Assembly (NCBI GenBank): GCA_003252385.1
Contig: QKEH01000008.1
Span: 111,166-175,165, forward strand
DNA from: Bacteroidota bacterium
GTDB taxonomy: Bacteria; Bacteroidota; Bacteroidia; Bacteroidales; UBA10428
Reading direction: 5' to 3'
Length of the DNA stretch: 64,000 nt
The translations under genes and the position numbers were made by a program. The notes under the pieces were generated by a model. The model had not been told where the DNA came from. It ran no database searches and saw nothing but the letters and a program-made list of their open reading frames with translations. Positions 1 to 64,000 of this stretch are shown piece after piece (the first letter of the stretch is position 1; each line of letters starts with the position of its first letter).

Positions 1-2
1 TG

Positions 3-305
3 CGGGAGCTTTACTCCCTGCTGGACGAGTGCTACGCCAAAGGTGCCGATGTGGCCAAACTGGCTGTTCAGGCCAACAGCAAAGCCGACAGCGCCCGTAT
101 TTTAGGCTTGTACAGCAACGAAAAACCACTGGTGGCCTTAGGTATGGGCGAAGCAGGTAAAATAACCCGGGTGCTATCGCCATCGCTGGGTGCGGAGTTT
201 ACCTTTGCAGCCATGGACAACGGAGCAGGAACCGCTCCCGGCCAGATTTCTTACTCGCGCATGAAAGCCCTGCTCGAGACTATTGAAAACGAATTGAACG
301 CATAA
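3..305 (+). CDS. aroD: Type I 3-dehydroquinate dehydratase, C-terminal part (partial)
   Basis: The reading frame is open from the first bases of the window, so the gene starts outside it; the track's start at 51 is an internal GTG. The visible ~100 residues match the C-terminal half of class I dehydroquinases. The segment GADVAKLAV carries the lysine position that forms the Schiff base with 3-dehydroquinate, and the end holds the family's conserved APGQIS motif. The enzyme performs the third step of the shikimate pathway, dehydrating 3-dehydroquinate to 3-dehydroshikimate in the cytoplasm. It lies 18 bp before aroC on the same strand, which fits an aromatic-biosynthesis operon. The N-terminal half cannot be judged. 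Family assignment is from recognised motifs. Confidence 0.88.
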   Translation, partial: RELYSLLDECYAKGADVAKLAVQANSKADSARILGLYSNEKPLVALGMGEAGKITRVLSPSLGAEFTFAAMDNGAGTAPGQISYSRMKALLETIENELNA

Positions 306-323
306 TACCACAAGAACACCGCT

Positions 324-1325
324 ATGAACAGTTTTGGAAAACTACTACGTGTAAGTCTGTTTGGTGAGTCGCACGGCAACGGGCTGGGCATTACGCTGGA
401 CGGCGTACCCTCCGGCCTGCCACTCAAATTTATGGACTTTGCCGAAGATCTGGGTCGACGGCGTGCCGGCGCCAAGGGTACTACCCCACGCAAGGAGCCC
501 GATTTGCCCAAATTGCTCACCGGAGTTTTTAACGACCATACCACCGGAGCCCCCCTGACCATACTGTTCGAAAACACCAATACCCGCTCCGGCGATTATA
601 CCAAACTGCGCGAAATGCCCCGGCCGGGACATGCCGACTTTGTGGCTTCGCAAAAATACGGAGGCTATGAAGACTACCGGGGTGGCGGACACTTTTCGGC
701 ACGAATTACTACCGGACTGGTAGCGGCCGGGGTAATTGCCAAAAAGCTGATTGCTCCCGTACACATTGAAGCCCGGCTGGTGGAAGCCGGAGGCAACCCC
801 AATATTGAAGAAGCCATTGACCAGGCCATGCAGGAACAGGACTCCATTGGCGGCCTTATTGAATGCCGCGTAAAAGGTTTGCCTGTTGGATGGGGAGAAC
901 CTTTTTTCGACTCGGCGGAATCGCTCCTGGCGCACATGATGTTCTCTATACCGGCTGTAAAGGGTATCGAATTCGGCTCCGGTTTCCAGGCTGCCCGTAT
1001 GAAAGGCAGCCAGCATAATGACAACATCCTGTCTATGGACGGAAAAACCGAGACCAATCATGCAGGAGGAATCAACGGAGGGATTACCAATGGCAACGAG
1101 CTGGTATTCCGCATAGCCATTAAACCCACCTCGAGTATCAGTCTTCCCCAGGAAACTCTGAATGTAAAAACGGGGAAGGTGGAAACACTCGTTGTGGAAG
1201 GCCGCCACGACCTGTGCGTAGCTTTGCGTGCACCGGTGATTGTTGAGGCAGGAACAGCCTTGGTGCTGGCCGATTTAATGATGCAGGAGCAAAAAGTCGG
1301 TCGGATCTGGCAAAACCAAGAATAG
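324..1325 (+). CDS. aroC: Chorismate synthase
   Basis: Converts 5-enolpyruvylshikimate-3-phosphate to chorismate, the last common step to aromatic amino acids, using reduced FMN without net redox change. The N-terminus MNSFGKLLRVSLFGESHG carries the family signature GESHG. Further conserved blocks are visible at GGHFSARITTG and in the glycine-rich GGINGGITNG segment near residue 250. At 333 residues it is somewhat shorter than the ~350-370 usual for the family, but nothing essential seems missing. The ATG at 324 follows the aroD stop by 18 bp and tyrA follows by 29 bp, so the three genes are probably co-transcribed. Large open frames on the opposite strand here are shadows. Confidence 0.96.
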   Translation: MNSFGKLLRVSLFGESHGNGLGITLDGVPSGLPLKFMDFAEDLGRRRAGAKGTTPRKEPDLPKLLTGVFNDHTTGAPLTILFENTNTRSGDYTKLREMPRPGHADFVASQKYGGYEDYRGGGHFSARITTGLVAAGVIAKKLIAPVHIEARLVEAGGNPNIEEAIDQAMQEQDSIGGLIECRVKGLPVGWGEPFFDSAESLLAHMMFSIPAVKGIEFGSGFQAARMKGSQHNDNILSMDGKTETNHAGGINGGITNGNELVFRIAIKPTSSISLPQETLNVKTGKVETLVVEGRHDLCVALRAPVIVEAGTALVLADLMMQEQKVGRIWQNQE

Positions 1326-1354
1326 CCCACCATACTAAGAAGGAAAAAAGCAGC

Positions 1355-2155
1355 ATGGCAGGAGTACAAAATATCAAAAAAATACTCATACTCGGAGCAG
1401 GGCGCATGGGTGCCTGGCTGGTCGAATCGATGTGCCTCGACTACGAAGTAGCCGTTTTCGACAAGGATAAAGCGAAGATGAAATACCTCTTCAACAGCCA
1501 CCGTTTACTGAGCTATGATGAAATACGCGAGTTTTCCCCCGACCTGGTAATTAATGCCGTTAGCCTGCAGCTTACGGTGAAGGTATTTGAAGAAGTACTT
1601 CCCTACCTGCCCGAGGAATGCATTCTCAGCGATATTACCTCGGTAAAAACCCCGCTGCGCGAATTCTACCTCAACAGCGGACGCCGGTTTGTGTCGACCC
1701 ATCCAATGTTTGGCCCTACTTTTGCCAATATTAAAGAACTGAAAAACCAAAGTGCTATAATCATTCAGCAATCCGACGAAGAAGGGAAGAAATTCTTCCG
1801 CAATTTCTACTGTTCCTTCGGGATAAAGATATACGAGTATACCTTTATCGATCACGATAAAACTATTGCCTACTCCCTGTCGACCCCATTTGCTTCATCG
1901 ATGGTTTTTGCGGCCACCATGAAACACCAGGAAGCTCCCGGGACCACTTTTCAGCGGCACATGGCCATTGCCCGCGGGCTGCTTTCGGAAGACGACTACC
2001 TGCTGTCCGAAATTCTTTTAAGCCCCTATACTTACGAGCAGCTGGATCAGATCAGCAAAAAACTGGACGAGTTAAAAAATTATGTTAAAACCAAGGATAC
2101 AGCGCAACTACAAACTTTTTTTCAATCGCTGCGAAAAAACCTCACTGAAGAATAA
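1355..2155 (+). CDS. tyrA: Prephenate dehydrogenase family protein (TyrA-like)
   Basis: A 266-residue NAD(P)-dependent dehydrogenase expected to oxidatively decarboxylate prephenate to 4-hydroxyphenylpyruvate for tyrosine synthesis. The N-terminus has a Rossmann dinucleotide motif (ILGAGRMG) followed by a strand ending in D (VAVFDKDKAK). The middle carries the family's HPMFGP block, and the C-terminal half is helical, as in the TyrA dimerisation domain. No ACT domain or fused chorismate mutase is present, so feedback control must come from elsewhere or be absent. Its place directly after aroD-aroC supports the aromatic role. An arogenate specificity cannot be excluded from sequence alone. Confidence 0.88.
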   Translation: MAGVQNIKKILILGAGRMGAWLVESMCLDYEVAVFDKDKAKMKYLFNSHRLLSYDEIREFSPDLVINAVSLQLTVKVFEEVLPYLPEECILSDITSVKTPLREFYLNSGRRFVSTHPMFGPTFANIKELKNQSAIIIQQSDEEGKKFFRNFYCSFGIKIYEYTFIDHDKTIAYSLSTPFASSMVFAATMKHQEAPGTTFQRHMAIARGLLSEDDYLLSEILLSPYTYEQLDQISKKLDELKNYVKTKDTAQLQTFFQSLRKNLTEE

Positions 2156-2230
2156 CCCAAGTGCCAAACCCATTTTATATATCGTACAATAGTATTAGTT
2201 TAGGGGCGTTATTGATGTGTACTTATTGAA

Positions 2231-2797
2231 ATGTATATGGCACTTCAAACCTTCAAGCCTGGTTATACGATCCTACTCCTGCTTGCACTGAATCTGCGCT
2301 TGTCGGCTAACGCGCCAGCTGCCGATTCCACGAAGATAGCACTGAATTTTACTGTTGGGATCAAACCCAGCTATGGCGCTGGCGAAGTTGGCATCCCTCC
2401 GTTGTCCGTTTCCATGGACTTTGCCATCCCACCCCTGGCCATTCCGGGCGAAATCCGAACAGGCTGGCTGGTTGGCACCTCTTCATCGCAAATCGAGTTC
2501 AACGGAGGAACTGTGAAAACGTCGCACTACCTGATAGCTACACGAAGCAGTTACCATTACCCCCTGATAGAAGGTGTAGATACCTATGCTACACTGTTAT
2601 TAGGTGTACGAGCCATACGAGCCGAAGAAAACAACTTTCCGGGAGCCCAAGGGCGCTTACCCCTGCGTGCACGTCCTCTGGTTGCCCTGCAGGCAGGTGC
2701 CAAATATTACTTTATGGATCAACTGGGGGTTATGGCCGAAATCGGTTACGGATACTCTCTCATTAACCTGGGGGTATGCTTCCGGTTTCAGCCCTGA
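2231..2797 (+). CDS. Small outer-membrane barrel-like hypothetical protein
   Basis: A 188-residue protein with a hydrophobic N-terminal signal-like segment (about residues 13-28) ending near an Ala-rich cleavage region. The remainder alternates polar and hydrophobic residues as short amphipathic strands. The last residues (LGVCFRFQP) end on an aromatic, aliphatic-alternating strand, which is typical of outer-membrane beta-barrels. Many glycines and the segment AGAKYYFMDQLGVMAEIGYGY resemble small OmpA/OprF-like barrels of Bacteroidota. I do not recognise a specific family. It stands alone, 75 bp after tyrA and 76 bp before the next gene. The function is unknown; the outer-membrane location is inference. 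Confidence 0.6.
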   Translation: MYMALQTFKPGYTILLLLALNLRLSANAPAADSTKIALNFTVGIKPSYGAGEVGIPPLSVSMDFAIPPLAIPGEIRTGWLVGTSSSQIEFNGGTVKTSHYLIATRSSYHYPLIEGVDTYATLLLGVRAIRAEENNFPGAQGRLPLRARPLVALQAGAKYYFMDQLGVMAEIGYGYSLINLGVCFRFQP

Positions 2798-2873
2798 TAA
2801 CCGGATGTGCTCTGTGTTAAGTTTCAGGAGCCAACGCTACCATTAGTACGGCTATTTTGCTAATTTCGCTCCT

Positions 2874-3383
2874 ATGTACACTATCCTGAGAACAACCGTT
2901 GCCACGCTGATACTGACGCTGACCTCGCTTACCCTGCAGGCGCATCCCATTCATGTATCGGTGGTGAATCTGGAATATCTTCCCGATTCGAACCGCATCG
3001 ATTTCTCCGTTCAGTTGTGTGCCGATGATCTGGAGAAAATTATCAATTACGAGTATCATACCTTGCTTACTTTTCACAATCGAAGCCGGCTAACCACCCA
3101 GGAGCAAGACGCTTTGGAGCGCTACATCCAAGCAAATTTCAGCATTCAGGCCAAAGGAATTTTACCCTCCCGGTTGCACAGCTGGGGACTGGATGAGGGT
3201 CAGGTGCGCCTGTATTTCAGCTGCCTGTCGCCATTAACTGTAGATAGTCTGGTGGTATCGAACACTTTTATGATAACTTACTTCCCCGACCAGGTGAACC
3301 TGTTAATCAGTCATTTTAAGAACACAGAAACAGGTGTCGAATTTAACAAAGGAACCACCTTACAAACCATTGTTTTTAAATGA
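2874..3383 (+). CDS. DUF6702 family exported protein
   Basis: A 169-residue protein with a clear signal peptide (about residues 1-23, cleavage after LQA). Directly after it comes HPIHVSVVNLEYLPDSNRIDFSVQLCADDLE, the characteristic start of the DUF6702 family (HP-x-HVS plus a beta-strand and a DDLE motif). Members are short exported proteins of Bacteroidota with no established role. The stop overlaps the next start in an ATGA arrangement, so translation is coupled to the large T9SS protein that follows. The gene therefore probably belongs to a small surface or secretion-linked operon. Confidence 0.75.
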   Translation: MYTILRTTVATLILTLTSLTLQAHPIHVSVVNLEYLPDSNRIDFSVQLCADDLEKIINYEYHTLLTFHNRSRLTTQEQDALERYIQANFSIQAKGILPSRLHSWGLDEGQVRLYFSCLSPLTVDSLVVSNTFMITYFPDQVNLLISHFKNTETGVEFNKGTTLQTIVFK

Positions 3384-5989
3384 GAGGAATAGGCAAAACC
3401 CTGCTCTTGTGGCTGCTTTGCGGGGCAACACTTTATGCGACCCATAACCGGGCCGGCGAAATAACTTACCGTCACCTTTCGGGCTATACCTACGAGGTTA
3501 CCGTAACCACCTATACCTATGCCTTAAGCAGTGCCAAACGTACCGAACTGATCGTTCAATGGGGCGATGGCACCGAAACAGAAGTACCCCTGCTGGATCC
3601 TCCGGGTTTTTATGCCATTCCGGGTACCGACTACCTCAAAAACATGTACGTGGCGCAACATACCTATGCAGGCAGCGGGGTATACGAAATACTTATGGAA
3701 GACCCCAACCGAAACCTGGGTGTAAACAATATTCCCAATTCCGTCAATACGATCTTCTCCATTAAAACCACCCTGTTCATTGGTTCCAACATTGGCTCCA
3801 ACAACACCCCGGTGCTGTTGAATCCGCCCATCGACCAGGCGGCATTGGGGCATCCTTTCATTCATAACCCGGCCGCTTTCGACCCCGATGGCGATAGCAT
3901 ATCCTATACCATAACCACCTGCACCGGAGCCGGCGGCGAAGCCATTGAGGGGTATCGCATTCCGGCCGCAACCGATACCCTGCTGGTAGATGCCCGAACC
4001 GGCGACCTGATGTGGCTGTCGCCACCCGTAGTGGGAAAATTCAATATTGCTATTCTGGTTGAAGAATGGCGCGATCAGATCCGCATTGGGCGCATTGCCC
4101 GCGATATGCAGATTGACGTTCACGAAACGGACAATAACCCACCGATAAATCCGAACCTGATTGATCTGTGTGTACGGGCCGGAGACACGATTAACCTGCA
4201 AATCAGAACCAGCGACCCCGACCAGGATCAGCTCAATCAAAGCCTGGTGGGAGGGCCTTTTGAGGTGACCAACCCAGCCGTATACAGCATTGACTCCTCG
4301 GGCTATGGCTGGATTAACTCCCATTTTCAGTGGATCACCCATTGTTCGCACGCCCGCCAGCAACCTTACACCCTGGTGCTTAAGACCGAAGATATTACGA
4401 ACGACATTAACCTGGTTTCCGTAACCAGCTTTACCATTCGGGTATTGCATTTGCCCCCCACCGGACTGGAAACGCATCCGGGATCGGATACCATCCGGCT
4501 GGAATGGACTCCCTCCAACTGCGGCACCCCTGCCGGCTACCGGATTTACCGGCGAACCGACAGCACCCAGTACCTTCCGGAAGCCTGCGAAACCGGCGTT
4601 CCGGCCCGCACCGGTTTTGTATTGATAGACCAGGTGGAAGGTGCAACGGCCCGTTCCTATACCGATAACAACGGAGGCAGTGGGCTGGTGCCCGGATTTG
4701 AATACTGCTATCGCATAACTGCCTATTACAACGATGGAGCAGAGAGCATCAGTTCCGAAGAGATTTGCAGCCATCTTGAACCTGGAAATCCTCCCTTGTT
4801 GCGGGTCAGCGTTGCCGCCGACGATGAAACCGCAGGCCAAATTGAGCTGGCTTGGGCAGTTCCCCGTGGCGACGACATTATGGACGATGGCCCCTATCGA
4901 TATGAAATTTTGCGAATGGCACCGGGCGAAACTACACTGCGCCCGATTTTCACCCAACAGGCATCTCCCAATCTATTCGACACCACTTTCACCGACCGGA
5001 GCATCAACACCCGGATATACCCCTACACCTATTCGGTAATCCTTCAATACGAAGAGGGCGGCACCTGGCACAATGCACCGGGTAACGAAATGGCAACTTC
5101 GCAATACATCAGTACTGCAGGTGCGGACAACACCGTAACCCTGACCATGAAAAAAAGAGCCCCCTGGCTGAATCAACCTTACGAAATGTACCGTGCAGCA
5201 ACGGACAGTTTTATGCATATTGGCAGTACCCTTAATGCCACCTACACCGACCGAAATCTGAGAAACAACACTACCTATACGTACCGAAGTGTAGCCAAAT
5301 CGGTTCGTCCCCTTTATGGAATGAACTTTACCATGGAGAACACCTCGCATCTGGCCTCCGAAATGCCAGTAGATACCCTTTCGCCTTGCGATGTGGAACT
5401 TTACGTGCGCTCCGATTGCGACAGTGTACGCGGTTTCAACCTGCTGAGCTGGCAGCGAGCCAGTGACAGTTGTTCCAACCAGGATGTGGTGAACTACATT
5501 ATTTACAGCCGCGACTCGTTGGAAGGCAAATTGTTTGCTTTGGACACCCTTGCTCCCACAGTTTTTGAATATCTGGACTACCCCAAGAACTCGATTGAAC
5601 AATGCTACGCCATAACCGCCATCGATTCGGCCGGTAACGAAAGTACGCCCTTGCCTTATTGCGTGTACAATATTTGCAGCTTCTACCGTTTACCCAATGT
5701 ATTTACCCCCAACGGAGATGCTATCAACGACATCTACACCTCCTGGAATCTGAACGGTTATGTTAAGAAAGTGGATATGAGTATTTTTAACCGTTATGGC
5801 CAGAAGCTGTATACCACCACCAATGCGAATATCGACTGGAACGGCACCTACAACAATAAGCTGGTTAGTTCCGGAGTCTATTACTACATCTGCGATGTGT
5901 ATGAACCAACAATCAGAGGGTCCCACCTCACAACCTTAACCGGATTTATACATGTTTATTCTGGAACCGACAACACACCCCCTCAATGA
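3380..5989 (+). CDS. Large surface protein with fibronectin-III-like repeats and T9SS type B (gliding-motility-associated) C-terminal domain
   Basis: An 869-residue exported protein. A signal peptide of about 20 residues is followed by a beta-rich N-terminal region with PKD-like character (IVQWGDGTET) and an acidic strand-rich module (AAFDPDGDSISYTI). Several fibronectin-III-like modules follow from about residue 360 to 770, each ending in strands such as YCYRITAYYND and YTYRSVAK. The C-terminal ~85 residues (PNVFTPNGDAINDIY onward, then FNRYGQKLY and SGVYYYICDVY) are the CHU_C / type B sorting domain used by the type IX secretion system. The protein is thus probably exported across the outer membrane and displayed or released. 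It overlaps both neighbours by 4 bp. Its ligand is unknown. Confidence 0.87.
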   Translation: MRGIGKTLLLWLLCGATLYATHNRAGEITYRHLSGYTYEVTVTTYTYALSSAKRTELIVQWGDGTETEVPLLDPPGFYAIPGTDYLKNMYVAQHTYAGSGVYEILMEDPNRNLGVNNIPNSVNTIFSIKTTLFIGSNIGSNNTPVLLNPPIDQAALGHPFIHNPAAFDPDGDSISYTITTCTGAGGEAIEGYRIPAATDTLLVDARTGDLMWLSPPVVGKFNIAILVEEWRDQIRIGRIARDMQIDVHETDNNPPINPNLIDLCVRAGDTINLQIRTSDPDQDQLNQSLVGGPFEVTNPAVYSIDSSGYGWINSHFQWITHCSHARQQPYTLVLKTEDITNDINLVSVTSFTIRVLHLPPTGLETHPGSDTIRLEWTPSNCGTPAGYRIYRRTDSTQYLPEACETGVPARTGFVLIDQVEGATARSYTDNNGGSGLVPGFEYCYRITAYYNDGAESISSEEICSHLEPGNPPLLRVSVAADDETAGQIELAWAVPRGDDIMDDGPYRYEILRMAPGETTLRPIFTQQASPNLFDTTFTDRSINTRIYPYTYSVILQYEEGGTWHNAPGNEMATSQYISTAGADNTVTLTMKKRAPWLNQPYEMYRAATDSFMHIGSTLNATYTDRNLRNNTTYTYRSVAKSVRPLYGMNFTMENTSHLASEMPVDTLSPCDVELYVRSDCDSVRGFNLLSWQRASDSCSNQDVVNYIIYSRDSLEGKLFALDTLAPTVFEYLDYPKNSIEQCYAITAIDSAGNESTPLPYCVYNICSFYRLPNVFTPNGDAINDIYTSWNLNGYVKKVDMSIFNRYGQKLYTTTNANIDWNGTYNNKLVSSGVYYYICDVYEPTIRGSHLTTLTGFIHVYSGTDNTPPQ

Positions 5990-7176
5990 TCCGACACCTT
6001 CTACGAGCACTAACCCTTCTGAGCCTCACCGCACCCCTTTATGCACAAACCGATTGCGCCATGGACGGATACGGTTACCTGTGGGCAGGAAGATACCGTA
6101 TGGCTTTGGAAGCATTTAACCTCTGTATGGATTCAGAGACAAACCCTCAGTTACATTTACAGAAAGGTATCTGTTATTACGAAATGCACGAGCTGGAACA
6201 AGCTTTGTCCGAACTGAAACAGGCCAAGCAGAGCGGACTGCCGCAAGCTTCGCTATGGCTGGCACGAACCTATGCCCTTCAGCAGCACCCCTTCAATACC
6301 ATAAACGAACTTCAGCACTACCTGCAACACACCCCCCAACCCCAGGTAAAAAGCATTCAAAAGGATTCCCTGTTTAACCCACTTCACCCCACCGAAGCCT
6401 GGCTTGCACTTTGGCAGCAAATTCCGCATTCTGCGGAAGACGAAACCCTGAATGAAGCCCGGTACCAAATGCGAAGAAACAACTACGACAATGCCCATGC
6501 TATTCTTGAACATTCCATGAACCAAGGGCTTGCTGACCAGAAACTCCATGAAAGTAATGCTCAAATTTACCTGCAGGAAGATAACTATCAGATGGCGCTT
6601 TACGAGATGAACCAGGCACTTGCCATCGAAAGAAACCCGGAATACTTAAAACAGAAAGCCGATTATTTGTCACGCCTGGGCAATTACTCTCAAGCAAGCA
6701 CTGTGCTCCGGGAAGTGCTCGCACTAAATCCTTACGATTTTAACACACGCAGCCTTCTTGCTGCCTGTGCTTACAAGTCCGGCCAGTATAAAGCTGCACA
6801 AACGGAACTGGAAAAGTGTAAAAAATACCAAACTAACCCCGAAAACGAACTCCTGGCGGCTCAGGTTTACCGCGCGCAAGGGCTTTATGTAGATGCCTTG
6901 CGCTGTATTAACCCTGTATTGGAGCAGGACAGCACCAATAACAAGGCTCTGTCAGTTCGCGGTATGCTTTTCTACGATACCGAAACGTATAAAAGAGCAT
7001 CGTACGACCTGTCTATGAGTCTTGATCTGAACCCTGACGATGCGGAAACCAATTATTATATGGCATTAGCCCAATGGAAACTTGGCCGTACGCAGGAAGC
7101 TTGTTTTTTTATGAAGCGTGCACGAAGCTACAACGAGGTTGAAGTTCAGGAGTGGTTGCAAAAAAACTGCAGGTAA
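5986..7176 (+). CDS. Exported tetratricopeptide-repeat protein
   Basis: A 396-residue protein with an N-terminal signal peptide (about 1-20, ending LYAQ) and several tetratricopeptide repeats across the whole chain, for example around residues 30-95 and 155-370 (segments such as YQMALYEMNQALAIERNPEY and YKRASYDLSMSLDLNPDDAETNYYMA). TPR solenoids act as protein-protein scaffolds. With a signal peptide this one should act in the periplasm or at the envelope. The ATG lies inside the stop region of the upstream T9SS type B gene (ATGA overlap), so it is translationally coupled to it and may help its secretion or assembly. That role is inference. Confidence 0.82.
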   Translation: MIRHLLRALTLLSLTAPLYAQTDCAMDGYGYLWAGRYRMALEAFNLCMDSETNPQLHLQKGICYYEMHELEQALSELKQAKQSGLPQASLWLARTYALQQHPFNTINELQHYLQHTPQPQVKSIQKDSLFNPLHPTEAWLALWQQIPHSAEDETLNEARYQMRRNNYDNAHAILEHSMNQGLADQKLHESNAQIYLQEDNYQMALYEMNQALAIERNPEYLKQKADYLSRLGNYSQASTVLREVLALNPYDFNTRSLLAACAYKSGQYKAAQTELEKCKKYQTNPENELLAAQVYRAQGLYVDALRCINPVLEQDSTNNKALSVRGMLFYDTETYKRASYDLSMSLDLNPDDAETNYYMALAQWKLGRTQEACFFMKRARSYNEVEVQEWLQKNCR

Positions 7177-7392
7177 CTCCAAATCAAATCGCCAGACAAA
7201 CTCTCAGGTTTTTCAGCAAACCACGCTCGGCGACTTTTAGTAAGCTGTTTCCAATTTGAAGTATTCAGAGCAGCGGACCCGATTGTGTGTATTCAAAATG
7301 ACGAAAACCTGATTCACCCATGCATCCCAGAGTAGGATCTAACATGCGTTATTAGCTGCTTATGGGCTTTGGATAATGAACTTGTTCTACAC
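7177..7392. other. Non-coding gap after the TPR gene
   Basis: No convincing gene, hairpin or repeat is visible in these ~216 bases between convergent genes. The adjoining minus-strand reading frame looks truncated, so this stretch may be what remains of its lost 3' part, but no recognisable coding sequence survives here. Confidence 0.4.
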
Positions 7393-7632
7393 CTAATGGC
7401 AGCTCATACGGATCGGCTTTTTTTGCTTTCCATAAAAAAAACTATTGAACCTGAGGATGCCCTCATTGTCGAGTTTCCGGATTAATTGCTCGGTGCTAAG
7501 CGTGGTGTTTACCAGGGGGGCGGCCAGGCCGGGTTGCCACATTTCTACTTCTACATTTTCCAGTTCTTTCCAGATGCAGGATTGAAGGAGGAAAAAAAGT
7601 TGGGGTAAAATAAACAGCAATCTGAACTTCAT
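7393..7632 (-). pseudogene. Truncated lipoprotein gene (N-terminal fragment)
   Basis: A 79-residue reading frame starting with a lipoprotein signal peptide (MKFRLLFILPQLFFLLQSC, lipobox cysteine at about residue 19). The following segment, EVEMWQPGLAAPLVNTTLSTEQLI, matches from memory the beginning of long (several hundred residue) Bacteroidota lipoproteins, which open with a similar W-x-P-x-A-x-PLVN stretch. After about 60 residues the similarity stops and the frame ends in unrelated residues. I infer a 5' gene fragment left by a deletion rather than a genuine small protein. A functional short lipoprotein remains possible. Confidence 0.5.
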
Positions 7633-7793
7633 GAGTAATACCTTGGCGTGTAAATTTAGGGATTATACCCAAAAATTTTGCTGGAGGAAAACGATATTTG
7701 TTGGATTGTTGTCTCTTTTGAAGTTGGTATTCAGGCATCTGGCTTGCTTCCCAAAAACCATTAGAAAAATGTTTTGTGTTTTTCATGGGTATT

Positions 7794-7828
7794 AAAATAG
7801 GATTAGGTGGGTGTCCTAATCCTATTTT
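7794..7828 (-). terminator. Hairpin downstream of the dehydratase/activase fusion gene
   Basis: A perfect 14-bp inverted repeat (AAAATAGGATTAGG / CCTAATCCTATTTT) with a 7-base loop. Read on the minus strand, the stem ends in a T run. It lies 47 bp past the stop of the minus-strand gene at 7876, as expected of a rho-independent terminator. Confidence 0.75.
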
Positions 7829-7875
7829 GAATAAAGCGTAATGTAGTATAAGCTACATTAAATGCAAGAAATCTG

Positions 7876-10032
7876 TTAATTGCTCAATTGATTAAGCGAT
7901 AAAGCGGTTCCATAGGCTACCAGATGTTGCGATGGAATGGATCTCGGTAGCTCCAGAAGTTCAAATCCCTTTTCGGTGAAAATTTTTTGTAAGGATTTGT
8001 GGCGGCCAACTCCTCCGACCAGTACAAGAGGGAAGTCCGTGTTTGTTTCTGGAGGCAATAGTTTAATTGCCTGGGTTGCAATGTATTGATACACTCCGCT
8101 TAGGATTTCTTTTCTGCGGCTTATTTCGGACTGAATTAAGGCAGAGACCACATTGGTTACGGCAAATATTCCACAGGTTGTATTAATCAATTCACTTTTT
8201 TTGGCATTTAACGCCATCTGATCAATATCATCAAAAGTAATATCCGGATTAGATTGCTTCCACCTTTCCAGGATTTGCACCAAAACCATGCCTGTTCCGG
8301 CTCCGCAACTTTTATTTGTGTTAATCCAGGGTGCTTGATCTTGAGCATGAAATTTCAGTACCTTAACATCTTGTGTTCCAATGTCAATTACCATAAATTG
8401 TTTTAAATGCCCGAATAAGCTTTTAACGGCTAAAATAAGTGCATTAATTTCTGTTGTTTGGTTGTGTACCTGACTTATTAATTGGGTGTTATCGCTACCA
8501 ACACCGGCTAAGGCAAAGTTGATATCGCTATGTTCACCCAGGTCATCTTTTATTTCTTTGAGCAAGTGCGGATAGTCAATACCTGAGGTAAATAATCCTT
8601 GTTGGATTACCTTATTATCTCGGTTTATGGCTAAATACTTACTAAAACCGCTTCCAAAGTCGATACCTACGCGCACTTCAGGAATGCACGCGCTTAGGTT
8701 ATTCAATGTGATATCTCCATCCATGGGTAGGTGTTTCTTTTTTGGACTCAATTCCGACAAGAATGTACCCAACCTTAAACCCGTTGGTCCTTTGGGCATA
8801 CCCAGAATTACATCTCCACTGATGGATACAAATTTTAAATTCATCTTTGAAGCCTGGTTTTCGTATTCGGTTAACCTGGCTGCAAGCATTTGACAATGCT
8901 CATGCGAAAATATAATAATCCCTTTGGCTCCGGAATCCACGGCATTTTTCAGGAAAATATCAGCTTTCTCTGTGAAATTTAATCCACGAACCGGTGCATT
9001 AATGAGCTGAAGAGCCATATTTTCAAATATCTCTGAATCGGACATTGAAACCACCTTTTCAGCTTCAGGTAATTCAATTTCACCCAGATAATTAACCCCT
9101 TCAAAAGTAAAATTAACATTGGCATCCTTGAGCTGTTGCCATACATCGGAGCGGCCGTAGGGAATTAACCCGAACATGGCCAAAGGTATTGCGTTATCCT
9201 TTTCGGGCTGATGCTTTAAGGAATCAATTCTGTTGATTAATTCAAGTTTTAAGCGATTGCATATCTTGTACCCTGATTCGTCACCCCAGAAAGGGGCAAA
9301 TTGTCCATGCCAATGCAAAGGTTCCATCCCCAGGTTTAAAGGCCCATGCGTCTTGCGAAGCTTGAGTATCTCAAGAAACTCAGTCTTTGCCCTTACGGAG
9401 TGATAGAATGTTTCGTGTAGTCTATTGGACGCATCTTCTTCTTTAATCGAGTTGATTTCGCATAATTTTTTAAACGTGTATTCAAGCTGTTGTGCCAATG
9501 CTTTTACGGCCAGTTTATCGTTAAAACCCGGAATGTCGAGATGGAAATTGGGGACATTAAAGTTTTCCGATAACTCACTTATCATATGGCTAATGCCTTC
9601 GCAAAAAGCTGAGGAGCTAATGGTTACATCAGGTACTGGGAGGATTTCCTCTCTAAAGGCGCCTTTTAGTGCATTTATAAAACTGCATCGAGGTACCGGA
9701 GCGCTGCCTTTATTGGTTAAATCAATAACTTTGGAGTGAAATGCAATAAGGCTTGAAAACATCTCCCAATTAAAGGGAATATAACCTGAGGCCCATAAAA
9801 GTTCTGAAGGAACCAGTAGTGAGTTTGCGGCTATTTTATAACCTGGTTTGTAAGCCATTCGAGTGATAAAGGCTCGTTTCGAAATAAGACTTTTGGTTGC
9901 AGCCAGTAAAGGCGGAGCAACAGAACTTAGTGTTGCGCCTTTTTGGTCGCTGTCTTCGGAGAATTTTCGTAAAGCTTCGTACGCGAGATCTCTTTTGTCC
10001 GACTGAATCGGTACAACTTCAGTATTCTTCAT
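7876..10032 (-). CDS. Fusion of a 2-hydroxyacyl-CoA dehydratase (HgdB/BcrC-like) subunit with its ATP-dependent activator (HgdC/BadF-like)
   Basis: A 718-residue two-part protein. Residues ~55-445 resemble the iron-sulfur dehydratase subunits of the HgdB/FldB/BcrC family. The three positions that usually bind the [4Fe-4S] cluster appear as cysteines: C116 (PRCSF), C144 (AFCEG) and C380 (HEHC). Residues ~453-718 are an ASKHA-fold activator with phosphate loops VGIDFGSG and VIDIGTQD, the SCGAGTG segment (C576), TCGIFAVTN (C620) and LVGGVGRHK. C576 and C620 match the two cysteines that hold the dimer-bridging cluster of HgdC. These modules are normally separate proteins. The family drives ATP-dependent low-potential electron transfer; the related double-cubane-cluster proteins are an alternative reading. 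No CoA-transferase or second dehydratase subunit lies nearby, so the substrate is unknown. It may be co-transcribed with the upstream chemoreceptor gene (154 bp gap). Confidence 0.8.
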   Translation of the reverse strand: MKNTEVVPIQSDKRDLAYEALRKFSEDSDQKGATLSSVAPPLLAATKSLISKRAFITRMAYKPGYKIAANSLLVPSELLWASGYIPFNWEMFSSLIAFHSKVIDLTNKGSAPVPRCSFINALKGAFREEILPVPDVTISSSAFCEGISHMISELSENFNVPNFHLDIPGFNDKLAVKALAQQLEYTFKKLCEINSIKEEDASNRLHETFYHSVRAKTEFLEILKLRKTHGPLNLGMEPLHWHGQFAPFWGDESGYKICNRLKLELINRIDSLKHQPEKDNAIPLAMFGLIPYGRSDVWQQLKDANVNFTFEGVNYLGEIELPEAEKVVSMSDSEIFENMALQLINAPVRGLNFTEKADIFLKNAVDSGAKGIIIFSHEHCQMLAARLTEYENQASKMNLKFVSISGDVILGMPKGPTGLRLGTFLSELSPKKKHLPMDGDITLNNLSACIPEVRVGIDFGSGFSKYLAINRDNKVIQQGLFTSGIDYPHLLKEIKDDLGEHSDINFALAGVGSDNTQLISQVHNQTTEINALILAVKSLFGHLKQFMVIDIGTQDVKVLKFHAQDQAPWINTNKSCGAGTGMVLVQILERWKQSNPDITFDDIDQMALNAKKSELINTTCGIFAVTNVVSALIQSEISRRKEILSGVYQYIATQAIKLLPPETNTDFPLVLVGGVGRHKSLQKIFTEKGFELLELPRSIPSQHLVAYGTALSLNQLSN

Positions 10033-10186
10033 TCACAGTTGGTTTATAAGTTGATTAAAATATGGATGCGAATAGCAGGCTGATCCGTTTGCAGTGCATT
10101 TATCATGCATGCCAGACCGGTATTTGTAGAGGTTTATAATATCTGTTAGTAATTGCTTAGTAGATTCAAAGCGCAATCAGTGAGTG

Positions 10187-11386
10187 TTAAAATTCTTCGA
10201 ATTCTACCCGGAGCGGCGATGATTGCTTAATTGCTGTACGGGGTATAAAATGATCCGAACCAGTTGTATTACCAATTTTGTTAAAAAAAGAAACGGTTTG
10301 AAGTAGTCCGCTGGATAAATTATTTAGTTTCGTAGAACTGGAAGCTAGTACCACCGAAGAATCTGCATTAGCTTGTGCTATTTGTGAAAGTTCCTGAATA
10401 CCACGTGATATTTCTATGGCTCCATTGTTTTGTTCCTGTGTAGCTGTTGATACTTCATTAAGTAAGTCTACAATTTGGTTAATTTGTGGCAAAATATCCT
10501 TTAACTTGCCTTCCGTATTATGAGTTGTTTTTACTCCGTGTTCTGTGTAGGTAATAATTTCATCGGCTGATTTTTTACTTCTTTCTGCCAGCTGCCTAAC
10601 TTCTGATGCAACAACGGCAAATCCTTTTCCTGATTCACCTGCTCGCGCCGCTTCAACAGCTGCATTTAGTGCCAGGATATTGGTTTGGAAAGCAATGTCA
10701 TTAATAACTTTTATCTTCTCGGAGATGGTGTTCATGGATTTTAAAGCTTCCGATGAGGAGCTACTTCCTTCTGAAACAACAGAAGCGGATTTGGATGCGA
10801 AATCTAGTGTTTTTAGGGTATTTGCTGCATTCTGGCTAATATTTGCAGCAATTTCTTCAATGCTCGATGAAATTTGTTCCGATGAGGCAGCTTGTTTATT
10901 GGATCCCTCCGATAATAAATTGGCAGAACTATTCAATTCCTGACTGGTTGAAGATAACTCCTCGGATATCTCCTGAATTTTACCTAATACCTTGATTAAA
11001 GTATCCTTTAAACTGTTAATGGAAGTGGATATTTCACCAAGTTCGTCAGTCCTGCTCAATATGCTCACATCAAATTCTGCTAACAAATCACCGTCCGATA
11101 GCCGATTGATTTTTTCTGTTAGTTTCTTGAGTGGGGTGCCTACCTTGGCTTTGGTGCGATAAAAAACAAAAAATAAAATACATACCGATACCGGAATAGC
11201 CCAGGCTAATTGGATAATTCCTTTGGCGCCGCAAATAAATGCAAAATCCGCTATTGCGGTAACAATCAGCATAAATGAACCACCCACCACTGATACTAGT
11301 GATTTTTTGAAAATAATTCGTAATACGGCATAGCATGACAAGCCGGCGATGGATATCAGTATTAATCCTAAGGTAAACTGACTCAT
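10187..11386 (-). CDS. Methyl-accepting chemotaxis protein without a periplasmic sensor domain
   Basis: A 399-residue chemoreceptor. The N-terminus holds three hydrophobic segments (about 4-22, 30-52, 58-77) with only very short loops, so there is no periplasmic ligand-binding domain. A HAMP-like region (about 78-130, [17 protein letters not shown]) follows, then a long coiled coil. The conserved hairpin tip that contacts CheA/CheW is present as [35 protein letters not shown]. The C-terminus has no NWETF-type CheR-tether pentapeptide. It should sense something in the membrane or cytoplasm, such as redox or energy state. It lies directly upstream of the fused iron-sulfur protein on the same strand, which suggests a link, but this is inference. 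Confidence 0.9.
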
Positions 11387-11514
11387 AGGTATAAGGTTTT
11401 AGTTGAACTATATTCGAATTTAGATCATCTATTTGTATTTAGATTTCTTTTAATGAGTGATTTATATCATCTTTAAAAGACTGTCTAAAATTCAATTCTT
11501 TATACTCTTTACTA

Positions 11515-12142
11515 TTATTCTGCCTGCTCGCTCTTCTCATCGAATATTTCTATTTGTGGTACTACCTCGGCAGGCAGGTTTATTAGGGTGAGCATCGGAT
11601 CCTGGTTGAAGAAAGGCCGGCCATCGACATATACTTTTTTCACCGATTCGCCCTGTGTTTGTATGTCACCATCCTGAATGGTTACCCCTAGTAGTTTACG
11701 GATGATGACTTAGGCATCGGCATCGGAAAGGGTTTTGTAAGCATCGGTATTAAAGGCCAGGGTGTTGCTCTTGGTAATGGCTATGGGTACTTTGTGGGTA
11801 ACCACTACCTCGCTGAGTTGGCATTGCTTCGTGACAGGTTAAAAGGGTCCAGATTGCTGCTGTTAGGTTTTGCCTGTATGGTACGTACATGGAGAGCATA
11901 ACCCAGATGACTGATGTGCAGCTGGTAGTTTCCCGGTTTTACAGCCTGAAGAGGCTCCCCTGGCTATCGGTAATGCAAGCATCGTAGTTTTCACCACTAT
12001 GGAATACATTGGCTCTTTCCAATATCTCCTGACTGCCGGCATCACATGCCTTGCCACTCAGGTGAGTACTTTGAGCCCAAGTTGAAATACTTGTGAATAG
12101 AGTGATACACAGGCTGCTTATACGATACAAATTTATCATCAT
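11515..12142 (-). pseudogene. Decayed 5' part of a TonB-dependent receptor-type outer membrane protein
   Basis: Reading from an ATG at 12142, a signal peptide (ending TWAQ) leads into a carboxypeptidase-like regulatory domain (LERANVFHSGENYDACITDSQG). A frameshift near 11945 moves the match into another frame (AVKPGNYQLHISHLGYALHV). A second shift near 11820 enters SEVVVTHKVPIAITKSNTLAFNTDAYKTL, an in-frame stop (TAA) follows, then a plug-like stretch LLGVTIQDGDIQTQGESVKKVYVDGRPFF and VPQIEIFDEKSEQAE. This order is that of the long Bacteroidota outer-membrane beta-barrel family (typically ~800 residues). The rest of the barrel is missing. Two frameshifts, one stop and the 3' deletion make it a clear pseudogene. 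The ORF track shows it only as unrelated short pieces. Confidence 0.85.
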
Positions 12143-12223
12143 GTGTTTTGCTTGTATGTCAGCAAAAATAAGGTGCTCCTATACGGCTGCACATGAAATC
12201 GATGAACTGGGCAATGATGTCGA

Positions 12224-12901
12224 TTAATGGATGAACTGGCTTGCAACTACAAGGGGCTTCTCTCCGTTTACGCACCCCTTCCGGTTGGACTGAACCACTT
12301 CGCCCAGTCCGTTGACTTCCATCCGAATTTGAGGACTACCCTTGTAGTATACGTTCCCCAATCCATCGATATCTACCACCAATTCGTCCTTGGCATCAAT
12401 TTCCACATTGCCGTTGCCATCAATATTGACTAATGCCCTGTCGAGCGGAAGGCCAAATGCATACACATTACCCACCCCTTCCAGATTCACCGATAAGGAC
12501 TCCTGACCGGAACCATCGACATGGAAGTTACCTACCCCGGTGAGGCTGATCTCCTTTAGGTTGGGTACGCTTATATCAACTCGTATTTCTTTGTCACTGT
12601 TCACCGTAATGTCCTCATTGAACCGTATCAGCAATTCATCTCCTACCACGTGAGCATCCAGATAGGGCAGAATGTTTTCGTAGGCCGTCAGCACCACTTT
12701 ACGTTCCTGTCCGGTAGTTACGTATACATTGGCCACCCCTTCGAGGCAAATCCCAGTAAAAGGATTCACCACTTCGAGCTCCGACAGCACCTCTCCCCTC
12801 CCGGTTATACGGAGGGGATCAGGAGCCTTTTCCTCGTCCTTTTCGCAAGCCGCCCAAATAGAAAGAAGCGGAACCAGCACAACTAAAAATTTTGTTTTCA
12901 T
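12224..12901 (-). CDS. Head GIN domain lipoprotein (DUF2807 putative adhesin)
   Basis: A 225-residue lipoprotein: a signal peptide with a lipobox (LLSIWAAC) is followed by an acidic linker and a right-handed beta-helix-like domain of the DUF2807 type. Characteristic repeated strands with G-x-G-N are visible (SLTGVGNFHVDGSG, NLEGVGNVYAFG, NIDGNGNVEIDA, DIDGLGNVYYKG). The opening segment NPFTGICLEGVANVYVTTGQERKVVLTA is the usual start of the domain. Such proteins are surface or periplasmic lipoproteins of unknown function, sometimes annotated as autotransporter-adhesin heads. It stands alone beside a decayed receptor gene and appears intact. Confidence 0.82.
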   Translation of the reverse strand: MKTKFLVVLVPLLSIWAACEKDEEKAPDPLRITGRGEVLSELEVVNPFTGICLEGVANVYVTTGQERKVVLTAYENILPYLDAHVVGDELLIRFNEDITVNSDKEIRVDISVPNLKEISLTGVGNFHVDGSGQESLSVNLEGVGNVYAFGLPLDRALVNIDGNGNVEIDAKDELVVDIDGLGNVYYKGSPQIRMEVNGLGEVVQSNRKGCVNGEKPLVVASQFIH

Positions 12902-13314
12902 GATTTTGGTTTTTGTTTTCTGAAGCTAAGGACTGTGGTTTTGGGCGAAGGTTGCTTGGTGGCGTGTTGAATTTTGTGGGGTGATTGGCTGTAATGGTGA
13001 GTGGTGAGTGGTATTGAAACTGATAAAATTGTTTGAACTGTTGAAAACGGGTAATGAGTATAATCGTACAGTTCTTTAGATAAAACGATTAAACCCGATT
13101 TAAAACACCCCTGAAAAATAAACTTGAATTTTCCTTTCAAAAACTTTGAATATTAAAAAAAAACAGCTCTGTATTGAGAATGAATTTTGGTTCATCCTCC
13201 AGTTGTTATCCGGAAAGCAAACTGCTGTTTATTGGTATTGCTAGTGTGTTGTTAACCTGTCTATATAATACAATTAACATTTGTATTATAACGCTATGGT
13301 TAGCCATTATTCTC
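12902..13314. other. Non-coding stretch with a small TGAGTGG-type repeat
   Basis: No gene is supported here. An AT-rich stretch contains a short direct repeat of GTGAGTG units at about 12995-13010, akin to simple repeats in other gaps of this window. The two open frames listed in the track (minus strand 12898-13140 and the first half of plus strand 13174-13407) show no recognisable family features. Confidence 0.45.
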
Positions 13315-13407
13315 AATGGCAATGAATTAGAAGCAGGTATGTACATTTACTCTTTGATTTCTGATGGCGCGGAAATTGACACCAAAAGAATGATTTTAAC
13401 CGATTAA
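13315..13407 (+). pseudogene. Remnant of a T9SS type A C-terminal sorting domain
   Basis: The last 30 residues of the ORF at 13174-13407 read NELEAGMYIYSLISDGAEIDTKRMILTD. This is the closing segment of a type A sorting domain (L-x-AGMY-x-Y-L-I-x-DG-x-E-x-DTKRMILT). The residues before it in the frame are hydrophobic and AT-rich, with no sorting-domain character. I read this as the surviving 3' tail of a deleted secreted-protein gene, not as a real 77-residue protein. Confidence 0.72.
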
Positions 13408-13421
13408 TCAATAAGCTTATG

Positions 13422-13458
13422 GTTAGCCTGTAATAGAATAGCAATATTGCAGGCTAAC
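13422..13458. terminator. Hairpin after the T9SS tail remnant
   Basis: An inverted repeat, GTTAGCCTGTAAT / ATTGCAGGCTAAC, with 12 of 13 positions pairing and an 11-base loop, sits 14 bp after the stop of the remnant. It looks like the original terminator of the lost gene, kept when the body was deleted. No long T-run follows, so strength is uncertain. Confidence 0.55.
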
Positions 13459-13483
13459 TTAAGTTATTCAAGCAATTACAACT

Positions 13484-14413
13484 ATGCGTACTTTCCTTTT
13501 CACTCTGTTATTTCTGCTTAGCATTAATAATGCTTATTGCCAGTTGGAATGGGCTCCAATTGGTACCCAATGGTACTACAGCCACCCCCACCCCTGGAGT
13601 GGAAACCCTTTTTGGCGATACGACCTTTATACCTCAGAGAAAGATACCCTGATAAACGATAAAAGCTGTCGGGTAATACGTTGCATGGAGCAAACGGAAT
13701 ATATGCTATTAGAAGACAGCATTGTGTATTACTACCTTAAAGGAGAATTCCACCCCTTGTATGATTTCTCAAAGCAGGTAGGCGATACATCCATTATTCA
13801 TTTTAAAGGATATAATGTAACCGATACGATTGATTGTGCCTATGACACCTTTTATGTGGCAAGGGGAATCATAGAACGAATTGATACGATTTATGCCAAT
13901 GACCTTGCACTACGTTCCTTCCTTTCCAGGATAGAAGCAATTGATACTTCTCCTAGTGTTACAGAACTCATATGGCCAGGATTAATTAATTATATCGAAA
14001 GAATTGGTGTTCCTTACATGTTTATGCCTATGGTCGAACTCCCTAGCCTTGGACATATGCGCCACCTGCGCTGCTACAGCGATAATGACATTAATTATAT
14101 GAACCCATGGTGGGCGCAACACGAGAAACCCTGCGATTATGAGATACCGGATGCAATAGAGGAGAATAAATTATCTGAGTTATCCATATTTCCTAATCCC
14201 TCAACCGGTAAAATTACCATCTCAATGGATCAAACAACTTCCATCAGTAATATCTTGGTATACACGGCTACAGGTAATAGGGTTTATCAGAAAACCAGTA
14301 AGCAAAACCCGGTTGTGATTGATTTATCCCATTTACAAAGCGGCATTTATTACCTGGGGGTTATTTTGGAAAGTGGTTTTCAGGAATATCATAAGATAAT
14401 TATGGCTAAGTAG
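13484..14413 (+). CDS. Secreted hypothetical protein with T9SS type A sorting domain
   Basis: A 309-residue protein with a signal peptide (about 1-19, ending NNAYCQ) and a central region of ~200 residues that I do not recognise. Many tryptophans and tyrosines stand near its start (LEWAPIGTQWYYSHPHPW), an opening often seen in Bacteroidota T9SS cargo proteins. The C-terminal ~75 residues (LSIFPNPSTGKITISMD to SGIYYLGVILESGFQEYHKIIMAK) are a type A sorting domain, with the PNP and G-x-Y motifs. It is therefore expected to be exported by the type IX secretion system and anchored to or released from the surface. No operon partner is present; the function is unknown. Confidence 0.82.
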   Translation: MRTFLFTLLFLLSINNAYCQLEWAPIGTQWYYSHPHPWSGNPFWRYDLYTSEKDTLINDKSCRVIRCMEQTEYMLLEDSIVYYYLKGEFHPLYDFSKQVGDTSIIHFKGYNVTDTIDCAYDTFYVARGIIERIDTIYANDLALRSFLSRIEAIDTSPSVTELIWPGLINYIERIGVPYMFMPMVELPSLGHMRHLRCYSDNDINYMNPWWAQHEKPCDYEIPDAIEENKLSELSIFPNPSTGKITISMDQTTSISNILVYTATGNRVYQKTSKQNPVVIDLSHLQSGIYYLGVILESGFQEYHKIIMAK

Positions 14414-14430
14414 TCTCTCTGTATTGTGAA

Positions 14431-14491
14431 GTAAATGGTAAATAGTGAGTGGTAAGTAGTGTTATCCAACCACTTACTATTCACCATTTAC
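14431..14491. terminator. Imperfect inverted repeat between convergent genes
   Basis: Two 22-base arms (14431-14452 and 14470-14491) pair at 20 of 22 positions around a 17-base loop. The arms consist of GTAAATGG / GTGAGTGG-like units. The structure lies between a plus-strand and a minus-strand gene and could end transcription from both sides. The arms also belong to the simple TGAGTGG-type repeats found elsewhere in the window. Confidence 0.55.
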
Positions 14492-14904
14492 TACTTACTC
14501 TCAAAGTTAAGCTGATCCACTTCAAGCGCCTCAAAGATCAGTGCTTTAATACGATCCACTTCAATCTCAGAAGTGTCAACGAAAGTTTTGGTATATACCT
14601 GTTTGCGGCGGCCACGTTCCAGGTAGTAATCTTCGTTTATCAACTGGCTTCCAAAACAGAAGCCTAACTCCACGCCATACTGTGGCCTGTTGCCTCGTGG
14701 TATGGCCGCAGCACGTATATAGCATACTTGTGAATGACGGTAGTAGTGCGGGGTACTTTGAGTCAATCTTTCCTGCCCATCCGGAATACAATCGAGTATC
14801 AGCTCACGTAAAATTTCCACAATTGCCCGTTCGTCGTCGGGAAGGCAGTCAAGAAATTCTTCGACTGACTGAAAAGAGACGATGTGCTTTGAATCGTTAC
14901 CCAT
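14491..14904 (-). CDS. DUF1801 domain protein
   Basis: A 137-residue cytoplasmic protein when started at the ATG at 14904; the track's longer start is a TTG. It has the DUF1801 (YdhG-like) pattern: an N-terminal helical part with LPDDERAIVEILRELILDCIPDGQE, and a beta-rich centre (HYYRHSQVCYIRAAAIPRG, YGVELGFCFG). The role of this family is not well defined. The start overlaps the 3' end of the upstream DUF3267 gene by 8 bp, so the two are translationally coupled. Confidence 0.72.
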   Translation of the reverse strand: MGNDSKHIVSFQSVEEFLDCLPDDERAIVEILRELILDCIPDGQERLTQSTPHYYRHSQVCYIRAAAIPRGNRPQYGVELGFCFGSQLINEDYYLERGRRKQVYTKTFVDTSEIEVDRIKALIFEALEVDQLNFESK

Positions 14905-15472
14905 GCTGTTGGAAAACAATAAACCCAACTTCCCCGGGGTGATCTAAAACCTTTTGCATGTGAGCTATCTGCCGAAGCATACACAGGGTGAGGATATCGC
15001 CTGCCGCTGCCCAAATGTAAAACGTACCAAAGAACATGAGCAGGGCATGCCCGTTGATCAGGGCAACCACCACCGGAAGAATGCCCATCAGTAGCAAAGG
15101 GGCAGCAGCCCCCAGAGCAAATTGCCACACTTTCAGGGGTTTGGAACAATGACAATAGGGCGACAAGTATTCCCATTTAAAGCCAAACGAAACCGATCGC
15201 CAGCCCACTTTCGAAAACAGAATCCAGAACCCTGCATGCAGTAGTTCATGAATAAGAACTCCCAACACAATAAAAAGTACCAGGAAAAGAAAGGACTGAT
15301 ATTTTAAAACCAGGAGTATGTTAGTGCCCCAAAGCAGGTAAAAAGGCAGCACCAGCCCCAACAGCAATGCCAGCAACAGCGCCAGACTAAAGCGGCCGGC
15401 CTGCTCCATGGATACCGAATGTGCTACACTTCCATCGTCCTGGTGCGTAATGGTGGGTTGAAACAGTTTCAT
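14897..15472 (-). CDS. DUF3267 family membrane metalloprotease-like protein
   Basis: A 191-residue integral membrane protein (start at ATG 15472; the track start at 15505 is a TTG). Hydrophobic segments lie at about 25-45, 50-75, 110-135 and 140-160. A zinc-protease HExxH motif (HELLHA) sits in the second hydrophobic stretch, as in DUF3267 and site-2-protease-like families. The later Asp of those proteases may be the D in AAAGDILTL. Substrate unknown. The gene is translationally coupled to the DUF1801 gene downstream. Confidence 0.75.
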   Translation of the reverse strand: MKLFQPTITHQDDGSVAHSVSMEQAGRFSLALLLALLLGLVLPFYLLWGTNILLVLKYQSFLFLVLFIVLGVLIHELLHAGFWILFSKVGWRSVSFGFKWEYLSPYCHCSKPLKVWQFALGAAAPLLLMGILPVVVALINGHALLMFFGTFYIWAAAGDILTLCMLRQIAHMQKVLDHPGEVGFIVFQQHG

Positions 15473-15641
15473 GACAGTCTTTGGTTTGAGTGGTGAAAAA
15501 GTCAAACTGCGTTTCTTCTTGCGGCAATTTATGCTCCAACTTTTCCAAGCTACCCCTACAATTTATTGCCCCGACATCGGATAATTCATTCCACGGTTTC
15601 TCCGGGTATATCGATTAGCCTTATATGGTCAAACTCCAGTA
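15473..15641. other. Decay zone upstream of DUF3267, no intact gene
   Basis: No intact gene. On the minus strand a further frame of about 17 codons (LEFDHIRLIDIPGETVE) directly follows the stop of the nucleotidyltransferase remnant and could be its displaced continuation, but it is too short to assign. Confidence 0.3.
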
Positions 15642-15782
15642 TCACAGTACCCAGTTATCCATGTCCATAGTGGAGCGGGAATAGCCATGATAATTTACCG
15701 CCATGCCTCCAATTACCACATCATCAACTTGGTGTTTATTGAAGCTGACAATAATCCTTTTATATTGATCCATAAAACTCAT
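15642..15782 (-). pseudogene. Remnant of a nucleotidyltransferase-family gene (N-terminal piece)
   Basis: A 46-codon frame, too short for the track, reads MSFMDQYKRIIVSFNKHQVDDVVIGGMAVNYHGYSRSTMDMDNWV. This matches the opening of small minimal-nucleotidyltransferase proteins (helix, then V-x-GG-x-AV-x-x-HGY-x-R-x-T-x-D-x-D). The GG and the paired acidic residues (DMDN) of the catalytic site are still visible. A stop follows at 15642, and the remaining ~100 residues of a normal member are missing. Such genes often form toxin-antitoxin-like or phage-defence-related pairs. The start overlaps an upstream short gene by ATGA. Confidence 0.68.
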
Positions 15783-15946
15783 AGTAACGCATATATTTCA
15801 GAATGATCTGAGAGAAGTACCAGTGTGTGATATTGATTAAACTCAGCACAAAATTCAGAAAACTCAAAACACCTTGAAAGTCGTTGTTCAAGGGGTAATT
15901 CCAAGCAATTACTTAAATAATCTGTATCGATGTTATTATCCATCAT
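15779..15946 (-). CDS. Short partner protein of the nucleotidyltransferase remnant
   Basis: A 55-codon open frame below the track's size limit: MMDNNIDTDYLSNCLELPLEQRLSRC continuing to SEIYALL. It is acidic and helical, with a W-free hydrophilic character. It ends in an ATGA overlap with the nucleotidyltransferase remnant, so both were once a translationally coupled pair. Similar short ORFs commonly precede such nucleotidyltransferase genes, but I cannot name the family. It may be intact or a relic; coupling is the main support. Confidence 0.5.
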   Translation of the reverse strand: MMDNNIDTDYLSNCLELPLEQRLSRCFEFSEFCAEFNQYHTLVLLSDHSEIYALL

Positions 15947-16145
15947 TTATGCGTTTTGTAAGATTTCAAAGAAAGCCCCATAGTCTTTTTTGGATTATAG
16001 ACACGTCTTGATAGGATTTCTGTGGATTCTTTGATTTAAATACTCTTTATCTTTTGACGACACTATTTCAAAGATAAGTTAGATTTCCTTTCCCAATGGA
16101 TTCCGCCTAAAAATTCTATCTTTACTTTACTACAGTATTACCCTA
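15947..16145. other. AT-rich gap
   Basis: No gene. The stretch presumably carries divergent promoters for the relic pair (minus strand) and the gene at 16146, but I find no strong match to the Bacteroidota promoter pattern; TATCTTTA at about 16120 is only a partial -7-like match. Confidence 0.3.
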
Positions 16146-17198
16146 ATGTTCCCTGTCATGCAAAAAGCCATTCTCCAAGCCATTTCGCAGGCACAACGTC
16201 TCAACGCCAAACGCAATATTATTTATGAGGACTCTGCCGTAAGCGGAAAGCATGAATTTTTGTTTTTCATTAAACCGGAAATCACCCAGGAAAGCCGTAA
16301 AATTCAACTCCGACCCATCCTGGATTTACTGCTGGGACAACTGCAGGCCTTTGAACTCAAGATAAAGAATGCACTCCTGCTGCCCGCACCGTATCTGAAC
16401 GAATACCATATTATTTCCCAACATTATGGCATCATAAATGCCATTGCGCGAAATGCCAAGGCAGCCCTTTCGGAGGCCGCCGCCCGCGAATTCCAACGCA
16501 TTTTTAATATCCCCCTGAACGAAGCCCCGGTATGGGGAGGACTGGAACTATTGGAGCTCTACCCCACCATAACTCCTACGGCGCTGGATTACATCTGGCA
16601 GAATTCCCCGATGTTTAAACTGGGTGGCGGTGCGTATGCCCAATCCATTAAGCTCGATGGCAAACCCCTATTTCTGGTAAACGGCTTCCACCCCCGGCAG
16701 CTGGATCATTTTATTTCGCCCGGCCGATCGATTGTGGCTTTTACCTTGGTGGGCGACCTGGACTGGTCTGTGGCACGCAACTCGTTGATTGGAAAAACCA
16801 ATCCGGCAGAAGCTGAAAAGGGAAGTATCCGCCGAACACTTTGGGAACGTAAGGACGAATTGGGCTTACCGGCCGTAACGCCCAGTTGGAATGGAGTTCA
16901 TCTATCGGCGGGTCCGGTGGAAGCACTGGTGGAGCTGATACGCTACAACTCCGATTTTTCATCGAAGCAGGTCCTGTCCTATTCCGACTTCAGCTTTGGA
17001 CGCCAACTGGCAGAAAAATTCAATGAGGCTGCCATCCGAAGTATCCTAAACAACGACAAGTTCCCCTACCATGGGAAACAGGAAAGTATTTTCGACCTGA
17101 CCGAGGAAAAAAATGCCGATGCGGCCATCGGGTTGCTTATGGAGGTATTACCGAACAAATTACATATTAGCCAGCAGAAAACCTCCGGAGTGCTTTGA
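16146..17198 (+). CDS. Enlarged nucleoside-diphosphate-kinase-like protein
   Basis: A 350-residue cytoplasmic protein whose parts align with nucleoside-diphosphate kinase (NDPK). The first strand FFIKPEI (K43) corresponds to the NDPK LIKPD motif, and the helix and strand after it follow. An insertion of ~90 residues with no NDPK counterpart comes next. Residues ~185-262 then give GRSIVAFTLVGD, SLIGKTNPAEAEKGSIR and NGVHLSAG. The last contains H252 at the position of the phospho-accepting catalytic histidine (NxxHxSD in normal NDPK), but the usual SD is SA. NDPKs are ~140 residues, so this protein is over twice as long, with an extra C-terminal ~90 residues. It could be a true phosphotransferase or a regulatory derivative. 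Start at 16146 or the Met four codons later. Confidence 0.68.
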   Translation: MFPVMQKAILQAISQAQRLNAKRNIIYEDSAVSGKHEFLFFIKPEITQESRKIQLRPILDLLLGQLQAFELKIKNALLLPAPYLNEYHIISQHYGIINAIARNAKAALSEAAAREFQRIFNIPLNEAPVWGGLELLELYPTITPTALDYIWQNSPMFKLGGGAYAQSIKLDGKPLFLVNGFHPRQLDHFISPGRSIVAFTLVGDLDWSVARNSLIGKTNPAEAEKGSIRRTLWERKDELGLPAVTPSWNGVHLSAGPVEALVELIRYNSDFSSKQVLSYSDFSFGRQLAEKFNEAAIRSILNNDKFPYHGKQESIFDLTEEKNADAAIGLLMEVLPNKLHISQQKTSGVL

Positions 17199-17230
17199 TC
17201 GGAATTCAACTATTGTGCAAAGAAAAAAAC

Positions 17231-17605
17231 CTAATAGGAAACCAGCTCAAAAGGAATATCGACATCGTCCTTAAATTCCTCGCCTATATCCTGAATATCT
17301 TCATCATCAACCTCATAGAACCAAAGCACTTTTACCGGGTGGCCTGCTTCATGAAGTTCTTCCAGTTTACCCAGAATATCCAGGATCAACTTGGAGGTAG
17401 CGGTATTGAAATACATCAACCGGAAAATAAATTCGGTAGTGTCGAGGGGTTCTTCTTTGTATGCCTCCAGCCAATCGAGTATGGGCTGATAGAACGAAAC
17501 TACGTCTTCGGGCAGCGAACGGCCGGAAATTTCAAAGAGTTGCATTTCGGGGTCGAAGAGAACCCTTGGGGTGTCGTTCGTTGCTTTGATATCTAGTGCT
17601 TCCAT
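17231..17605 (-). CDS. SiaC family (DUF1987) regulatory phosphoprotein
   Basis: A 124-residue protein from the ATG at 17605 (the track start is a TTG). It shows the DUF1987 pattern: TNDTPRVLFDPEMQLFEISGRSLPEDVVSFYQPILDWLEAY, a central FIFRLMYFNTATSKLILDILGKLE, and a C-terminal strand VKVLWFYEVDDEDIQDIGEEF. In Pseudomonas the homologous SiaC is a phosphorylation-switched partner of the kinase SiaB and phosphatase SiaA and controls a diguanylate cyclase. Here no SiaA/SiaB genes are adjacent, so partners must be elsewhere. It converges with the NDPK-like gene. Confidence 0.82.
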   Translation of the reverse strand: MEALDIKATNDTPRVLFDPEMQLFEISGRSLPEDVVSFYQPILDWLEAYKEEPLDTTEFIFRLMYFNTATSKLILDILGKLEELHEAGHPVKVLWFYEVDDEDIQDIGEEFKDDVDIPFELVSY

Positions 17606-17689
17606 GGTTAACAAGTGGTTTACGCGCAGGTATACGAGGCCTTTCCCTAAAAGTTCAACCTGCTATCCGTTTCTTTCCGGAGCGAAGCC

Positions 17690-18694
17690 TTATGAACAAA
17701 CAGCAATCTGATGGCCACAATGTAAGCACGTACCCCGGGTACTGAGTTGCTCCAGCTGTATGCGGTATCCGCTGCGCTGAATAACAAGTGTTCCACACCC
17801 GGGACAATAGGTGTCCTGGAACGAATCCAGAACTGCATTGCCCACATACACAAACTTCAGGTAGCGTCGGGCATATTCGGCCATTTCGAGTAAAAGATCA
17901 ACCGGTGTAGTTTCATTTTTTGCCTTATACCGCGGGAAATACCGGGATAAATGCAAGGGCACAGTGTCTCCTAAACTATCGCCAATCCATTGAATCATAG
18001 CTTGAAAGTTTTCCATCCGATCGTTAATTCCCGGTATCACCAGGTGGGTAATTTCCAAATGGCGTTCTGCGGCAACTATGCGTTTTAGGGTATGCTTGAC
18101 GTAGGCGAGTTCGCCGCCGGTAAAGCTATGATGAATGCCCTCATCGAACACTTTCAGATCGATATTGAAGGCGTCGGCACAGGCTAAGAGTTCCTCCAAA
18201 GGTTTGGGCATAATGTAGCCGTTGGATACCAGAATATTTTTCAGCCCGACAGCCTGTATCCTCGGAGCCAGTTGCGTGATAAATTCGAACCACACAGCCG
18301 GTTCGTTATAGGTGTAAGCTATTCCCAGGTTACCGGGTTTATCCTGCGCCATTTGAACCAACTGATCGAACGAATAGGACAGAAAGTGAGCAAAGCCATC
18401 GACTCCCACCTGGGAGATCTCGAAATTCTGACAACAACTGCATTTAAAATTGCATCCCACGGTGCCCAGGGAGAGCACTTCGCGCCCCGGATAAAAATGA
18501 TAGAGCGGTTTCTTTTCGACGGGATCCAGATGAACGGAAGCAATGGCCTGGTAGTTGTCGGCCTGGAGAGTTCCCTTAGCATTGGTTCGCACCCGGCATT
18601 TACCCTGCCGGCCTTCGCTGATGATGCACTGGTGTGGGCAGAGTTCGCATTGTACGGAGCGATCGTGTAATTTCTGATAGTATTTGGCTTCCAT
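17690..18694 (-). CDS. amrS: AmmeMemoRadiSam system radical SAM enzyme
   Basis: A 334-residue radical SAM protein of the AmrS family. I chose the ATG at 18694 (MEAKYYQKLHD), because residues before it in the track lack family character. The N-terminal cysteine motif CELCPHQCIISEGRQGKCRVR is typical, followed by the radical SAM cluster motif GCNFKCSCCQN (C-x3-C-x2-C). The C-terminus has two further C-x2-C pairs (YCPGCG and CLHCG), an added rubredoxin-like metal site. AmrS works with Memo- and AMMECR1-family proteins in a modification system of unknown substrate; neither partner gene lies beside it. It is also similar to pyruvate formate-lyase activating enzymes, which is the alternative annotation. 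Confidence 0.86.
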   Translation of the reverse strand: MEAKYYQKLHDRSVQCELCPHQCIISEGRQGKCRVRTNAKGTLQADNYQAIASVHLDPVEKKPLYHFYPGREVLSLGTVGCNFKCSCCQNFEISQVGVDGFAHFLSYSFDQLVQMAQDKPGNLGIAYTYNEPAVWFEFITQLAPRIQAVGLKNILVSNGYIMPKPLEELLACADAFNIDLKVFDEGIHHSFTGGELAYVKHTLKRIVAAERHLEITHLVIPGINDRMENFQAMIQWIGDSLGDTVPLHLSRYFPRYKAKNETTPVDLLLEMAEYARRYLKFVYVGNAVLDSFQDTYCPGCGTLVIQRSGYRIQLEQLSTRGTCLHCGHQIAVCS

Positions 18695-18895
18695 AGGAAG
18701 AAAGGCTGATTCGTAGCAAATTACAAAGAATGCCCACAAAATACAAGGCTATTGTACTTTGCAGCAGAACCTTGGAGTGTCGAATCCGGAGGTATTTCGC
18801 AAAAAAACGAATATTCGATCCGTGACAGCGAACGCAACCCTTGAATTACCCTAAGCCACACGTGCCATTTGGTGAACCACCCTGCTACGAACCCT

Positions 18896-19309
18896 TTACC
18901 AGGCTCCTAAAATCGTTCCTTCCACTGCGTAAAACACCACAAAGTACCCGGCATCAATTAAAAAGAGTTTCAGGGGTTTGAGCGTGTACAGGTAATTAAT
19001 GGCAAACGATGAAGCAATCCACACCAGGCTGATGGTAAGCCCCAGCCTCAATCCGGCGGACAGGCTGGCATCTGGTCCCAGAAAAATATCAAGCACCAGG
19101 GCGCCAATAAAGTTTAAGACAAAGGTGGTTCCAAAAATGACCCCCATATTAGCCTGTTGCATTTTTTCCCGGGTAAGGCCGGAAAGTTCCTGCCAGGAAG
19201 TGCCAAATAGAAGTTTGGAGTACCACAGGGAACCCAAAGCGAAAGCGGAGAATGTTGCTACCAGCACGGACAACCAGTGTACCTGCGAGCATAAATGAAG
19301 TGTTTGCAT
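18896..19309 (-). CDS. DUF1761 family membrane protein
   Basis: A 137-residue membrane protein, started at the ATG at 19309 (MQTLHLCS) because the track's N-terminal 15 residues are polar and out of family. Four hydrophobic helices are visible. The first ends in the DUF1761 hallmark ALGSLWYSKLLFGTSWQEL, and the others span LNFIGALVLDIFLG, GLRLGLTISLVWIASSFAINYLY and IDAGYFVVFYAVEGTILGAW. The function of the family is unknown. It is not obviously in an operon. Confidence 0.8.
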   Translation of the reverse strand: MQTLHLCSQVHWLSVLVATFSAFALGSLWYSKLLFGTSWQELSGLTREKMQQANMGVIFGTTFVLNFIGALVLDIFLGPDASLSAGLRLGLTISLVWIASSFAINYLYTLKPLKLFLIDAGYFVVFYAVEGTILGAW

Positions 19310-19558
19310 ATCCTTATTTTTAGAGTCCAGGTTCCAGCCTGTGTGCCGGAACACCTATTGATATACAAAAGATAACCATTTTATGGCAAAAAGGTTGTTA
19401 TGCAATCCATGAATAGATTGAACCACCAAACGTAGCACAGTCAACCCAACTTTTTTTAACAGGCCATGCTCAAAAAGTGCAATTAAACCGTTGAGTGGGA
19501 CAGCGCAATATACCCAGTCGGAAGTTCTTTCATTACCTGAACCGTTACGCCAAAATTC

Positions 19559-21985
19559 TTATTCGTATCGTAAAGCGTTAACGGGGTTGCGCGTGGCTGC
19601 CTTCCAGGTTTGCCACCCAACGGTCAGCAATGCAATGGAAACCAGAGCCAAGCCGGACAGAAAGTACATGGTTATAGTAACGGAATACGCATGAATGTAG
19701 CCGGACAACCACCACCGCGACAAAACCACCGTGAGCGGAACGGCCACCACTACCGCCCCAAGCACCACTTTGAGAATATCGCGGGTTAACCATACGATGA
19801 GTGACAGCACTTTGGCTCCGTTCACTTTCCGAATGCCTACTTCTTTGGTACGTATTCGATAGGTAATTCCAGTGATGGCAAATATTCCCAACGCGGCAAT
19901 AATCAGCGAAAGCACACACAGCAACAGGCTCATTTTTTGAAGCTGCCCCTCTTTCCGATAAATATTTTGATACATGACTTCCACAAAATCATAGTCGAAC
20001 GGGTAACCGGGAAAAACCTCGAACCAGGTGTTACGGATGTATTGCAGGCTTTCGGTGGTGCGGGTAGTATCGAAACGCACCTGACTGCTGAAAAGCCAAA
20101 AAGTCTTCTGAAAATAAACATACGGAAGTATGGCCTGTGTCATGCTCGATGGCTGAAAATCTTTCACTACACCAACAATTTGCCCGAACTCCGCCGAGGT
20201 ATAGAAATTATTCAACCGGAAGGGTTTTCCTACAACCTCTTCTGCCGACAGGCCTAAATAATTAACCGCCGCTTCGTTAAGAATAAATTTTTCGGGTTGT
20301 GAATTGTTCCCGCCAAATTCCGGAAAGTTGGATCCAGCCACTATGGGTATGTGGTAAAAGGTAAAGAAGTTGGCATCGACCGGACTAACATAAATTAGTT
20401 TATTCCCGGAATCAGCGGGCTGCCCCGGCATTTCGAAGCCCATCATGTCGCGAATTTCATCGCCTGGGTTTTCCATGCTGGATGTCACGTCTTTTATTAA
20501 TGAGCTCTTAAGCAATTGTTCTTTGAAAACCGGGTATTTGTCGATTACCTGAATGGGTAATTTTTTAATACATAACAGTTGTTCCTTTCCTCCTCCGAGG
20601 GCATTTCGGTTAAATAATTGCAACTGACCGTTCATAATCACTACGGCCATTATCATGCAAAAGGCAGCTACATATTGCACCCCAACCATTAGCTTTAATA
20701 CACGCGAACGCATTCCACGGTTAGTTAATGTTTCGGCTTCGGGATGGGCGCTAACCAGTTTTTGAAGGTAGTACCTGCTACGGATGATTAGCAATGGTGC
20801 CATTCCTACCGGGAGGGTTACCAAAAAGAAGCTACCTGTTGAAATAAGGATCTGAAGAAGTAACCCCGGGGTATTCAGTGCAAAACTGGTCCCCATGAAA
20901 CGATTGAATACAGGCAAAAGGAACACCACCAATACCCATGCAATACCAGAGGCCAGTCCACTGTAAACAACCGACTCCAGAAAAGCCATGGAGAAGAAAC
21001 CGCTTTGCCTGGCACCGGTGAATGCCATCAGCCGATACAACTTTAAATCGCGCAGCACGATAATATAGCGCATATTGAAATAGTTGAAAAGGGTGACCAG
21101 CAACACAAAAAGAAGCAGCGCGGCCAACACCTTCAGTTGCTGCATGCTTCCATTATGTTCAAGTTCGCGATCCTTGTGCGATTGAAGATGAATATCCCCA
21201 ATTTTCTGTAAATGCGGAGTAAGCGTCTTTCGCTCCTTATCATCTACATAGCGGGAAGCAAATGCATCGAAATGTGCAAGTACATCGTTGGGTTCAATAT
21301 TCTTGCCAAGGGTAAGGTAATAGTACGCCCACTCCGCTGGTTTTTGCGGATCGGAAACGGAAGCTATAATACCCGGATGCACATGGGTGTTAACGGGAAA
21401 ATCGTTATACACCCCGCATACCCGGTAGGGTTTCTGCTCCTTACAACTGGAACAATACAAAAAGAAGATTTCTCCTATCGGATTGATCTCGCCAAAATAC
21501 TTTTTTGCCGTAGACTCACTGATAATTACCTGATTGGGGCCGGATAAACACGTTTTCGGATTGCCTTGACGGAGTTGTACCTGGAACATATCAATCACAG
21601 CAGCATCTGCCGTAAAAATATCTTCCGCGGCAATTGCCTCGTTGTAACGCGCCACCCCCTCTCTCCAGCATTCCAAGCGCACCATGGATTCCACACCGGG
21701 TACTTCAGCTGGCAGGTGCATCAGCCAGCCGTACCAGCTACGTGCAAAATCCCAATGGAACCCGGTTTCATCGTTGTTGATCTCCACGGTCAAACGATAG
21801 GTTCTGTCCGCATCAGGGTATTGTTTGTCGTAATTAAGCTCGCTTACCAGCCACAACGAAACCAAAAGAAATACGGAACCCCCTATCACCAGTCCAAGTA
21901 AGGATACTGCAGGAAATAACGGATTTGCTGCATACTTGCGCAGAATCAATCGAAGTTGAGTAAGTGCAATCCGGTTCATCATCAT
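19559..21985 (-). CDS. FtsX/MacB-type ABC transporter permease (locus A, second permease)
   Basis: An 808-residue inner-membrane protein made of two consecutive MacB/FtsX modules. TM1 is near residues 25-47, then a periplasmic domain with the conserved ISESTAKKYFGEINPIGE motif, then three TM helices around 280-405. TM5 near 430 opens the second module, whose periplasmic domain has the ILNEAAVNYLGL motif, and three C-terminal TM helices end in AATRNPVNALRYE. A single chain thus supplies eight helices. Such permeases use ATP hydrolysis on the cytoplasmic face to drive movement of substrates in the periplasm (MacB/LolCDE-type mechanotransmission). The first periplasmic domain contains a CSSC pair not seen in the paralogues here. 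It lies 8 bp after the ATPase gene. Confidence 0.9.
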   Translation of the reverse strand: MMMNRIALTQLRLILRKYAANPLFPAVSLLGLVIGGSVFLLVSLWLVSELNYDKQYPDADRTYRLTVEINNDETGFHWDFARSWYGWLMHLPAEVPGVESMVRLECWREGVARYNEAIAAEDIFTADAAVIDMFQVQLRQGNPKTCLSGPNQVIISESTAKKYFGEINPIGEIFFLYCSSCKEQKPYRVCGVYNDFPVNTHVHPGIIASVSDPQKPAEWAYYYLTLGKNIEPNDVLAHFDAFASRYVDDKERKTLTPHLQKIGDIHLQSHKDRELEHNGSMQQLKVLAALLLFVLLVTLFNYFNMRYIIVLRDLKLYRLMAFTGARQSGFFSMAFLESVVYSGLASGIAWVLVVFLLPVFNRFMGTSFALNTPGLLLQILISTGSFFLVTLPVGMAPLLIIRSRYYLQKLVSAHPEAETLTNRGMRSRVLKLMVGVQYVAAFCMIMAVVIMNGQLQLFNRNALGGGKEQLLCIKKLPIQVIDKYPVFKEQLLKSSLIKDVTSSMENPGDEIRDMMGFEMPGQPADSGNKLIYVSPVDANFFTFYHIPIVAGSNFPEFGGNNSQPEKFILNEAAVNYLGLSAEEVVGKPFRLNNFYTSAEFGQIVGVVKDFQPSSMTQAILPYVYFQKTFWLFSSQVRFDTTRTTESLQYIRNTWFEVFPGYPFDYDFVEVMYQNIYRKEGQLQKMSLLLCVLSLIIAALGIFAITGITYRIRTKEVGIRKVNGAKVLSLIVWLTRDILKVVLGAVVVAVPLTVVLSRWWLSGYIHAYSVTITMYFLSGLALVSIALLTVGWQTWKAATRNPVNALRYE

Positions 21986-21993
21986 CTCAACGG

Positions 21994-22656
21994 TTAAAGT
22001 GAAACCATTCCATCCACCAGGCGAACAATGCGGTCGCCATAGTGTGCAAAACCTTCATTATGGGTAACCTGCACCACAGTAGTACCATCCTGATTCAGTT
22101 TTCTGAGCAGTGCCATTATCTCCTTTCCCTGGTCGGTATGCAGGTTGCCGGTAGGCTCATCGGCCAGCAGAAGCCTGGGCTTTCCGGCAATGGCCCGGGC
22201 AATGCCCACCAACTGTTGTTGTCCCCCGGAAAGCTGAGATGGAAAAAGATCCTGCTTGGCCACTATATTAAAACGGTCGAGCAGATCCGCCACCATGGCC
22301 TTCCGTTCCCTGGCTTTTATGCCTTTATAAATGAGCGGCGTTTCAATATTTTCATACACATTCATTTCCTCAATCAGATGGTACGCCTGAAAAATAAACC
22401 CCATGTAATTCCTGTGATAAAGGGTTTTCTCCTTGTCTTTCAGCTGATGCACCGGTTTGTCGAGGAGTAAATATTCGCCTTCGGAAGGTGGATCGAGCAA
22501 GCCAATAATATTGAGCAATGTAGACTTTCCGGCACCACTGGGCCCCATAATGCTAACAAACTCACCTTCCTTAATTTCCAGATCGACATCTTTAAGCACA
22601 AACGTACGCTGGAATTTGGAATTGTAGTACTTGTAAATGTTTTTTAGTTGTATCAT
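21994..22656 (-). CDS. ABC transporter ATP-binding protein (MacB/LolD type, locus A)
   Basis: A 220-residue ATPase of the LolD/MacB group that powers FtsX-like permeases. Walker A is GPSGAGKST, the signature motif is LSGGQQQ, Walker B is [11 protein letters not shown], and the final H-loop is VTHNEGF. The family's characteristic EEMNVYENIETPLIYKG segment between Walker A and signature is present. It is flanked by two permease genes on the same strand (permease B upstream, permease A 8 bp downstream). The signature is followed by LVGIARAI rather than RVAIARAL, a small divergence. No adaptor (HlyD) gene belongs to this locus. Confidence 0.94.
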   Translation of the reverse strand: MIQLKNIYKYYNSKFQRTFVLKDVDLEIKEGEFVSIMGPSGAGKSTLLNIIGLLDPPSEGEYLLLDKPVHQLKDKEKTLYHRNYMGFIFQAYHLIEEMNVYENIETPLIYKGIKARERKAMVADLLDRFNIVAKQDLFPSQLSGGQQQLVGIARAIAGKPRLLLADEPTGNLHTDQGKEIMALLRKLNQDGTTVVQVTHNEGFAHYGDRIVRLVDGMVSL

Positions 22657-22678
22657 TTATTTGTGGATATGAGATTTT

Positions 22679-22750
22679 AAGTGATGAGTAGTCGGTACTG
22701 AGTACTGGGTACTGGGTACTGGGCATTGAGATGTGAGATGTGAGAGTGGG
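22679..22750. repeat. Simple-sequence intergenic repeat (GTACTGG / GAGATGT units)
   Basis: In the 210-bp gap between ATPase and permease B, several imperfect direct copies of GTACTGAGTACTGGGTACTGG-type units pass into GAGATGTGAGATGTGAGAG units. It resembles repeats near 13000, 14431 and 53379. The short ORF in the track (22657-22863) lies over this repeat and is not credible as a gene. Confidence 0.6.
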
Positions 22751-22866
22751 ATCAAGAAGCCCAACATGCCTTCCATAATTTGATAGTTGCTCTTTCTCAT
22801 TTGAAATTCTGGTGTACGAATACGGTGAAGATGACTACTTTCATTTCGTAAAAGTGCCCTCATTGT

Positions 22867-25173
22867 CTATTCGTATCTAAGAACTTCTACCGGGTTTCGG
22901 GTTGCAGCATAGCCAATTCGGCTACCGGTAGCCAGCACCACCATCAGAAAGGCCAGGGCTCCCCCCTGCAGGAACAAATCGGGCGTCATAGATATATGGT
23001 TAGCAAAGGTAGATACATAGCCTTTGCCCAAAAACATGCTAATCGGCGTGGCAATTACCAATGCTACCAGCAACTGCAGGGCAAAACCTTTGGAAAGTTT
23101 ACGAATAATGCTCCATCCGGAAGCGCCGCACACCTTCCGTATTCCCACTTCCTTATCGCGGAACTGCGATACAAAAAGCGACAGGCCAAAAAGCCCCATC
23201 ATGGCGTTGCATATAACCACCAGTGTAAAAATATCAATGAGGGTTCCGGTGGCCCGATACGATTTTCCAACATCCATAATAATGTCGTTGAAGGTAGTAA
23301 GCTCAACGGGCTGTGTGGGATTTATTTTGGCCAGCACTCCCGTGGTATATTCGCGCGCTTCTTCCATCCGTCCTTGTCGGGCCCTGATGAAGAGGTTGTG
23401 GTTCATGGCTTCGCTACGGGTCATGATTATTGGCATTTTATCAAAGATTACCGGTACGGCCTGGTAATTATCGATCACCCCAATAATTTGATACGTACGC
23501 TCCCGATACCAAAGGGATTTGCCTAGCGGTTCGTCATAACCCAATACCTGTGCGGTTAGTGAATTAATCACCACGCTTTGATCGTCGGCCGGGTACTCAT
23601 CGGAGAAATAACGCCCTTGCAGCATTTTAATCTGAAAAACCTTAGCATAATCGCTCTCACAGGTCAAATCAAGAGCCATTGCCGTATTGCCCGGTTCCTT
23701 CCAATTATTGACTATATTCATATTAATACCCGGAATGGACGAACCCCAGCTCACGGTTTCAATATCCGGGCATTTTAACAATTCGTCCTTCACTTTGTCC
23801 AAATCTCCCCAATACCAGCCGTTGGCCATCCACACATTATCGGCATTGCATTTTACTACGTCGGCCTGGAACATGTAATTCGTCTGCCGGTGAGAGATAA
23901 TAAAGAATTGCAGGAGCACTATGGCCACAACAAACTGAAAAGCAAGCAATCCGTAACGGATTTTACCCGAATGAACTTTGGGATGGAACAATAAGCTGAC
24001 GGTTTTGGAACGGTTCAACTTACGCGCCGGGAGTATACCGGAAATTAAACTCACCAGCACAATAAGGATCAAAAGCACCCCCCAGATCTCCAGAGATGGC
24101 ACCGGAGATAGTTCGCGGCTCATAAGGGTATTAAAACCAGGTAACAGATAGTAGCTCAGAAACAGAGCCAACAGAAAACTTATGCCCGCAGTTAGGGCTG
24201 CATCAGCAAGGAGCATACGGCGAATTTGTCTCCGGTTTCCGCCAATGGCCTTTCGTATACCCAGCTCCCTAAAACGGGAAGACGCCAAAATGCTGTTCAG
24301 GTTGATATAACTGATACAGGAAAGAACCAAGGCTATAATACCCCCGGAAAGCAGAACCAGCAGGTTGGCCAGATTATTGTCATTCAAATTTTTATAAAAG
24401 TGAATTTTTTTGATGGGCACCAAACTCACCATCAGATTCTGTATATCGGCCGGAATCTTATAGTCTGCCGCCAGTTTCAGGTTAAAAGCCTGCCAATCGG
24501 TTCCGGGCCGGGCAAGCACAAAAACGGTATAATCCGCATCGTCATAGTCAGCGAGGTCAAAATGAAACTTTTCAGCCATATTAAAAGGAATTTGACAAGC
24601 CACCTGACAATGGGTATTAGCCGGTAAATCGTTAAAAACACCGGTAACCGTATAATCAAAGCTTTGCCCCCAGATGGACAACTGCAAGCTTTGTCCCAGG
24701 GGGGTGTCGTTTCCAAAATATTTCAGAGCCATCTTTCTGCTCAAACCAATTTCCTGGCCCGACTGAGGAGCTTGTCCTGCCTGATAGCGGATGGAAAGAA
24801 TATCGTTAACCGATGGTTCGGTTACCATTATATGATTTTGATTGACCGGTACATTCTGGTGCATCACCACACCGGAAACCATACGACAGACCGCCGCGTT
24901 TTCCACTTCGGGATACCGCTCTCGAAGGTCGGCAGCCACTTTGGGGAAAGTATTAGGCAACCAGTCAATGGCACCAAAATTACCAAAGGTATACACCCGG
25001 CTGATGCGATCGGCCTTTTGGTGACACGACTCATAGCTATACTCGTTATAAGCATAGTATATGGCCAGAACCGAACAGGTAAGACCAATGCTTAATCCCA
25101 AAATATTAATCAGGCTGATCAGCTTGTGCTTCATCAGGTTGCGCCAGGCAGTTTTTACATAGAGCCCACTCAT
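22867..25173 (-). CDS. FtsX/MacB-type ABC transporter permease (locus A, first permease)
   Basis: A 768-residue two-module permease when begun at the ATG at 25173 (MSGLYVKTAWRNLMKHK). The earlier track start adds residues without family character. The typical N-terminal cytoplasmic helix RNLMKHKLISLINILGLSIG leads into TM1, then a periplasmic domain with the GLSRKMALKYFGNDTPLGQ motif, three TM helices around 265-400, a second periplasmic domain with VVINSLTAQVLGYDEPLGK, and a C-terminal three-helix bundle ending AATRNPVEVLRYE. It is the first gene of a permease-ATPase-permease operon on the minus strand. A dyad and a -24/-12-like element lie upstream. Confidence 0.9.
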   Translation of the reverse strand: MSGLYVKTAWRNLMKHKLISLINILGLSIGLTCSVLAIYYAYNEYSYESCHQKADRISRVYTFGNFGAIDWLPNTFPKVAADLRERYPEVENAAVCRMVSGVVMHQNVPVNQNHIMVTEPSVNDILSIRYQAGQAPQSGQEIGLSRKMALKYFGNDTPLGQSLQLSIWGQSFDYTVTGVFNDLPANTHCQVACQIPFNMAEKFHFDLADYDDADYTVFVLARPGTDWQAFNLKLAADYKIPADIQNLMVSLVPIKKIHFYKNLNDNNLANLLVLLSGGIIALVLSCISYINLNSILASSRFRELGIRKAIGGNRRQIRRMLLADAALTAGISFLLALFLSYYLLPGFNTLMSRELSPVPSLEIWGVLLILIVLVSLISGILPARKLNRSKTVSLLFHPKVHSGKIRYGLLAFQFVVAIVLLQFFIISHRQTNYMFQADVVKCNADNVWMANGWYWGDLDKVKDELLKCPDIETVSWGSSIPGINMNIVNNWKEPGNTAMALDLTCESDYAKVFQIKMLQGRYFSDEYPADDQSVVINSLTAQVLGYDEPLGKSLWYRERTYQIIGVIDNYQAVPVIFDKMPIIMTRSEAMNHNLFIRARQGRMEEAREYTTGVLAKINPTQPVELTTFNDIIMDVGKSYRATGTLIDIFTLVVICNAMMGLFGLSLFVSQFRDKEVGIRKVCGASGWSIIRKLSKGFALQLLVALVIATPISMFLGKGYVSTFANHISMTPDLFLQGGALAFLMVVLATGSRIGYAATRNPVEVLRYE

Positions 25174-25207
25174 AGAAGAAGGTATTTCATTGTGTTGCTG
25201 CACTAAA

Positions 25208-25224
25208 AACAATAGCCATACCAA
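25208..25224 (-). promoter_or_regulatory. Weak -24/-12 (sigma-54-like) element upstream of permease locus A
   Basis: On the minus strand the sequence TTGGTATGGCTATTGTT has GG and TTG elements at the spacing of a sigma-54 promoter, but the -12 GC is GT and the -24 CA is TA. It lies 35 bp upstream of the ATG at 25173. Support is positional, not strong by sequence. Confidence 0.25.
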
Positions 25225-25286
25225 TATAGTTAAATTATTATATATGAATCTATTAGAAAATAATAACCCGATTCAATTGTCCATAA

Positions 25287-25305
25287 TTTTTACATGTTGT
25301 AAAAA
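25287..25305. promoter_or_regulatory. Perfect everted dyad TTTTTACA-TGT-TGTAAAAA
   Basis: Two 8-bp arms pair perfectly around three bases, about 65 bp upstream of the -24/-12-like element for the minus-strand permease operon. The half-site TGTAAAA is the same as in the dyad at 54992-55010 next to the sigma-54 regulator gene, though in opposite orientation. A binding site for the same regulator is conceivable. Confidence 0.35.
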
Positions 25306-25435
25306 AAATGGATAGCCCCGCTCCTGCCTGCTGGAAATAATATATTTGGCAAAAGCGTGGAAGGATCAATAACCCTAACGAGCCGTGTCGCCTTAAATTG
25401 CAATTACAGCTCCTTTGGCCGTTGGGCGGAGCTTG

Positions 25436-26155
25436 CTAGCGGCCACTGTTTTTAGTTTGCAGAAAGTAGTAGTCGCGTATTACTTTAAACAGAAAATGTT
25501 CGCTGCGCACCCCGGCCGAAATCCCCATTTTAGCCTCCAGCATCTTTTTTGTTCGGTCGGCCAGGCGCATGGCCTCATAACTTTTCCGCGAGCTTTTTAC
25601 AAAATCCAACACTTCCTTAACCGTTTGAATATCGGCCATTGCCAACTGGCTTACTTCAGGGTAATTGATTTTGTAATCGTCGGGCAGCAGGGTATATAAC
25701 CAATCCGAGGGCTTTTTGTCGCGCAGCCGGATTAGCACGGTGCCGGCCGCCATATCGCCCAGACGTTGTTTTCGTTTACTGACCAGAACAGCCAGAATGG
25801 CCACAGCACCAAAAAAGAGCGTAACATCCACCAACCTAAAAATCCAACGGAGAAAAAACCTGAAAAACCCGGGACGTGCTCCGTGCAGATCCACCACCTG
25901 GATCTTAACCAATTTCTTGCCCCAGCTTTGTCCGTTCATGAAAAGCTCCAGCAGCAGATGGTAAAAGACTATCGGTAAAAATAATAGCCCAACCCAGGAG
26001 GAATGAAATAGCAGGGATCCCAAAAAGGAAATTAACGCCATATAGGCTACCACAAACAAACCATCAAGAAGGGTGGCCAGAATGCGTTCGCCCACACTGG
26101 CAAAGTCCTGCTGAATGTCGATATTCTGACTGGTTGAAATCGTAAAATTTTCCAT
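25436..26155 (-). CDS. RDD family membrane protein
   Basis: A 239-residue membrane protein with the RDD hallmark (GERILATLLDGLFVVAYMALISF, R and D in the first helix) and two or three further hydrophobic helices (about 50-70, 105-130). A basic cytoplasmic part follows, with SKRKQRLGDMAAGTVLI. The C-terminal ~100 residues are soluble and charged. The function of the family is unsettled; some members act in ion homeostasis. In Bacteroidota it is commonly divergent from a SpoIIM-like gene, as here, and the whole group probably works together. Confidence 0.87.
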   Translation of the reverse strand: MENFTISTSQNIDIQQDFASVGERILATLLDGLFVVAYMALISFLGSLLFHSSWVGLLFLPIVFYHLLLELFMNGQSWGKKLVKIQVVDLHGARPGFFRFFLRWIFRLVDVTLFFGAVAILAVLVSKRKQRLGDMAAGTVLIRLRDKKPSDWLYTLLPDDYKINYPEVSQLAMADIQTVKEVLDFVKSSRKSYEAMRLADRTKKMLEAKMGISAGVRSEHFLFKVIRDYYFLQTKNSGR

Positions 26156-26172
26156 GTGAAACGGGTCGTCGA

Positions 26173-26202
26173 TTTGGGGTTATGCTATTTTGTTTATCTT
26201 TC
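26173..26202 (+). promoter_or_regulatory. Candidate Bacteroidota-type promoter for the SpoIIM-MoxR-DUF58 operon
   Basis: TTTG at 26173-26176, an 18-base spacer, and TATCTTTC at 26195-26202 fit the -33 TTTG / -7 TAnnTTTG pattern with one mismatch. The expected start of transcription falls about 15 bp before the ATG at 26225. Confidence 0.45.
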
Positions 26203-26224
26203 GGAACCTGAAGCGCAATGATTC

Positions 26225-27187
26225 ATGAACGAAATCCAATTTCTGCATAAAAATAGAAAAAAGTGGGAGGAATTTGACCGACTCCTTGCGCAAAACCGGG
26301 TTGCCGCCCCCGATCAGCTATACGACCTGTACATTAAGCTTACCGACGACCTGGCCTATGCCCGCACCTATTTCCCCGGAAGCGAAGCCGAAGGGTATAT
26401 CAACGAGCTTGCCCGCAAGGCTCATCTGTCGATCTACCGGAATAAGAAAACGGACTTCGGGCATATCTTCCGTTTTTGGACCCAAGAATTCCCCTTGCTC
26501 GTTTACGCCTCCCGCAGGGCTGTATGCACCTCCTTTTTGATTATGGCAGTTGCCACACTGATCGGTCTGCTTTCCTATTCAAGAGATCCTCGTTTTGCAC
26601 ATATCATACTGGGCGACAGTTATGTAAATATGACACAGAGTAATATTAAGCAGGGCGATCCGATGGCTGTGTACAAGAGCATGAACGAAACCGAAATGTT
26701 CCTGGGCATCACTTTAAACAATATCAAGGTATCGTTCATTGCCTTTGTTATGGGAATTTTTACCGCCTTTGGCACGGGATACATATTGCTTCGCAACGGG
26801 GTGATGCTGGGTACTTTTCATGCTTTTTTCGCATCCCACGGCTTGCTTACCGAATCGCTCGCTACGATATGGATTCACGGCACCTTCGAAATATTTTCCA
26901 TTATTGTGGCCGGTGCCGCCGGCATTACCCTGGGCAACAGCTTTCTGTTCCCGAAAACCCTTTCGCGCATACGTTCCTTTCAGAAAGGCAGCCGGCAGGG
27001 GGCCCAACTCATTGTTGGACTAATTCCCTTTTTTATTGTGGCCGGTTTCCTCGAAGGGTTTGTAACCCGGCACACCGAACTCTCCTATGGGGTTCGTTTT
27101 GGACTGTCCGGAGCATCACTGATGTTTATAATTTTCTATTTTTACCATTATCCAAAAAAACTCATAAAATCTTTACCTCATGAATAA
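26225..27187 (+). CDS. SpoIIM-like (stage II sporulation protein M family) membrane protein
   Basis: A 320-residue membrane protein with a soluble N-terminal ~90 residues (YDLYIKLTDDLAYARTYFPGSE), then hydrophobic helices at about 95-120, 170-195, 210-240 and 265-310. This layout is that of the DUF95/SpoIIM family found in many non-sporulating bacteria. A typical sequence is ITLNNIKVSFIAFVMGIFTAFGTGYILLRNGVMLGTF, followed by the IHGTFEIFSIIVAGAAG segment. It overlaps the next gene by 8 bp and begins a six-gene operon that ends in MoxR and DUF58. The role is probably in envelope assembly; the mechanism is unknown. Confidence 0.86.
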   Translation: MNEIQFLHKNRKKWEEFDRLLAQNRVAAPDQLYDLYIKLTDDLAYARTYFPGSEAEGYINELARKAHLSIYRNKKTDFGHIFRFWTQEFPLLVYASRRAVCTSFLIMAVATLIGLLSYSRDPRFAHIILGDSYVNMTQSNIKQGDPMAVYKSMNETEMFLGITLNNIKVSFIAFVMGIFTAFGTGYILLRNGVMLGTFHAFFASHGLLTESLATIWIHGTFEIFSIIVAGAAGITLGNSFLFPKTLSRIRSFQKGSRQGAQLIVGLIPFFIVAGFLEGFVTRHTELSYGVRFGLSGASLMFIIFYFYHYPKKLIKSLPHE

Positions 27188-28067
27188 CACAACCATCCCC
27201 TTCAATCAGAAACGCGATTTCGGCCAGGTCTTCAACACCACCATGGAGTTCATTCAACAGGAAATCAAACAATTAGGCATGGCGCTATTGTACTACGTGG
27301 TACCCATTGTGTTACTAGGAGCCATTGTCATGGTGTACTTCTCTATGGAATACCGGAATTTTCTGGGTGATCTTCAACAAAACACCATGAGTTACGGCTC
27401 CAATCCTTTCCGCATGCTAAGCTCCATGATGGGAGCTTACACCCTGCTGCTGCTTGCCTTTATTGCCGTAAGTGTGGTGCTGCAGGCTACGGTATTTGGT
27501 TATTTTAAACTTTACATCGAAAAAGGAAAGGGTGGCTTTACCCTTCAGGATATACGTGCCCAAATCGGGCGTACATTTCTTCCCATTCTGGGTGCCTCAC
27601 TGGTACAGATACTGTTTACACTCATAGGGGCTGTGTTTTGCATTCTTCCGGGTATATACCTAGGGGTAGTGCTCAGTCTGCTGGTTCCGGTTTTAGTGAT
27701 CGAAGAAAAAGGGTTTTCCCATGCTTTTTCGCGTTCCTTCGAGCTGATCAAAAGCAACTGGTGGCTCACCTTTGGCTTGCTCCTGGTAGCCGGAATGATC
27801 GTTCAGTCCATTGCGTTCATTCTGGGAATTCCTGCAATGGCAATGGGATTCAAAAGCCTTTTTGTGAATATGCAGAACCCGGAAAACCTGAAAAACTTCA
27901 GCTTCCCCACCATCTTTTATGCGTACAGCGCCATAACCCACCTGATTACCTATACCCTGATGGCGTTCCCGTACTGCATATTGGCGGTTCATTTATTTAG
28001 CCTGAAGGAAGAAAAAAACAAAATCAGCCTGGAAGATAAAATAGAGCAGATTACCAACCATGCGTAA
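27180..28067 (+). CDS. Six-helix membrane protein of the SpoIIM/DUF4129 locus
   Basis: A 295-residue membrane protein with about six hydrophobic helices (about 35-55, 85-110, 135-165, 185-215, 240-262 and a final one). Its start overlaps SpoIIM by 8 bp and its end overlaps the DUF4129 gene by 8 bp. Segments such as AVFCILPGIYLGVVLSLLVPVLVIEEKGFSHAFSRSFELIKSNWW recall the membrane domain found in glycerophosphodiester phosphodiesterase-like and DUF975-like proteins. No catalytic site is visible. It is consistently placed in this cluster in Bacteroidota; its role is unknown. Confidence 0.75.
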   Translation: MNNTTIPFNQKRDFGQVFNTTMEFIQQEIKQLGMALLYYVVPIVLLGAIVMVYFSMEYRNFLGDLQQNTMSYGSNPFRMLSSMMGAYTLLLLAFIAVSVVLQATVFGYFKLYIEKGKGGFTLQDIRAQIGRTFLPILGASLVQILFTLIGAVFCILPGIYLGVVLSLLVPVLVIEEKGFSHAFSRSFELIKSNWWLTFGLLLVAGMIVQSIAFILGIPAMAMGFKSLFVNMQNPENLKNFSFPTIFYAYSAITHLITYTLMAFPYCILAVHLFSLKEEKNKISLEDKIEQITNHA

Positions 28068-28776
28068 TTGGATCGGATGCCTGATTGTATTTGTTTTTCT
28101 CTGGTGCGGAACCGGCTTAAACTGCCCGGCTACCCCTTCCGGGCAGGAAGCCGGGCAGGTACCGGAATTGTTGCCGGATACCTTTTTTGAAAAATACCAC
28201 CAGGACGCTGACTTCAACTACGAGGAGGAAGTGGGTTGGGAAGAATATTCCCTGTTCAGGAAACTCTGGAAATTTCTCCGAAAGTATCTCTCCCTTACCC
28301 GTGAAGCCTACCAGACGTTGCATATTTTATGGAGAATAGGCATTATTGCCTTTGTTATTACCATGCTGGTTTTGGCCGTTATGAAAACCAGAATGTACCA
28401 AATTTTCTATACGCAACACCCACTGCCCGGCACGGGCACTGCTCTTTACGAAAACGACCCCATGCCTGAGGATCTCAGCACGGCCATTGACCGGGAAGAA
28501 CAAAACGGAGCCTATCGTGCTGCCATTCGTTTACAATTTCTCAAAGTATTATCGGGTCTGTTTGACCGGAAATTGATTGGATATGCACGTGAGAAAACCA
28601 ATTACGACTATGCCTATGAAATACAGAACGTGCTCGTCCGAAAAGGGTTTATTGATCTGACGCAATGCTACAACTATATCTGGTACGGCCAGCACGAAAT
28701 TGACCAAAAAGAATACCTGCTGCTGCGGAACCAGTTCGAAACTTTTCATACTTGCATCAATGGCCAAAGTGAATAA
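28060..28776 (+). CDS. DUF4129-like membrane protein
   Basis: A 238-residue protein with an N-terminal signal-like helix (about 5-22), a periplasmic loop, one TM helix at about 90-112 (IGIIAFVITMLVLAVM) and a cytoplasmic C-terminus. The latter contains the DUF4129 pattern (AIDREEQNGAYRAAIRLQFLKVLSGLFDRKLIGYAREKTNYDY), a helical domain resembling those in transglutaminase-linked proteins. Overlaps join it to the genes on both sides (8 bp and 17 bp), so translation is coupled. It acts with DUF4350, MoxR and DUF58 in a conserved but uncharacterised system. Confidence 0.78.
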   Translation: MRNWIGCLIVFVFLWCGTGLNCPATPSGQEAGQVPELLPDTFFEKYHQDADFNYEEEVGWEEYSLFRKLWKFLRKYLSLTREAYQTLHILWRIGIIAFVITMLVLAVMKTRMYQIFYTQHPLPGTGTALYENDPMPEDLSTAIDREEQNGAYRAAIRLQFLKVLSGLFDRKLIGYAREKTNYDYAYEIQNVLVRKGFIDLTQCYNYIWYGQHEIDQKEYLLLRNQFETFHTCINGQSE

Positions 28777-29953
28777 ACTTTATATAGTCATCATTCTTTT
28801 GCTGCTAACGGTATGGATTGTACTCCAGCACTTTGTACCACAGCCCGTTAACTGGCAACTGAGTTTTTCCGGCGAAGAAAAGACGCCTTATGGCTGCTTT
28901 GTTTTCCGCGAAATGCTAGACGAACTTAACGGCGAAAAGGAGCTGACATCTAACTTTGCAGGTTTTTACACCAACCCCCTCCTGAATCAACTGAACCACA
29001 GCACGCTGGTGGTGGTATCCGAAAACTTTGACCCCGACTCGTTGGAAATTGATCAATTGCTCCAATACGCCACACAGGGAAACACAGTTTTCATTTCAGC
29101 GCTGTATTTTGATCCGGCTTTTCAGAAAAAAATGGGTTTTACGCTTGGTAGCTCCAATCTGCATTTGTTCAAGGAGGTGATGCAGCAGAAAACGGACACC
29201 CTCCTCATTTACCCGGCCGGTTCCCCTTCCCCATCGACCTGCCTATTTAAGAAGACTTTGAGCGGCTCCTCCTTTACAGAATTGGATACAGCCATCTATA
29301 CCTCCTCCAGTTTTAATAGCCGGAACGAAGCTAAACTTATACATCGCATGATTGGTTCCGGGGAAATCTACCTGCATAGCGAACCTCTGGCGTTGACCAA
29401 CTACCATATCCTGTACAGCAATCGGGAGTATGCCAATTTACTGGCATTAAAACTCCCCCGACAAAACATCCTCTGGGACAACTGGTACAAACCCAAACGC
29501 GTGGTCAACACCTCGCCTATGCGCTTCATTCTCAGCGAACCGGCATTACGGACGGGGTACTACCTTATTCTGCTCGGATTGTTACTGTATCTTATTTTTG
29601 GCAGCAAGCGCCGCCAGCGGGTTATCCCGGCATATACCCCACCCCAAAACACCTCTCTGGATTTTATCCGTACACTGGGCGACTTATACCTGCGAAACAG
29701 GGACCACAGCGACCTGGCACAAAAGAAAACCACCTACCTGTGGGAATTTATTCGCGAACGATACCTTATTAAAGTGCAACAAAACAATGCAGAAACGGCC
29801 CGGCACCTTTCCCAAAAATCGGGCATCCGCCAGGAAGCGGTTCAGGAACTGCTTCAGCTCAGCTTTGAACTGAACCAACATGAAGCCGTCAGCCTCAAGG
29901 AGCTTAAGGAACTTAACCAACACATCGAATATTTCTATAAAAACTGCCTATAA
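28760..29953 (+). CDS. DUF4350 domain membrane protein
   Basis: A 397-residue protein beginning at the ATG at 28760 (MAKVNKLYIVIILLLL); the track start adds 20 residues inside the preceding gene. One N-terminal TM helix is followed by a periplasmic Rossmann-like DUF4350 domain (YGCFVFREMLDELNG, LVVVSENFDPDSLEIDQLLQYATQGNTVFISA). A second TM helix lies near 275-295, and a C-terminal soluble part follows with LRNRDHSDLAQKKTTYLWEFIRERY. It overlaps DUF4129 by 17 bp and is followed by MoxR after 13 bp. The function is unknown, but this gene set is a widespread companion of MoxR ATPases. Confidence 0.82.
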   Translation: MAKVNKLYIVIILLLLTVWIVLQHFVPQPVNWQLSFSGEEKTPYGCFVFREMLDELNGEKELTSNFAGFYTNPLLNQLNHSTLVVVSENFDPDSLEIDQLLQYATQGNTVFISALYFDPAFQKKMGFTLGSSNLHLFKEVMQQKTDTLLIYPAGSPSPSTCLFKKTLSGSSFTELDTAIYTSSSFNSRNEAKLIHRMIGSGEIYLHSEPLALTNYHILYSNREYANLLALKLPRQNILWDNWYKPKRVVNTSPMRFILSEPALRTGYYLILLGLLLYLIFGSKRRQRVIPAYTPPQNTSLDFIRTLGDLYLRNRDHSDLAQKKTTYLWEFIRERYLIKVQQNNAETARHLSQKSGIRQEAVQELLQLSFELNQHEAVSLKELKELNQHIEYFYKNCL

Positions 29954-29966
29954 CACACAAACTATC

Positions 29967-30947
29967 ATGGATACGAATTTATTGCAAGACCACCCCGAAG
30001 CATTTGAAAACCTTAGAACCCGGGTACAAACCCTGAAAACCGAAATAGGCAAGGTACTCATTGGCCAGGAACGCACCCTGGATTACCTGTTGGTGGCGCT
30101 GCTGTCGAATGGTCACGTGTTGCTGGAAGGGGTCCCCGGAATTGCCAAAACACTGATGGTAAAACTACTGGCTCGTACGCTGTCGACCGGCTACTCGCGC
30201 ATCCAGTTCACGCCCGACCTGATGCCTTCGGATATAACCGGCACCACGGTGTATCACATGGCCAACGCTACCTTTGAGTTCAATAAAGGCCCCATCTTTT
30301 CAAATCTGATACTGATTGACGAAATCAACCGAGCCCCGGCAAAAACCCAATCGGCCCTGTTCGAAGTCATGGAAGAACGCCAGGCCAGTGTCGATGGAAC
30401 CACCTACCCCATGGCCTCTCCTTTTCTGGTAATGGCCACCCAAAATCCATTGGAGCACGAGGGAACCTACCGGCTGCCGGAAGCACAACTGGATCGTTTT
30501 CTCTTTAAACTGGTGCTTGATTACCCCAGTTTGGAAGAAGAACAAACGCTGCTCCTAAATGCCGACACCCGCCGCGAGCGTTCCGAACTGGAACTTATCC
30601 AGCCCCAGCTGCAGGAAAAAGAAATTGTAGAATTTCAGAAACTCATTCATCAGGTAACGGTGGAAAAAAAGCTTCTGGAGTATATTGCTAAAATTGTGGG
30701 CGCTACCCGTAACCATCCCTTCCTTTACCTGGGCGCATCGCCGCGGGCATCGTTGAACCTGCTGCATGCCTCCAAGGCTTTTGCTGCCCTGCAGGGACGT
30801 TCTTTTGTAATTCCCGAAGATATTAAGGCCGTAGCCCTCCCCATTTTAATACACCGTATTTACATCACCCCGGAAAAGGAAATGGAAGGAATCGATGAGC
30901 AGCAACTCATTCCGGATATCGTCAACTCGGTAGAAGTTCCCCGATGA
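29967..30947 (+). CDS. MoxR family AAA+ ATPase
   Basis: A 326-residue cytoplasmic AAA+ chaperone-like ATPase. I chose the ATG at 29967 (MDTNLLQDHPEAFENL) because the longer track frame starts inside DUF4350. Motifs: Walker A GVPGIAKTLM, Walker B LILIDEINRAP, the sensor stretch MATQNPLEHEGTYRLPEAQLDRFLF and sensor 2 at ASPRASLNLL. MoxR ATPases help mature metalloenzymes or activate von Willebrand factor-type partners, here presumably the DUF58 protein whose start overlaps its stop (ATGATGA). Confidence 0.95.
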   Translation: MDTNLLQDHPEAFENLRTRVQTLKTEIGKVLIGQERTLDYLLVALLSNGHVLLEGVPGIAKTLMVKLLARTLSTGYSRIQFTPDLMPSDITGTTVYHMANATFEFNKGPIFSNLILIDEINRAPAKTQSALFEVMEERQASVDGTTYPMASPFLVMATQNPLEHEGTYRLPEAQLDRFLFKLVLDYPSLEEEQTLLLNADTRRERSELELIQPQLQEKEIVEFQKLIHQVTVEKKLLEYIAKIVGATRNHPFLYLGASPRASLNLLHASKAFAALQGRSFVIPEDIKAVALPILIHRIYITPEKEMEGIDEQQLIPDIVNSVEVPR

Positions 30948-32293
30948 TGAAATTGCTACAACAGGTAAAAAGCCTTTTTATACAGGAACGGTTGTATTTC
31001 CTGCTTACTGTGCTGGCTACGCTTTTCGTGGCAGGCTATTTCATCGACCTGCTGTTCATTGCCGCAAAAATACTGCTGGTGCTGTTAACGCTGCTGGTGG
31101 TGCTGGAGGGGTTCCTCCTGTTCGTTCCCAAAGCGCCTCCCCTGCAACTCACCCGCGAACTGCCCCGCCGCTTATCCAATGGCGACGAAAGCACTATCCA
31201 GATCTACCTGCTGAACCAATACCTGTTTCGCGTAGATGTCGAAATTATTGATGAAGCACCCTGGCAGTTTCAGCTGCATGCACTGACCTATAAGCTGGCA
31301 CTGGAACCGGGGCAGGAAAAGTCGGTTCAATACAAGCTAAAACCCTTTGCCCGCGGCGAGTACGTTTTCGGCCAAACCCGGGTGTATGCCTCTTCGCCCA
31401 TAGGCCTGTTGCAGCGACGCTTTGTTTTCGGAGCTAAAGAGAACGCGGTAGCTTGTTACCCTTCGTTCCTTAAAATGCGCCAATACGAGTTATTGGCTGT
31501 GAGTAACCAGCTGAACGATGTTTATGTTCGTCCGGTACGACGTCCCGGCACCCATACCGAGTTTGAACATATTAAGGACTATGTTACGGGCGATAACTAC
31601 CGAACCATCAACTGGAAAGCCACCGCCAAACGCGGACGGCTGATGGTTAACCAGTACCAGCAGGAACGGGCACAGAGTATTTACTGTGTGGTAGATATGG
31701 GACGACTAATGGAGATGCCCTTCGACCACATGTCGCTCCTGGATTATTCGATTAATGCCAGCCTGATTTTCTCCAACATTGCCCTACAGAAATACGACAA
31801 AGCCGGCCTGATAACCTTCAATACCCGGGTAGAAACTTTTCTGCAAGCCGACAATAAGCGGAGCACCCTCGCGCATTTGCTCGAAGCACTCTATAAACAA
31901 AGTTCCCGGCATTTGGAATCGAACTATGCCGGCATGGCTCACTTTGTATACCGCAAAATTCCCCACCGGAGTTTACTGATTCTGTTTACCAATTTCCAGA
32001 CCCCGGCTTCCGTACAGGCACAAATGCCGCATTTCAAACAACTGGCGCGGAACCATCTGTTGCTGGTGGTTCTTTTTGAGAATACCGAAGTCAGCCGTCT
32101 GATTCAGAAAGAGGCAAAAAGCCTGGAAGACATTTATGTTAAAACCATTGGTGAAAAATATGCCCACGACAAGAAACTGATTTGCCAGGAACTCCGGCAA
32201 CATGGTATTTTGTCCCTGCTAACCACTCCGGCCGCTTTAACCACTTCAGTAATTAACAAGTACCTGGAAATAAAGCAAAGCGGACTGCTCTAG
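30944..32293 (+). CDS. DUF58 domain protein
   Basis: A 449-residue protein with two N-terminal membrane helices (about 12-35, 36-58) and a soluble remainder. The DUF58 core is recognisable by GTHTEFEHIKDYVTGDNYRTINWKATAKRGRLMVNQYQQERAQSIYCVVDMGRLM, followed by a von Willebrand factor A-like fold (YDKAGLITFNTRVETF). It is translationally coupled to MoxR. In this family the ATPase and DUF58 work as a pair, with unknown clients. It is the last gene of the operon and converges with the DUF2752 gene. Confidence 0.92.
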   Translation: MMKLLQQVKSLFIQERLYFLLTVLATLFVAGYFIDLLFIAAKILLVLLTLLVVLEGFLLFVPKAPPLQLTRELPRRLSNGDESTIQIYLLNQYLFRVDVEIIDEAPWQFQLHALTYKLALEPGQEKSVQYKLKPFARGEYVFGQTRVYASSPIGLLQRRFVFGAKENAVACYPSFLKMRQYELLAVSNQLNDVYVRPVRRPGTHTEFEHIKDYVTGDNYRTINWKATAKRGRLMVNQYQQERAQSIYCVVDMGRLMEMPFDHMSLLDYSINASLIFSNIALQKYDKAGLITFNTRVETFLQADNKRSTLAHLLEALYKQSSRHLESNYAGMAHFVYRKIPHRSLLILFTNFQTPASVQAQMPHFKQLARNHLLLVVLFENTEVSRLIQKEAKSLEDIYVKTIGEKYAHDKKLICQELRQHGILSLLTTPAALTTSVINKYLEIKQSGLL

Positions 32294-32309
32294 TACCAGG
32301 ATCAAATTG

Positions 32310-32681
32310 TTATGCCATCAAACGGAAACCGTATAGCACAGCGGCACCGAGCAATGCCAATACCACCGTACCCGTTCTAAATCGCCTCCAAATGATTCCA
32401 CCACCCAGGTCGGTTCCCACTTCGAGGATTAGAAAAACGGGTAAAAACAGCACCAAGGGATTATACTGTAACGCAGAGGACAAGCGGAGCCCCAGCAGCT
32501 CATGCAGGGAGCGCGTCATGCCACAAAGCGGACAGGGCTTGTTAAAAAGTGCCTGATGCAGGCAAACGCTTCCCGGGGCATGGAACAACCTGTCATCGGA
32601 TACCAGCAACACGCCCCCCACGACCAGGACAAGTACACCGTATTTTACCAGGTTATTCACATCTTTTAAGCGGTTCGTCAT
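32310..32681 (-). CDS. DUF2752 family membrane protein
   Basis: A 123-residue membrane protein from the ATG at 32681 (the track start is a GTG). The DUF2752 hallmark is present: CLHQALFNKPCPLCGMTRSLHELLGLRLSSALQYNPL, including CP-x-CG-x-TR. Three hydrophobic helices flank it (about 12-33, 65-83, 95-118). The family is widespread and of unknown function. It converges with the DUF58 gene and has no clear operon partner. Confidence 0.87.
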   Translation of the reverse strand: MTNRLKDVNNLVKYGVLVLVVGGVLLVSDDRLFHAPGSVCLHQALFNKPCPLCGMTRSLHELLGLRLSSALQYNPLVLFLPVFLILEVGTDLGGGIIWRRFRTGTVVLALLGAAVLYGFRLMA

Positions 32682-32780
32682 ACCATCCTGTTTCGTGGTT
32701 GAATACTTGTACACATTCTTCCGATCCGTACAGCTTAAACATAAGTAGCCTGTTCATCCTGAACTACTTAACCTGAAAAG

Positions 32781-33155
32781 CTATTTTACGACCCGAATGC
32801 TTTCTTCCCAAACCAATCCTCCCTCGTTGTGAAGCTGACAAGTATAGCGGCCGGTGGTAAATGACGATATATCGATATCGGTAAGCTCCGGCCCTTCGGC
32901 GAGTTTACCCAATTTTTGTTCGTACACCAATGCCCCTGTGGTATCAAAAAAACGAAGCTGGTAGTACCCGGGATCCAAAAGTTCGAGGTGGAACCAGGTT
33001 CGGTCGGATACCGAATCGGGGTACAGGTTGAGTACCTGCTTTTGCTCCGGATTATCCTTTGAAGAAAGACAGCCGGCCATGGCCAATACCAGCAAAACAG
33101 TAAGGAAAACACTTGGAAAGCGTCCTTTCCAAAAAGGGAAGTCACTTCGAATCAT
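32781..33155 (-). CDS. Small lipoprotein with a sorting-domain-like beta-sandwich
   Basis: A 124-residue lipoprotein: signal peptide with lipobox (VLAMAGC, cysteine at about residue 29), then ~95 residues predicted to be beta-rich. The sequence NLYPDSVSDRTWFHLELLDPGYYQLRFFDTTGALVYEQKLGKLAEGPELTDIDISSFTTGRYTCQL has the layout of a T9SS type A C-terminal domain (P-x-S, strand, L-x-D-x-x-G, strand, G-x-Y). The final strand (VWEESIRVVK) takes the place of the usual KR-rich end. A lipoprotein carrying such a fold without a cargo region is odd. I do not assign it to a named family. Confidence 0.62.
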   Translation of the reverse strand: MIRSDFPFWKGRFPSVFLTVLLVLAMAGCLSSKDNPEQKQVLNLYPDSVSDRTWFHLELLDPGYYQLRFFDTTGALVYEQKLGKLAEGPELTDIDISSFTTGRYTCQLHNEGGLVWEESIRVVK

Positions 33156-33327
33156 TATTTAGGCGAATTAGGTTTGAGATGGTTCAAACGGCAACAGGTA
33201 ATGCAACTGTAAAAATAAAAAAACTTATATCAATCCCAATATAACCTTAGTTTCAAGCTGTTACCAGCACGGTACTGTTTTGTTCAGAAATTGATGTGCT
33301 TTTGCTCAAACCGGGATGCTGCTACGT

Positions 33328-35460
33328 TTATTCATTCCGTTTGAAATTTTCTATTTCGCTGCTTATATACCCTTTAAATAGTTTCGAAATGGATTTTGTT
33401 TCTCCCAGAATGGTAAGAATGTCGTTAGCCTGCAACGTAGTAGAACCATTGGGGGCAAAGGTTTTATTGTTCCTCTCGATTAAAGCCACCAGAACATCTT
33501 TTGGCAATTGAATATCTTTAAGTTGATGACCGATCATGGCTCCCTGCGCGGTTCCATCCAGCAGCTTAATACTTACAAAACGTTCGTTTTGCAACATGTA
33601 CTCTTTTATCTGCCGATGGCTGCCCATATTCAGCAAGGTATCTACAATATACTCTCTTTCCAGAATATCAATCAGCCTCGACAACATACGCAGTTGCTGT
33701 TTCGGATTTTCATCGGAATTCATCAGAAAGGCAAAGATGTGAAATGGAGCTTTATCGGTCTGATCCTGAAGAGGCAGCTTTACCTGAACTGCCGTTTTGG
33801 AAACCACCAGCTGCATCGAAGGTTGTAAGGCGCCTTTGCATTTGGCATGAAAAACCAGCACTCCGGGTAATGCAATGATGGATTCATCGGGTAAGGTGTG
33901 GACAAACTTTTGCTTAATGGTATCTTTGTTCTCCTGCAATTCGGCAGCAAAATAACCCGAAATTTTATCAGTAATTTCAGCAAATCCGGTTGCGTTGCGT
34001 AACAGGTGGATTCTGGACTTTATGACCGTTTCATCAAAGGGATCCCCTTCCCGTAATCCTTTTTCTTTCAGAATGGTCATTAATTCATCTTCCAGCTCAT
34101 CGTACTGGTGTTTTCCCAAAATGGCAAACCAATGAAATATGGCTCCTTCGCGCTTCACCTTTCCTCGGGAATGAAAACGAAACCAAAGCAAGCCCATAAC
34201 CACCACCGCTGTGGTGAACAGTATGGGCATCCATCCCAGGTAAATAATAAGCACAAACGAAATAAGGATACCTGCAATTTGCATCCAGGGATAAAGTGGC
34301 GACAGGTAACCAGGATCGTAAGATTCTATTTTACTGTTCCGAAAAACAATTACCGAAAAATTGATAAACATAAAAACGAGCAACTGAAACGTACTGGCCA
34401 GTTTCACTATACCTTCTTCGGACAGGAGCAAGATGAACAGTATAATGATGCCGGTAGTCAGCAAAATGGCTGTTACCGGAGTGCCTTTCCCGCCAATTCT
34501 GGACAATACAGCCGGAAGCAGTTTATCCCTGCCCATGGCAAAAGGGTATCGCGATGCGGCTAACAGTCCGGCATTTCCGGTAGAAGCGAATGCCGCAAGA
34601 GCGGCTATGGCCATTAACCAAACTCCGGTATTAGCAGGCAACCATTTAAAAAGTTCGGAAGCCGCCACCGCAGCCGGAGCCATTTCTTTGCTAAACTGCG
34701 ACGGGTCAATAACAGCTACCATAATAAAGACCCCCAAACCATAAATGAGCCCGGTAACAATCAGGGATAAAATCATTCCCAGGGGAATATTTCGTTCCGG
34801 GTTTTTTATCTCCTCGGCCACACTGGCAATTTGGGTTAGCCCCAGGTAGGATACAAAAACAAAACCGGCAGTTACAAACAAACCACGCACCCCATGCGAA
34901 AGGAAAGGAGCAAATTGATGGTCAAAAGACTCCTGGGTCAAGGTATTTTGAAAAAAAAGAGAATGCAAGCCATCTACAATAAAGGTGATTAGGATAAGTA
35001 ACAGGCAGATGACAAAAACCTTCTGGAAAGCCGATGTTTTTTTAGACCCCACCAGGTTTAAAACCATAAAAAAAAGAGTAGCAATGAGAGCCACAGTTTT
35101 GGTAGGCACCTCCCAGAAAATAGCCGCATACGCTCCAATACCGATGATCGCAAAGGTAGTTTTCAGGATCAATGCAAAATAGCTTCCCAATCCCCCAATA
35201 GTACCAATAACCGGCCCAAGGCTCCGATCCAGGAAAAAGTAGGCTCCCCCCGAGCGGGGCAGCGCGGTAGCTATTTCGGCCATACTAAACATGGCTGGCA
35301 ACATTAACACCCCGGAAAGTATGTATGCCAAGAATACCGATGCCCCCGTATAATGGGATGCGATACCCGGCAATAAAAAGAAACCCGAGCTGAACATCGC
35401 TCCTGTGCTGATGGCAAATACATCAAACAGCCCTAACTCCTTTTTTAATTTTATTTTCAT
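33328..35460 (-). CDS. APC-family amino acid permease fused to EIIA-like and TrkA-C-like domains
   Basis: A 710-residue protein started at the ATG at 35460 (MKIKLKKELGLFDVFAISTG); upstream codons lack family similarity. Residues ~10-425 are a 12-helix amino acid-polyamine-organocation transporter with the typical FSSGFFLLPGIASHY and ARSGGAYFFLDRSLG-like segments. From ~460 to ~625 a soluble region resembles PTS EIIA/PtsN-type domains (TLPDESIIALPGVLVFHAKCKGAL, FHIFAFLMNSDENPKQQLRMLSRL). The C-terminal ~80 residues (GAMIGHQLKDIQLPKDVLVALIERNNKTFAPNGSTTLQANDILTILG) are a TrkA-C (RCK-C) ligand-binding domain. Similar three-part permeases occur in Bacteroidota. The substrate is unknown; soluble domains suggest regulation by a small ligand or phosphorylation state. 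Confidence 0.82.
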   Translation of the reverse strand: MKIKLKKELGLFDVFAISTGAMFSSGFFLLPGIASHYTGASVFLAYILSGVLMLPAMFSMAEIATALPRSGGAYFFLDRSLGPVIGTIGGLGSYFALILKTTFAIIGIGAYAAIFWEVPTKTVALIATLFFMVLNLVGSKKTSAFQKVFVICLLLILITFIVDGLHSLFFQNTLTQESFDHQFAPFLSHGVRGLFVTAGFVFVSYLGLTQIASVAEEIKNPERNIPLGMILSLIVTGLIYGLGVFIMVAVIDPSQFSKEMAPAAVAASELFKWLPANTGVWLMAIAALAAFASTGNAGLLAASRYPFAMGRDKLLPAVLSRIGGKGTPVTAILLTTGIIILFILLLSEEGIVKLASTFQLLVFMFINFSVIVFRNSKIESYDPGYLSPLYPWMQIAGILISFVLIIYLGWMPILFTTAVVVMGLLWFRFHSRGKVKREGAIFHWFAILGKHQYDELEDELMTILKEKGLREGDPFDETVIKSRIHLLRNATGFAEITDKISGYFAAELQENKDTIKQKFVHTLPDESIIALPGVLVFHAKCKGALQPSMQLVVSKTAVQVKLPLQDQTDKAPFHIFAFLMNSDENPKQQLRMLSRLIDILEREYIVDTLLNMGSHRQIKEYMLQNERFVSIKLLDGTAQGAMIGHQLKDIQLPKDVLVALIERNNKTFAPNGSTTLQANDILTILGETKSISKLFKGYISSEIENFKRNE

Positions 35461-36401
35461 GGCCACCGATTTGAGACGGATTCTTCTATCCGAGAACGGC
35501 CGAGAAGTTAAGAAAAAAACAGATTGGCCAGAAAGAAACTTAGCATTACGGATTGGTTTTGCCAAAATTTGACCCAAAAAAACGAGTTATTGATAATCTT
35601 GCTTTATCGATTGCGGCGTCTGATCGGCCTTCACAAAACGCACCATTTTCGTCCTTATTTCCCTGTTTCACGATGTACAAATACCTCATTTGCTCCAAGA
35701 TCTGTTGACGTATTGCCCTATGAGTGACATCTATATAGCTAACCGAAAGTTAGTTTTACTAATTGATCGTAAGTTTTAGGTCTACAGCACCCTTGATCAG
35801 TTTTGTAGGCTTTGGTACAAGGATCGATAATCCTTTTGGAAACTAAATCAAGAATTTGCTTATTTCTGGTTTGTTGGTATTTTTGTCCCACATGAAGAAT
35901 TCCATACTATTTGCATTTTTTCGCCGAAACAAACATATTAGATTCTCCAGGCCTTTGAATATTCAGACTTCCTGATGAATGTGCATGACATTCAAATATC
36001 CGGAGAAAAGTTCATGAATCCTTATTAGGATCTCATAATGGAGTATAAAGCCGGACTAAAATCAGTTGAAGAGTTTATAGGATTATTTGAGAAGGTTTAT
36101 CCGAAGATATCGGAAAAGGAAAACAAAAGTACTTCTGAGGATGCGATTTTAGGTGCTTTTCTTGAGATCAACCCATATATTCATATTCACGAAAATTGCC
36201 GTCCTATAAGAAGAGTTTCAGTACTAGGTTGCTTTCTGGGGATTAGGTGGTAATTAGGATAATATGGAAGCGCATGAAGGTAAAGAAGCGACTAAAAATT
36301 ATGGTACTCTGGCAATAGGTATTCTAACCACCAATTGCCAATTTTGCAGGCTCACTTACTATTCGAATTTATTGAAATTAATGATCAAATATTACTTACA
36401 G
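35461..36401. other. Long AT-rich gap before the GH86 gene
   Basis: About 940 bp between divergent genes with no gene that I can support. A 71-codon open frame at 36038-36253 begins after an in-frame stop at about 36027. Its protein (MEYKAGLKSVEEFIGLFEKVYPKISEKENKS) is helical and charged at the start, but I cannot link it to any family. It may be a relic. The stretch probably contains the promoter of the secreted enzyme, but no strong -33/-7 pair is evident. Confidence 0.4.
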
Positions 36402-39400
36402 ATGAATCCTAAACAATTGCTAATTACGTGCCTTACCCTGGCAACTGCTCTGCTGCCGGTTAAGGCACAGGTTAACATCGATGTTAACCTAAACCTGAAA
36501 CACTCCGTGAACGGAGTATCCGACTTTGGCCGGGAACGGCACATGACCATCCACTCCAGTTTAACCGAAGGCGACTGGACCGGGCATGAAGATATGCTCG
36601 ACTACCTGATCAATGACCTGGATGTGTATTTCGGCCGCGAAACCGGTTCTGCTACCTGGAAGATGCAATATGTCGAAGAAGATCCTAACCACGCGGGCTG
36701 GCCCTACGAAGCCCAAATGATCCGCCACGGTTATGGCTTGCGGCAATGGTACGCGTCTGACGACTATGCCGACCGCCGCCCATACGAAAGCAAATCGAAC
36801 ATGATTATGGGGATCAACGACTTCTCACCCATGTACTCTAACATTTCCTGGTTTGCTACCTTTGGTAAAGGTGCCGGTGGCTGGTCCGTAAAAAATACCG
36901 ATGCGGCAGCCGAATGGGTATCCCTCTACTTAAAACACTACTTTTCGATACACGATGACAGTATTGGCGAACAGCTGCCAAAATACTGGGAATGTTACAA
37001 CGAACCGGACATGAATTGCATGAACATGTCCTTTGGCATGATTGTATCCAGCCTGGAAAAAAACTGGGAATACCATACCCGGGTAGCCCAGGCAATACGT
37101 GAAAAACTAGGTGCCAAAGCTCCTTTAATTGGCGGCATGACCTGGGGACAACTCGACCTTTTCAAGCCCGATGGCATTAACCGGACCGATGGCTCATTTT
37201 GGTATGCGAACTCAAGCGCAACCGCCTGCGCCTTGTACGATGTTATGCTGTCCGGAGTGGGAAGTGGCGTGGCCAACCCCGGAAGAGGCCTGAGCGTTTG
37301 GCCTAAAGCATGGGACAACCGGACCGATTCCTGGTGGCAATGGGATTATATGTACCAGGGTTTTATCGATTTTGCCGGTGCCGACATGGATTTCTACGGA
37401 GTACACATGTACGATTGGCCAAATTCCAATGTAACCACCACGAAAGCCAATACCCGTGCTGGTGGCCATATTGAGGCCATGCTGGATATGTTTGAATGGT
37501 ACGACAACCAGTTATTTGGCAAGACCAAGGACATTGTCATGTCCGAATTTGGTGCGGTAAATGATCAATATATCCTAAGTTTGGCAACCGGAGTACGCGA
37601 CTGGCCCTTTATCAAAGCATTTAACCAAATGCAGATGCAGTTCCTGGAGCGCCCTTCACAAGTAGTGTACAGCATGCCCTTTGCTCCGGTAAAAGCTAAA
37701 TGGGGAGCATCCTTCTCCGGCAACAACGTGGTCCGCTATGGCGGTGCCACCTTAATGGACCCCCTGGGAAGCTGGACCGGCGATGCCAGCACCTGGACCA
37801 TGAACGAACCTACCGGAGGCTGGGGCTGGAGCACCATCATCCACTTCTTCGAATTATGGAAAGATATTGAAGGTACCCGTATCGATACCAAATCGGCGGA
37901 TATCGATGTTCAGGTTGATGCTTATGTCTTAAATAACCATGTGTACCTGATCCTGAACAATACCATTGATGAAGCTCAAACCCTGAACCTAAACTTCTAC
38001 AATACAGGTATCGCAAACACCATAAGCCATGTGGAGCTGCGCCACTTGTACCTGGGCGATGACAATATCCCGAAATATACCAAAACCCAATACACGTCTG
38101 CCCCTACACAGGTATCGTTAAAACCCAACTCCACCATGGTACTGGACTACACCTATGCGAATAACGTGGTCATCAACCAGGAGTCGAAAGAGACCAAATA
38201 CATGTGCGAGCCGCTGGCAGGCAACCTGAAAAATGAACGGGGCACCCAGCTGTGCCATACCGCCTCAAAAACCAATATAACCGCTACCATACCAGGAGTT
38301 CAAAAACCATCGCACGGCGAAGCAGTGATCCGTATTGGCGGGTTCTTTCCCAATCCACTGGACGGGACCACCGGCATGAGAGTGAAAACACTTACTGTAA
38401 ACAACAACCCGGTAATTGCAGCCGCGGACAACTACATAGCCGATACCCGTGGTTACGGCATGGGCAATTATCAGGGTGCCTGGTTTGGCGTTCTCGAACT
38501 GGAATGCCCAATTAATTACCTGGTCAACGGTACCAACACGGTATATTTCGAAAGAATGCAAGGTGCTGAGTTTACCACGGCCATGATCCAGGTATTCGAC
38601 ATGTCAGCTGAACCAGGGCGCTATTCAAGCAGCAGCTCATCATCCAGCTCCAGTTCTTCCAGCAGCTCCAGTTCGTCCTCCAGTTCATCCAGCAGTTCGT
38701 CCAGCAGTTCGTCCAGCTCCAGTAGTTCAAGTAGTTCGAGTAGTTCGAGCAGCTCCAGCAGTTCGAGCAGTTCGAGCAGCTCATCCAGCTCATCCAGCTC
38801 AGGGGGTGGATCAACCCTGGTTATCGAGGCAGAAAGCTTTGTTTCAACCGGAGGTTCCTATAGCGATGGCTTTGTACCTCTGGGAGTTAATAGTACCGGG
38901 ACCAACATCAACTACGTAAATGCCGGCGACTGGGCCGATTATTCGATTAACGTTGCCCAGGCTGGTACCTACTCCATTCAGTACCTGATTTCCACCCCCA
39001 TGGCCAACGCTCAGATCAGCTTTATTCTGGACGGCGCCACCATTTCGGCCGACAATGTAGCAAACAACGGCCAATGGGACAGCTATCAGGCCTTGAATGC
39101 CGCCAATAATGCCACCCTGAGCTCCGGCCCCCATACCGTGCGCCTGCAGGCTACCGGCACCAACGCATGGCAGTGGAACCTGGATAAAACCATCTTAAGC
39201 TATGTAAGTTCCAGTTCGTCCAGCAGTTCATCCAGCTCCAGCTCATCCAGTTCATCGAGCTCCAGCAGCAGCTCTTCGTCTAGTTCCAGCTCGTCCAGCT
39301 CAAGTAGCTCATCCAGTTCCAGTTCGTCCAGCAGCTCGTCCAGTTCCAGTTCCGGAGGTTCATCGAGCTCCAGCAGTAGCTCTTCGTCCAGCTCTAGCAG

Positions 39401-40055
39401 CTCATCCAGTTCCAGTTCCAGTTCCAGCAGCTCATCCAGCTCCAGTTCCGGAGGTTCGTCCAGCTCCAGCAGCTCATCCAGTTCCAGCAGCTCCAGTTCC
39501 GGAGGCTCATCCAGTTCCAGTAGCGGAGGCGGCAGCTCTTTGCAATTTACCAATGTGGGCGAAACCCTTACCCTCGAAGTGGGAGCCACTTTCCAACTAC
39601 ACTACATAGGAGCCTCGGATGTACACTTCACGTCCAACTCCAATTATGTAACGGTGGGCAACGAGTCGGGCTTACTTACCGCCGGAACGTCCCCATCGCA
39701 TGAATTGTATACCCTGGTAACGATACATGCCGATGACGGTTCGAACCAGACCGATCAGGTAAAAGTGTATGTAATTGATTCCGGACAAAACACCGGACTG
39801 GAAGCCCTGTCCCGACTGACCCGGGTAAAACTGTTCCCCAACCCCTCCTCGGAAAAACTGAATATTATCCTGACAGGAACAGTGCATCCGGATGCACAGC
39901 TGGTCTTGTATCATAGTTCGGGCGCTGAAGTGGATCGAATACCAATAGTATCAGAGAATATGCAGCTGCACATCGGCAATTACCCCAATGGGATGTATAT
40001 CCTCAAGGTCATCAATGGCACGGAAGTGATAACCCAACGCTTTATTAAAAACTAG
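36402..40055 (+). CDS. Secreted GH86-type agarase/porphyranase with CBM6, poly-serine linkers and T9SS type A domain
   Basis: A 1217-residue enzyme from the ATG at 36402 (MNPKQLLITC); the Met seven codons upstream is an alternative. The signal peptide ends at about residue 23 (PVKAQ). The catalytic domain (about 25-690) opens with LNLKHSVNGVSDFGRERHMTIHSS, the usual start of glycoside hydrolase family 86 beta-agarases/porphyranases. Probable catalytic glutamates are E201 (WECYNEPD) and E382 (VMSEFG). A 59-residue poly-Ser linker follows, then a CBM6-type module (IEAESFVSTGGSYSDG, NAGDWADYSINV), a 111-codon Ser-rich linker with GGS breaks, a BIG2-like module (LTLEVGATFQLHY), and a type A T9SS sorting domain (LFPNPSSEKLNI). 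It should be exported to act on agar-type algal galactans. No SusC/SusD genes stand beside it. Confidence 0.82.
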   Translation: MNPKQLLITCLTLATALLPVKAQVNIDVNLNLKHSVNGVSDFGRERHMTIHSSLTEGDWTGHEDMLDYLINDLDVYFGRETGSATWKMQYVEEDPNHAGWPYEAQMIRHGYGLRQWYASDDYADRRPYESKSNMIMGINDFSPMYSNISWFATFGKGAGGWSVKNTDAAAEWVSLYLKHYFSIHDDSIGEQLPKYWECYNEPDMNCMNMSFGMIVSSLEKNWEYHTRVAQAIREKLGAKAPLIGGMTWGQLDLFKPDGINRTDGSFWYANSSATACALYDVMLSGVGSGVANPGRGLSVWPKAWDNRTDSWWQWDYMYQGFIDFAGADMDFYGVHMYDWPNSNVTTTKANTRAGGHIEAMLDMFEWYDNQLFGKTKDIVMSEFGAVNDQYILSLATGVRDWPFIKAFNQMQMQFLERPSQVVYSMPFAPVKAKWGASFSGNNVVRYGGATLMDPLGSWTGDASTWTMNEPTGGWGWSTIIHFFELWKDIEGTRIDTKSADIDVQVDAYVLNNHVYLILNNTIDEAQTLNLNFYNTGIANTISHVELRHLYLGDDNIPKYTKTQYTSAPTQVSLKPNSTMVLDYTYANNVVINQESKETKYMCEPLAGNLKNERGTQLCHTASKTNITATIPGVQKPSHGEAVIRIGGFFPNPLDGTTGMRVKTLTVNNNPVIAAADNYIADTRGYGMGNYQGAWFGVLELECPINYLVNGTNTVYFERMQGAEFTTAMIQVFDMSAEPGRYSSSSSSSSSSSSSSSSSSSSSSSSSSSSSSSSSSSSSSSSSSSSSSSSSSSSSSSSSSSGGGSTLVIEAESFVSTGGSYSDGFVPLGVNSTGTNINYVNAGDWADYSINVAQAGTYSIQYLISTPMANAQISFILDGATISADNVANNGQWDSYQALNAANNATLSSGPHTVRLQATGTNAWQWNLDKTILSYVSSSSSSSSSSSSSSSSSSSSSSSSSSSSSSSSSSSSSSSSSSSSSSSSSGGSSSSSSSSSSSSSSSSSSSSSSSSSSSSSSGGSSSSSSSSSSSSSSSGGSSSSSSGGGSSLQFTNVGETLTLEVGATFQLHYIGASDVHFTSNSNYVTVGNESGLLTAGTSPSHELYTLVTIHADDGSNQTDQVKVYVIDSGQNTGLEALSRLTRVKLFPNPSSEKLNIILTGTVHPDAQLVLYHSSGAEVDRIPIVSENMQLHIGNYPNGMYILKVINGTEVITQRFIKN
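38625..38801 (+). repeat. Poly-serine coding tract 1 (59 consecutive Ser codons)
   Basis: An uninterrupted in-frame run of Ser codons (TCC, AGC, TCA, AGT, TCG mixed) between the catalytic domain and the CBM6 module. Local hexamer repeats (AGTTCG, TCCAGC) make it a likely slippage site. It acts as a flexible linker; it is not a separate gene. Confidence 0.95.
39207..39539 (+). repeat. Serine-rich coding tract 2 (111 codons, GGS interruptions)
   Basis: A second Ser-codon run between CBM6 and the BIG2-like module, interrupted by several SGGS units. The spacing of the TCCGGAGG-bearing units suggests amplification of a shorter unit. The acidic minus-strand ORF in the track (39200-39589) is merely its complement. 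Confidence 0.95.
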
Positions 40056-40061
40056 ACCTCC

Positions 40062-40085
40062 GGCTGAATGCGACAACATTCAGCC
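40062..40085 (+). terminator. First hairpin after the GH86 gene
   Basis: Perfect 9-bp stem GGCTGAATG / CATTCAGCC with a 6-base loop, starting 7 bp after the stop. It precedes a stronger hairpin and probably helps end transcription. Confidence 0.55.
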
Positions 40086-40099
40086 AGGCGCAAACGAAC

Positions 40100-40140
40100 A
40101 AAGGGGAGCCTGCCTGCGGCAGGCTCCCCTTTGTGTTTTT
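40100..40140 (+). terminator. Strong rho-independent terminator after the GH86 gene
   Basis: Perfect 15-bp stem (AAAGGGGAGCCTGCC / GGCAGGCTCCCCTTT) with a 3-base loop followed by a T-rich run (GTGTTTTTT). A textbook terminator. The remaining ~235 bp to the permease stop at 40377 show nothing else. Confidence 0.9.
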
Positions 40141-40376
40141 TAAGGGAATCTCCATCGCCAAACGAAATCGTTATGCTATGCGGAAAGTACGCTGCAATAA
40201 TCAGTGCGATTTGCGCTCCGCATGATAGTTCAGTCCTCCATCCCCCTAATGAACAACCAGGATCGCTAAATGAAAGCAAACGGCTCTGGTTTTTATACTC
40301 CTATGGTGCATGTGTTCCGATATAGACAAAAACACAACGCTGGCATGAGATTTTGCTTGCTGCCTTCGTCGCACAC

Positions 40377-42803
40377 TTATTCGTAACATAAACTTTCCAC
40401 CGGGTTTTTCGTGGCGGCTTTCCACGATTGAAAGCTTACTGCCAGAATTGCAATTATCGACACCATCAATCCGGCAGCGACAAATATCCATGAACGAATT
40501 GTAATGTGATAGGCATAGTGCTGCAACCAGCCCGACATAATATACCAGGCTACGGGGCATGCTAAAATCCAAGCTATCAGAATCCATTTAATAAAACGAC
40601 TGTTTACCAATACTAGCAGTTCTCGTACATTTGCACCATTTGTTTTTCGTATACCGATTTCTCTGGTTCGATGAATTAATATAACAGATGAAAAACCCCA
40701 TAGGCCAATACCCGAAATTACCAAGCACAGTATAGAAAACAGATTCAACAGGCGATTAATTAAAATATCTTTTTGATAAGCTTTTTGATATACCTCCGAT
40801 AAAAAACGATACTCAAAAGGGTAGTTTGGAAATACAGTTTTCCAGGATGCCTCAAGTTCCTTAATTTGCTCCGTTCTAACACCAGGAGTCAACTTCACTA
40901 AGCTGGTGCCCTGCCAAATAGGTTTCTGAAAATAGACTGTTGGCTGAATAGGGTGATACAGCGATGCCGAGTTAAAGTCCTTAACTACACCAACCACTGT
41001 TCCACCATGTATGATCCCCTCGAAAATTGGTTGAACGGTAAAATCGATCCCGATAACATCGACAGGTTTCTTAAAACCTAATTTTCGAACGGCCGATTCA
41101 TTTAAAACATATTCCTCATACTTTTGTCCGGATATATAAGTTTTCATGGTTCGCCCTGCCATTATTGGAATATTGAAAAGATCGAAGAACGTTTCATCAG
41201 TTGGTTCTATGGTGAGGGTAAAGTCCGTAAAGCCACCGGGAATAGCTGAAGTTTTAACCCGCCTGGCGTCTTTATTCAGGTACGAAGGTTCCGATAACAC
41301 CGCCGCATACGCCTCAACCTGTGAATTGGACCGAAGCACATTTCCGAGTAATTGTACCTTTTCTTCTTCGCTCCAAAAATTTCGGTACAGTACCAGTATA
41401 TTATCTGCTTTGCCTCCCAGGTTTTTACTGAACATAAATTGATTCTGCCCTCTTACAACCAGACTGGCAACAATTACAAAAATGGCCAAACTGAACTGTA
41501 AAATAATCAGCGGGGTACTAAATCCTCCTGATTTACTCAACAATGCCCGCGATACGGAATTGTTTCGATGAGTTCCAACAACCACCAAATTCTTTAGCAG
41601 TTGATAGGGCAGAATTCCCGTAATGCTGATAAGTACCCACAATATACCGCCCACTATGACCAAACGATTAAACAGTGCTCCTTTATTTTCAAGCGGTATA
41701 ACCAAACCTGTTCGATGTATCAGCACCACTGCCGGATAAATGCAAACTAAAGCCAGACTTATGGCCATAAGTCCTATTACTGTCGACTCCATAAAAGCAA
41801 TAATCAGGTTATGACGGTGTTTTGCCCCAACGAGTTGATTCATCCGAAAACTCACACGGCGTTTTTCGAATAAAACGGTTTGCAGGTTGATGTAGTTGAT
41901 AAGTGCCAATAAAAACAAACCGATAACAATTGAGCTAAACATATAAGTATGCCTGATGTCGCCATTGGGTTCAATTTCACGCTCAATATTCGATTTCAAA
42001 TGAATATCCGTTAAAGGCATGAAATGAATTCCCGTAAGATTCGCTTTTTGATCGGCTGGAACATAGGTTTCAATAAATTCGGGAAGCTTAGTACGTAATC
42101 GGTCAATATCAGCCCCTTGTTTTAAAAGAACATACGTATAGGCCCACTCCATCTTATTCATTCCAACAGGTTCATGGTACGAAACCAGAAAATTCGCATG
42201 AAAATGCGAAGCAAATGGCATGTCCTTATATACTCCGGTTACTGTGTATACTGCTCCTGTGTCGATATACTCCCCATCGAGTTTCAGTGTTTTGCCTAAA
42301 GGAGATTCATTTCCAAAGTACTTGCTACATATACTTTGGGACAGCGCAATGGTATGCGGGTTTTTAAGAGCCTCCCTGCCGTTTCCCAATACAAAATGAA
42401 AATCGAACACATCGAAGAAATTGGGCTTAACGGCAAAACCTTCCTCATTATACACCTCATCAGCCACTGTAACAACAGTATTGTGAGTTGGGGCTATTTC
42501 TACAAGTTGTTCCACTTCGGGAAAATATTCGGGCAGTTCGCGACGCCAAATCTGCCAACAACGGGCAAAGTGCCAGTAGTTGTTATCGCCTTGGCGGCCT
42601 GTCTCAATGGTCATCCGATAAATCCGATCCGATTTGGAATGATAGGTATCATAACTGTACTCATTAAACAACCATGCCGATATCAGCAATATGGTAAGTA
42701 CGGCAAGAAATAGTCCCAGGATGGTTATTAAAGTCGTTTTTCGCTGTTTGATCAAGCTTCGTAACGCTTGCCGGATAAGTTGTTTAAACACAGATTTATT
42801 CAA
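40377..42803 (-). CDS. FtsX/MacB-type ABC permease, fifth of the array (promoter-distal)
   Basis: An 808-residue permease with the two-module plan (TM1 ~20-42; first periplasmic domain with LSQSICSKYFGNESPLGKTL; TM helices ~285-405; second periplasmic domain with VLNESAVRKLGF; final three helices; C-terminus AATKNPVESLCYE, where Cys replaces the usual Arg). It starts with TTG: the codon directly before it is TAA, so no earlier in-frame start is possible, and no in-frame ATG follows early. This is the only non-ATG start among the array, suggesting weak translation. The last gene of the long minus-strand operon. Confidence 0.9.
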   Translation of the reverse strand: MNKSVFKQLIRQALRSLIKQRKTTLITILGLFLAVLTILLISAWLFNEYSYDTYHSKSDRIYRMTIETGRQGDNNYWHFARCWQIWRRELPEYFPEVEQLVEIAPTHNTVVTVADEVYNEEGFAVKPNFFDVFDFHFVLGNGREALKNPHTIALSQSICSKYFGNESPLGKTLKLDGEYIDTGAVYTVTGVYKDMPFASHFHANFLVSYHEPVGMNKMEWAYTYVLLKQGADIDRLRTKLPEFIETYVPADQKANLTGIHFMPLTDIHLKSNIEREIEPNGDIRHTYMFSSIVIGLFLLALINYINLQTVLFEKRRVSFRMNQLVGAKHRHNLIIAFMESTVIGLMAISLALVCIYPAVVLIHRTGLVIPLENKGALFNRLVIVGGILWVLISITGILPYQLLKNLVVVGTHRNNSVSRALLSKSGGFSTPLIILQFSLAIFVIVASLVVRGQNQFMFSKNLGGKADNILVLYRNFWSEEEKVQLLGNVLRSNSQVEAYAAVLSEPSYLNKDARRVKTSAIPGGFTDFTLTIEPTDETFFDLFNIPIMAGRTMKTYISGQKYEEYVLNESAVRKLGFKKPVDVIGIDFTVQPIFEGIIHGGTVVGVVKDFNSASLYHPIQPTVYFQKPIWQGTSLVKLTPGVRTEQIKELEASWKTVFPNYPFEYRFLSEVYQKAYQKDILINRLLNLFSILCLVISGIGLWGFSSVILIHRTREIGIRKTNGANVRELLVLVNSRFIKWILIAWILACPVAWYIMSGWLQHYAYHITIRSWIFVAAGLMVSIIAILAVSFQSWKAATKNPVESLCYE

Positions 42804-42888
42804 TTAGCAATTTGTATCGGGTAATGAACAATAAAGAAAATACTTTATGTTTACGTACGTCTTTTCAATCATTGCTTGTGGTTAACTC

Positions 42889-45279
42889 TTATTCACTTCG
42901 CAACAGCTTTACCGGATTGGCCCGAGCCGTTTTTATGGTTTGGTACGATATGGTCAATAAAGTTATTGTGCCCAGTAAGATAATTGGAATCAGCCCGAAC
43001 CACCAGGCAATGTGAATACGGATAGCATAATTGGATAACCATTCTAAGGATAACCATATAGCTATGGGCATGGCTGCCACAGATGCAATTAGCATTAAAT
43101 AAATAAAGCTCCTGGAAACGGTATAAAATATGTCCTGAATAGTTGCCCCATTAACTTTTCGAATACTAAATTCCTTCTCGCGTTTAACAACCATGAAATG
43201 GGTAATGCCAAATAAACCCAATGTAGCAAGTATAACTGCTATGAGCGAAAAATAGGTGATTATTTTAGCCTGGTTCACTTCATTGGCATATACTGCGCGG
43301 TAATCATCGGCCAGAAAGAAATACCGGAACGGCAAATCGCCAAATACATTCTCCCATTTTTCCCGGGCTAGTGAAACCATCTTTGATTCTTCATCGCCAG
43401 TATAATGAATTGCAAGGAATCGGTTCTGATTTTCATTAATGGTCAGGATAGGTGGGTAAGGTGTTGCTATTAAATTACTAACCTTAAAATCATTAACCAC
43501 CCCTACAATCTTCAGCTTCTGTTGCGTAAAATCCCGAACAACAATCTGTCCCAATGCATCTTCAGGCGAACTGAAACCTAAATCTTTAACCCCACTTAAA
43601 GCAATAATTGCCGAAGCATTATCGGTACTGTATTCGCGCGATAACTCCCTGCCGGCAATCAACTCCAAACCCATGGTTTGCATAAAATCGTAATCGGTAT
43701 CGTAAATAGAAAAGTAGGGTGTTTTTTGTTCTCCATCCCCTTTGGCAATGATCCAATCGATGTAGGATCCGAAACCGGGAATGGCATTCGAACAGGTAAT
43801 CGAGCCAACCATTGGATCGGCCTTCATTTCATTTTTAAACAATTGTTTCTTTTCGGGAAACGAATTCCAATCGGTATGATTGGTTTCCAATACAAGAATA
43901 TTCTTTGTGCGAATGCCAATATCGGTTTTAATTAACAGTCTCCCCTGATGGTAAAAAACCAAGGTGCCAAAAATTAACACGAACGATATTAGAAACTGAA
44001 AAATGATAAGCCCCTTCCGAAAACGTGAACTACCAGCCGATGGTAAAAATTTCCCCTTCAGGCAAACCACGGGATTCATGTTTGACATAATTATTACCGG
44101 ATATATTACAGACAGTGCCATGCTGGCCATTACAATTAATACTAAAAGAAATATGCTCTTATGAGTAAAAACTGAGAAGCTTATGTAGCTGCCTAATAAA
44201 GAATTTAATACCGGCAGCAGAAACTGACAAACTACCCATGAAATAGCCAAGGCCAAGATCAGAAAAACTGCCGTTTCAATGGTAAACCCTTTTAGTATTC
44301 CAAAACGTTTAATGCCCAGTACCTTTTGTATGCTAACCTGCGATGATCGTTCGAGTGTATGAGCCGATGACAGGTTTATATAATTTACCAAACCAATGAG
44401 CAAAATGAGTATGGCTATTCCTTTAAAAATATTGATCAATTTTTTATTGCCGGCACCTTCTTCGTTGGGCAAAAATCCTCCAAGATGAATGTTGGCAACT
44501 GGCTGCAGAGTGATCTTTTGTATCAAATTCTTTTCGTCGGGCGGCGCATATTTCTTGATAATCTGTTCTAATTTTTGCGCAATTAAATCGGGGTTGCTAC
44601 CGGGAACCACTTTCATGTAATACCTTAAGAAAAACAGATCCCAACGTTCCTCGTAATTCACCTTTAACCACCAGGGACTGTCGAACGATATTAATAGTTC
44701 GGGGTGCAGGGAAGTGTTTTTCGGTAGAACCTTGTATACACCGGTTACTTCCAGTTTTCCCCAAGGAAGTTCAATGATTTTTCCCAAGGGATTATCCTGT
44801 CCAAAGTAACGTTTTGCAGTTGATTCGTCAATAACCACACAAGATGCAGCCTCTAAAGGTTGGCTCTTCTTCTTATTAATAAAATCCAGGTTTAAAATAT
44901 CCATTAAGTTGTGGTCGGCATAATACGCTTGCTGCTCCTCAAAAAAAACATCCTCGTATCGGAAAATTTCATCTTGCGATCGGAAGTAGCGTGCAACACT
45001 TTCAACTTCGGGAATGCTTAATTCGATCTGAGCCTTCAGTGGTGCCGGGAAAGTTATTCCAACCCAGGGCTTTCCATCCGGAGGTATCGATTTGATCCCT
45101 AAACGATAAATTCGCTCAACATTCTGATATGACCTGTCGAAATTCGATTCGTAGGTGGTGTAGGCGCTTAATAAAATAAACCCTGTAAAGCCTATCAATA
45201 AGCTCAGAATATTAACAAACGACGAAAGCTTGTTTCGTTTAAAAAAATTAATGATTTGTCGGAATTGTGAGCTGTGCAT
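42889..45279 (-). CDS. FtsX/MacB-type ABC permease, fourth of the array
   Basis: A 796-residue two-module permease, the most divergent of the five. TM1 (about 20-42) is preceded by an unusually basic helix (FFKRNKLSSFVNILSLLIGF). The first periplasmic domain has the VIDESTAKRYFGQDNPLGK motif, and the C-terminus is TARANPVKLLRSE instead of AATKNPVEALRYE. It contains the paired KKSFSIRKVNGATIQDIF-type cytoplasmic segment (KEFSIRKVNG) that in its relatives reads KEIGIRKVNG. It lies 85 bp upstream of the final permease and 41 bp after the third. A separate substrate from its paralogues is conceivable. Confidence 0.9.
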   Translation of the reverse strand: MHSSQFRQIINFFKRNKLSSFVNILSLLIGFTGFILLSAYTTYESNFDRSYQNVERIYRLGIKSIPPDGKPWVGITFPAPLKAQIELSIPEVESVARYFRSQDEIFRYEDVFFEEQQAYYADHNLMDILNLDFINKKKSQPLEAASCVVIDESTAKRYFGQDNPLGKIIELPWGKLEVTGVYKVLPKNTSLHPELLISFDSPWWLKVNYEERWDLFFLRYYMKVVPGSNPDLIAQKLEQIIKKYAPPDEKNLIQKITLQPVANIHLGGFLPNEEGAGNKKLINIFKGIAILILLIGLVNYINLSSAHTLERSSQVSIQKVLGIKRFGILKGFTIETAVFLILALAISWVVCQFLLPVLNSLLGSYISFSVFTHKSIFLLVLIVMASMALSVIYPVIIMSNMNPVVCLKGKFLPSAGSSRFRKGLIIFQFLISFVLIFGTLVFYHQGRLLIKTDIGIRTKNILVLETNHTDWNSFPEKKQLFKNEMKADPMVGSITCSNAIPGFGSYIDWIIAKGDGEQKTPYFSIYDTDYDFMQTMGLELIAGRELSREYSTDNASAIIALSGVKDLGFSSPEDALGQIVVRDFTQQKLKIVGVVNDFKVSNLIATPYPPILTINENQNRFLAIHYTGDEESKMVSLAREKWENVFGDLPFRYFFLADDYRAVYANEVNQAKIITYFSLIAVILATLGLFGITHFMVVKREKEFSIRKVNGATIQDIFYTVSRSFIYLMLIASVAAMPIAIWLSLEWLSNYAIRIHIAWWFGLIPIILLGTITLLTISYQTIKTARANPVKLLRSE

Positions 45280-45320
45280 AAGGATTATATGATTAATTTT
45301 TATTGTTTATATATGTTATA

Positions 45321-47684
45321 TTACTCATAGCGCAGTGCTTCCACCGGGTTTTTTGAGGCGGCTTTCCACGATTGTACACTTACGGTAAGCAGGGCAATAA
45401 ATAAAGCCAACCCACCTGCCATAACGAAAATCCATCCACTTAATATGGTTCGATAGGTGAAATGGTCCAACCATTTCGTCATAAAATAATACCCCAACGG
45501 AGCAGCAATCAGGTAGGCCAGGATAACCCACTTAATAAAATCTACAGACAACATCCGCAATATTTCATTCACATGAGCCCCATTCACCTTTCGTATTCCA
45601 ATTTCTTTAATCCGGGTTTGACAAATAAATATTGACATCCCCAGGATCCCCAAAATGGTAATTAATACCGACAGGATACTAAATGCCACAATAAGCCTCA
45701 CTTGTTGGTTTTCCTTTGTATATAAAGTTTTCATTTTATCACCCTGAAAAAAGAAACGAAATGGAACCGAAGGGCTCATGTCATTATAGGCCTTCCGGAT
45801 GTAATCTATTGATTCAGCAATACGATTGGTACTTAATTTTATGGTGATCGACTGTAAAGGTTCATCGGTAGCTGAATACCAAAATGCAAAGGGTTCAATG
45901 GCTTCACGCAAGGAGATATAATTAAAATCTTTAATGACGCCCACAATGGTTCCTTCGCCAATTTTTTGCCCAAGTTTCCATCCGTAACGCTTCATGGCGG
46001 CTTCGTTACAAATCATATTTCCATTTTCTCCCGGGGTATTTTTTAAAAACTGACGACCTTCCAACAAGGTAAAACCCATCATTTCGATATATTTATCGTC
46101 CGTTGCCCAATACCATACATTGCAGTTCTTTCCATCCACGGTAAATACGTGTATTTCCCTCGATGCACCCGGAACCGCCAAAGAATAAGCAAATTGCTGA
46201 ATTAATGGCGATTGTTCCAGTCGTTCATTAAAAGCCTTCTTGTTTTTCTTTAACTCATCGTTCATGTATAGTACCAGCTTGTTTTCTGCATGAAAACCCA
46301 AATCGGCAGTATTCATATATTGCACTTGTTTAATAACCGTTACCGAAGCAACGATCAAGGCAATGGTTGCCACAAACTGGGCAATAGTGAGTATACCCCG
46401 GTAATTAACTTTCGATTTATTTTTAAAGCGATTTATGGACCGAATAGCGTCCCAAGATATACTATACATGGCCGGAAATACACTCAACAACCCGCCCATA
46501 CCCATACAACATACCCCGCATAAAACCAGGAGTCCGCTGCCTCGTTGAAAAGAAAGTTCATAACCTAAAATGGATGCTGAAAAGTAGTGGTTTATCATAT
46601 AGGCCAGTAAAACAGCCGCCACATACGAAACTGTAAACAGCATCAATGCTTTAATTAGGAATACCTGAACTACGTCGGCACGCTTCCCCCCAAGAAGTCG
46701 AGTTATACTGATACTCCTAATTTGTTTCGGGATGGAGGCAGTTGTAAAATTGATATAATTGATGAACGCCACCAATAAAACAAGAATACCAACCCAAAAC
46801 AGCGTATCAACAAATAGTTTATTGTTGGTTGTAAATAACGGGTTCTCCAGAACTTCATCAGTAAAACGCAATTCGCGTAATGGACGGATATGAATCCGGG
46901 GTGATGCCCCTTGGCCTACAAAATTTTGATATTTCGACACCAATGCAGACTCATTATTAATTTTCTCTTCCAGCAACGTTTGTTTAGTTCCCGGCCGTAC
47001 CCGGATAAACTGGGGATAATGAATAATATCCCATTGTTTGAACCCTTCACCAATCCAACCTGTTTTTGGCATGGCAAGTATAATAGGGCACCGTATGACC
47101 GAATTTTCCGGTAAATCGCGATATACCGCTGAAACTGTATACGAACTATTAAAACATTCGAGCGTTTTTCCAATAGGATCATCGCTTCCCCAGGCTTTAC
47201 CGGCGAAACTTTCCGATACTATAGCCACATTGGGGGAATTTAATGGCTTTTCCTTTTTACCCTGTACAATGTTGAATGTAAATATTTCGGTAAGGTTTTC
47301 ATCGCTATACGCATAATCTTCAAATTGTTTCACACTACCCAGGCTGTTGTTCCAGGAAAAAGCAGCTTCGCTCCATTTACCCATGGGCATAAATGTAGTG
47401 GCTAATTCTACCTCCGGAAACTCATCGATCAGTGTTTGTGATGTTGGCCCACTCAGAAAAATCATGTTTTTGTCGTAGCTTGGGAACTTAACCTCCACAC
47501 GATATATATCGTCAAAATGCTTATTGTACCTGTCGTATCGATACTCGTTCCATACATATAGCAGAATAATGCAGCAAGCAGCAAATGAGCAGCTTAAACC
47601 CACAAAGTTGAATACTGTAGCAAACCGGTCCCTTTCTAAGTATTGAACGGCCAATCTTATTTGATGCATTTTAAAATTTTTCAT
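45321..47684 (-). CDS. FtsX/MacB-type ABC permease, third of the array
   Basis: A 787-residue two-module permease with TM1 at about 18-42, first periplasmic domain containing IVSESFAGKAWGSDDPIGKTL, central helices, second periplasmic domain with ICNEAAMKRYGWKLGQKI, and a C-terminal bundle ending AASKNPVEALRYE. In the first motif the usual KYFG is KAWG. The final ~75 bases of the gene are nearly identical to those of the neighbouring permease gene at 47731. Start MKNFKMHQIRLAVQYLERD. Confidence 0.91.
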   Translation of the reverse strand: MKNFKMHQIRLAVQYLERDRFATVFNFVGLSCSFAACCIILLYVWNEYRYDRYNKHFDDIYRVEVKFPSYDKNMIFLSGPTSQTLIDEFPEVELATTFMPMGKWSEAAFSWNNSLGSVKQFEDYAYSDENLTEIFTFNIVQGKKEKPLNSPNVAIVSESFAGKAWGSDDPIGKTLECFNSSYTVSAVYRDLPENSVIRCPIILAMPKTGWIGEGFKQWDIIHYPQFIRVRPGTKQTLLEEKINNESALVSKYQNFVGQGASPRIHIRPLRELRFTDEVLENPLFTTNNKLFVDTLFWVGILVLLVAFINYINFTTASIPKQIRSISITRLLGGKRADVVQVFLIKALMLFTVSYVAAVLLAYMINHYFSASILGYELSFQRGSGLLVLCGVCCMGMGGLLSVFPAMYSISWDAIRSINRFKNKSKVNYRGILTIAQFVATIALIVASVTVIKQVQYMNTADLGFHAENKLVLYMNDELKKNKKAFNERLEQSPLIQQFAYSLAVPGASREIHVFTVDGKNCNVWYWATDDKYIEMMGFTLLEGRQFLKNTPGENGNMICNEAAMKRYGWKLGQKIGEGTIVGVIKDFNYISLREAIEPFAFWYSATDEPLQSITIKLSTNRIAESIDYIRKAYNDMSPSVPFRFFFQGDKMKTLYTKENQQVRLIVAFSILSVLITILGILGMSIFICQTRIKEIGIRKVNGAHVNEILRMLSVDFIKWVILAYLIAAPLGYYFMTKWLDHFTYRTILSGWIFVMAGGLALFIALLTVSVQSWKAASKNPVEALRYE

Positions 47685-47730
47685 GTTCTAAGTTCATGTT
47701 CATGAATATCCGCATGTCATATGTGCATTA

Positions 47731-50118
47731 TTACTCATAGCGTAGTGCCTCCACCGGGTTTTTTGTGGCGGCTTTCCACGATTGATAGCTGACTGTAAGC
47801 AGGGCAATGCATAAGGTTACACAACCTGTTCCTGTAAAAACCCACCAACTCAATGGGGTTCGATAGGCAAAGTTCTCCAGCCAACGATTCATTACAAACC
47901 AGGCTAACGGACTGGCAATTACCAGCGAAATAATCACCCATACCATAAATTGCTTGTTCAACAAGGTCATTACTTCCATTACATGGGCACCATTGACCTT
48001 CCGTACGCCAATTTCCTTAGTCCTACGATCGATGGTAAAAAAACTAACCGCATACAAACCCACACAGGCAATCAGAATGGATATAATGGATAACACCAAC
48101 AATATTTTTTTAGCCCCCTGCTCCTTTACATAGCGTTCAGCTACGATCTCGTCGTTTATGCGCAGGTTAAACGTAAAATTGAAGTTCGAAGCCTCCCATT
48201 CTTTTTTCATCACCTCGCTGAAATCGGCTACCTGCGAGTTGGCTATTTTGATGTATACATTGCCCATGCTATGGCTCTGGCAAATAACCAAAGGCTCAAT
48301 GGGATGATGTAAAGTCCTGAAATTAAAATCATTCACAATGCCAATCACTTTAAAAACCTGACTATTTAAAAGAACCTTTTTATCCAATAGGGAACCTTCA
48401 CCGCTGTATTCCCTGGCAGCTGCCTCATTGAGCAGAACGGCATTATCATCGGATCGAAGTTGTTTATCGAATAAGCGTCCTTCCTTCAGCTTCAACCCAA
48501 AAACTTCAGGAAAATCACCGGAACAACGTAACACGCTGGGATGAAAGAAATTTGCTTCATCCTGTGCCTCAAAATAAGCACCGGACATGCTCAGTTCGGC
48601 TCCAAAATATACATCGGCACTGGCAATTGCCTGCACCACCGGGTAGTTCTTCATTTTTTCCATAAACATAACGCGTTGCAACGAATCAGCTTCCCACATA
48701 TTCGAAATCAGAATATTGTTGGGATCGTAGCCCCGGTCCATATTGGCAAAATAGTTGAGCTGCTTTTGTACCACTACGGTACACAATACAATTAAGCCCG
48801 ACAAAACAAATTGTACCAGAATCAGCCCGCCTTTACGGACCACGCTGGTTCCACCTGCCTGGCCAGCCTGTCCGTTACTGGTCAGCTTACCCTCTACTGA
48901 CATACGTATCGGGATCAGTGTTAGCAACAGATTAATGGTGGCAACTGTTCCAAACAAAAATACAGCGATCAGCATAATTTGCTGTGAAGTAAGCGTTACA
49001 TCTAAACCCAAAAATTGAAAGAATACTTTTCCCGCTATGCAATATACAATTACTGCAAGAGCATAGGATAAGGCAATGAACAGCAAAGTTTCCAGTAAAA
49101 ACTGATGCGTGATATCGCTGCGACGGGCACCAATAGTTTTACGGATTCCCAGTTCTTTTAAACGTGTGGAACCACTGGCAATGGATAAGTTAATGTAATT
49201 GAATGTTGAAATCAGAAATACCAGAATAGCCAGAACAACTGCCCCATACACATAGGTTTTATTCGAGGTTAGCGCCATATCGAATTTATGGTTGCTAAAG
49301 TGAATAGCGCTCAATGGTTCATGCGTGTAATACAGATAGATATCGTCCGAAAACTTTAAATCTGCCAGGTTTTTTGCATTTTTTACATCTCTATCAATAT
49401 CAGAATGCGAAAGCACTAATTTGCTAAGCCTGAAATTAAAATCATCCGGATTGGTAATAGGTTGTGAGGTTTTAAAATACGTATATAAGGACTGTGAATC
49501 CCAGTTTTTGCTTGTTTCCGGATAGTGCTGCAAGCATTGAATGATGCGGATCCGCAGGTGCGAATTGGCAGGCAGATCGTCGAATACTGCATTGATGGTA
49601 TAACGTTCCCCGAATAAGGTTACCGTTTTACCTAAGGCCTGCTCGGCACTTTCAAAAAGTATTTTGGCCATGCTTTTGGCAACTGCTATACTATAACGTG
49701 TTGCCAAAGGAGCATCAATATTGGTGATCACGGGGATATCGAAAAACGCAAAAAAATTGGTGTCGGCAGCTACCAGTTCGCCCAAGGCACTGTTTTGTTC
49801 TTCATTGGTCAGCTGCGACATACCGCGCCCCCAAATACGAACCGTTTCGGCAACCTCGGGTAATTCGCTTCGCATACCCTCAGCCTGCGCCCAACTGGTA
49901 ACCGAATAATCAGCTACCTCGCCATTCATTTTGCCATCCATCAAACAGCGGTAAATACGATAGTAATCGGGAATATTTTTATCAAAACGGGTTTCATAAA
50001 ACACATAGGCTACGGCAAAAAGCATAACCGCTACCGACAGGGTCAAGCCAAAAATCTTAGCAAAGGTCAATACGCCATGTTTGCGAGCGTTGCGGAGGGC
50101 TATTTTGAGTTTTAACAT
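47731..50118 (-). CDS. FtsX/MacB-type ABC permease, second of the array
   Basis: A 795-residue two-module permease. The opening is MLKLKIALRNARKHGVLTFAKIFGLTLSVAVMLFAVAYVFYE (basic helix, then TM1). The first periplasmic domain has VAKSMAKILFESAEQALGKTV; here KYFG is replaced by ILFE and the P of PLG is missing. The second domain has LLNEAAAREYSGEGSLLDKKV, lacking the usual PLGK. The C-terminal helices end in AATKNPVEALRYE. It sits 46 bp upstream of the third permease and shares a near-identical 3' end with it. Confidence 0.91.
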   Translation of the reverse strand: MLKLKIALRNARKHGVLTFAKIFGLTLSVAVMLFAVAYVFYETRFDKNIPDYYRIYRCLMDGKMNGEVADYSVTSWAQAEGMRSELPEVAETVRIWGRGMSQLTNEEQNSALGELVAADTNFFAFFDIPVITNIDAPLATRYSIAVAKSMAKILFESAEQALGKTVTLFGERYTINAVFDDLPANSHLRIRIIQCLQHYPETSKNWDSQSLYTYFKTSQPITNPDDFNFRLSKLVLSHSDIDRDVKNAKNLADLKFSDDIYLYYTHEPLSAIHFSNHKFDMALTSNKTYVYGAVVLAILVFLISTFNYINLSIASGSTRLKELGIRKTIGARRSDITHQFLLETLLFIALSYALAVIVYCIAGKVFFQFLGLDVTLTSQQIMLIAVFLFGTVATINLLLTLIPIRMSVEGKLTSNGQAGQAGGTSVVRKGGLILVQFVLSGLIVLCTVVVQKQLNYFANMDRGYDPNNILISNMWEADSLQRVMFMEKMKNYPVVQAIASADVYFGAELSMSGAYFEAQDEANFFHPSVLRCSGDFPEVFGLKLKEGRLFDKQLRSDDNAVLLNEAAAREYSGEGSLLDKKVLLNSQVFKVIGIVNDFNFRTLHHPIEPLVICQSHSMGNVYIKIANSQVADFSEVMKKEWEASNFNFTFNLRINDEIVAERYVKEQGAKKILLVLSIISILIACVGLYAVSFFTIDRRTKEIGVRKVNGAHVMEVMTLLNKQFMVWVIISLVIASPLAWFVMNRWLENFAYRTPLSWWVFTGTGCVTLCIALLTVSYQSWKAATKNPVEALRYE

Positions 50119-50220
50119 ATTCAGTTTGTATTAATGATGTATCATCTACTTATAACCCTAAATCCTTTAAAGCAGACTCTTGCACTGCAGCCAAAAGCCT
50201 TTTAAGGGGTTTGGGGTGTT
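50119..50220. other. Intercistronic gap with imperfect inverted repeat
   Basis: Within the permease operon, an AACCCTAAATCCTTTAAA stretch pairs loosely (about 13 of 18) with TTTTAAGGGGTTTGGGGT at 50198-50215. It might form an mRNA structure that dampens expression of the downstream permeases; evidence is weak. Confidence 0.3.
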
Positions 50221-52620
50221 TTACTCCTGCCGCAGTGCTTCCACCGGATTACGATTGGCTGCCCGCCAGCTTTGCCAGCTTACAGTGAGCAGGGCAATGC
50301 ATAAAGCCAGTCCGCCGGCTAAGGCAAAAAGCCACCAGCTAATCACTGTTTTACTAGCAAAATTCTCCAGCCACCTGTGCATGGCATACCAGGCCAGGGG
50401 TACAGTTATCAAAAAGGCAAAACCAACCCATTTAAGATAATCGCGATTAAGCTCGCTCAATAGTTCGCTTAACCGGGCGCCATTAACCTTGCGGATTCCA
50501 ATCTCCTTAATCCGCAATTTCGATTCTATCAGGCTTAGCCCAATCAATCCCAAACAGGATATGGCAATGGCTATCATGCTAAATACCAAAAAAAGCGTCG
50601 CCAATTGGTTTTCGCTTTTATACTGATCGGCATATTCGTCATTCAGATAGCGATAGATGAACGGATTATCCGGAAAGAATTTGGAATACTGCTCATTAAC
50701 GCTAGCCAGGGTACCCGACAAATTGTGCTTGTTAAATTCAATCAGAAAATAGCGGGTTCTGAAGTCGCTGATCAGATAAATATAGGGTGTCATGGCATAC
50801 TTGGGCGACACATGGTTATAATCCTGAATGACACCAATAATAGTACGATTGCGGTTATCGCCCTGAATGCTGTTGCCAATGGCAGCCTGGGCATTCTCAA
50901 AGCCAAAAGCCCTACAAGCAGATTCGTTCAGGATGATACTGTTCTGATCCGATTCATTATTTTCGAAATACCGCCCGGCAAGGAGCTGAGTATGTAGAAT
51001 ATTCAAATAACTAAAATCCGATTCGATGATATAGTAGGAATCGCTTGTTTCCGGCTTTGCCGGATTAACATACGGCATTTTAACAGATTGATAACCGGGA
51101 ATACATGATGTATAACTTACCCGCTCAACTCCGGGAATTTTCATGCATTCATCTTTAAAGCTTACAAAATGCTGTCGGAATGATTCATCGCTCGTTGTCA
51201 TGGGCGACTGAATTGCCAAGGTATTTCCCGGATCGAAACCCTGCGTATGCTCCTGCAAATACAACTTCTGCTTTTGCACCAATAGGGTGGCAATAATCAG
51301 AAATATGCTCGCACCAAACTGAAAACTTACCAGCGCGCGTTTTAAGCCCGACTGTGGATTAAGCATAATCACCTTACGTTGCATGATGAGCAAGGGACTT
51401 ACCCTGGCAATTACCAGGGCTGGGTACAATGTTGCCACCAGCGACAAGCCAACAAACACACTTAATATAATGATCCACAAGCGGGCAGAATTGATACAAA
51501 TCGTCGTAAAATTAATTTGGAACAAACCGTTCAACCAAGGCGATAATAGGTATAAAACACACAAGGTTATCAGAAGAGCTGAAAGGTTCAAGGCAAAAGA
51601 ATCGATAAAAAACTGCTGTAATAATCGTCGCTTTTTCGATCCGATGATTTTTTGTATGCCAATATTTTTAAGCTGTGAATGTACCTGCGATAGTTGAAAA
51701 TTCAGGTTATTGACCAGCGAAATAATCAGGATCATCATCCCAACATTGAGCATAATTTTAAGCGATGTGCGGCTTACAGCAGTTGATGGAGAAAACATTG
51801 TAAAATCAGTAACATAATGCAAATCGGCGATATTGGTCAGATAATACTGATACGTTCTGCCCATACTCCGGGCAAAGTCGCCAAGTTTCTCATTTACAAC
51901 TGCGTCAAATTTCGCTTGCAGTGCTGCCACATCGGCTCCCGGTTTCAGAAGAAGATAGCTCGAAGCCGCGTGCATAGGCCAGCTATTGACCCAATTGCCA
52001 AAAACTTCAATATATAAGGGAAGTGTTGCAACCATATCGAAAGATAGTTCGGAATTATCCGGTATATCACGTACCACCGCGCTGACAAATACTTTACGTG
52101 GTTCACGCTTATCATTATGTATGGTTAACACTTGCCCGATAGGGTCTGATTCGCCAAAAAATAATTTTTGCATGGATTCCGTAATCACTACAGAGTTTGT
52201 ATTGGATAAGGCCGACGTCAGGTTGCCCAAAACCACCTCATGAGCAAATACATTGAAGAAATTGGTATCGGCATAAATAACATGCTGAATGCGCAGGCTA
52301 CGATCCTTATTCGATACCACATTCTCCTCCCACATTTCACAATACCGGGTATAATCCTGTATTTCCGGAAAACGGTCCTTCAAGGTGGGTGCCATTTGTA
52401 TGGGCGTGCTGGGCCAATGATTGGCCAGGGCCCCATCCTTAAATATTCTGGTATGAATTTTATAAAGATGTTCAGCGTTTGGCTGGTAATTATCGAAATT
52501 CTGGTGGATATATACATAGTTAAAAATGTATATAAACGATACCAGTCCCAAGACCAGGGTTGCAATATTAAGAATGTGTGTGGTTTTATTGTTTAAAAAT
52601 CGTCGGTACAAACGGATCAT
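50221..52620 (-). CDS. FtsX/MacB-type ABC permease, first of the array
   Basis: A 799-residue two-module permease and the one directly after the ATPase gene (71 bp). TM1 (about 14-38) follows MIRLYRRFLNNKTTHILN. The first periplasmic domain carries VITESMQKLFFGESDPIGQVL, and the second ILNESACRAFGFENAQAAIGNSI. The C-terminal segment KEIGIRKVNGARLSELLSELNRDYLKWVGFAFLITVPLAWYAMHRW precedes AANRNPVEALRQE. All features of a functional permease are present. Confidence 0.91.
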   Translation of the reverse strand: MIRLYRRFLNNKTTHILNIATLVLGLVSFIYIFNYVYIHQNFDNYQPNAEHLYKIHTRIFKDGALANHWPSTPIQMAPTLKDRFPEIQDYTRYCEMWEENVVSNKDRSLRIQHVIYADTNFFNVFAHEVVLGNLTSALSNTNSVVITESMQKLFFGESDPIGQVLTIHNDKREPRKVFVSAVVRDIPDNSELSFDMVATLPLYIEVFGNWVNSWPMHAASSYLLLKPGADVAALQAKFDAVVNEKLGDFARSMGRTYQYYLTNIADLHYVTDFTMFSPSTAVSRTSLKIMLNVGMMILIISLVNNLNFQLSQVHSQLKNIGIQKIIGSKKRRLLQQFFIDSFALNLSALLITLCVLYLLSPWLNGLFQINFTTICINSARLWIIILSVFVGLSLVATLYPALVIARVSPLLIMQRKVIMLNPQSGLKRALVSFQFGASIFLIIATLLVQKQKLYLQEHTQGFDPGNTLAIQSPMTTSDESFRQHFVSFKDECMKIPGVERVSYTSCIPGYQSVKMPYVNPAKPETSDSYYIIESDFSYLNILHTQLLAGRYFENNESDQNSIILNESACRAFGFENAQAAIGNSIQGDNRNRTIIGVIQDYNHVSPKYAMTPYIYLISDFRTRYFLIEFNKHNLSGTLASVNEQYSKFFPDNPFIYRYLNDEYADQYKSENQLATLFLVFSMIAIAISCLGLIGLSLIESKLRIKEIGIRKVNGARLSELLSELNRDYLKWVGFAFLITVPLAWYAMHRWLENFASKTVISWWLFALAGGLALCIALLTVSWQSWRAANRNPVEALRQE

Positions 52621-52691
52621 ATCAATACGTAATTAGAAATTAACAATGAGTTTATTACTCATTGCACATTGCTCATTCATAATTGAATACT

Positions 52692-53366
52692 TTAATTTTC
52701 ATTCACCGAAATAATCTTTCCGTCGAACAGGTTCACTACTCGGTGCGAGAAACCGGCATCGCGGTCGGAGTGAGTTACCATAATGATGGTAGTTCCTTCC
52801 TTGTTGAGCTCGGTGAGCAGCTTCATAACTTCCAGTCCGTTCTTGGAATCGAGGTTACCCGTTGGCTCATCGGCCAGTATCAGCTTGGGGTTGGCCACCA
52901 CGGCACGTGCAATGGCTACCCGCTGTTGTTGTCCGCCGGAAAGCTGCTGCGGAAAATGTTTTTTGCGGTGCCCGATTTTCATGCGTTCCAAAACAGCTTC
53001 TACCATTCGCCTGCGCTCCGATCCCTTCAGTTTAAGGTATACCAGTGGCAGTTCCACATTTTCGTATACATTGAGCTCATCAATCAGATTGAAACTCTGG
53101 AATACAAAACCAATATTTCCCTTTCGCAGATCGGTACGCTGGCTCTCTTTGAATTTAGCCACCTCGGTACTGTTAAATACATAGCTCCCGCCTGAAGGGT
53201 TGTCCAATAAACCCAGAATATTTAACAGGGTGGATTTCCCACAACCCGAAGGCCCCATAATAGCAACAAATTCGCCCGCCTTTATATGCAGGTCCACCTT
53301 GTTCAGTGCTGTTGTTTCCACATCGTCAGTGCGGAATACTTTGCTTAGTTCTTTTGTTTGTATCAT
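52692..53366 (-). CDS. ABC transporter ATP-binding protein (MacB/LolD type, array locus)
   Basis: A 224-residue ATPase with Walker [10 protein letters not shown], signature [15 protein letters not shown], Walker [14 protein letters not shown] and a switch histidine in [11 protein letters not shown]. The stretch [22 protein letters not shown] is the typical MacB/LolD insertion. It is the only ATPase gene in the operon of five permeases, so it either serves all of them or pairs with selected ones. It is 159 bp downstream of the adaptor gene and 71 bp upstream of the first permease. Confidence 0.95.
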
Positions 53367-53378
53367 AATTTTATAGCT

Positions 53379-53527
53379 GTGAGATTTTGAGATATGAGAT
53401 TTTGAGACAAACGATCCAATTTCTCATTCTCCGCACTCTGTTATTTATTTCTTTGTAATGTTTATTTTTTAAATCAGTTTCCGCCAATTTCATGTCCCAC
53501 AATCTCACATCTCATCATCTCATCTCT
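53379..53527. repeat. Inverted pair of TGAGAT simple repeats between ATPase and adaptor genes
   Basis: Several TGAGATTTTGAGATATGAGAT-type units at 53379-53406 face their complement (ATCTCACATCTCATCATCTC) at 53501-53527, separated by ~95 bases. The arms could pair in mRNA between the adaptor and ATPase cistrons. Similar units occur at about 22728-22747. Confidence 0.55.
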
Positions 53528-54800
53528 ATTTAAAAACCACCCTCTCATTCTCTCCAAAGCTCTCATAGCCCGAAGTAATTACCTGCTCGCCAGGTTTCAG
53601 GCCCTCCAGCACCTCGTAGTACAAGGGGTTTTGTTTGCCAATGCGAATATCGCGTCGGTACGCTGCCGAACCATCTTCGGCCACCACATAAACCCATTGC
53701 CCGCCGGTCGACTGGAAAAAACTACCCCTGGGAATCAGGATGGCCTGCTGGGTTTCGCCCAGTTCGAGGCTGATGTGGTAACTCTGCCCGGCACGAATAT
53801 TTGCAGGTTGCTCCCCGGTAAAGATAAGATCTACTCCAAAACGCCCATCATGTACCTCGGGGTATACTTTAGTAACCTCCAGCTGAAAGGTATCGGCCTG
53901 TCGGTTAAAAGAGGCTCTCAGGCTGGTGCGTACCCGGTCGATGTAATGCTCATCTATGTCGGCGGTAATTTTAAAAGCACTCAAATCGTTTACCTGCCCA
54001 ATGCGTTGCCCCTTGTTGATGGATTGCCCCAGTTCGGCATCGAGAAAACCCAGTTGCCCGCTAATAGGCGCCTTTATGTTGAGCTCTTCCTGTTGCTGAT
54101 AGATCAGTTCCAGGTTTTTCTGCATATTATCCAGGTTACATTGAATTTTCTCCACCTGGTTTTTCCGGTACACCGAATCTTGTCGTTGCCGTTCGAGGGT
54201 AAGCTCCAGCATTTGCCGGGTGAGCTCATAATCTTCCTTCGACAACAAATATTCCTCGTCGGAAATGAGCGTTTCGGCATGCAGACGTTGATTGCGATCG
54301 TACACCCGCTTGCGTTGAACCAATTCGAACTGCTGATTTAACAAATCGCGCTGTAAGGCCAGTTTTTGCTGTTGCATATTCAGCTCCGTTTCGCGCAGAA
54401 AGTTAGCCTTTTCGGCCAGCTGCGCTTCACTGCTCAATATATTCAGGCTTAAATTGGTATTGCTCAGACGCAAAATTACTTCGCCGCGGGAAACCATGGT
54501 TCCTTCTTCAAGCAGCATCGACTCCACCATACCACCTTCTACCGCATCGAGATATACTATGGATATGGGTTCGACAATACCAATAATTCGTATGTAATCC
54601 TGGAAAGCACCTTCGGTAATGGTTTCGATGGTAAGCTTATCGCGCTCGGTACGGTAGGTAGATCGGTTATCGCGAAATGCAAACAAAGCAACCCCGGTGA
54701 GTACCACCAATCCCATACCTATAAACTTATAATGCCGGGGTTTGACCCATCGCTTATCCTCAATCTTTCGATCCATCGTTTCTATGGGAGTATCATTCAT
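53526..54800 (-). CDS. HlyD-family membrane fusion (periplasmic adaptor) protein
   Basis: A 424-residue adaptor anchored by one N-terminal TM helix (about 27-45, FIGMGLVVLTGVALFAF). A lipoyl-like half-motif (VEGGMVESMLLEEGTMVSRGEVILRL) follows, then a long coiled-coil hairpin (about 120-235, rich in Q, E, L, R), a second lipoyl half (NIKAPISGQLGFLDAELGQSINKGQRIGQV), and beta-barrel plus membrane-proximal domains to the end. In MacAB-type exporters it links the inner-membrane permease to an outer-membrane channel. No TolC-like gene is in the window. It is the first gene of the operon and divergent from the two-component genes. Confidence 0.92.
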   Translation of the reverse strand: MNDTPIETMDRKIEDKRWVKPRHYKFIGMGLVVLTGVALFAFRDNRSTYRTERDKLTIETITEGAFQDYIRIIGIVEPISIVYLDAVEGGMVESMLLEEGTMVSRGEVILRLSNTNLSLNILSSEAQLAEKANFLRETELNMQQQKLALQRDLLNQQFELVQRKRVYDRNQRLHAETLISDEEYLLSKEDYELTRQMLELTLERQRQDSVYRKNQVEKIQCNLDNMQKNLELIYQQQEELNIKAPISGQLGFLDAELGQSINKGQRIGQVNDLSAFKITADIDEHYIDRVRTSLRASFNRQADTFQLEVTKVYPEVHDGRFGVDLIFTGEQPANIRAGQSYHISLELGETQQAILIPRGSFFQSTGGQWVYVVAEDGSAAYRRDIRIGKQNPLYYEVLEGLKPGEQVITSGYESFGENERVVFK

Positions 54801-54900
54801 CCTGTTTCAAATTATGCATTTTCAAATGTTTCGGGGAGTAGGCCTTCGCCTACACCCGTCACATTTATCGAAAACCTATTTCTATTTCTTACCCAGGTAA

Positions 54901-54917
54901 ATCAAGGGGCATGCCAA
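54901..54917 (-). promoter_or_regulatory. Candidate sigma-54 (-24/-12) element for the exporter operon
   Basis: On the minus strand TTGGCATGCCCCTTGAT matches the -24 half (TTGGCA, G) and TTG of the -12 half at the correct spacing. The usual GC at -12 is GA, a notable deviation. It ends 100 bp upstream of the adaptor start, and a perfect dyad is located ~75 bp farther upstream. The neighbouring gene encodes a sigma-54 activator. Confidence 0.4.
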
Positions 54918-54991
54918 ATACTCATTGCGCTGATTATCTTATATATAATCTAACAACCCCTATCCCACCTGTCAAGAATATCGACAGAATT

Positions 54992-55010
54992 GTGTAAAAT
55001 ATTTTTACAC
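54992..55010. promoter_or_regulatory. Perfect dyad GTGTAAAA-TAT-TTTTACAC, probable regulator binding site
   Basis: Two perfect 8-bp arms around 3 bases, containing TGT-N11-ACA, a form typical of sites bound by NtrC-family activators. It is ~80 bp upstream of the response regulator start and roughly 100 bp upstream of the expected transcription start of the divergent exporter operon, the normal place for an enhancer site. Regulator identity is inference. Confidence 0.6.
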
Positions 55011-55088
55011 TTGCTTGAAGCCAGCGGGAATCATGGATACCTTTGTTATAACCGTACTGGCCTTGAAAGGTCGAAAAAATTACCGGCT

Positions 55089-56450
55089 ATGCTGAAAGGA
55101 AAAATTCTTATAGTAGATGACAATAAAAGCGCACTAAGTGCTTTACGCCTGCTCCTACAGTTCGAATTTGATGAAGTAAAAACCCTGAGCAGTCCCAACC
55201 AGATTAACAGCGAATTGCAAAAGCTGGATTACGACCTGATTTTGCTCGACATGAACTTTTCGGCTGGAATCAACACCGGAAATGAAGGTTTGTACTGGCT
55301 GGATGAAATTAAAAAGCAGGCCCCTGCCACCGAAGTGATCATGATTACTGCGTATGGCGATGTGGAGTTGGCCGTGAAGGCACTGAAGCGTGGTGCTGCC
55401 GATTTTATCCTGAAACCCTGGGAAAATGAAAAGCTGATTGCCACCCTGCATTCGGCGTTCCAGCTTCGCCAGTCGAAACAGGAGGTAGGCCATTTACGAA
55501 GCCGTGAACGATCGCTCAAACACGAACTAAATGCTGCGCAACCGATTATTGTGGGCACCTCGCCCGGAGTTTTACGAATGATGAAGCTGATCCAAAAGGT
55601 GGCTCAAACCGATGCCAACATTCTGATTACCGGCGAAAACGGCACCGGCAAGGAACTGGTAGCCCGCGAGATTCATCGTAAATCGAAGCGAAGCGACGAG
55701 GTGCTGGTTACCGTGGATATGGGCTCCCTAAACGAAAACCTTTTCGAGAGCGAACTTTTTGGCCATAAGAAAGGTGCCTTTACCGACGCCCGGGAAGACC
55801 GAGTGGGTAAAATGCAATTGGCCGATAAGGGCACTCTCTTCTTCGATGAAATTGGCAACCTGAGCCTTCCCCTTCAATCGAAATTACTGGTAGCACTGGA
55901 AAGTCGGGTGGTAGTGCCGGTTGGTGGCAACCAACCCGTTCCGGTCGATATTCGACTGATCAGTGCTACCAATTGCAATCCGGAACTCATGGTTTCCCAA
56001 GGCAGTTTTCGCGAGGATTTGCTCTACCGGCTCAACACCATTCACATTGAAGTACCTCCCCTGCGCGACCGCGGCGAGGATATTGAACTACTCTCCCATT
56101 TCTTCCTGAAGCGTTTCGAAAATAAGTACCATAAAAACTCTCTGACACTGAGCCCTCAAGCTGTTAAAAAACTCACCAAGCACGCTTGGCCGGGGAATAT
56201 CCGCGAGCTGCAACACACCATTGAAAAAGCAGTGATCCTCTCCGAAGGCAGTAACCTCAAAGCCGAAGATTTTATATTCCGGGCTCCGGGACGAAAAATG
56301 CACGCGCCCAATCAAACTCTTGAAGATATGGAACGCGACCTGATTGAGGATGCCATGGAACGCAACGATGGCAATTTGACCGCAACGGCCGATCAGTTGG
56401 GCATATCGCGACAAACCCTCTACAACAAAATTAAGCGGTATGACCTTTAA
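55089..56450 (+). CDS. Sigma-54-dependent response regulator (NtrC family)
   Basis: A 453-residue regulator from the ATG at 55089 (MLKGKILIVDDNKSAL); the track's longer frame adds residues without similarity. The receiver domain (1-~125) has acidic residues D10 D11 and phosphorylation site D54 (ILLDMNF). The AAA+ domain has Walker A GENGTGKE, the sigma-54 contact loop GAFTDA (GAFTGA in the classic family; the variant D is common in Bacteroidota relatives), Walker B FFDEIGNL and the R finger region FREDLLYRLN. The C-terminal Fis-type helix-turn-helix reads LTATADQLGISRQTLYNKIKRYDL. Its 3' end overlaps the kinase gene. It probably activates the divergent exporter operon. Confidence 0.94.
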   Translation: MLKGKILIVDDNKSALSALRLLLQFEFDEVKTLSSPNQINSELQKLDYDLILLDMNFSAGINTGNEGLYWLDEIKKQAPATEVIMITAYGDVELAVKALKRGAADFILKPWENEKLIATLHSAFQLRQSKQEVGHLRSRERSLKHELNAAQPIIVGTSPGVLRMMKLIQKVAQTDANILITGENGTGKELVAREIHRKSKRSDEVLVTVDMGSLNENLFESELFGHKKGAFTDAREDRVGKMQLADKGTLFFDEIGNLSLPLQSKLLVALESRVVVPVGGNQPVPVDIRLISATNCNPELMVSQGSFREDLLYRLNTIHIEVPPLRDRGEDIELLSHFFLKRFENKYHKNSLTLSPQAVKKLTKHAWPGNIRELQHTIEKAVILSEGSNLKAEDFIFRAPGRKMHAPNQTLEDMERDLIEDAMERNDGNLTATADQLGISRQTLYNKIKRYDL

Positions 56451-57771
56451 GTTTCTCAATACCGCGCTTATCCTTCGTCTGTTGCTGTTCCTGCTCGCGG
56501 GAATACTGCTGGGATACTCTCTGCACTCCGGCCAGTTGCAATGGACGGTTATCCTTTCCATTATTTCAGTGGCACTACTAATCCACGTGCAACTCTATTT
56601 TAACCGCATCAACGAAAAACTGAGCTATTTCTTCGATGCGGTCCGCAACGAAGATTCCACCCTTCATTTCAACGAAAACACAGGACACAAAGCCACTAAA
56701 GAACTACATGCCAGCTTAAACAAGCTGAATGCCACCCTTTCCGAAATAAAAATACGCAACGAGTACAACGAACGGTTTTATCGCGAACTACTCCGGTATT
56801 CAGCTACGGGAATTGTGGTTGTCGATACACGGGACTATGTAGAACTGATCAACGAGGCCGCGCTGCGACTGCTGGACTTACCGGCCATGGCCCATTTGGG
56901 TATCCTGCAGCAAAAAAGAACCGAACTGCATACCCTGATGAAAGAACTGCAGCCCGGTCAGGTACGCACCTTAAAATACCTCAGAGGCCAGCAAATACAT
57001 CCGCTTTCGGTGCAGGTAGCCGATGTGCAGTTTGGTAACCTGTGCTACCAGGTATTCTCCTTACACGATATTAAGGTGGAAATGGAAGAAAACGAGGTGG
57101 AATCGTGGCAAAAACTCATCCGGGTACTCACCCACGAAATTATAAACTCGGTAGCGCCCATTACTTCGCTGAGTGCTACCATGCAACGCTTCCTGAACTT
57201 TGAAGATGCCAGCCAAACCGACACCTATCTGGCCAAGGCTCGCGAAGGCCTGATGGTAATAGAAGAAACCGGAAAGGGACTGATGCACTTTATAGACAAC
57301 TACCGGCGACTGACCAAGCTCCCCAAACCCATATTCAAAGCAGTTGGGATCCAAGACTGGATCCACCGCATCGAACTATTGCTCAGGGATCGTTTTGAAG
57401 AAGAGCACATACAGTTTAAACTCCAGCTTCAATCGTCTCAAAAAGAAATACCGGCTGACGAAAAACTCCTCAGCCAGGTCTTGATCAACATTCTGAAGAA
57501 TGCCATGGAAGCCATGCAGGATGCTCCCGTTCGCGAAATAATCATCAAAACCCGTGACGCAGAAGGCAAAATGCAGCTTTCGATATCCAATACCGGTAAA
57601 CCTATACCTGCCGATTTACTTGATAAAATTTTTATTCCATTTTTTAGCACTAAAGAGCAGGGCTCAGGTATTGGACTCAGCATTTCGAGGCAAATTATGC
57701 GACTGCACAAGGGCAGTATCTCCGTGCAGAGCTCCGAAGACCAACGAACGGTTTTCGTTTTAACTTTTTAG
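56440..57771 (+). CDS. Sensor histidine kinase
   Basis: A 443-residue kinase overlapping the regulator gene by 11 bp. Two N-terminal TM helices (about 8-28, 34-53) have only a ~6-residue loop between them, so there is no periplasmic sensor. A linker and PAS-like domain (about 115-210) follow, then the H-box with H232 (LIRVLTHEIINSVAPITSL), N-box (QVLINILKNAMEA), and G-boxes (SISNTGKPIP, GSGIGLSISRQIM). It should sense a membrane or cytoplasmic signal, possibly envelope stress, and phosphorylate the adjacent regulator. Confidence 0.93.
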   Translation: MTFKFLNTALILRLLLFLLAGILLGYSLHSGQLQWTVILSIISVALLIHVQLYFNRINEKLSYFFDAVRNEDSTLHFNENTGHKATKELHASLNKLNATLSEIKIRNEYNERFYRELLRYSATGIVVVDTRDYVELINEAALRLLDLPAMAHLGILQQKRTELHTLMKELQPGQVRTLKYLRGQQIHPLSVQVADVQFGNLCYQVFSLHDIKVEMEENEVESWQKLIRVLTHEIINSVAPITSLSATMQRFLNFEDASQTDTYLAKAREGLMVIEETGKGLMHFIDNYRRLTKLPKPIFKAVGIQDWIHRIELLLRDRFEEEHIQFKLQLQSSQKEIPADEKLLSQVLINILKNAMEAMQDAPVREIIIKTRDAEGKMQLSISNTGKPIPADLLDKIFIPFFSTKEQGSGIGLSISRQIMRLHKGSISVQSSEDQRTVFVLTF

Positions 57772-58003
57772 GCTCACCTGTTTGGTTACTACGAACCTGA
57801 GTTGAATCATCTGCATTAAGCTGAACAGTTATACCCGGCACCTGACTCCAATCAATAGCTGAAGAGCAATCCATCAATTTGTTTTAATCTGTATACTGAG
57901 CAGGCAATAATACACCCTGCCATTTCTTCAATTTCGTGAATGGCACACATCCAAATGGTACGTTTTCTTACCTCCATTTCAATTCAACAGGCTTATAAAA
58001 TTA
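57772..58003. other. Gap between kinase and terminator
   Basis: No gene or repeat seen in these ~230 bases; they lie between the kinase stop and a shared terminator hairpin. Confidence 0.4.
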
Positions 58004-58033
58004 AAACGCCCTGAAGGTTTCTTCAGGGCGTTT
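58004..58033. terminator. Bidirectional terminator
   Basis: A perfect 13-bp stem (AAACGCCCTGAAG / CTTCAGGGCGTTT) with a GTTT loop and A/T-rich flanks lies between the plus-strand kinase and the minus-strand M56 gene, 20 bp past the stop of the latter. Confidence 0.9.
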
Positions 58034-58052
58034 CTCTTATGCTTTCTAGATA

Positions 58053-60374
58053 TTACTGAAACGAGACCGTCACCCCACCTCCAGAGGTGCGCAATACCAC
58101 CGGTATGCCGCCTCCGTTCATTTTACCCTGTATGGCGTTCTTTTGTGTCTGCCCCGAGAAGTTCTCCAGCGGTATGGACACCTTGTTGCCCTTCAAATCC
58201 AAATCCATACCCAGTCCTTTGGGAATACTCACACGTATACTGCCCCCGCTGGTAGTTAACTCGAGTTTTCGGCTTAATCCGGTAATGTCGGCCTGAATGG
58301 AACCTCCGCTGGTCGATGCAGAAAGATATTCGGCATATCCAATAACCGAAATACCACCCCCGCTGGTCGAAACTTCAGCTTCGCCAAGAATGTCGGTCAG
58401 ATGTATTCCTCCACCGCTGGTATGTCCGGATATGGTTCCATAGGCCTTATCCACAGTAATACTGCCTCCACTGGTATGCAGCGTCAGGTGCCCCTTCTGA
58501 TCCTTCACCTGAATGGATCCTCCGGAAGTAGTAGCATCCACCACCCCGGTAACCGATTCGATACGAATGCTTCCCCCACTGGTTTTCAAGGATTGATCCC
58601 CTTTCAGGGCATCGGCCTGTATGCTGCCCCCGCTGGTAAGCAGTTTACTGGCTACTCGGGTAGGAGCAAATACAATGAACGAAATATTTGCCCGCTTCCA
58701 CAAAGAACTATAACTGGTGCGCTTGGCATGAGCAATCACCGTATTCCCGCTTTTTTCAATTTTTATTTCATAGTAGGCCTTCAATTCATCCAACATAGGG
58801 TCGTTCGGCTTCAACAGGTGTCCGTCCACCTTGACGAAAGCCTGAACTTCCACTTCGCTTCCATTGCCCCCATGCAATTCTATACTTCCTCCTGATGTTT
58901 GTACACTGAGTTTTCCATCATCTGTCTGATTGAACTTCTTCACAATGGATGGATCTGCCCCCCAGCTATTCGTTTTGTGCCGGACGTTTTGCACCGGTTT
59001 GTTCTCATCCGGCAAGGGGTTGGAATTTATTTTGTTCGCTGCTGAAATATCCAGCCGTGCCAGGTTATTCGATGCATTCGCTGCAGTGGACAAATTGCCT
59101 TGCCGGTCATCTGGTTCGTGCTCGGCAACCTCCTGGTTGCTCTCTTGCTGTTGCAGCGCAGACAGATGGTTTCCACGGAGTTCAGCTCGGGAATTTTGAA
59201 TCGACATTGCATCCGGTTGGTTTATCATACCGGATGCAGCCTCCCGGGGTTCTTCCCCGTTGGCGTTGTTAACGTTTTGCTCGGTTCGTAGTTCTTGTTC
59301 CGATTTCTGTTTGGTGTAGGCAAAAGATACCAGGCAAACTACGACCACAATTATCGTGGCCAGAAATGCTTTGATTTTAAAATTGGTCTTCATGGTTTCG
59401 TGAATAATTAATCGTTGTATTCTTTGTTTAAGTTTCTTTTGGTTGCCTGCAAAAGCCACTGCAAACCGGGGCTGAACCAGCGATAATGCTGCCATTTCGG
59501 TGAGCGACCGGGCGAGGGTCATTTCGCTGGCACCTCCCTGAATGGCCATATCATCGCAGGCATGCTCACGCTCGGTACGCAGAGCCGACGAAAGCCACCA
59601 TATACCCGGATGGAAAAAAAAGACGGTTTCCAAAAAACTCTGGATTAGGTTCACCAGATAGTCGTTCCTATTAATATGGGCCAACTCGTGCAAAATGATA
59701 GTTTCCAGTTGCTCGGCCGACAAACCTGTAAGTACCGTAGCCGGAAACAGGATCATCGGTTTTGCGTGGCCAATAACTATGGGGGTGACAATTTTAAGGG
59801 AACTGGCTCCTCTTACCAGTCGAGCAACATTCAACTTTAAGCTCAACTTTATAATCAATTCCTGGATCGACTCGCTAACGGGTTGCGCAATACTCCTTAA
59901 TCGAAGCATCCATACCATACCCCCAACATACTTCAGGAAGAGAAAAACAAAACCCAGAAACCAAATGGCGACCAGGGCTGGCAAATGTTTTTCGAAATAC
60001 GAAACGAACCACAGGCGCAAACCGGATTCCTGGCTCCTATTGCCCGTCGAAGCAAGATTGGAAGTAAGCGATGCCGGGAGCAAACGCACATCGGCTTCAT
60101 GTTGCAGGGTCTGAGGTTGTATTTGTTCATTCATTACTTTCAGTACCGTACCAGGGTTATAATGCCTGACAAAAGTAACTGCCGAGGTCATGCAAATACC
60201 CATAAGGACCAGCACCAGCAGCGTGTAGCGCACATGGGCTTTTTTTTGATGCGTAGCCGCAAGCAAACCAAGTGCCAGCAGGGTTCCTAAGGCAATTTGC
60301 CAGATGGAATGAACCAAAGTCCACCCAAGTGCCTCAATTAAGGGATTTTCAGCGAGAAGAGCCATGGTTTTCAT
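58053..60374 (-). CDS. M56 (BlaR1-type) membrane metalloprotease with C-terminal DUF4097-like repeat domain
   Basis: A 773-residue protein. The N-terminal M56 part has TM helices at about 17-40, 50-68, 130-155 and a fourth at ~335-352. The zinc site is HELAH (H229-H233), with EREHACDD farther on. In BlaR1/MecR1, this protease responds to ligand binding outside the cell and relieves repression by BlaI/MecI. Here the penicillin-binding sensor is missing. Instead ~400 periplasmic residues follow: a low-complexity linker, then a beta-helix-like domain with ten copies of a TSGGSI-type motif (TTSGGSIQVKD, HTSGGSITVDK, STSGGGISVIG). The start overlaps the BlaI stop by 4 bp, so it works with that repressor. 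The sensed signal is unknown. Confidence 0.87.
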   Translation of the reverse strand: MKTMALLAENPLIEALGWTLVHSIWQIALGTLLALGLLAATHQKKAHVRYTLLVLVLMGICMTSAVTFVRHYNPGTVLKVMNEQIQPQTLQHEADVRLLPASLTSNLASTGNRSQESGLRLWFVSYFEKHLPALVAIWFLGFVFLFLKYVGGMVWMLRLRSIAQPVSESIQELIIKLSLKLNVARLVRGASSLKIVTPIVIGHAKPMILFPATVLTGLSAEQLETIILHELAHINRNDYLVNLIQSFLETVFFFHPGIWWLSSALRTEREHACDDMAIQGGASEMTLARSLTEMAALSLVQPRFAVAFAGNQKKLKQRIQRLIIHETMKTNFKIKAFLATIIVVVVCLVSFAYTKQKSEQELRTEQNVNNANGEEPREAASGMINQPDAMSIQNSRAELRGNHLSALQQQESNQEVAEHEPDDRQGNLSTAANASNNLARLDISAANKINSNPLPDENKPVQNVRHKTNSWGADPSIVKKFNQTDDGKLSVQTSGGSIELHGGNGSEVEVQAFVKVDGHLLKPNDPMLDELKAYYEIKIEKSGNTVIAHAKRTSYSSLWKRANISFIVFAPTRVASKLLTSGGSIQADALKGDQSLKTSGGSIRIESVTGVVDATTSGGSIQVKDQKGHLTLHTSGGSITVDKAYGTISGHTSGGGIHLTDILGEAEVSTSGGGISVIGYAEYLSASTSGGSIQADITGLSRKLELTTSGGSIRVSIPKGLGMDLDLKGNKVSIPLENFSGQTQKNAIQGKMNGGGIPVVLRTSGGGVTVSFQ

Positions 60375-60748
60375 ATTCGGTTGTTTTTTTCCATATCATC
60401 CAACATTTTCCGTATTTCATTTATTTCTTCCTGCGAAGCCGAATAGCTGCCCAGGGTTTTCATGATCAACCGTTGGGCCGATCCCATAAATGCACCATCA
60501 AGCAGTTTATCAATCAGAACTCTCTGGGTATCGTCCTGCTGAAGTTCCGCATAATACAAATGTTTTTTACCTTCTGTCACGCGCCGCACATACCTTTTTT
60601 GGGTCATTATTTGCATGATTTTCAGAGTAGTGGTATACCCGGTAGGGCGCTCCTGATTAATACATTCATTGATTTCCTTTACCGTCTGCGGCTGTTTCTG
60701 CCACAAGAGTTGTAAGATCTCCAGTTCGGAGGCAGTTGGCTTATTCAT
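60371..60748 (-). CDS. BlaI/MecI-family transcriptional repressor
   Basis: A 125-residue winged-helix regulator: ASELEILQLLWQKQPQTVKEINECI and RPTGYTTTLKIMQIMTQKRYVRRVTEGKKHLYYAEL fit the BlaI/MecI DNA-binding domain. The C-terminal helical dimerisation region contains the stretch where M56-triggered cleavage occurs in relatives. Three matching palindromes directly upstream are its probable operators. It is coupled by ATGA to the M56 protease gene, the usual pairing. Confidence 0.93.
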   Translation of the reverse strand: MNKPTASELEILQLLWQKQPQTVKEINECINQERPTGYTTTLKIMQIMTQKRYVRRVTEGKKHLYYAELQQDDTQRVLIDKLLDGAFMGSAQRLIMKTLGSYSASQEEINEIRKMLDDMEKNNRI

Positions 60749-60754
60749 TTTATC

Positions 60755-60770
60755 TACGAATTAGTTCGTA
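60755..60770. promoter_or_regulatory. BlaI-type operator dyad 1 (TACGAA-TTAG-TTCGTA)
   Basis: Perfect 6-bp arms around four bases, 7 bp upstream of the repressor ATG, overlapping the expected transcription start. Confidence 0.85.
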
Positions 60771-60771
60771 A

Positions 60772-60801
60772 CAAATATATACGAAGTTGTTCGTAATAAA
60801 A
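60772..60801 (-). promoter_or_regulatory. Candidate promoter of the BlaI-M56 operon
   Basis: On the minus strand TATATTTG (60772-60779) matches the -7 TAnnTTTG box exactly; an 18-base spacer and TTTT at the -33 place follow. The spacer is almost entirely filled by operator dyad 2, so repressor binding would block polymerase directly. Confidence 0.6.
60780..60795. promoter_or_regulatory. BlaI-type operator dyad 2 (TACGAA-GTTG-TTCGTA)
   Basis: Perfect 6-bp arms with the same half-site as dyads 1 and 3; centre-to-centre distance of 25 bp to dyad 1. Confidence 0.88.
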
Positions 60802-60809
60802 ATATTTTG

Positions 60810-60825
60810 TACGAATTTTTTCGTA
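60810..60825. promoter_or_regulatory. BlaI-type operator dyad 3 (TACGAA-TTTT-TTCGTA)
   Basis: Perfect 6-bp arms, 30 bp centre-to-centre from dyad 2, upstream of the -33 region. It completes a cluster of three identical-half-site operators in 71 bp. Confidence 0.85.
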
Positions 60826-60950
60826 ATTATTTTACCAAAGGAAATAGATTTTCACATTTTTCGGGTGACTGTAAATCCTTCAGGTATTGAAAAGACAGGA
60901 TCTGGAAAGTTTCTTTCGGGCTGAACGGTATATGGATGGGTACCGTCCTT

Positions 60951-62021
60951 TTATACCTGCTCCGCAAGAGGTATCGGAACCAACTGAAAACGCCCCAAAA
61001 CAGGATGATGGTCGGTATGTTCAAATTCCAGATTGATGGTTTCCACCCCAAGTACCCGAACATTGGGCGATGCCAGGAAATAGTCGATAATGGTGGTTTC
61101 AGTTTTCCCCTTGTGGTAAGGAGCCTCAACACAGCGGTTACTGGGCGTACGGCTATCGAATGCCCAGTGCCAATCGGAGGGCAATAAATCCTGAGCCACT
61201 TGCATAAAATGAATACTATCCAATTGCCATCCCAAAATTTCAGGCTTCATTTCGGGCGGGCACAGGTTCCAGTCGCCGCCCACTATTACGTAATTGCCCT
61301 GCCGGTATTCGCTTGTAACAAATGTCTTGAGTTGTTCCATTTGTTGCTTTCGCGCCTTCTCATCGCCAAAAGCCGAATTGTGGGTGTTCACCAGCAGCAG
61401 CTCCCCTCCCGACTGTACCGGATAACGGCACACCATAAAGCACCGGTCAAGCATAAACAGCTGCAGGGGAAAGCTAAAATCACCCTCGTAGGAATGGCGG
61501 GTAACTACATGGGGCTGAAAGCGGCTCAGGGTGGTTAGCCCGGCCAGCACCCTTCCCATGGGTTTGCACAGGGGCGAGGGCACAAACAGCACCTTGTAGT
61601 TTGTAGCAAAAAACGAGGCAAAATCAGGACGGAGAGAACGAAGCACAGCATATTCATCCTGATAGTAACTCCGTTTCGAATACCGGTCGACCTCCTGTAG
61701 CAAGAACACATCTACGGTATCCTGCTGTTTGATATACCTGCTTATAGCTTCCAGATTGATTGCCGTTTGTGTCTTTGAAGCCCGTACCTGCTGCCCTCCT
61801 TCATAAAAGAAATCCATATCCTTATCGAGACCCGCATAACCGATATTCCAACTTAACAGATGAATTACTGCAGTGTCGCGCAAGACCGTTGCAGTTGGCG
61901 GATCTGCCACCGTTTCAAGTGCTTCGGGACGGTAATCGGTAATCCCTATCAGAACAAAAAAAATAACGGGTAACGAAAGGGCTCCTACCCCTATCCATAC
62001 GAAACCTGAAAACCGTCTCAT
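60951..62021 (-). CDS. Endonuclease/exonuclease/phosphatase family membrane-anchored protein
   Basis: A 356-residue protein from the ATG at 62021 (MRRFSGFVWIGVG); the upstream track start adds a basic stretch without similarity. One N-terminal TM helix (about 4-26) anchors it, with the EEP hydrolase domain outside. Family motifs are complete: LLSWNIGYAG, LLQEVDR (metal-binding Glu), VNTHNSAFGDEKARKQQM, VGGDWNLCPPE, and EFEHTDHHPV at the end (catalytic Asp-His). The substrate could be nucleic acid, a sugar phosphate or a phospholipid. An overlapping minus-strand ORF (60827-61132) is not credible. Confidence 0.88.
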   Translation of the reverse strand: MRRFSGFVWIGVGALSLPVIFFVLIGITDYRPEALETVADPPTATVLRDTAVIHLLSWNIGYAGLDKDMDFFYEGGQQVRASKTQTAINLEAISRYIKQQDTVDVFLLQEVDRYSKRSYYQDEYAVLRSLRPDFASFFATNYKVLFVPSPLCKPMGRVLAGLTTLSRFQPHVVTRHSYEGDFSFPLQLFMLDRCFMVCRYPVQSGGELLLVNTHNSAFGDEKARKQQMEQLKTFVTSEYRQGNYVIVGGDWNLCPPEMKPEILGWQLDSIHFMQVAQDLLPSDWHWAFDSRTPSNRCVEAPYHKGKTETTIIDYFLASPNVRVLGVETINLEFEHTDHHPVLGRFQLVPIPLAEQV

Positions 62022-62149
62022 GACAAAATATTTCCTTTTAAAAAATGAAACGTACCGCAAACCGGCCCTTCTCACCGGAACTCTACGCTATACCCTTCAA
62101 AGTTATGTCGAAAAAATCATACTGTACCCATTTTAAATTCAACATTCGT

Positions 62150-63262
62150 TTAAACCGTTTTCCGGTACCGCCAAATAGCCAGAGCATTGGTGCACACGGC
62201 ATATACCGAAATGGCTAGCAGTTCGTGTCGAATATCGGAAAAACCGGAACCTTTTAACAATACCATGCGGATTACCCGGATAAAATACGACATGGGATTG
62301 ATAACATTCAACTGCCGGCCCCAATGTGGCATGTTCTCTGCAGCGGTAAAAAGGCCACTCATTAAAACAAAGATCATTACAAAGAAGAACGAAACAAAAA
62401 GTACCTGTTGCTGGGTATTGGAAATGGTAGATATAAACAGCCCGATACCCAGAACGGCAATTAAATAAACGGCTGCAAACGCCAGCAAGGTGAGTACGCT
62501 CCCTTCCACCGGCACATGGAATAACAAACGGGCAATGAGCAGGCCAAATAAGAGGTCGAACAGGCCTATAATCAGGAACGGTATCAGCTTGCCGGCAATA
62601 AACTGATATTTGCGTATGGGGGTTACATTGAGCTGTTCAATAGTTCCGGCTTCTTTTTCTTTTACCAAGTTCATCCCCGACATCAGCCAGCCGATAACCG
62701 TAACCAGAATCACCAGGATACCCGGAGCCATGTAAATGCGATAGTTCAGCTCGGGATTGTACCAGTGCCTGACTGTGGTGGACACGCTTTTTAGGTCGGC
62801 CATCGACACACCTTGCTCCATCAGAATATTTCGGGAATAGCTTCCTATTACGGCACTACAATAGGCCAGGGTAAGTTCGGCCATGCTGCCGTTTATACTA
62901 TTAAGAAGCAGCTGCACCGAGGTACTCCCCTCGCTGGTCAGCTGCCGGCTGAACCCTTCGAGGATGACACATACCACCTGGGCAGCATCGGTGTGCAGCG
63001 CCTGCATCCCCGCCTCAACATCGGGGGTTGAACCGGTAGCAATGAAAAAAGGAGAACCACTCAGGGTATGGATCAAAGCAATCGATTCAGTGCTCCGATC
63101 ACCATCGACAAAGTGAATACGAATGTGTTTTATTTCGAAGGATGCGGCATAAACCAGCACCAGCATCTGAATAATGGGCACCATAATAATGGCGGTGCGC
63201 AGAAATTTATCGCGACGGATCTGTAAAAATTCTTTGCGAACAATGTGCAGAATGGTTTTCAT
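62150..63262 (-). CDS. ABC-2 type transporter permease (YhhJ/YbhR-like), downstream copy
   Basis: A 370-residue permease of the ABC-2 family: a cytoplasmic start MKTILHIVRKEFLQIRRDKFLRTAIIMVPIIQMLVLVYAASFE with the first helix (about 22-42), an extracytoplasmic domain of ~125 residues, then five helices from about 175 to 365. The characteristic loop GMNLVKEKEAGTIEQLNVTPIRKYQFIAGKLIPF is present. It is 14 bp after a paralogue on the same strand, so the two form a heteromeric permease. The partner ATPase and an HlyD adaptor should be upstream, outside the window. Confidence 0.93.
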   Translation of the reverse strand: MKTILHIVRKEFLQIRRDKFLRTAIIMVPIIQMLVLVYAASFEIKHIRIHFVDGDRSTESIALIHTLSGSPFFIATGSTPDVEAGMQALHTDAAQVVCVILEGFSRQLTSEGSTSVQLLLNSINGSMAELTLAYCSAVIGSYSRNILMEQGVSMADLKSVSTTVRHWYNPELNYRIYMAPGILVILVTVIGWLMSGMNLVKEKEAGTIEQLNVTPIRKYQFIAGKLIPFLIIGLFDLLFGLLIARLLFHVPVEGSVLTLLAFAAVYLIAVLGIGLFISTISNTQQQVLFVSFFFVMIFVLMSGLFTAAENMPHWGRQLNVINPMSYFIRVIRMVLLKGSGFSDIRHELLAISVYAVCTNALAIWRYRKTV

Positions 63263-63276
63263 AATGGATACTGGTT

Positions 63277-64000
63277 TTAGGACAGGCGGATTTGAAATTT
63301 TCGGACACTGATCAGAATAAAACCGGCCAGCATCAGCACCATGATAGTCAATTCTTTCCAGATGTCTACAAGACCCGATCCCTTGAGCATCACCCCTTTC
63401 AGTGCCGAAAGAAACCAGCGGGGCGGCATCAGGTTGCTAAGCAAACGCAATGGAAGGGGCATATTCTCTATGGGAAAAATAAACCCCGAGAGCAGTATGG
63501 TGGGCAGCATGAGCCCCACCAGCGATATAAGCATTGCCGCCTGCTGGGTTTTTACGGCAGTAGATATGGCAATACCCAGAGAAAGGGCAAGCAGGATAAA
63601 CAGAAAACATAACCCAAAAAGCAGCGCTACACTGCCCCGAACCGGCACATGGAACAGAAAATGCCCTACCCCAACAATAACCAGCGAATTAATCACCGAG
63701 AGGCTCAGGTAGGGAACTACTTTACCGAGGATAATTTGCAACGGGCGCAATGGCGATACCAGTAGAATCTCCATGGTACCCATTTCCTTTTCCCGGGCAA
63801 TGGATACAGAAGTCATCAACGCCGAAATCAGCATCAGGATCAGTGCAATGGTGCCCGGCACAAACATATTGGCCGACCGCAACTCTTCGTTGTAAAACAT
63901 GCGATGTTCTATGCGAATGGGTGGTTTGAAGGCTTGAGGCGATTGCTCAGCAACAAATTCGTTGATGATGGATTGGGTGTAGTTAGTCAGTATTCCGGCA
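63277..64000 (-). CDS. ABC-2 type transporter permease, upstream copy (partial)
   Basis: The frame remains open through the window's last base, 33 codons before the track's start at 63900, so the N-terminus is outside. The visible 241 residues show part of the extracytoplasmic domain (NYTQSIINEFVAEQS, RIEHRMFYNEELRSANMFVPG) and the five C-terminal helices. The ABC-2 signature loop is SIAREKEMGTMEILLVSPLRPLQIILGKVVPY. It is paired with the following paralogue in an exporter operon of the YhiI/YbhFSR type. Confidence 0.92.
   Translation of the reverse strand, partial: AGILTNYTQSIINEFVAEQSPQAFKPPIRIEHRMFYNEELRSANMFVPGTIALILMLISALMTSVSIAREKEMGTMEILLVSPLRPLQIILGKVVPYLSLSVINSLVIVGVGHFLFHVPVRGSVALLFGLCFLFILLALSLGIAISTAVKTQQAAMLISLVGLMLPTILLSGFIFPIENMPLPLRLLSNLMPPRWFLSALKGVMLKGSGLVDIWKELTIMVLMLAGFILISVRKFQIRLS

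Follow-up and report, generated by a model that had tools for sequence, protein, structure and literature searches.

Energy-taxis receptors have been described that sense redox state through FAD-PAS domains (PMC2628428, PMC3558505, PMC12442639). In the CetA/CetB system, the membrane MCP has no sensor of its own and its partner is a discrete PAS protein in the cytosol (PMC2628428, PMC3558505), and CetA2/CetB2 of Magnetospirillum is a similar FAD-based pair (PMC12442639). For the HgdB/HgdC enzyme family, it is known that BzdO holds a [4Fe-4S]-OH2 cluster with three cysteines, its Glu65 contacting the cluster water, and that the double cubane of BzdN is held by six cysteines in one subunit (PMC11971306). 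Here we describe a locus in which an HgdB-like module and its HgdC-like activator are joined in one chain and encoded next to an MCP. It lies in a 64,000-nucleotide stretch of DNA from a member of the Bacteroidota, the whole of which is referred to below as the window. We found no description of this type of pair, an activase or dehydratase with a chemotaxis protein, in the open-access literature, although this does not prove that none exists.

An HgdB-like subunit and its activator in one intact chain

The fusion is encoded by an intact frame on the minus strand (Table 1). Pfam matched PF06050 (HGD-D) to its N-terminal domain with 62.6 bits, against a cut-off of 28.4, and PF01869 (BcrAD_BadFG) to its C-terminal domain with 51.0 bits, against a cut-off of 31.5. 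No other domain was recognised by Pfam in the chain, which thus has no PAS domain by this search. These results bear out the original prediction, made from the sequence of the window, that HgdB and HgdC modules are carried by a single chain. The cluster cysteines that it named (C116, C144, C380, C576 and C620) lie at exactly those positions and are invariant in all 13 members of the family described below. It had also reported that the second dehydratase subunit and a CoA-transferase were missing; we likewise found no other HgdB-like frame within the window and no CoA-transferase among the Pfam-scanned neighbours of the fusion. No beta subunit of the HadC/BzdN type was found at the fusion loci, each of which has one HgdB-like frame. 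The further suggestion that the protein may be a self-activating low-potential reductase is a reasonable reading of a fused HgdB-HgdC chain.

Table 1 Features of the fusion locus, in coordinates of the window
Feature	Position	Strand	Description
HgdB-HgdC fusion	7876..10032	minus	718 aa; intact frame from ATG at 10032 to stop at 7876, zero internal stops
HgdB-like domain	8758..9813	minus	residues 74-425; PF06050, invariant columns, alignment with HadB, MbdO and BzdO-type proteins
HgdB-like domain residues			E90, C116, C144, C380; fusion-specific H99, E145, H242, H379
Interdomain linker	8671..8757	minus	residues 426-454; length and sequence vary among members (alignment)
HgdC-like ATP-driven activase domain	7900..8670	minus	residues 455-711; PF01869, phmmer, invariant columns
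Activase domain motifs			DFGSG, DIGTQD, CGAGTG (C576), NTTCGIF (C620)
MCP	10187..11386	minus	399 aa; 154 bp upstream of fusion, same strand
MCP layout			HAMP and MCP signalling domains, three predicted TM helices; without a large sensor domain

The window genome encodes one BcrAD_BadFG protein in total. An AlphaFold model of the fusion (five sequences) had a mean pLDDT of 52 and a pTM of 0.47 and was set aside. PADLOC gave no match to the fusion, and its 14-bit match to the neighbouring MCP was rejected as coiled-coil noise; searches of viral and plasmid collections returned zero full-length relatives of the fusion. Elsewhere in the window, positions 3380-5989 and 13484-14413 carry signals for type IX secretion (CHU_C and Por_Secre_tail).

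The fusion is rare and patchily distributed

Whole-genome searches, together with one scan of named genomes, identified 12 fusion loci besides that of the window: G007, JAQUJY010000043 (L047), G641, G691 and eight from the family of G691. The 13 loci are not independent, because nine of them belong to one family. A fourteenth fusion, L048, is cut by a contig end and was left out of the 13. Where measured, the other fusions are 49-52% identical to the window copy, and the fusion is not a chimera of assembly, since it is found again in 12 further genomes. Two members are broken: the G691 gene is split by contig ends, and the frame of L047 is interrupted within the HgdB part (L047:8480-8540), by either a sequencing error or a real lesion. 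Among 392 genomes sampled from the order, the fusion was found in the window genome and two others, and among 297 genomes sampled from the phylum it was found in the window genome alone. The fusion is thus rare and patchily distributed, with the caveat on absence calls that nearly all of the genomes are MAG-like drafts; G724, discussed below, is a single contig.

The HgdB half resembles alpha-type subunits

When the HgdB half was aligned with its relatives, C116, C144 and C380 fell in columns common to HadB, MbdO, BzdO-type proteins, YjiM and others. E90 is invariant in the fusions, and its column, in what is a divergent alignment, holds the Glu of HadB, MbdO and the BzdO-type protein L042; in the aligned double-cubane and beta-type sequences this glutamate is absent or changed. 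Six further residues (H99, E145, H242, E311, E378 and H379) are common to the fusions and missing from the aligned relatives. The number of family-wide cysteines in the HgdB half is three across all 13 members, or four in 12 of the 13 when C408 is counted. Residue 408 (approximately positions 8809-8811) is Val in the window copy and Cys in the 12 other fusions, where it lies in the stretch GDCILGMP. Because the three family-wide cysteines and E90 match the pattern of BzdO and HadB, we read the HgdB half as probably alpha-type, with a candidate [4Fe-4S] cluster that has a water or hydroxide ligand, rather than as a double-cubane protein.

The original prediction had placed the fusion possibly closer to double-cubane-cluster proteins than to dehydratases, and in this respect it did not hold. 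NF040772 gave zero match to the fusion at E values up to 1, whereas the control, E. coli YjiM, scored 531 bits. A double cubane needs six cysteines (PMC11971306), as against the three that are family-wide here, and the alpha-type glutamate is present. Membership of the DCCP family was rejected on the missing match and the shortage of cysteines. In the phylogenetic comparison that had been proposed as a check, the HgdB halves of the fusions are monophyletic, forming one clade (support 100/100) on a stem of 3.28 changes per column, but the placement of this clade within the HgdB family is not fixed by the tree.

The activase half is related to those of unfused pairs

The activase half matches the solved activases 1hux (phmmer, 3e-12), 4eht, MbdQ and MbdP, and C576 and C620 align with the cysteines of the CxAGTG and TTC/STC motifs of solved activases. 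Its score against TIGR00241 is 84.7 bits, below the cut-off of 125.4 bits. In the tree, the activase halves are monophyletic (100/100), with a long stem of 1.98 changes per column. Their grouping with the activases of unfused hgdB-hgdC pairs from the same order has modest support (88/76) and lies inside a wider clade whose support is 98/95. The unfused-pair loci each contain one HgdB and one activase, and at several of them hgdB precedes hgdC, which is the domain order of the fusion. The fusion is not alone in having a single subunit, because the Bacteroidota activases nearest to it in the tree belong to such one-HgdB/one-activase pairs.

L073, the unfused locus that was examined closely, encodes two enzymes of the benzoyl-CoA pathway that score above their curated cut-offs: Oah, with 593 bits against 464, and Had, with 451 bits against 339. 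This locus (L073:2393-16992), together with L071, L072, L074, L076, L078 and L079, appears to be an anaerobic benzoyl-CoA degradation cluster from related Bacteroidota. Each of these clusters has a single HgdB-like gene and a single activase gene instead of the four-subunit BCR, and it is possible that they encode a minimal ATP-dependent benzoyl-CoA reductase. The marker gene of the pathway, oah, was not found above the cut-off in the fusion genomes G000, G007, G641 and G691, and a role of the fusion in aromatic degradation was rejected for these four, in which oah is below the cut-off or absent. The benzoyl-CoA pathway therefore does not explain the fusion.

A sensorless MCP adjoins the fusion

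A survey of gene neighbourhoods, which the original prediction had recommended, revealed a feature absent from it, a conserved chemoreceptor neighbour. In 12 of the 13 loci the fusion adjoins an MCP of approximately 370-410 aa, which has a signalling domain and TM helices predicted at its N-terminal end; the exception is G719, where an MCP relative (50% identical to the G711 copy) lies on a separate contig. Besides the MCP, no neighbour family is common to all 13 loci, and no other occurs in more than five. The pair is arranged in three ways. In nine loci the MCP follows the fusion on one strand, at a distance of -23 to 56 bp; in two the genes converge; and in one, the window locus, the MCP comes first and is followed by the fusion.

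In the window MCP, Pfam recognised PF00015 (127.6 bits) and PF00672 (33.6 bits). Three TM helices were predicted in each of the five MCPs tested, and of the first five linked MCPs scanned with Pfam, three had a HAMP domain that was recognised. Neither Pfam nor the TM estimate revealed a PAS domain or any large periplasmic domain in the MCP, the membrane part of which is better conserved than the HAMP and adaptation regions. Short sensorless MCPs with three TM helices are common in the fusion genomes, and most of them are not beside an enzyme. The fusion-linked MCPs belong to a group of eight with a support of 95/93, of which three members are other MCPs, and are not a strictly exclusive clade. 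Among short sensorless MCPs like L058 (L065, L114, L118 and L179), some lie beside single-domain response-regulator-like genes. The comparison suggests that the class of short sensorless MCPs may draw inputs from various partners.

The fusion is lost while the MCP persists

All 13 fusion genomes or loci carry an MCP of the linked type, and in four relatives (G724, G750, G752 and G748) it has been retained although the fusion is lost or decayed. In G724, 448 bp (L173:7620-8067) stand where G713 has the fusion, the surrounding gene order is preserved and the MCP shares 85% identity with that of G711. G748 retains a 349-aa remnant of the fusion (L176:8644-9693), which lacks the regions of C144, C380, C576 and C620, beside an MCP gene of intact length. 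In G750 and G752 the MCP is present, and no fusion was found either beside it or by a search of the genome. The dependence looks one-sided, in that the fusion occurs with the MCP and the MCP persists without the fusion. This pattern of loss is as expected if the fusion is an input module that feeds the MCP. Because the MCP persists without the fusion in four genomes, it may also have another input or role. The natural losses with the MCP kept offer ready-made comparisons. CheW domains were found in all four of the fusion genomes checked, including CheA-sized frames of 678-832 aa; as a base rate, 77 of 247 genomes from the order have CheW.

A candidate chemosensory unit and its alternatives

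We lean towards the view that the fusion and the adjacent MCP, which are linked in their gene order, form a two-protein chemosensory unit, in which the direction of signalling, the contact between the proteins and the substrate are all putative. Judging from its family, the HgdC half would bind ATP and one [4Fe-4S] cluster at the dimer interface, and the use of ATP would send one electron at low potential to the HgdB half in cis. The HgdB half, with its three cysteines and E90, would carry an alpha-type [4Fe-4S]-OH/OH2 cluster as in HadB and BzdO and would turn over or titrate some substrate or oxidant, so that its state would report the supply of low-potential electrons, ATP or the substrate. 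As the conserved linkage suggests, this state could reach the membrane MCP through a contact within or close to its membrane/HAMP region. MCPs signal through CheW and CheA, the genes for which are present, and the linked MCP would use the same route. It is possible, and we propose this more tentatively, that the pair represents a new class of chemoreceptor with an ATP-driven radical-enzyme module as its sensor, in which the very-low-potential [4Fe-4S] state of a self-activating HgdB-HgdC chain is read by a sensorless MCP; cells would then steer by the supply of low-potential electrons or by a molecule that is reducible only at such potentials.

The main rival to the receptor model is a plain metabolic enzyme, that is, a stand-alone homodimeric 2-hydroxyacyl-CoA dehydratase or CoA-ester reductase with a built-in activator, in which case the MCP would merely steer cells to the substrate or be co-regulated. 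Several features agree with it: the catalytic-type cluster cysteines and E90 are conserved, and such a glutamate fits an ordinary enzyme equally well; purifying selection on the fusion is strong, with dN/dS of approximately 0.03-0.04, although dS is near saturation; and the unfused pairs with which the activase half groups lie inside benzoyl-CoA degradation clusters. We nevertheless consider this explanation rather unlikely, as pathway genes, among them those for a CoA-transferase, a CoA ligase or a dehydrogenase, are not conserved at the 13 loci, where only the MCP is, and the tested fusion genomes do not have an above-cut-off oah. Moreover, an MCP free of a sensor domain would be unable to recognise the substrate alone, and the very long stems of both halves point to a changed role. 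The same linkage data could also be explained if the signal passes by way of metabolism, with the fusion making or removing a small molecule, or draining low-potential electrons, and the MCP reading the product or the energy state of the membrane. Metabolism-dependent taxis has reportedly been observed in a study of Campylobacter, and the convergent and swapped gene orders, together with the one unlinked case, do not call for a stoichiometric complex. However, Pfam recognised no candidate ligand-binding pocket in the MCP, and the tight linkage, mostly with short gaps, favours co-production, which makes this route improbable.

That the fusion is a DCCP-like double-cubane small-molecule reductase with its reductase fused to it seems very improbable. 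It belongs to the same superfamily, and DCCPs, too, are homodimeric with a single type of activase (PMC11971306), but the failure of NF040772 to match, the three family-wide cysteines (four with C408, which the window copy lacks) in place of six, and the alpha-type glutamate argue against this identity. We give the least credence to an incidental neighbourhood in which the MCP is a genomic hitchhiker. There are 9-26 MCPs per genome, and the nine loci from one family partly share synteny. Against this, the linkage is kept in several families, where it has outlasted approximately 50% divergence and occurs in three rearranged gene orders, and the chance of any MCP neighbour in four genomes is 0.5-1% per genome, giving a joint chance of adjacency of approximately 10^-8.5 if the four are treated as independent.

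Relation to known systems

If the receptor model is true, redox sensing would be extended to the very low potentials of the HgdB/HgdC enzyme family, which would be relevant to strict anaerobes. A catabolic enzyme family would have been recruited for signalling, and an activator that is normally separate and transient would have been joined permanently to its target.

Activases joined to further domains are known from the large proteins of approximately 1400 aa that occur in related genomes; in these, two BcrAD domains are N-terminal and accompanied by DUF2229, whereas the fusion has HgdB at its N terminus and one activase at its C terminus. DCCP/DCCP-R (E. coli YjiM/YjiL) resembles the fusion in its HgdB-like fold family, its one activase and its homodimeric state, but the DCCP genes are separate and the fusion has too few cysteines and no match to NF040772. 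With the activases HgdC, HadI, BzdQ and MbdQ, the C-terminal half shares the ASKHA ATPase family PF01869 and the cluster cysteines of CGAGTG and TTC; unlike them, it is fused to its target, lies below the TIGR00241 cut-off and has DIGTQD in place of DIGGQD. The alpha subunits of 2-hydroxyacyl-CoA dehydratases and class I benzoyl-CoA reductases (HadB, BzdO and MbdO) have in common with the fusion PF06050, three cluster cysteines, a catalytic-type glutamate and an ATP-driven activase. The fusion differs from them in having no beta subunit at its locus, its activator in cis and no CoA pathway genes nearby, and it is very divergent, with H99, H242, H379 and E145 as unique invariant residues.

In gene layout, with the contact between the two proteins putative, the fusion and its MCP are most readily likened to CetA/CetB: in both, a sensorless membrane MCP with HAMP and signalling domains adjoins a discrete redox protein, here in 12 of 13 loci. 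The fusion-linked MCP has three predicted TM helices and CetA has two, and the partner of the MCP is here an ATP-dependent Fe-S HgdB-HgdC fusion rather than an FAD-binding PAS protein.
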